From: Pseudolabrys sp.
Lineage (GTDB): Bacteria; Pseudomonadota; Alphaproteobacteria; Rhizobiales; Xanthobacteraceae
DNA length: 13,193 nt
NCBI GenBank assembly: GCA_019246455.1
Contig: JAFAQJ010000414.1
Coordinates: forward strand, 1-13,193
Reading direction: 5' to 3'
The stretch's first letter is position 1. Each line of letters begins with the position of its first letter. Shown here piece by piece: positions 1-13,193 of this stretch. The translations under genes were made by a program, and so were the position numbers. The notes under the pieces are model-generated. The model saw only the letters and a program-made list of their open reading frames with translations. It was not told where the DNA came from and did no database searches.

Positions 1-2195
<2,195 letters not shown>

Positions 2196-2527
2196 CTTGT
2201 GCGCGCTCCTTCGGCGGAAATCGGCGGCGATGGGGCATGTTGGCCGCACCGCTGGCTTGAGATTCGGCTCGGTCCTGCCGGACGCGGCGTATGCCACGGG
2301 CGTGGCACCCTGAAAGTCGCGCGGCAGAACGGGGGGCAATCCCGGTTTTTCAAACCATAATTCCGTCCCTGCCGCAATGCACCTTGTCGACGAGCGGGAG
2401 TCAGGAAACGCGCGAATTATTTCCCTTTCTTGACATCCGCGCTTGGCCGTGACCCAACCACGCCGGATAGAGTGCTTGGTCGGATGGCGATTCGTGGGCG
2501 GGAATCGCCCTCGACCCAGAGGATGGA
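2196..2527. promoter_or_regulatory. Divergent intergenic region between ctaC and the IalB-like gene
   Basis: This 332-bp gap must hold promoters for ctaC (leftward) and the IalB-like gene (rightward). No coding sequence is convincing: the long leftward frame through it is only the unused upstream extension of ctaC. A TTGACA hexamer stands at 2430-2435 on the plus strand, but no good -10 box follows at 16-18 nt. A perfect 6-bp stem with a 4-base loop lies at 2292-2307 in the ctaC leader. The part around 2340-2430 is richer in A/T than the flanks, as expected for a promoter region. I cannot assign transcription starts. Confidence 0.5.
2292..2307 (-). other. Hairpin in the ctaC leader
   Basis: TGCCAC and GTGGCA form a perfect 6-bp stem around a 4-base loop, about 97 nt upstream of the ctaC ATG. 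There is no T-run after it on either strand, so it is not an intrinsic terminator. It could be a protein-binding dyad or leader structure, or chance in GC-rich DNA. Confidence 0.25.
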
Positions 2528-3040
2528 ATGATAGGCTTTTTCCGCCACCATTTGACGCCGATTGTGGCAGCGGCCGTCCTCGCATCTTGCTTTAGCGCCA
2601 CCGCCCTCGCCCAGGGGGCGGTGCGGTCGGTCCATCAGGATTGGCAAATTCGCTGCGACACGCCGCCCGGAGCCAAAAGCGAGCAGTGCGCGCTGATCCA
2701 GGCCGTCACGGCCGAAGACCGGGCCAATGTCGGTCTGACCGTGATCGTCCTCAAAACCGCGGACGCCAAGTCCCGGCTCATGCGCGTTGTGGCGCCTTTG
2801 GGCGTGCTTCTGCCGTCCGGCCTAGGGCTTAAGATCGATAACGCCGACATTGGCCGTGCAGGGTTCGTGCGGTGCCTGCCAAACGGCTGCATCGCCGAGG
2901 TCGTCATGGACGACGAGCTGATTAAAAAGCTCCGCACCGGCCAGACCGCAACCTTCATCATTTTCCAGACGCCGGAAGAGGGCATCGGCTTTCCGATGAG
3001 CCTCAAAGGATTCGGCGAGGGCTACGACAAACTGCCGTAG
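2528..3040 (+). CDS. Secreted IalB-family (invasion-associated locus B) protein
   Basis: This is a 170-aa periplasmic protein of the IalB family, named after the Bartonella protein linked to erythrocyte invasion; in free-living relatives its role is not settled. A signal peptide spans residues 1-28 (hydrophobic core from about 10, cleavage after ALA). The mature part has four cysteines, Cys43/Cys54 and Cys116/Cys121, the pattern expected for two disulfides, and a VVAPLGVLLPSGLGLKID segment typical of the family. ATG at 2528 is preceded by AGAGGA about 4 nt upstream. It is divergent from ctaC and upstream of the autotransporter. The name should not be read as evidence of virulence. Confidence 0.88.
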   Translation: MIGFFRHHLTPIVAAAVLASCFSATALAQGAVRSVHQDWQIRCDTPPGAKSEQCALIQAVTAEDRANVGLTVIVLKTADAKSRLMRVVAPLGVLLPSGLGLKIDNADIGRAGFVRCLPNGCIAEVVMDDELIKKLRTGQTATFIIFQTPEEGIGFPMSLKGFGEGYDKLP

Positions 3041-3056
3041 TCGTTACGACGTTTTT
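3040..3056 (+). terminator. Weak intrinsic terminator candidate after the IalB-like gene
   Basis: GTCG-TTA-CGAC forms a 4-bp hairpin that starts at the last base of the stop codon. It is followed after one G by five T. The stem is very short, so termination would be inefficient; the T-run placement is the main argument for it. Confidence 0.3.
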
Positions 3057-3088
3057 ATGCCGCTTAGCGGGTGCCGGTTTACCGTCGG

Positions 3089-3096
3089 TTAACCAT
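3089..3096 (+). promoter_or_regulatory. CtrA-type half-site (TTAACCAT) upstream of the autotransporter
   Basis: TTAACCAT matches the half-site bound by the alphaproteobacterial cell-cycle regulator CtrA, 45-79 bp upstream of the autotransporter start depending on the start used. The full TTAA-N7-TTAA form is not present. An 8-base match in a roughly 100-bp upstream region is suggestive only. Confidence 0.3.
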
Positions 3097-3140
3097 AAAA
3101 GTCCAAGCCTTATGCCGCATTACGATACGCGGCGGGCTGG

Positions 3141-6100
3141 ATGCTCCTTTTGCAGGTGGGGACTGCGGTGGCGCGCCGTTGCGCGCGGACGCTGTTGCGC
3201 GTCCTCGTGGCCACCGTTTTCACATTCTGGCTGACACAAACCGCACTCGCGCAGTTCACGATCACACTGCAACCGAACACGCTGCCACCGGCGACGAATG
3301 GCACGGCGTACAACCAAATCGTCACCGCGGTTGGCGGCAACGCACCCTACACTTTCAATTTGTTGTCCGGTTCGCTGCCCGCCGGGCTCATACTCGACAG
3401 CGACGGCACGTTGCACGGCACGCCGAGCGGCAGCGGCTCTTCGACATTCCAGATTCAAGCAACCGACAACGGCGGCAATACCGGCTTCCGTACTTACACC
3501 ATGAGTGTCGGTACTCCCGGCGGCATGTCGATCAACCCCGGTAGTTTGCCGAACGGATCGCAAGGCGTCGCTTACAACCAGACCGTCTCTGGAAGCGGCG
3601 GCACCGGGCCTTACACGTTCTCTCTTGGCGGCGGGTCATTGCCGACCGGTCTCTCGCTCAACGGCAGCACCGGCGCCATCACCGGTACTCCGACCACAGC
3701 CGGACCATTCAGCTTTACGATCGACGGACAGGACAGCGCGGGTAACACCGGCAGTCGTAACTACACCATCAATATCGGCGGCAACATTCTCACGGTAAAT
3801 CCGGCGTCACTGTCGAACGGCACCCAAGGCGTGGCCTACAATCAGACTGTCAGCGCGAGCGGTGGCACTGGGCCTTACACATTTTCGGTGTCGTCCGGCT
3901 CGCTGCCAACCGGCCTGTCGCTCAACGGCGGCACTGGTGACATCACGGGCACGCCAACGACCCCGGGCGCATACTCCTTCACCATTCGCGCGCTCGACAG
4001 CGTCAACAACACAGGCACGCGTTCTTATACCGTCAACATCGGCAGCAACATCCTGACCGTCAATCCGGGCTCGCCTTTACCAAATGGGACGAGAGGCCAA
4101 TCCTACGGCGCGACGTTCACCGCGAGTGGCGGCACAGGGCCTTATACATTCGCGCGCACCGCCGGCGCGCTGCCGCCCGGGATGAGTCTGGCGGCCAACG
4201 GCGCGCTGAGTGGCACACCGAGCGCGGCTGGCACATTCTCGTTCGATGTCACCGCGACCGACACCTTGTTCAACACCGGCACGCGCTCCTATTCGCTGAC
4301 GATCGATCCGGCCCCGCTGACCATCAATCCGACCAGCATTCCGAATGGCGTCGTGGGCACGGCCTACAGCCAGACCTTCGTCGCCAGCAACGGCACCGCG
4401 CCCTATAGCTATGCGGTGATCGCCGGTTCGTTGCCCCCTGGACTTGCGCTCAACGGCGGCACCGGCGCGTTAACCGGCACGCCGACGACGTCTGGTCCCT
4501 ATAGCTTCACGATCCAGGGCACCGATGCGACGCCAATCACCGGTAGCCGCAGCTACTCGATGCAGGTCGGCTCCAACATCCTGACGATCAATCCGGCAAC
4601 GCTACCGTCGGGCACGCGCAACCTGCCCTACAACCAAACCGTCACTGCAAGCGGCGGCACCGGGCCATACACTTACGCCGTCACAGCGGGCGCTCTGCCC
4701 GTAGGTCTCGCGCTCAACACCAGCACCGGCGCGATCACCGGAACGCCTACTGGCTCCGGCTCGTCCACCTTCACGATCACCGCGACGGATTCGCTCGCGA
4801 ACGTCGGCAGCCGGCCGTACACAGTCAACATCGGCACGGCCACGCTGACGGTGAATCCATCCGCCCTCCCCGCACCGATCGCTGGGCGGCCCTACAGCAC
4901 CACCGTCACCGCGACCGGCGGCACCGCGCCGTACACCTTCTCGATTTCTGCCGGCACGTTGCCTGCCGGATTGACGCTCAACGCCAATACCGGTGTCATC
5001 AGCGGCACGCCCGGCACATTCACCGGCGCGTCGTTCACGGTGCAGGCGACCGACATCAACGGCAATATCGGCACCCGCGCCTTCACGATGACCGCGCGCG
5101 CCGACCCGGCGCTCGATCCCGAGGTACAAGGCCTAATCGCCGCGCAAGTCGCAGCGTCGCAACGCTTCGCTACCACGCAGATCGATAATGTCAGCCAGCA
5201 CCTCGCCTCGCTGCATGACGGCTTCAATCCGTGCTCGGTCAATTTCGGCATCGCACCGCCGATCGACCGTTCGTCGTCGCAAGGCTATCAGCTGCAGGGT
5301 TTCGATCAGTACGGCCGGCCGGTCTATGCGCAGCAGCCCGCTGCGCCGCGCTCGGGCAGTTCGGATTGTGCTTCCGGCTGGGCGTCGCAAATGGCGCTGT
5401 GGACCGCCGGCGCGTTCCAGTTCGGCTCAACGACACCGAACGGCGTCTCGTCCAATAACAAATTCCTGTCTGGCGGACTGAGCGGCGGGGTCGACTGGAA
5501 GCTGATGGAGGGCGCAATCGTCGGTCTCGCGCTCGGCTACGGCGCCGATCGCAGCGACATCGGCTCCAATGGCACACGCAGCGATGCGACGAGCATCAGC
5601 GGGACGCTCTACGCGAGCTTAAGGCCATTCGACCCATTCTTCCTGGATGTCGCCGCAGGTTATGGCACGCTCGACTTCGACAACCGCCGTTTCGTCACCG
5701 GTGAAGGCAGCAATGTCGGCGGCAAGCGCAAGGGCTCCTACTGGTTCGGCTCGGCGACCGCGAGCTTCGAGCTGGGCCGCCGCGACGTTTACAAGCTCGC
5801 TCCCTACGTCAAAGCTGATTTCACGTCCGCAACACTCGACGACTATTCGGAAACCGGCGCGAGTGCCCAGCTCCTGAGCTACGACAAAATGACGGCGAGT
5901 TCGACATCCGTCGGCGTCGGATTGCGCGGCTCAATCGATGTGCCGGTGAGCTTCGGCACGCTGACCCCGACCGCCCGCGTGGAATACAAAGAGATCATGC
6001 AAGATGGCTACAGCCAGAATATGTATTACGCCGACCTCGGACCGGCGGCGGGCTCGGCGTTCGGCCAACCTTCGACCGTAAAGAACATGACGACTGTCGC

Positions 6101-6221
6101 TCTGGGGCTGAACGCCCGAGCCTTCGGCGGCATGATGGTCGCTCTCGAATACGGCTTCATGTTCGGCAGCGACGCCTATAAAGCGCAGAGCATCCGCGCC
6201 GCGCTCCGGGTGCCGTTCTAG
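3141..6221 (+). CDS. Autotransporter with seven Ig-like repeats and a C-terminal beta-barrel
   Basis: This is a 1026-aa type V-like secreted surface protein. Residues 15-37 give the signal-peptide core, with cleavage after ALA-Q at 37. Residues 38-656 are seven repeats of 87-91 aa, each with the pattern LxxxxLPxG..GxxYxxxxxxxGGxxPYxF....LPxGLxLxxxxGxxxGTP......FTxxxxD, matching putative Ig (He_PIG, cadherin-like) domains. Residues 657-695 look like an amphipathic helix that would sit in the barrel pore. A linker with Cys698 and Cys743 follows. About 745-1026 is a barrel of alternating strands ending in Phe, as outer-membrane proteins do. I kept ATG 3141 but it gives a long n-region; GTG at 3168, preceded by AGGTGGGG, gives a more normal signal peptide. 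The passenger would face the cell exterior, plausibly in adhesion; the ligand is unknown. No terminator separates it from tldD. Confidence 0.85.
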   Translation: MLLLQVGTAVARRCARTLLRVLVATVFTFWLTQTALAQFTITLQPNTLPPATNGTAYNQIVTAVGGNAPYTFNLLSGSLPAGLILDSDGTLHGTPSGSGSSTFQIQATDNGGNTGFRTYTMSVGTPGGMSINPGSLPNGSQGVAYNQTVSGSGGTGPYTFSLGGGSLPTGLSLNGSTGAITGTPTTAGPFSFTIDGQDSAGNTGSRNYTINIGGNILTVNPASLSNGTQGVAYNQTVSASGGTGPYTFSVSSGSLPTGLSLNGGTGDITGTPTTPGAYSFTIRALDSVNNTGTRSYTVNIGSNILTVNPGSPLPNGTRGQSYGATFTASGGTGPYTFARTAGALPPGMSLAANGALSGTPSAAGTFSFDVTATDTLFNTGTRSYSLTIDPAPLTINPTSIPNGVVGTAYSQTFVASNGTAPYSYAVIAGSLPPGLALNGGTGALTGTPTTSGPYSFTIQGTDATPITGSRSYSMQVGSNILTINPATLPSGTRNLPYNQTVTASGGTGPYTYAVTAGALPVGLALNTSTGAITGTPTGSGSSTFTITATDSLANVGSRPYTVNIGTATLTVNPSALPAPIAGRPYSTTVTATGGTAPYTFSISAGTLPAGLTLNANTGVISGTPGTFTGASFTVQATDINGNIGTRAFTMTARADPALDPEVQGLIAAQVAASQRFATTQIDNVSQHLASLHDGFNPCSVNFGIAPPIDRSSSQGYQLQGFDQYGRPVYAQQPAAPRSGSSDCASGWASQMALWTAGAFQFGSTTPNGVSSNNKFLSGGLSGGVDWKLMEGAIVGLALGYGADRSDIGSNGTRSDATSISGTLYASLRPFDPFFLDVAAGYGTLDFDNRRFVTGEGSNVGGKRKGSYWFGSATASFELGRRDVYKLAPYVKADFTSATLDDYSETGASAQLLSYDKMTASSTSVGVGLRGSIDVPVSFGTLTPTARVEYKEIMQDGYSQNMYYADLGPAAGSAFGQPSTVKNMTTVALGLNARAFGGMMVALEYGFMFGSDAYKAQSIRAALRVPF
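3252..5108 (+). repeat. Seven tandem Ig-like repeat units of about 261-273 bp
   Basis: Unit boundaries by protein alignment are about 3252-3524, 3525-3785, 3786-4049, 4050-4316, 4317-4577, 4578-4841 and 4842-5108. The core GGTGPYT or a close variant recurs in units 2-7; unit 1 has GGNAPYT. At DNA level the same residues are spelled with different synonymous codons, for example ggcaccgggccttacacg, ggcactgggccttacaca and ggcacagggccttataca. Units 2 and 3 look most alike. This is protein-level repetition inside one gene, not a non-coding satellite. Confidence 0.9.
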
Positions 6222-6272
6222 CCCCTCGCACAATCGCCGCTCTGTTCCTATGTTGTGGGATCGGAGCAGGAC

Positions 6273-7694
6273 ATGGACAAAGCCCTCACCTCCTTGATCG
6301 ACCGCAGCGGGCTCGATCCTGCGCGCGTCGAGACGTTGATCGCGCGTGGCCTCGAAGGCGCCGATGACGGGGAACTCTTTCTCGAATATCGCCAGTCGGA
6401 AGGACTGACGTTCGACAATGGCCGCCTCAAGCAGGCAACCTACGACACCGCGCAAGGTTTCGGCCTGCGCGCCGTCAAAGACGAAGCGGTCGGCTACGCC
6501 CACGCCTCCGACATTTCCGAGGCGGCTGTCGCCCGCGCCGCGGAGGCGGTGCGCGCCGTCAAAGGCGGACACAGCGGCACTTACGCTGACCCACCCGGCC
6601 GCACCAACCGTAGGCTCTATAGCGACGACAATCCGCTCGGCGAGCCGGCCTTCGAGGCCAAGGTGAAGCTGCTCGAAGAGATCGACGCCTATGCACGCGC
6701 GAAGGACCCGCGCGTGCGCCAAGTGTCGGCTTCGCTGGGTGCCACCTGGCAGGTCGTCGAAATCTTGCGCGCTGACGGTGAAATCTACCGCGACGTGCGG
6801 CCGCTAGTGCGGCTCAACGTGTCGGTCGTGTGCGGCGAAGGCGACCGGCAGGAAACCGGCAGCCACGGTTTCGGCGGCCGCGAAGGATATCAGCGCTTCA
6901 TCGATCCCACCGCGTGGCGCAACGCCGTCGACGAGGCCGTGCGTCAGGCGACGGTCAACCTCAAGGCCGTGCCCGCTCCGGCCGGTGAGATGGATGTCGT
7001 GCTCGGTCCCGGCTGGCCCGGCGTGATGCTACATGAAGCGGTCGGCCACGGTCTCGAGGGCGACTTCAATCGCAAGAAAACCTCGGCCTTTGCCGGCCTG
7101 ATCGGCCAGCGCGTCGCCGCAAAAGGCGTGACGGTCGTCGACGACGGCACGATCTCGTCGCGTCGTGGTTCGCTGTCGATCGATGACGAGGGCACGCCGA
7201 CCAACCGCACTACCTTGATCGAAGACGGCATCCTGGTCGGCTATATGCAGGACCGGCAGAACGCCCGTCTCATGGACATGAAGCCGACCGGCAATGGTCG
7301 GCGCGAAAGCCACGCTCATGTGCCGATGCCGCGCATGACCAACACCACCATGCTGGCTGGCGACAAACCGCGCGAGGAAATCATCGCGTCGGTGAAGAAC
7401 GGTCTCTATGCCGTCAATTTCGGCGGTGGCCAGGTCGACATCACGTCCGGCAAATACGTGTTTCAGTGCACCGAGGCCTACAAGATCGAGAACGGCAAGG
7501 TGGCCGCCCCGGTCAAGGGCGCGATGCTGATCGGCAATGGGCCGACCGATTTGCACCGCATTTCCATGATCGGTAACGACTTCGCCCTCGATCCGGGCAT
7601 CGGCACCTGCGGCAAGAACGGCCAGGGCGTGCCGGTCGGCGTCGGGCAGCCGTCGCTACGGATGGACAAGATCACCGTCGGCGGCACGGCATAA
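6273..7694 (+). CDS. tldD: TldD-type zinc metalloprotease
   Basis: This is a 473-aa protein of the TldD/PmbA (U62 peptidase) family. In E. coli, TldD with TldE forms a heterodimer that degrades unfolded peptides and processes modified peptides such as microcin B17 and the CcdA antitoxin. The zinc motif HEAVGH is at 254-259 (His254, Glu255, His258) and the third ligand Cys446 lies in GTCGKNGQG near the C-terminus; these match E. coli His262, His266 and Cys454. I start at ATG 6273 because GGAG lies 6 nt upstream; an in-frame GTG at 6255 would add six residues with no support. It lies 51 bp after the autotransporter and 15 bp before the signal peptidase gene, so it is probably co-transcribed with the latter. 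The partner tldE/pmbA is not in the window. Confidence 0.95.
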   Translation: MDKALTSLIDRSGLDPARVETLIARGLEGADDGELFLEYRQSEGLTFDNGRLKQATYDTAQGFGLRAVKDEAVGYAHASDISEAAVARAAEAVRAVKGGHSGTYADPPGRTNRRLYSDDNPLGEPAFEAKVKLLEEIDAYARAKDPRVRQVSASLGATWQVVEILRADGEIYRDVRPLVRLNVSVVCGEGDRQETGSHGFGGREGYQRFIDPTAWRNAVDEAVRQATVNLKAVPAPAGEMDVVLGPGWPGVMLHEAVGHGLEGDFNRKKTSAFAGLIGQRVAAKGVTVVDDGTISSRRGSLSIDDEGTPTNRTTLIEDGILVGYMQDRQNARLMDMKPTGNGRRESHAHVPMPRMTNTTMLAGDKPREEIIASVKNGLYAVNFGGGQVDITSGKYVFQCTEAYKIENGKVAAPVKGAMLIGNGPTDLHRISMIGNDFALDPGIGTCGKNGQGVPVGVGQPSLRMDKITVGGTA

Positions 7695-7709
7695 ACAACG
7701 GAGTCTACG

Positions 7710-8456
7710 ATGCTTCCCCACGTCCGCCGATGGCTACGTAGTGCCATCGAGATCGCTGTCATTGTTCTGATCGTCGCGGTGACGCGCACCGCGCTCGCTG
7801 AGCCGTTTTACGTGCCGTCGGCATCGATGGAGCCGACGCTCTTGATCGGCGATGAACTTCTCGCGCTGAAATATCCTTACGGCTATAGCGCCGCTTCGCT
7901 CCCCGCCCCCATTTCGATCCCCGATCGAGGCCGTATCTTTGCGGCGTTACCCGAGCGTGGCGACATCGTCGTGTTCCGCTGGCCCGGCGACCGCTCGCAA
8001 GTCTGGGTCAAGCGCGTCATTGGCTTGCCGGGCGACCACATCGAACTGCGCAACGGACAGGTCATCATCAATAGTGTCGCCGCGAAGCTTGAGCCGGACG
8101 GCAATAGTGCCGCTCAGACCGAACGGGGCCAATTTCCGGCGGCGCGCTATGTCGAAACGCTGCCCAACAATCGCCGGCACATGATCTACAAACTCTCGAA
8201 CCACGGTCCGCTCGACAACATGGCGGACACCGTGGTGCCGCCCGGCCATCTCTTCGTGATGGGCGACAATCGTGACGATTCCGCCGATAGCCGCGTGCCG
8301 CTGCGCGACGGCGGCGTCGGTTTGTTGCCTGCCGACAACCTAGTCGGCCGCATCAACGGCATCATCGGCTCGCTCGATCTCGGCGTGACGAAAGAGCCAC
8401 TCTGGAAATGGCCGTCGGGTCTGCGCTTCGCGCGATTCTTCAGCGCGGTGCAGTAA
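7710..8456 (+). CDS. lepB: Signal peptidase I
   Basis: This 248-aa inner-membrane protease cleaves Sec and Tat signal peptides. It has one N-terminal membrane segment (about 11-30) and then a periplasmic catalytic domain. Catalytic Ser39 lies in PSASMEPTL and general-base Lys101 in KRVIGLPGD. The C-terminal box reads GDNRDDSADSR (185-195), where many homologues have GDNRDNSxDSR. ATG 7710 has GGAG 8 nt upstream. It follows tldD by 15 bp in a likely operon and converges with the PAN-domain gene, with only 3 bp between stops. The usual alphaproteobacterial lepB sits beside rnc and era, so this tldD-linked copy may be an additional signal peptidase; the window cannot show whether another exists. 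Confidence 0.95.
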   Translation: MLPHVRRWLRSAIEIAVIVLIVAVTRTALAEPFYVPSASMEPTLLIGDELLALKYPYGYSAASLPAPISIPDRGRIFAALPERGDIVVFRWPGDRSQVWVKRVIGLPGDHIELRNGQVIINSVAAKLEPDGNSAAQTERGQFPAARYVETLPNNRRHMIYKLSNHGPLDNMADTVVPPGHLFVMGDNRDDSADSRVPLRDGGVGLLPADNLVGRINGIIGSLDLGVTKEPLWKWPSGLRFARFFSAVQ

Positions 8457-8459
8457 TGT

Positions 8460-9002
8460 CTAGCGCACGACGCCCGAGATGCAGCACGGCTTGTGTCGCG
8501 GCCGCTTGATCTCGCTCTTGAGATAACAGCGTGCGCCGGCGCTGATGTAACCCGGCCTCACATATGTCCAGGCGCGGCATTTATTATCGCCGTCGCACTC
8601 GGCCTTGCAGCTCGCGCCCTCCGGATCGGTTTTGACGTCGAGGCTCTTGTAGTCGCCGCCCGGGCGGTCGATCGAAAATTCGATCGCTCCGGTACGGGGC
8701 TCGACGACGCCAGCGCCGCGCACGCCTGACACGCAGCAATTGTCCTCCTTGCGCGGCGTGACCTGATTCTTGAGCCAGCAGACCGGATCCGGGCGGTTCG
8801 GGCCTGGATAAGAAAAGCTCCAGGCGCGACATCGGCTTTCGCGCTCGCAGCGCGCCGCGCACGCGGCTGGATCGCCGGTGCGGACCTGGAAATTGGTGGA
8901 GTCACCGCCGGGGCGGTCGAAACCGATCTGCGCGCTGGCCGGCGTCACAGCAGCCACAATCGCGACGATCATAGCGCCGATCAGAAGCCTGCCATTCCGC
9001 AT
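8460..9002 (-). CDS. Secreted protein with two tandem PAN/Apple-like modules
   Basis: This is a 180-aa exported protein of unknown function. Residues 1-24 are a signal peptide (cleavage after ASA). Two homologous modules follow, about 25-95 and 107-179. Each starts with a DRPGGD motif and has six cysteines in the same order: 48, 52, 58, 75, 89, 90 and 132, 136, 142, 159, 173, 174. Shared motifs are CRAW, C(W/Y)LK and CC(V/I)SGV. This is the pattern of PAN/Apple-type disulfide domains, which often bind protein or carbohydrate. ATG at 9002 has only a modest upstream purine stretch (GAGGCAGG, 5 nt away). It converges with lepB. With only 12 cysteines in the mature chain, all may be paired; the ligand is unknown. 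Confidence 0.82.
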   Translation of the reverse strand: MRNGRLLIGAMIVAIVAAVTPASAQIGFDRPGGDSTNFQVRTGDPAACAARCERESRCRAWSFSYPGPNRPDPVCWLKNQVTPRKEDNCCVSGVRGAGVVEPRTGAIEFSIDRPGGDYKSLDVKTDPEGASCKAECDGDNKCRAWTYVRPGYISAGARCYLKSEIKRPRHKPCCISGVVR

Positions 9003-9109
9003 CCGCGCCTGCCTCGTGCCCGCTGCATCCTAACGCAGCGGCATGCCATTGTGCACACGCAGGTCGCGTGGCCCACATCTCAGATATTTGTGATGGGAAA
9101 ACCTCAATA

Positions 9110-9147
9110 TTAAAACTCGTGCGCCCGCCGGACGGGCCGGCGGGCGC
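9110..9147 (-). terminator. Intrinsic terminator for the DUF1127 transcript
   Basis: On the minus strand a perfect 11-bp GC-rich stem (GCGCCCGCCGG with its complement, 5-base loop) is followed by ACGAG and then a T-rich stretch, TTTTAATATT. The T-run starts late, so efficiency is uncertain. No gene reads into it from the other strand. Confidence 0.5.
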
Positions 9148-9213
9148 AGGATCCGGACGCGAGAGGGGATTTCGCTGTTCGGATCGAGCGGCCGGTGAGA
9201 GGGACCGGCCGCT
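9121..9213 (-). ncRNA. Candidate structured RNA: three adjacent hairpins after the DUF1127 gene
   Basis: Read on the minus strand from 13 nt after the DUF1127 stop, three hairpins are packed almost without gaps. The first (9187-9213) has a perfect 10-bp stem and a 7-base loop CCCTCTC. The second (9150-9185) has outer stem GATCCG/CGGATC and inner stem GCGA/TCGC, with loop AATCCCCTC. The third (9121-9147) has a perfect 11-bp stem and loop CCCGT. In Rhodobacter, the CcsR/'cuckoo' small RNAs are processed from the 3' UTR of a DUF1127 gene and carry C/U-rich anti-Shine-Dalgarno loops. The position and loop type are seen here; the relationship is my inference, and the exact CCUCCUCCC motif is absent. 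Confidence 0.5.
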
Positions 9214-9225
9214 ATTTCGTTGAGC

Positions 9226-9591
9226 TCAAACCGCCTGCCGAGCCGGACGCTCCAGGCAGGCCCGCTTGATGAGCAATTCGCGCTGCGCGCTCGCCGGCAT
9301 CACTAGGCGCAGTTCACTGGTGCGATAGAGCCGGCGTTCGAGCGCGCGCTCGCGCAGCAATGCGGTCGGGTCTTCCCAGAACGGCTCGGAAAACGCGTCA
9401 CGCACATCGGCGCGACTAATGCCCATATCGGCCAGCATGCGGCCATCGAGACCGGCCAAAGCGCGGCACTGCGCACGATGACGGCGCGCCTGGGCAAATG
9501 CTTTGAGCCAACCGCCCAGAATGGCGATGACCGGTGCCAAAGCCCGAGCCGGAGCCGCGGCGCCGATCGGAACCAGGGGATAAGTGCGCAT
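9226..9591 (-). CDS. DUF1127 domain protein
   Basis: This is a 121-aa basic protein. Residues about 28-70 match the DUF1127 core: an arginine-rich helix (QARRHRAQCRALAGL), then LDGRMLADMGISRADVRD. Many DUF1127 proteins are only about 45-75 aa, so this is a longer type with a C-terminal Arg/Leu-rich helix at about 77-112. Some small DUF1127 proteins in alphaproteobacteria (CcaF1 of Rhodobacter, for example) act as RNA-binding factors and others affect metabolism; no function can be assigned here. ATG 9591 has AAGGAG 8 nt upstream, a strong ribosome site. It is divergent from the LysR gene with LysR-type boxes between them, and structured RNA follows it. Confidence 0.85.
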   Translation of the reverse strand: MRTYPLVPIGAAAPARALAPVIAILGGWLKAFAQARRHRAQCRALAGLDGRMLADMGISRADVRDAFSEPFWEDPTALLRERALERRLYRTSELRLVMPASAQRELLIKRACLERPARQAV

Positions 9592-9691
9592 GATTAGTCT
9601 CCTTCAAAAGCAACGATTCAGGCCCACAAAATGGGCCCAAACCGCGGGTCGAGCCACCCGATAACCCCACCCGAATCCCGTGAGCCAGATG

Positions 9692-9721
9692 AATATGGAC
9701 CTGCACCATTGATTAGTGAAA
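9692..9721 (-). promoter_or_regulatory. Candidate promoter of the DUF1127 gene
   Basis: On the minus strand TTTCAC (9716-9721) and CATATT (9692-9697) stand 18 bp apart in an A/T-rich pocket about 100 bp upstream of the ATG. The -35 element overlaps the LysR-type box at 9712-9726, the usual arrangement for an activator site. Both hexamers are imperfect. Confidence 0.35.
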
Positions 9722-9757
9722 CGAATGTTTTTAATCTGACCAATCGTAATTCCTGAT
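9712..9757. promoter_or_regulatory. Two LysR-type T-N11-A boxes in the divergent promoter
   Basis: Box 1 (9712-9726) reads ATTAGT-GAA-ACGAAT, a dyad with one mismatch per arm and T-N11-A spacing. Box 2 (9743-9757) is ATC-N9-GAT, also T-N11-A, inside a wider dyad CCAATC-N9-GATGGG (9740-9760). Their centres are 31 bp apart, about three helical turns, so both face the same side. LysR regulators usually bind such paired sites to activate the divergent gene and repress their own. Confidence 0.5.
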
Positions 9758-9790
9758 GGGCTATACGCCCGCGAATCCGAGGATGTCGCC

Positions 9791-10672
9791 ATGACCGCGT
9801 TGATCGACGTCGACCAGCTCCGCACCTTCATTGCCATCGCCGAGACTGGCAGCTTCACCAAAGCGGCGGAGGTCGTGAACAAGACGCAATCCGCGGTGTC
9901 GATGCAGATGAAGCGGCTGGAGGAGCGGCTCGACCGACCGATCTTCGCACGCGACGGACGCGCGTCGAAATTGACCGAAGACGGCGGCCGCTTACTCGAT
10001 TACGCGCGACGCATCGTGAAGCTCAACATCGAGACCATCGCGGCATTCTCTGACGAGCATCTGTCCGGCCGTGTGCGACTCGGGGTGCCGGACGATTACG
10101 CCGACCGCTACCTGCCGGAAATCATGGCGCGCTTCTCGCGCGCTTATCCCGGGGTCGAATTGTCGGTGGTATGCGAGCCCTCAACCGACTTGCTTGAGCG
10201 CATCGACGCCAATGACATCGATCTCGCGATCGTGACGAATTGTGAGAGCAAGCGCGCCTCGGAAACATTTCGCCGCGAGCGTCTGCTGTGGGTGACCTCG
10301 AACCGGCATCCGACCCATCTCGAAGAACGCTTGCCGCTCGCGCTTGGCCGTCCGACCTGTTCGTGGCGACGTATTGCGATCGAGCGGCTGGAATCGATCG
10401 GCCGCCAATTCCGTATTCTCTACACGTCGTCGAACGCCGGCGCAGTCTCTTCGGCGGTGCTCAGTGGGTTAGCGGTGTCGGTGCTCGCGGAGTCCGGATT
10501 GCGGCCCGGCATGCGCGTTCTCACGGCGGCGGAAGGTTTTCCGGAATTGCCGTCGTGCAGGATTGGACTGGTGCGTTCGCCGCACGAGAGCTCGGCGCTG
10601 GCGGACGCACTCGCCGAGCATATCATCTCCTCGCTCGACAACCTCACTGAGGCCGCGCAAGCGGCGGAGTGA
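9791..10672 (+). CDS. LysR-family regulator, LsrB/VtlR-like
   Basis: This is a 293-aa transcription regulator. A winged helix-turn-helix occupies residues about 6-65 (FIAIAETGSFTKAAEVVNKTQSAVSMQMKRLE split over 13-44). The co-inducer domain starts near 93 (GRVRLGVPDDYADRYLPEI). The VPDDYADRYLP stretch and the N-terminal helix resemble, from memory, LsrB of Sinorhizobium and VtlR of Brucella. Brucella VtlR activates the sRNA AbcR2 and small DUF1127 genes; LsrB is linked to oxidative stress and glutathione synthesis. Four cysteines (128, 151, 190, 256) lie in the effector domain and could be redox-active. ATG 9791 has GAGG 9 nt upstream. It is divergent from DUF1127 and its stop abuts the ybaK stop. 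Orthology is probable but not proven. Confidence 0.85.
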   Translation: MTALIDVDQLRTFIAIAETGSFTKAAEVVNKTQSAVSMQMKRLEERLDRPIFARDGRASKLTEDGGRLLDYARRIVKLNIETIAAFSDEHLSGRVRLGVPDDYADRYLPEIMARFSRAYPGVELSVVCEPSTDLLERIDANDIDLAIVTNCESKRASETFRRERLLWVTSNRHPTHLEERLPLALGRPTCSWRRIAIERLESIGRQFRILYTSSNAGAVSSAVLSGLAVSVLAESGLRPGMRVLTAAEGFPELPSCRIGLVRSPHESSALADALAEHIISSLDNLTEAAQAAE

Positions 10673-11140
10673 TCAACAGATCTCCGCTACTTTCGCGTTG
10701 AGCACGCGCACGGCGTCCTCGCCCGCCAACTCGACCTGTAAGCCGCGCTGACCGCCGTTCATCACGATAAGCGGAAAGTCGAGCGCCGATTTCTCGATAA
10801 AGACCGGCACGCGTTTTTTCTGGCCAAACGGCGAAATCCCGCCGACCTTGTAGCCGGTGATGCGCTCGGCATCGGCAGCGCCAAGCATCACTGCGCTTTT
10901 CGCGCCGGCGGCCGCCGCAAGCTTTTTCAAATTGACTTCACGGTCCGACGGCACCAGCGCACAGACCGCGTCTCCAGCTCGCGCTATCAACGTTTTGAGC
11001 AGGCGTTGCGGTTCGATACCGAGCGCCTCGGCCGCCTGCATGCCAACCTTTTCGGCGTTTGGATCGTATTGGTATTCGTGCAGCTTGAAAACGACGCCGT
11101 CTTTTTCGAGCGCGCGCGTCGCGGGCGTGGATTTGGCCAT
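10673..11140 (-). CDS. ybaK: YbaK/EbsC-family Cys-tRNA(Pro) deacylase
   Basis: This 155-aa cytoplasmic editing enzyme hydrolyses Cys mischarged onto tRNA-Pro. The family signatures are present: LLKTLIA with Lys49, the VPSDREVNLKKLA stretch (63-75), GYKVGGISPFGQKK (96-109), and NGGQRG (128-133). Length is typical (about 155-160 aa). It starts at ATG 11140, 12 bp after the gshA stop, and is probably translated from the gshA transcript; GGG about 10 nt upstream is a weak ribosome site. Its TGA stop is immediately adjacent to the TGA of the convergent LysR gene. Linkage to glutathione synthesis is a cysteine-related pairing, though the functional tie is inference. Confidence 0.92.
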   Translation of the reverse strand: MAKSTPATRALEKDGVVFKLHEYQYDPNAEKVGMQAAEALGIEPQRLLKTLIARAGDAVCALVPSDREVNLKKLAAAAGAKSAVMLGAADAERITGYKVGGISPFGQKKRVPVFIEKSALDFPLIVMNGGQRGLQVELAGEDAVRVLNAKVAEIC

Positions 11141-11152
11141 AGGTCGCCGACC

Positions 11153-12523
11153 CTAATACATATACTCGGTGTAAATCGGCGCGACCGAGGCCTTCCACTC
11201 GCCGCGGAATTTCTCGAGCATGGCCTCGGCCGGCGTGACACCCTGCGCGATGATCTCCTCGAGGGGGCGCAGGTAACGTGTCTCGTCGCGGCCGTTCTGG
11301 TCCAGCCGCTTGCGGCGCTCCAAGCCTTTGTGTGCCAGCATCAATGTCTGCTTGGCGAGAGTAAAGACATTGGTCTGTTGCACGGTGGTGCGGAACCCGC
11401 GGCGCGGCACTTCCTCGCGCAGCTTCTGACGATCCGTCTCGCTCCAGTCTTTCACCAGCTCCCAGGCGGCATCGAGCGCCTCGTCGTCATAGAGCAAGCC
11501 GATCCAATACGCGGTAAGCGACGGCAGACGGCGCCACGGGCCGGAATCCGAGCCGCGCATTTCGAGATAGCGCTTGAGGCGAACCTCCGGGAAAATCGTC
11601 GAGACATGGTTCGCCCAGTCCGAGATCGTGGCGCGCTCGCCCGGGGCGCCGGGCAGCTTGCCGTTGAATAAATCGCGGAACGATTGGCCCGATACGTCGA
11701 GGTATGTGTCGCCGCGCTTGATGAAATACATCGGCACGTCGAGTGCGTAATCGACGTAACGTTCGAAGCCCATGCCGTCCTCGAATGCGAACGGCAGCAT
11801 GCCGGCGCGCTGGTTGTCGGTGTCGGTCCAGATGTAGGAGCGGAACGAGACATAGCCGTTTGGCTTGCCTTCGGTGAACGGCGAATTAGCGAACAGCGCG
11901 GTGCCGATGGGTTGCAGCGCAAGCGCGACGCGCAGCTTCTTGACCATGTCGGCTTCGGACGAGAAGTCGAGATTGGTTTGCACCGTGCAGGTCCGGTACA
12001 TCATATCGAGGCCGAGTGTGCCGACCTTCGGCATGTAGTTGGTCATGATCTTGTAGCGGCCCTTCGGCATCACCGGCATGTCCTTGCGCGTCCAGTCCGG
12101 CGTCATGCCGATGCCGAGAAAGCCGATGCCGAGCGGCTTCGCCACTTCGCGAATTTGCGCGAGATGCGCCGTCAACTCGGCATTGGTCTGATGCACATTG
12201 TCGTAGGGCGCGCCGGACAGTTCGAACTGGCCGCCGGGCTCGAGCGAGATCGCGCCGCCGCCGGTGACGTCGAACATGCCGATGATGTTGTCGCCTTCCA
12301 TGATCGGCTCCCAGCCAAGCAGGTGCTGCATGCCCTCAAGCAGCGCGCGGATGCCGCGCGGGCCCGCGTATGGCACCGGGCGGTGGCCGTCGAGGGTGAA
12401 GGCGAATTTCTCGTGCTCGGTGCCGGCGCGGAATTGCGACTTTGGCTTGTTGCCCGCCTCGAACCACGCGACCAATTCGTCGCGCGTCTCGATGGGAGTC
12501 ATGTCAATCTGGTCACGCGCCAT
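11153..12523 (-). CDS. gshA: Glutamate-cysteine ligase, plant/alphaproteobacterial type
   Basis: This 456-aa cytoplasmic enzyme makes gamma-glutamylcysteine from Glu, Cys and ATP, the first step of glutathione synthesis. It is the class shared by plants and alphaproteobacteria rather than the E. coli class. Key regions are FRAGTEHEKF (31-40), TGGGAISLEPGGQFELSGAP (86-105), and MMYRTCTVQTNLDF (173-186). I chose ATG 12523 (MARDQIDMTP), the typical family N-terminus; a TTG at 12538 would add five unconserved residues. The ribosome site is weak (GGGCGG about 6 nt upstream). It is first in an operon with ybaK. A short palindrome followed by six T lies 13 nt upstream of the start. Glutathione synthetase (gshB) is not in the window. 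Confidence 0.96.
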   Translation of the reverse strand: MARDQIDMTPIETRDELVAWFEAGNKPKSQFRAGTEHEKFAFTLDGHRPVPYAGPRGIRALLEGMQHLLGWEPIMEGDNIIGMFDVTGGGAISLEPGGQFELSGAPYDNVHQTNAELTAHLAQIREVAKPLGIGFLGIGMTPDWTRKDMPVMPKGRYKIMTNYMPKVGTLGLDMMYRTCTVQTNLDFSSEADMVKKLRVALALQPIGTALFANSPFTEGKPNGYVSFRSYIWTDTDNQRAGMLPFAFEDGMGFERYVDYALDVPMYFIKRGDTYLDVSGQSFRDLFNGKLPGAPGERATISDWANHVSTIFPEVRLKRYLEMRGSDSGPWRRLPSLTAYWIGLLYDDEALDAAWELVKDWSETDRQKLREEVPRRGFRTTVQQTNVFTLAKQTLMLAHKGLERRKRLDQNGRDETRYLRPLEEIIAQGVTPAEAMLEKFRGEWKASVAPIYTEYMY

Positions 12524-12536
12524 GAAGCCGCCCGGC

Positions 12537-12554
12537 AAAAAAGGTCGAGACCTT
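12537..12554 (-). terminator. Terminator-like palindrome in the gshA leader
   Basis: On the minus strand AAGGT-CTCG-ACCTT is followed by T, giving a six-T run that ends 13 nt before the gshA ATG. It looks like a short intrinsic terminator. The stem has only 5 bp, so it may be a minor attenuator, a stop for upstream transcription, or chance. Confidence 0.3.
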
Positions 12555-12579
12555 AAACATGAGGTTTTCCAAAGGGCAA
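12551..12579 (-). promoter_or_regulatory. Weak gshA promoter candidate
   Basis: TTGCCC (12574-12579) and TTAAGG (12551-12556) are 17 bp apart on the minus strand. The -10 box is poor and overlaps the palindrome at 12541-12554, so the two readings compete. No better pair was found between 12524 and 12706. Confidence 0.2.
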
Positions 12580-12706
12580 TGACTTGACGGCAACGCTAAG
12601 ACTGGCAGGTAAGGCCGGGAAACCCGCCTGCAAGATGGGCGCAAGGTGAAAAGACGCGCGTCAAGTCGCGCAACGCGAGAAATGCCGTAAGAAATCGGAA
12701 TGCCGC

Positions 12707-13092
12707 CTAAGCCGCGATTCGCGCGCCGAGCTTGGGCGCGGCAGAGGTCGGCGCGACCACGCGACGGTCGCGGCCTATTTCCTTGGCCTGGTAAAGCGCG
12801 GCATCCGCCATCTTGACCAGATCGTCCGGCCTGAGACCCGATTATCGCGCGCCGACTGCAGCGTCAGATCGAGCGTGTCGACGGTACGGCCGATGTCGGA
12901 CGCCAGCGTCGCCGCGAGGTTCGCCGATTCGATCGACGCCGCCTCATCGTCGCGTTTGAGGGAATCGATCAGCACCAACGCGCAGATCAAGCCGATCGCA
13001 AACGTCAGCGTGCAACCCGCCGCTACCAGGCGTTTGACGGGCGCTGCGTGGCGACCGTATCCTTCATCCTCATCATCCCGAAGCGTCTCCAC
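12707..13092 (-). pseudogene. Diguanylate cyclase remnant: internal deletion with frameshift
   Basis: The first part, from GTG 13092 (AGGAG 8 nt upstream), encodes METLRDDEDE..., a membrane helix at about residues 22-43, and a periplasmic start (SANLAATLASDIGRTVDTLD) like the sensor region of membrane diguanylate cyclases. After LQSARDN (near 12841) the frame continues as nonsense to a stop at 12775. The minus-strand frame ending at 12707 instead reads SGLRPDDLVKMADAALYQAK, then EIGRDRRVV, the end of a GGDEF domain; it has a TAA at 12842-12844 and so is open only after the junction. The rest of the sensor domain and the GGDEF catalytic motif are absent. The simplest reading is one out-of-frame internal deletion, making an inactive gene; an assembly error would look the same. 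A TTG at 13146 is an alternative, weaker start. Confidence 0.75.
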
Positions 13093-13193
13093 GCTTTCGG
13101 CTCCTGGGGCTTGAAAACCGGGGGCCTTTCGGCGCGCATTTTTCAAATCGGCATTGAGCGTCCGGTAACCGTGCGCGCTATTGTAAAATCAAG

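Follow-up and report, generated by a model that had tools for sequence, protein, structure and literature searches.

A conserved three-hairpin RNA downstream of a DUF1127 gene in Pseudolabrys and its resemblance to cuckoo RNAs

The locus and the fold of the RNA

The DNA analysed here, called the window, is a stretch of 13,193 nucleotides from a Pseudolabrys sp. genome (contig JAFAQJ010000414.1, assembly GCA_019246455.1). Read along the minus strand it carries a DUF1127 open reading frame, a spacer of 13 nt, three contiguous hairpins (9212–9120) and a U run; a LysR-type regulator gene lies on the other side of DUF1127 and points away from it (Table 1). Proteins with DUF1127 are described in PMC12501420 as frequently shorter than 50 aa, and with its 121 aa the window protein is long for its kind. 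Its sister proteins close with a conserved tail like FRRPxTDRPARQAV.

Table 1. Features of the DUF1127/LysR locus in the window
Feature	Position	Strand	Basis
LysR-type regulator gene, LrhA-like, divergent from DUF1127	9791–10672	plus	
Conserved divergent control region, exact box 9710–9735	9694–9758	minus	profile of 66 sequences
DUF1127 gene, 121 aa, arginine-rich	9226–9591	minus	Pfam PF06568, E 4.5e-10
RNA element of three hairpins, as delimited by the covariance-model match	9108–9214	minus	model R1, 106.4 bits, E 8.5e-17; the window's own sequence is among the 35 from which R1 was built
Hairpin 1, 9 bp, loop CCCUCUC at 9197–9203	9188–9212	minus	fold and covariation
Hairpin 2, outer and inner stem, loop AAUCCCCUC at 9163–9171	9150–9185	minus	fold and covariation
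Hairpin 3, 12 bp, loop CCCGU at 9132–9136, presumed intrinsic terminator	9120–9148	minus	fold and covariation
U run (UUUU), four nt past the hairpin 3 stem, termination presumed	9112–9115	minus	sequence
Protein of 180 aa with two stretches of PAN domain, immediately 3' of the RNA	8460–9002	minus	

A sequence-only reading of this DNA had placed three hairpins 13 nt behind the DUF1127 stop codon, and folding finds them in precisely that position. The region 9100–9230 folds at −66.9 kcal/mol as compared to −44.2 ± 3.7 kcal/mol for its shuffles (z −6.15, 0/200 shuffles as low). Hairpin 1 pairs 9212–9204 with 9196–9188, and the segment 9212–9182 folded alone reaches −19.0 kcal/mol (z −4.4). Hairpin 2 has an outer stem (9185–9180 with 9155–9150) and an inner stem (9175–9172 with 9162–9159), and it is the weakest of the three, with −8.7 kcal/mol (z −2.0) for 9182–9149, the outermost bases left off. 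The stem of hairpin 3 (9148–9137 with 9131–9120) folds alone at −27.7 kcal/mol (z −4.6). The heptamer CCCTCTC had been reported twice in the element, as the whole loop of hairpin 1 and in or at the edge of the loop of hairpin 2. The former description holds; in the second copy (9167–9161) only CCCTC lies in the loop, while T9162 and C9161 are paired with A9172 and G9173.

Conservation of the element and of the control region

The DUF1127 protein has a match in 47/60 genomes and, its own genome counted, in 35/36 genomes of the same genus. In all 35 readable same-genus loci, one of which was read on a second contig, the RNA element lies 3' of DUF1127 on the same strand, 6–91 nt from the stop codon and between diverged flanks. 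Folded alone, every one of the 35 elements forms three hairpins, the first two with C-rich loops; in some longer folds of 200 nt (e.g. L013 and L028) hairpin 2 is paired differently in the best structure. CCCTCTC is present in hairpin 1 of 30/35 loci and in hairpin 2 of 35/35, where it is partly stem. The T run is kept in 29 genus sequences, and beyond the U run the sequence has diverged. The spacer between stop codon and hairpin 1 in L007, L015, L019 and L024 carries palindromic repeats (GCATGATC...GATCATGCG type). Weak matches to the Brucella sRNA models BASRCI408 or BASRCI27 fall on the repeats in L007 and L024 as well as on another place in L005, which suggests that these models contain a dispersed repeat.

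A covariance model built from relatives of the locus, one of the checks that the earlier reading had suggested, does recover the element. This model (R1, from 35 genus sequences) has one strong match each in 41/43 genus genomes, and in 28/28 with a completeness of 90% or more and a contamination of 5% or less; the two genomes without a match are 88% and 72% complete. Two of the matched genomes have an additional weak match, by eye a terminator, and a second strong copy turned up in none of the 41 genomes.

In searches reaching beyond the genus, R1, although built from Pseudolabrys sequences only, matches 3/347 genomes from the order at E ≤ 0.001 (the own genome and two from other families, at loci L063 and L062) and 20/41 genomes of a family sample at E ≤ 0.1 (including the own genome and one more Pseudolabrys), and these extra-genus matches are lower bounds, as searches across more than 40 genomes used stricter filters and lost weak matches. 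The family matches examined, mainly the stronger ones, include ten loci from other genera (L064–L073); nine of them lie behind DUF1127 and have LysR on the opposite strand, and L072 does not. A scan of named genomes with an alignment of DUF1127 yielded 72 loci, distributed over Pseudolabrys, Pseudorhodoplanes, Rhodoplanes, Ancylobacter, Xanthobacter, Phreatobacter, Bosea and others; the cultured Pseudolabrys sp. Root1462 has the locus too (L142). It is important to note that close relatives are among the 72 loci, which cannot be counted as independent. A LysR match on the opposite strand is found at 71/72 of them, CCCCTC no more than 250 nt from the DUF1127 stop at 64/72 (shuffles 13, other strand 1), and CCCCTC at a predicted hairpin loop at 56/72. 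In Ancylobacter and Phreatobacter only a hairpin-2-like hairpin and a terminator are visible by eye.

Covariation and loop conservation in homologous loci, on which the sequence-only reading had made its proposal depend, are both present. In an alignment of 45 family loci (A4), double changes occur in 23/29 pairs (117 cells), 97.2% of cells are paired compared with 28–48% for slid partners, and 0/500 shuffles attain any of five measures. These loci were chosen as R1 matches at E ≤ 0.001 and fitted to the structure of the model, so that the alignment leans towards the model, a bias that persists despite the slid controls; the worse-matching loci of Ancylobacter, Xanthobacter and Phreatobacter stand outside the pair counts. 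All three hairpins contribute. Hairpin 1 has double changes at 5/7 modelled pairs, its innermost modelled pair showing an A-U/G-C exchange in 13/45 sequences, hairpin 2 has them at 11/11, and hairpin 3 at 7/11 with 98.8% of cells paired. In the genus-only alignment (A2) 5/29 pairs are doubly changed; hairpin 2 is misaligned there in its inner stem, which pairs in only 79.8%. Our results demonstrate that the element is a real, strongly conserved structured RNA.

The two C-rich loops behave differently. CCCCTC is found in hairpin 2 of 42/45 rows of the family alignment, and the heptamer CCCTCTC in hairpin 2 of 20/20 Pseudolabrys rows and 4/25 other rows. In hairpin 1, CCCTCTC is confined to 16/20 Pseudolabrys rows and CCTCTC to 18/20, both with 0/25 in the other rows, whereas CCTCC occurs in 0/20 Pseudolabrys rows and 12/25 other rows. 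Judged by these rows, the constant loop is that of hairpin 2 (CCCCUC), and hairpin 1 differs between genera, with CCCUCUC in most Pseudolabrys. The heptamer is no repeat in the strict sense: from genus to genus CCCCTC persists in hairpin 2 and hairpin 1 varies.

The association with a LysR regulator, also proposed earlier, is borne out by the arrangement of the locus, in which the LysR gene stands beside DUF1127 and shares a conserved control region with it. A profile of 66 sequences, window included, reads CATCA-N7-TGAT ... AGATTAnAAACATTCGTTTCACT.ATCAAT ... CATA between LysR and DUF1127; the consensus is CATCA-N7-TGAT (CATCA-N7-CGAT in the window), then AGATTAAAAACATTCGTTTCACTAATCAAT, then CATA. 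With up to 3 mismatches the box occurs once per genome in 41/43 genus genomes and never as its reversed control, and the two genomes without the box are the same two that lack the RNA. An automated scan left 7/72 named loci without a box (L167, L205, L182, L203, L186, L191, L197). L167 and L205 do show it and were missed as the genes sit elsewhere in the locus, and L182 and L203 are likewise shifted. This distribution is consistent with an operator dedicated to this one locus, which would presumably be bound by the LysR protein.

The closest solved structure to the window LysR is LrhA, and its score with the NCBI LrhA model is 187 bits, below the cut-off of 530. A VtlR/LsrB reading is tempting because VtlR activates three DUF1127 genes in Brucella, as reported in PMC12595884. 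The layout of the vtlR locus given in PMC7486931 is found at L110, with the end of a pyridine nucleotide-disulphide oxidoreductase (as in TrxB), LysR and ar15 RNAs. The L110 LysR is 27% identical to the window LysR at 52 bits, compared with 532–568 bits for the genus copies seen. Taking L110 as a proxy we rejected orthology with LsrB/VtlR, and the window LysR is apparently neither of them.

Relation to ar14, cuckoo and CcsR RNAs

We take ar14 to be the same family as SmelA075/SmelA099 and the cuckoo RNA, or a close one. The CIN1/CcsR locus of Rhodobacter sphaeroides has an RpoHI/RpoHII promoter. According to PMC3927594 and PMC10253847 the canonical loop is an anti-Shine-Dalgarno element and the association with DUF1127 constitutes the CIN1 locus, and the canonical relatives are presumed in PMC3927594 to block the ribosome-binding sites of target mRNAs. 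For Rhodobacter sphaeroides, PMC10253847 describes a DUF1127 gene followed by CcsR sRNAs, co-transcribed with it and matured by RNase E; CcaF1, a DUF1127 RNA-binding protein, participates in the maturation.

The sequence-only reading had taken the element for a divergent cuckoo/CcsR member with another motif and had pointed to covariance models as a check. The Rfam models do not detect it at their gathering scores. The best Rfam match of the window is ar14 (RF02344) at 24.0 bits (E 0.45), under the gathering score of 58.8, and CcsR1 (RF02791, gathering score 65.3) gives no match in the window up to E 10. What stands of the claim is the resemblance to ar14, the C-rich loops and a motif unlike CCUCCUCCC. 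On sister loci ar14 scores 26–43 bits, with a match at E ≤ 1 in 16/19 Pseudolabrys loci and none in 3/19, and across the genus 24–46 bits; 58.8 bits are reached in 0/43 genus genomes and 0/119 family genomes. At E ≤ 0.1, ar14 matches 27/43 genus genomes and also 1/14 control genomes. A place in L100 (1351–1497, minus strand) is a clear ar7 sRNA (120.9 bits) and scores 44.7 bits with ar14, and the two families may be related. The sub-threshold ar14 scores are weak evidence because this ar7 RNA scores so high, a control genome matches, and 14 of the 26 sub-threshold family places among the matches listed have no DUF1127 in the stretch examined.

The similarity runs in both directions. R1 gives 37.8 bits at L063 and 38.0 bits at L062, loci that ar14 matches above its cut-off (81.7 and 59.1 bits, respectively). 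At L063 a 56-aa DUF1127 ORF is followed by the RNA, which has CCUCCUCC loops in all three hairpins; at L062, a canonical ar14 locus, no DUF1127 was found in the stretch examined. Beside the ar14 RNA of L063, and convergent with it, lies a LysR-family gene (PF00126, PF03466; 590–1501, plus strand), which gave no match as a relative of the window LysR.

In anatomy the element shares much with the cuckoo RNAs. It lies downstream of DUF1127 on the same strand (35/35 genus loci, 9/10 of L064–L073) and forms a chain of hairpins with exposed C-rich loops and a closing terminator, termination itself being presumed. Like ar14 it has three consecutive hairpins with C-rich loops, the last one a terminator, and a position 3' of DUF1127, as at L063. 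The loops are different: mostly CCCUCUC, CCCCUC and CCCCU in Pseudolabrys and CCUCCUCCC in ar14. The cuckoo motif CCUCCUCCC was not found in the hairpins, and even CCTCC is in hairpin 1 of 0/20 Pseudolabrys rows. Copy number differs as well, one strong copy per genome (R1, 41/43 genomes) compared with the several that PMC3927594 describes for the ar14 family. Ten sub-threshold genus places (L100–L109) were examined for second copies, and L104–L109 were rejected as terminators by eye. L101 (~1586–1681, plus strand) and L102 (~1551–1646, minus strand) are separate two-hairpin RNAs with one loop CCUCCUCCC, carried by genomes G013 and G011; the one in L101 lies just ahead of the RNase P RNA (RF00010, 1729–2150).

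Other systems are more distant. CcsR1-4/CcaF1 at the CIN1 locus of Rhodobacter sphaeroides has the same order of DUF1127 gene and RNA; in the window DUF1127 is longer, LysR and a conserved divergent control region adjoin it, and CcsR1 does not match up to E 10. AbcR1/AbcR2 (ar15) with LsrB/VtlR is likewise an sRNA with an anti-SD loop adjoining a LysR gene, as described in PMC12595884 and PMC3712013, but the window has another LysR, another RNA and another location. sX13 (RF02232) is also a multi-hairpin RNA with C-rich loops; the window scores 18.7 bits with it against a threshold of 50 (E 7.4). Among the titles listed in literature searches, none describes this RNA. Common descent with the cuckoo RNAs is likely. 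The element resembles them in anatomy, and by this analogy it is predicted to act like them.

Possible function and rival readings

The earlier reading had also called CCCTCTC complementary to purine-rich ribosome-binding sites, and this is true to a limited degree. Loop complements were counted before all ATGs of the 43 genomes, gene starts or not, with the pattern read backwards as the control; these genome-wide counts replaced statistics from 217 called starts (400 kb of G010), which were too few and poorly called. GAGAGGG, the complement of the hairpin 1 loop, occurs 699 times compared with 300 in the control (2.3×), whereas GGGAGGA, the complement of the canonical loop core, occurs 4–9 nt before ATG 2869 times compared with 192 (14.9×). 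The complement of the hairpin 2 loop, GAGGGGA, is enriched about tenfold (906 compared with 91). By these counts hairpin 2 still fits ribosome-binding sites and the Pseudolabrys hairpin 1 fits them much less; the poor fit therefore suggests a narrow set of targets or another partner for the hairpin 1 loop.

Candidate target sites were inspected in 20 stretches among the matches listed. Only GAGAGGG before a Bax1-I-like ORF recurred ahead of a long ORF, and the remaining sites are single, short or within ORFs. In three genomes (L231–L233) GAGAGGG stands 7–8 nt before the ATG of a 246–251 aa Bax1-I-like membrane protein, a 60-residue piece of which matches PF01027 with E 9e-4, below the cut-off. 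The hairpin 1 loop may target this gene, which is a lead and not evidence.

Our best reading, held with moderate confidence, is that the element is a 3'-UTR-derived RNA that binds ribosome-binding sites and represents a divergent variant of the cuckoo RNAs. The divergent LysR regulator would control a promoter between LysR and DUF1127, and DUF1127 and the RNA would be transcribed together, the RNA being the 3' UTR of the DUF1127 mRNA and hairpin 3 terminating transcription. RNase E could cut the A-rich stretch ahead of hairpin 1, perhaps aided by the DUF1127 protein in the way of Rhodobacter CcaF1. The C-rich loops of the released RNA would then bind purine-rich ribosome-binding sites and lower translation.

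The strong copy stands behind DUF1127 in 35/35 loci, and the 41 genomes yielded no second strong one; few ribosome-binding sites fit the hairpin 1 loop, and CcaF1, itself a DUF1127 protein, is reported in PMC10253847 to bind RNA and to share in CcsR maturation. All this would also suit an element that acts in cis, as a part of the 3' UTR that terminates transcription and protects or destabilises the DUF1127 mRNA, with its loops bound by the DUF1127 protein in an autoregulatory manner. We regard such a cis role as unlikely, given that the hairpin 2 complement occurs about ten times as often before ATG as its control, an excess that any SD-like string may show, and that the canonical relatives of the same layout are presumed in PMC3927594 to block the ribosome-binding sites of their targets.

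Similarity to the cuckoo/CIN1 RNAs could have arisen by convergence, the element being an anti-Shine-Dalgarno RNA that works like them without descending from them. The same gene, gene order and hairpin layout, the two-way similarity and the UCCUCCC-kind loops in other genera of the family make this improbable, even if the element scores below the ar14 threshold and is not matched by CcsR1, the DUF1127 protein has 121 aa in the window compared with 56 aa at L063, C-rich hairpins can arise anew, and an ar7 RNA reaches 44.7 bits with ar14. An ordinary terminator with two incidental hairpins of no regulatory function is very hard to credit: hairpin 3 and the U run are plausible as a terminator, and by eye some genera have only a hairpin-2-like hairpin besides one, but covariation in all stems and conservation of the loops would not be expected.

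Returning to the reading of a divergent cuckoo variant, the cuckoo/DUF1127 module may have been rewired twice in one family, once by a dedicated LysR switch with a single operator per genome and once by retuning of the Pseudolabrys hairpin 1 from general Shine-Dalgarno sequences to narrow sites, hairpin 2 still being general. We put this forward tentatively, as a possibility with the odds somewhat against it.

Based on the results obtained, searches that apply a threshold miss this RNA, and the DUF1127/cuckoo system is therefore probably wider than catalogued: it probably extends to Pseudolabrys and to genera near it, where the loops and the adjoining regulator are different. Genera with similar stems and changing loops make it possible to test directly how specificity is gained by a general anti-Shine-Dalgarno RNA, and the same series is a test of co-evolution between DUF1127 protein and RNA. 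If the double rewiring is true, a broad RNA directed against ribosome-binding sites would have been made more selective by a change of the loop alone, with the stem unchanged.
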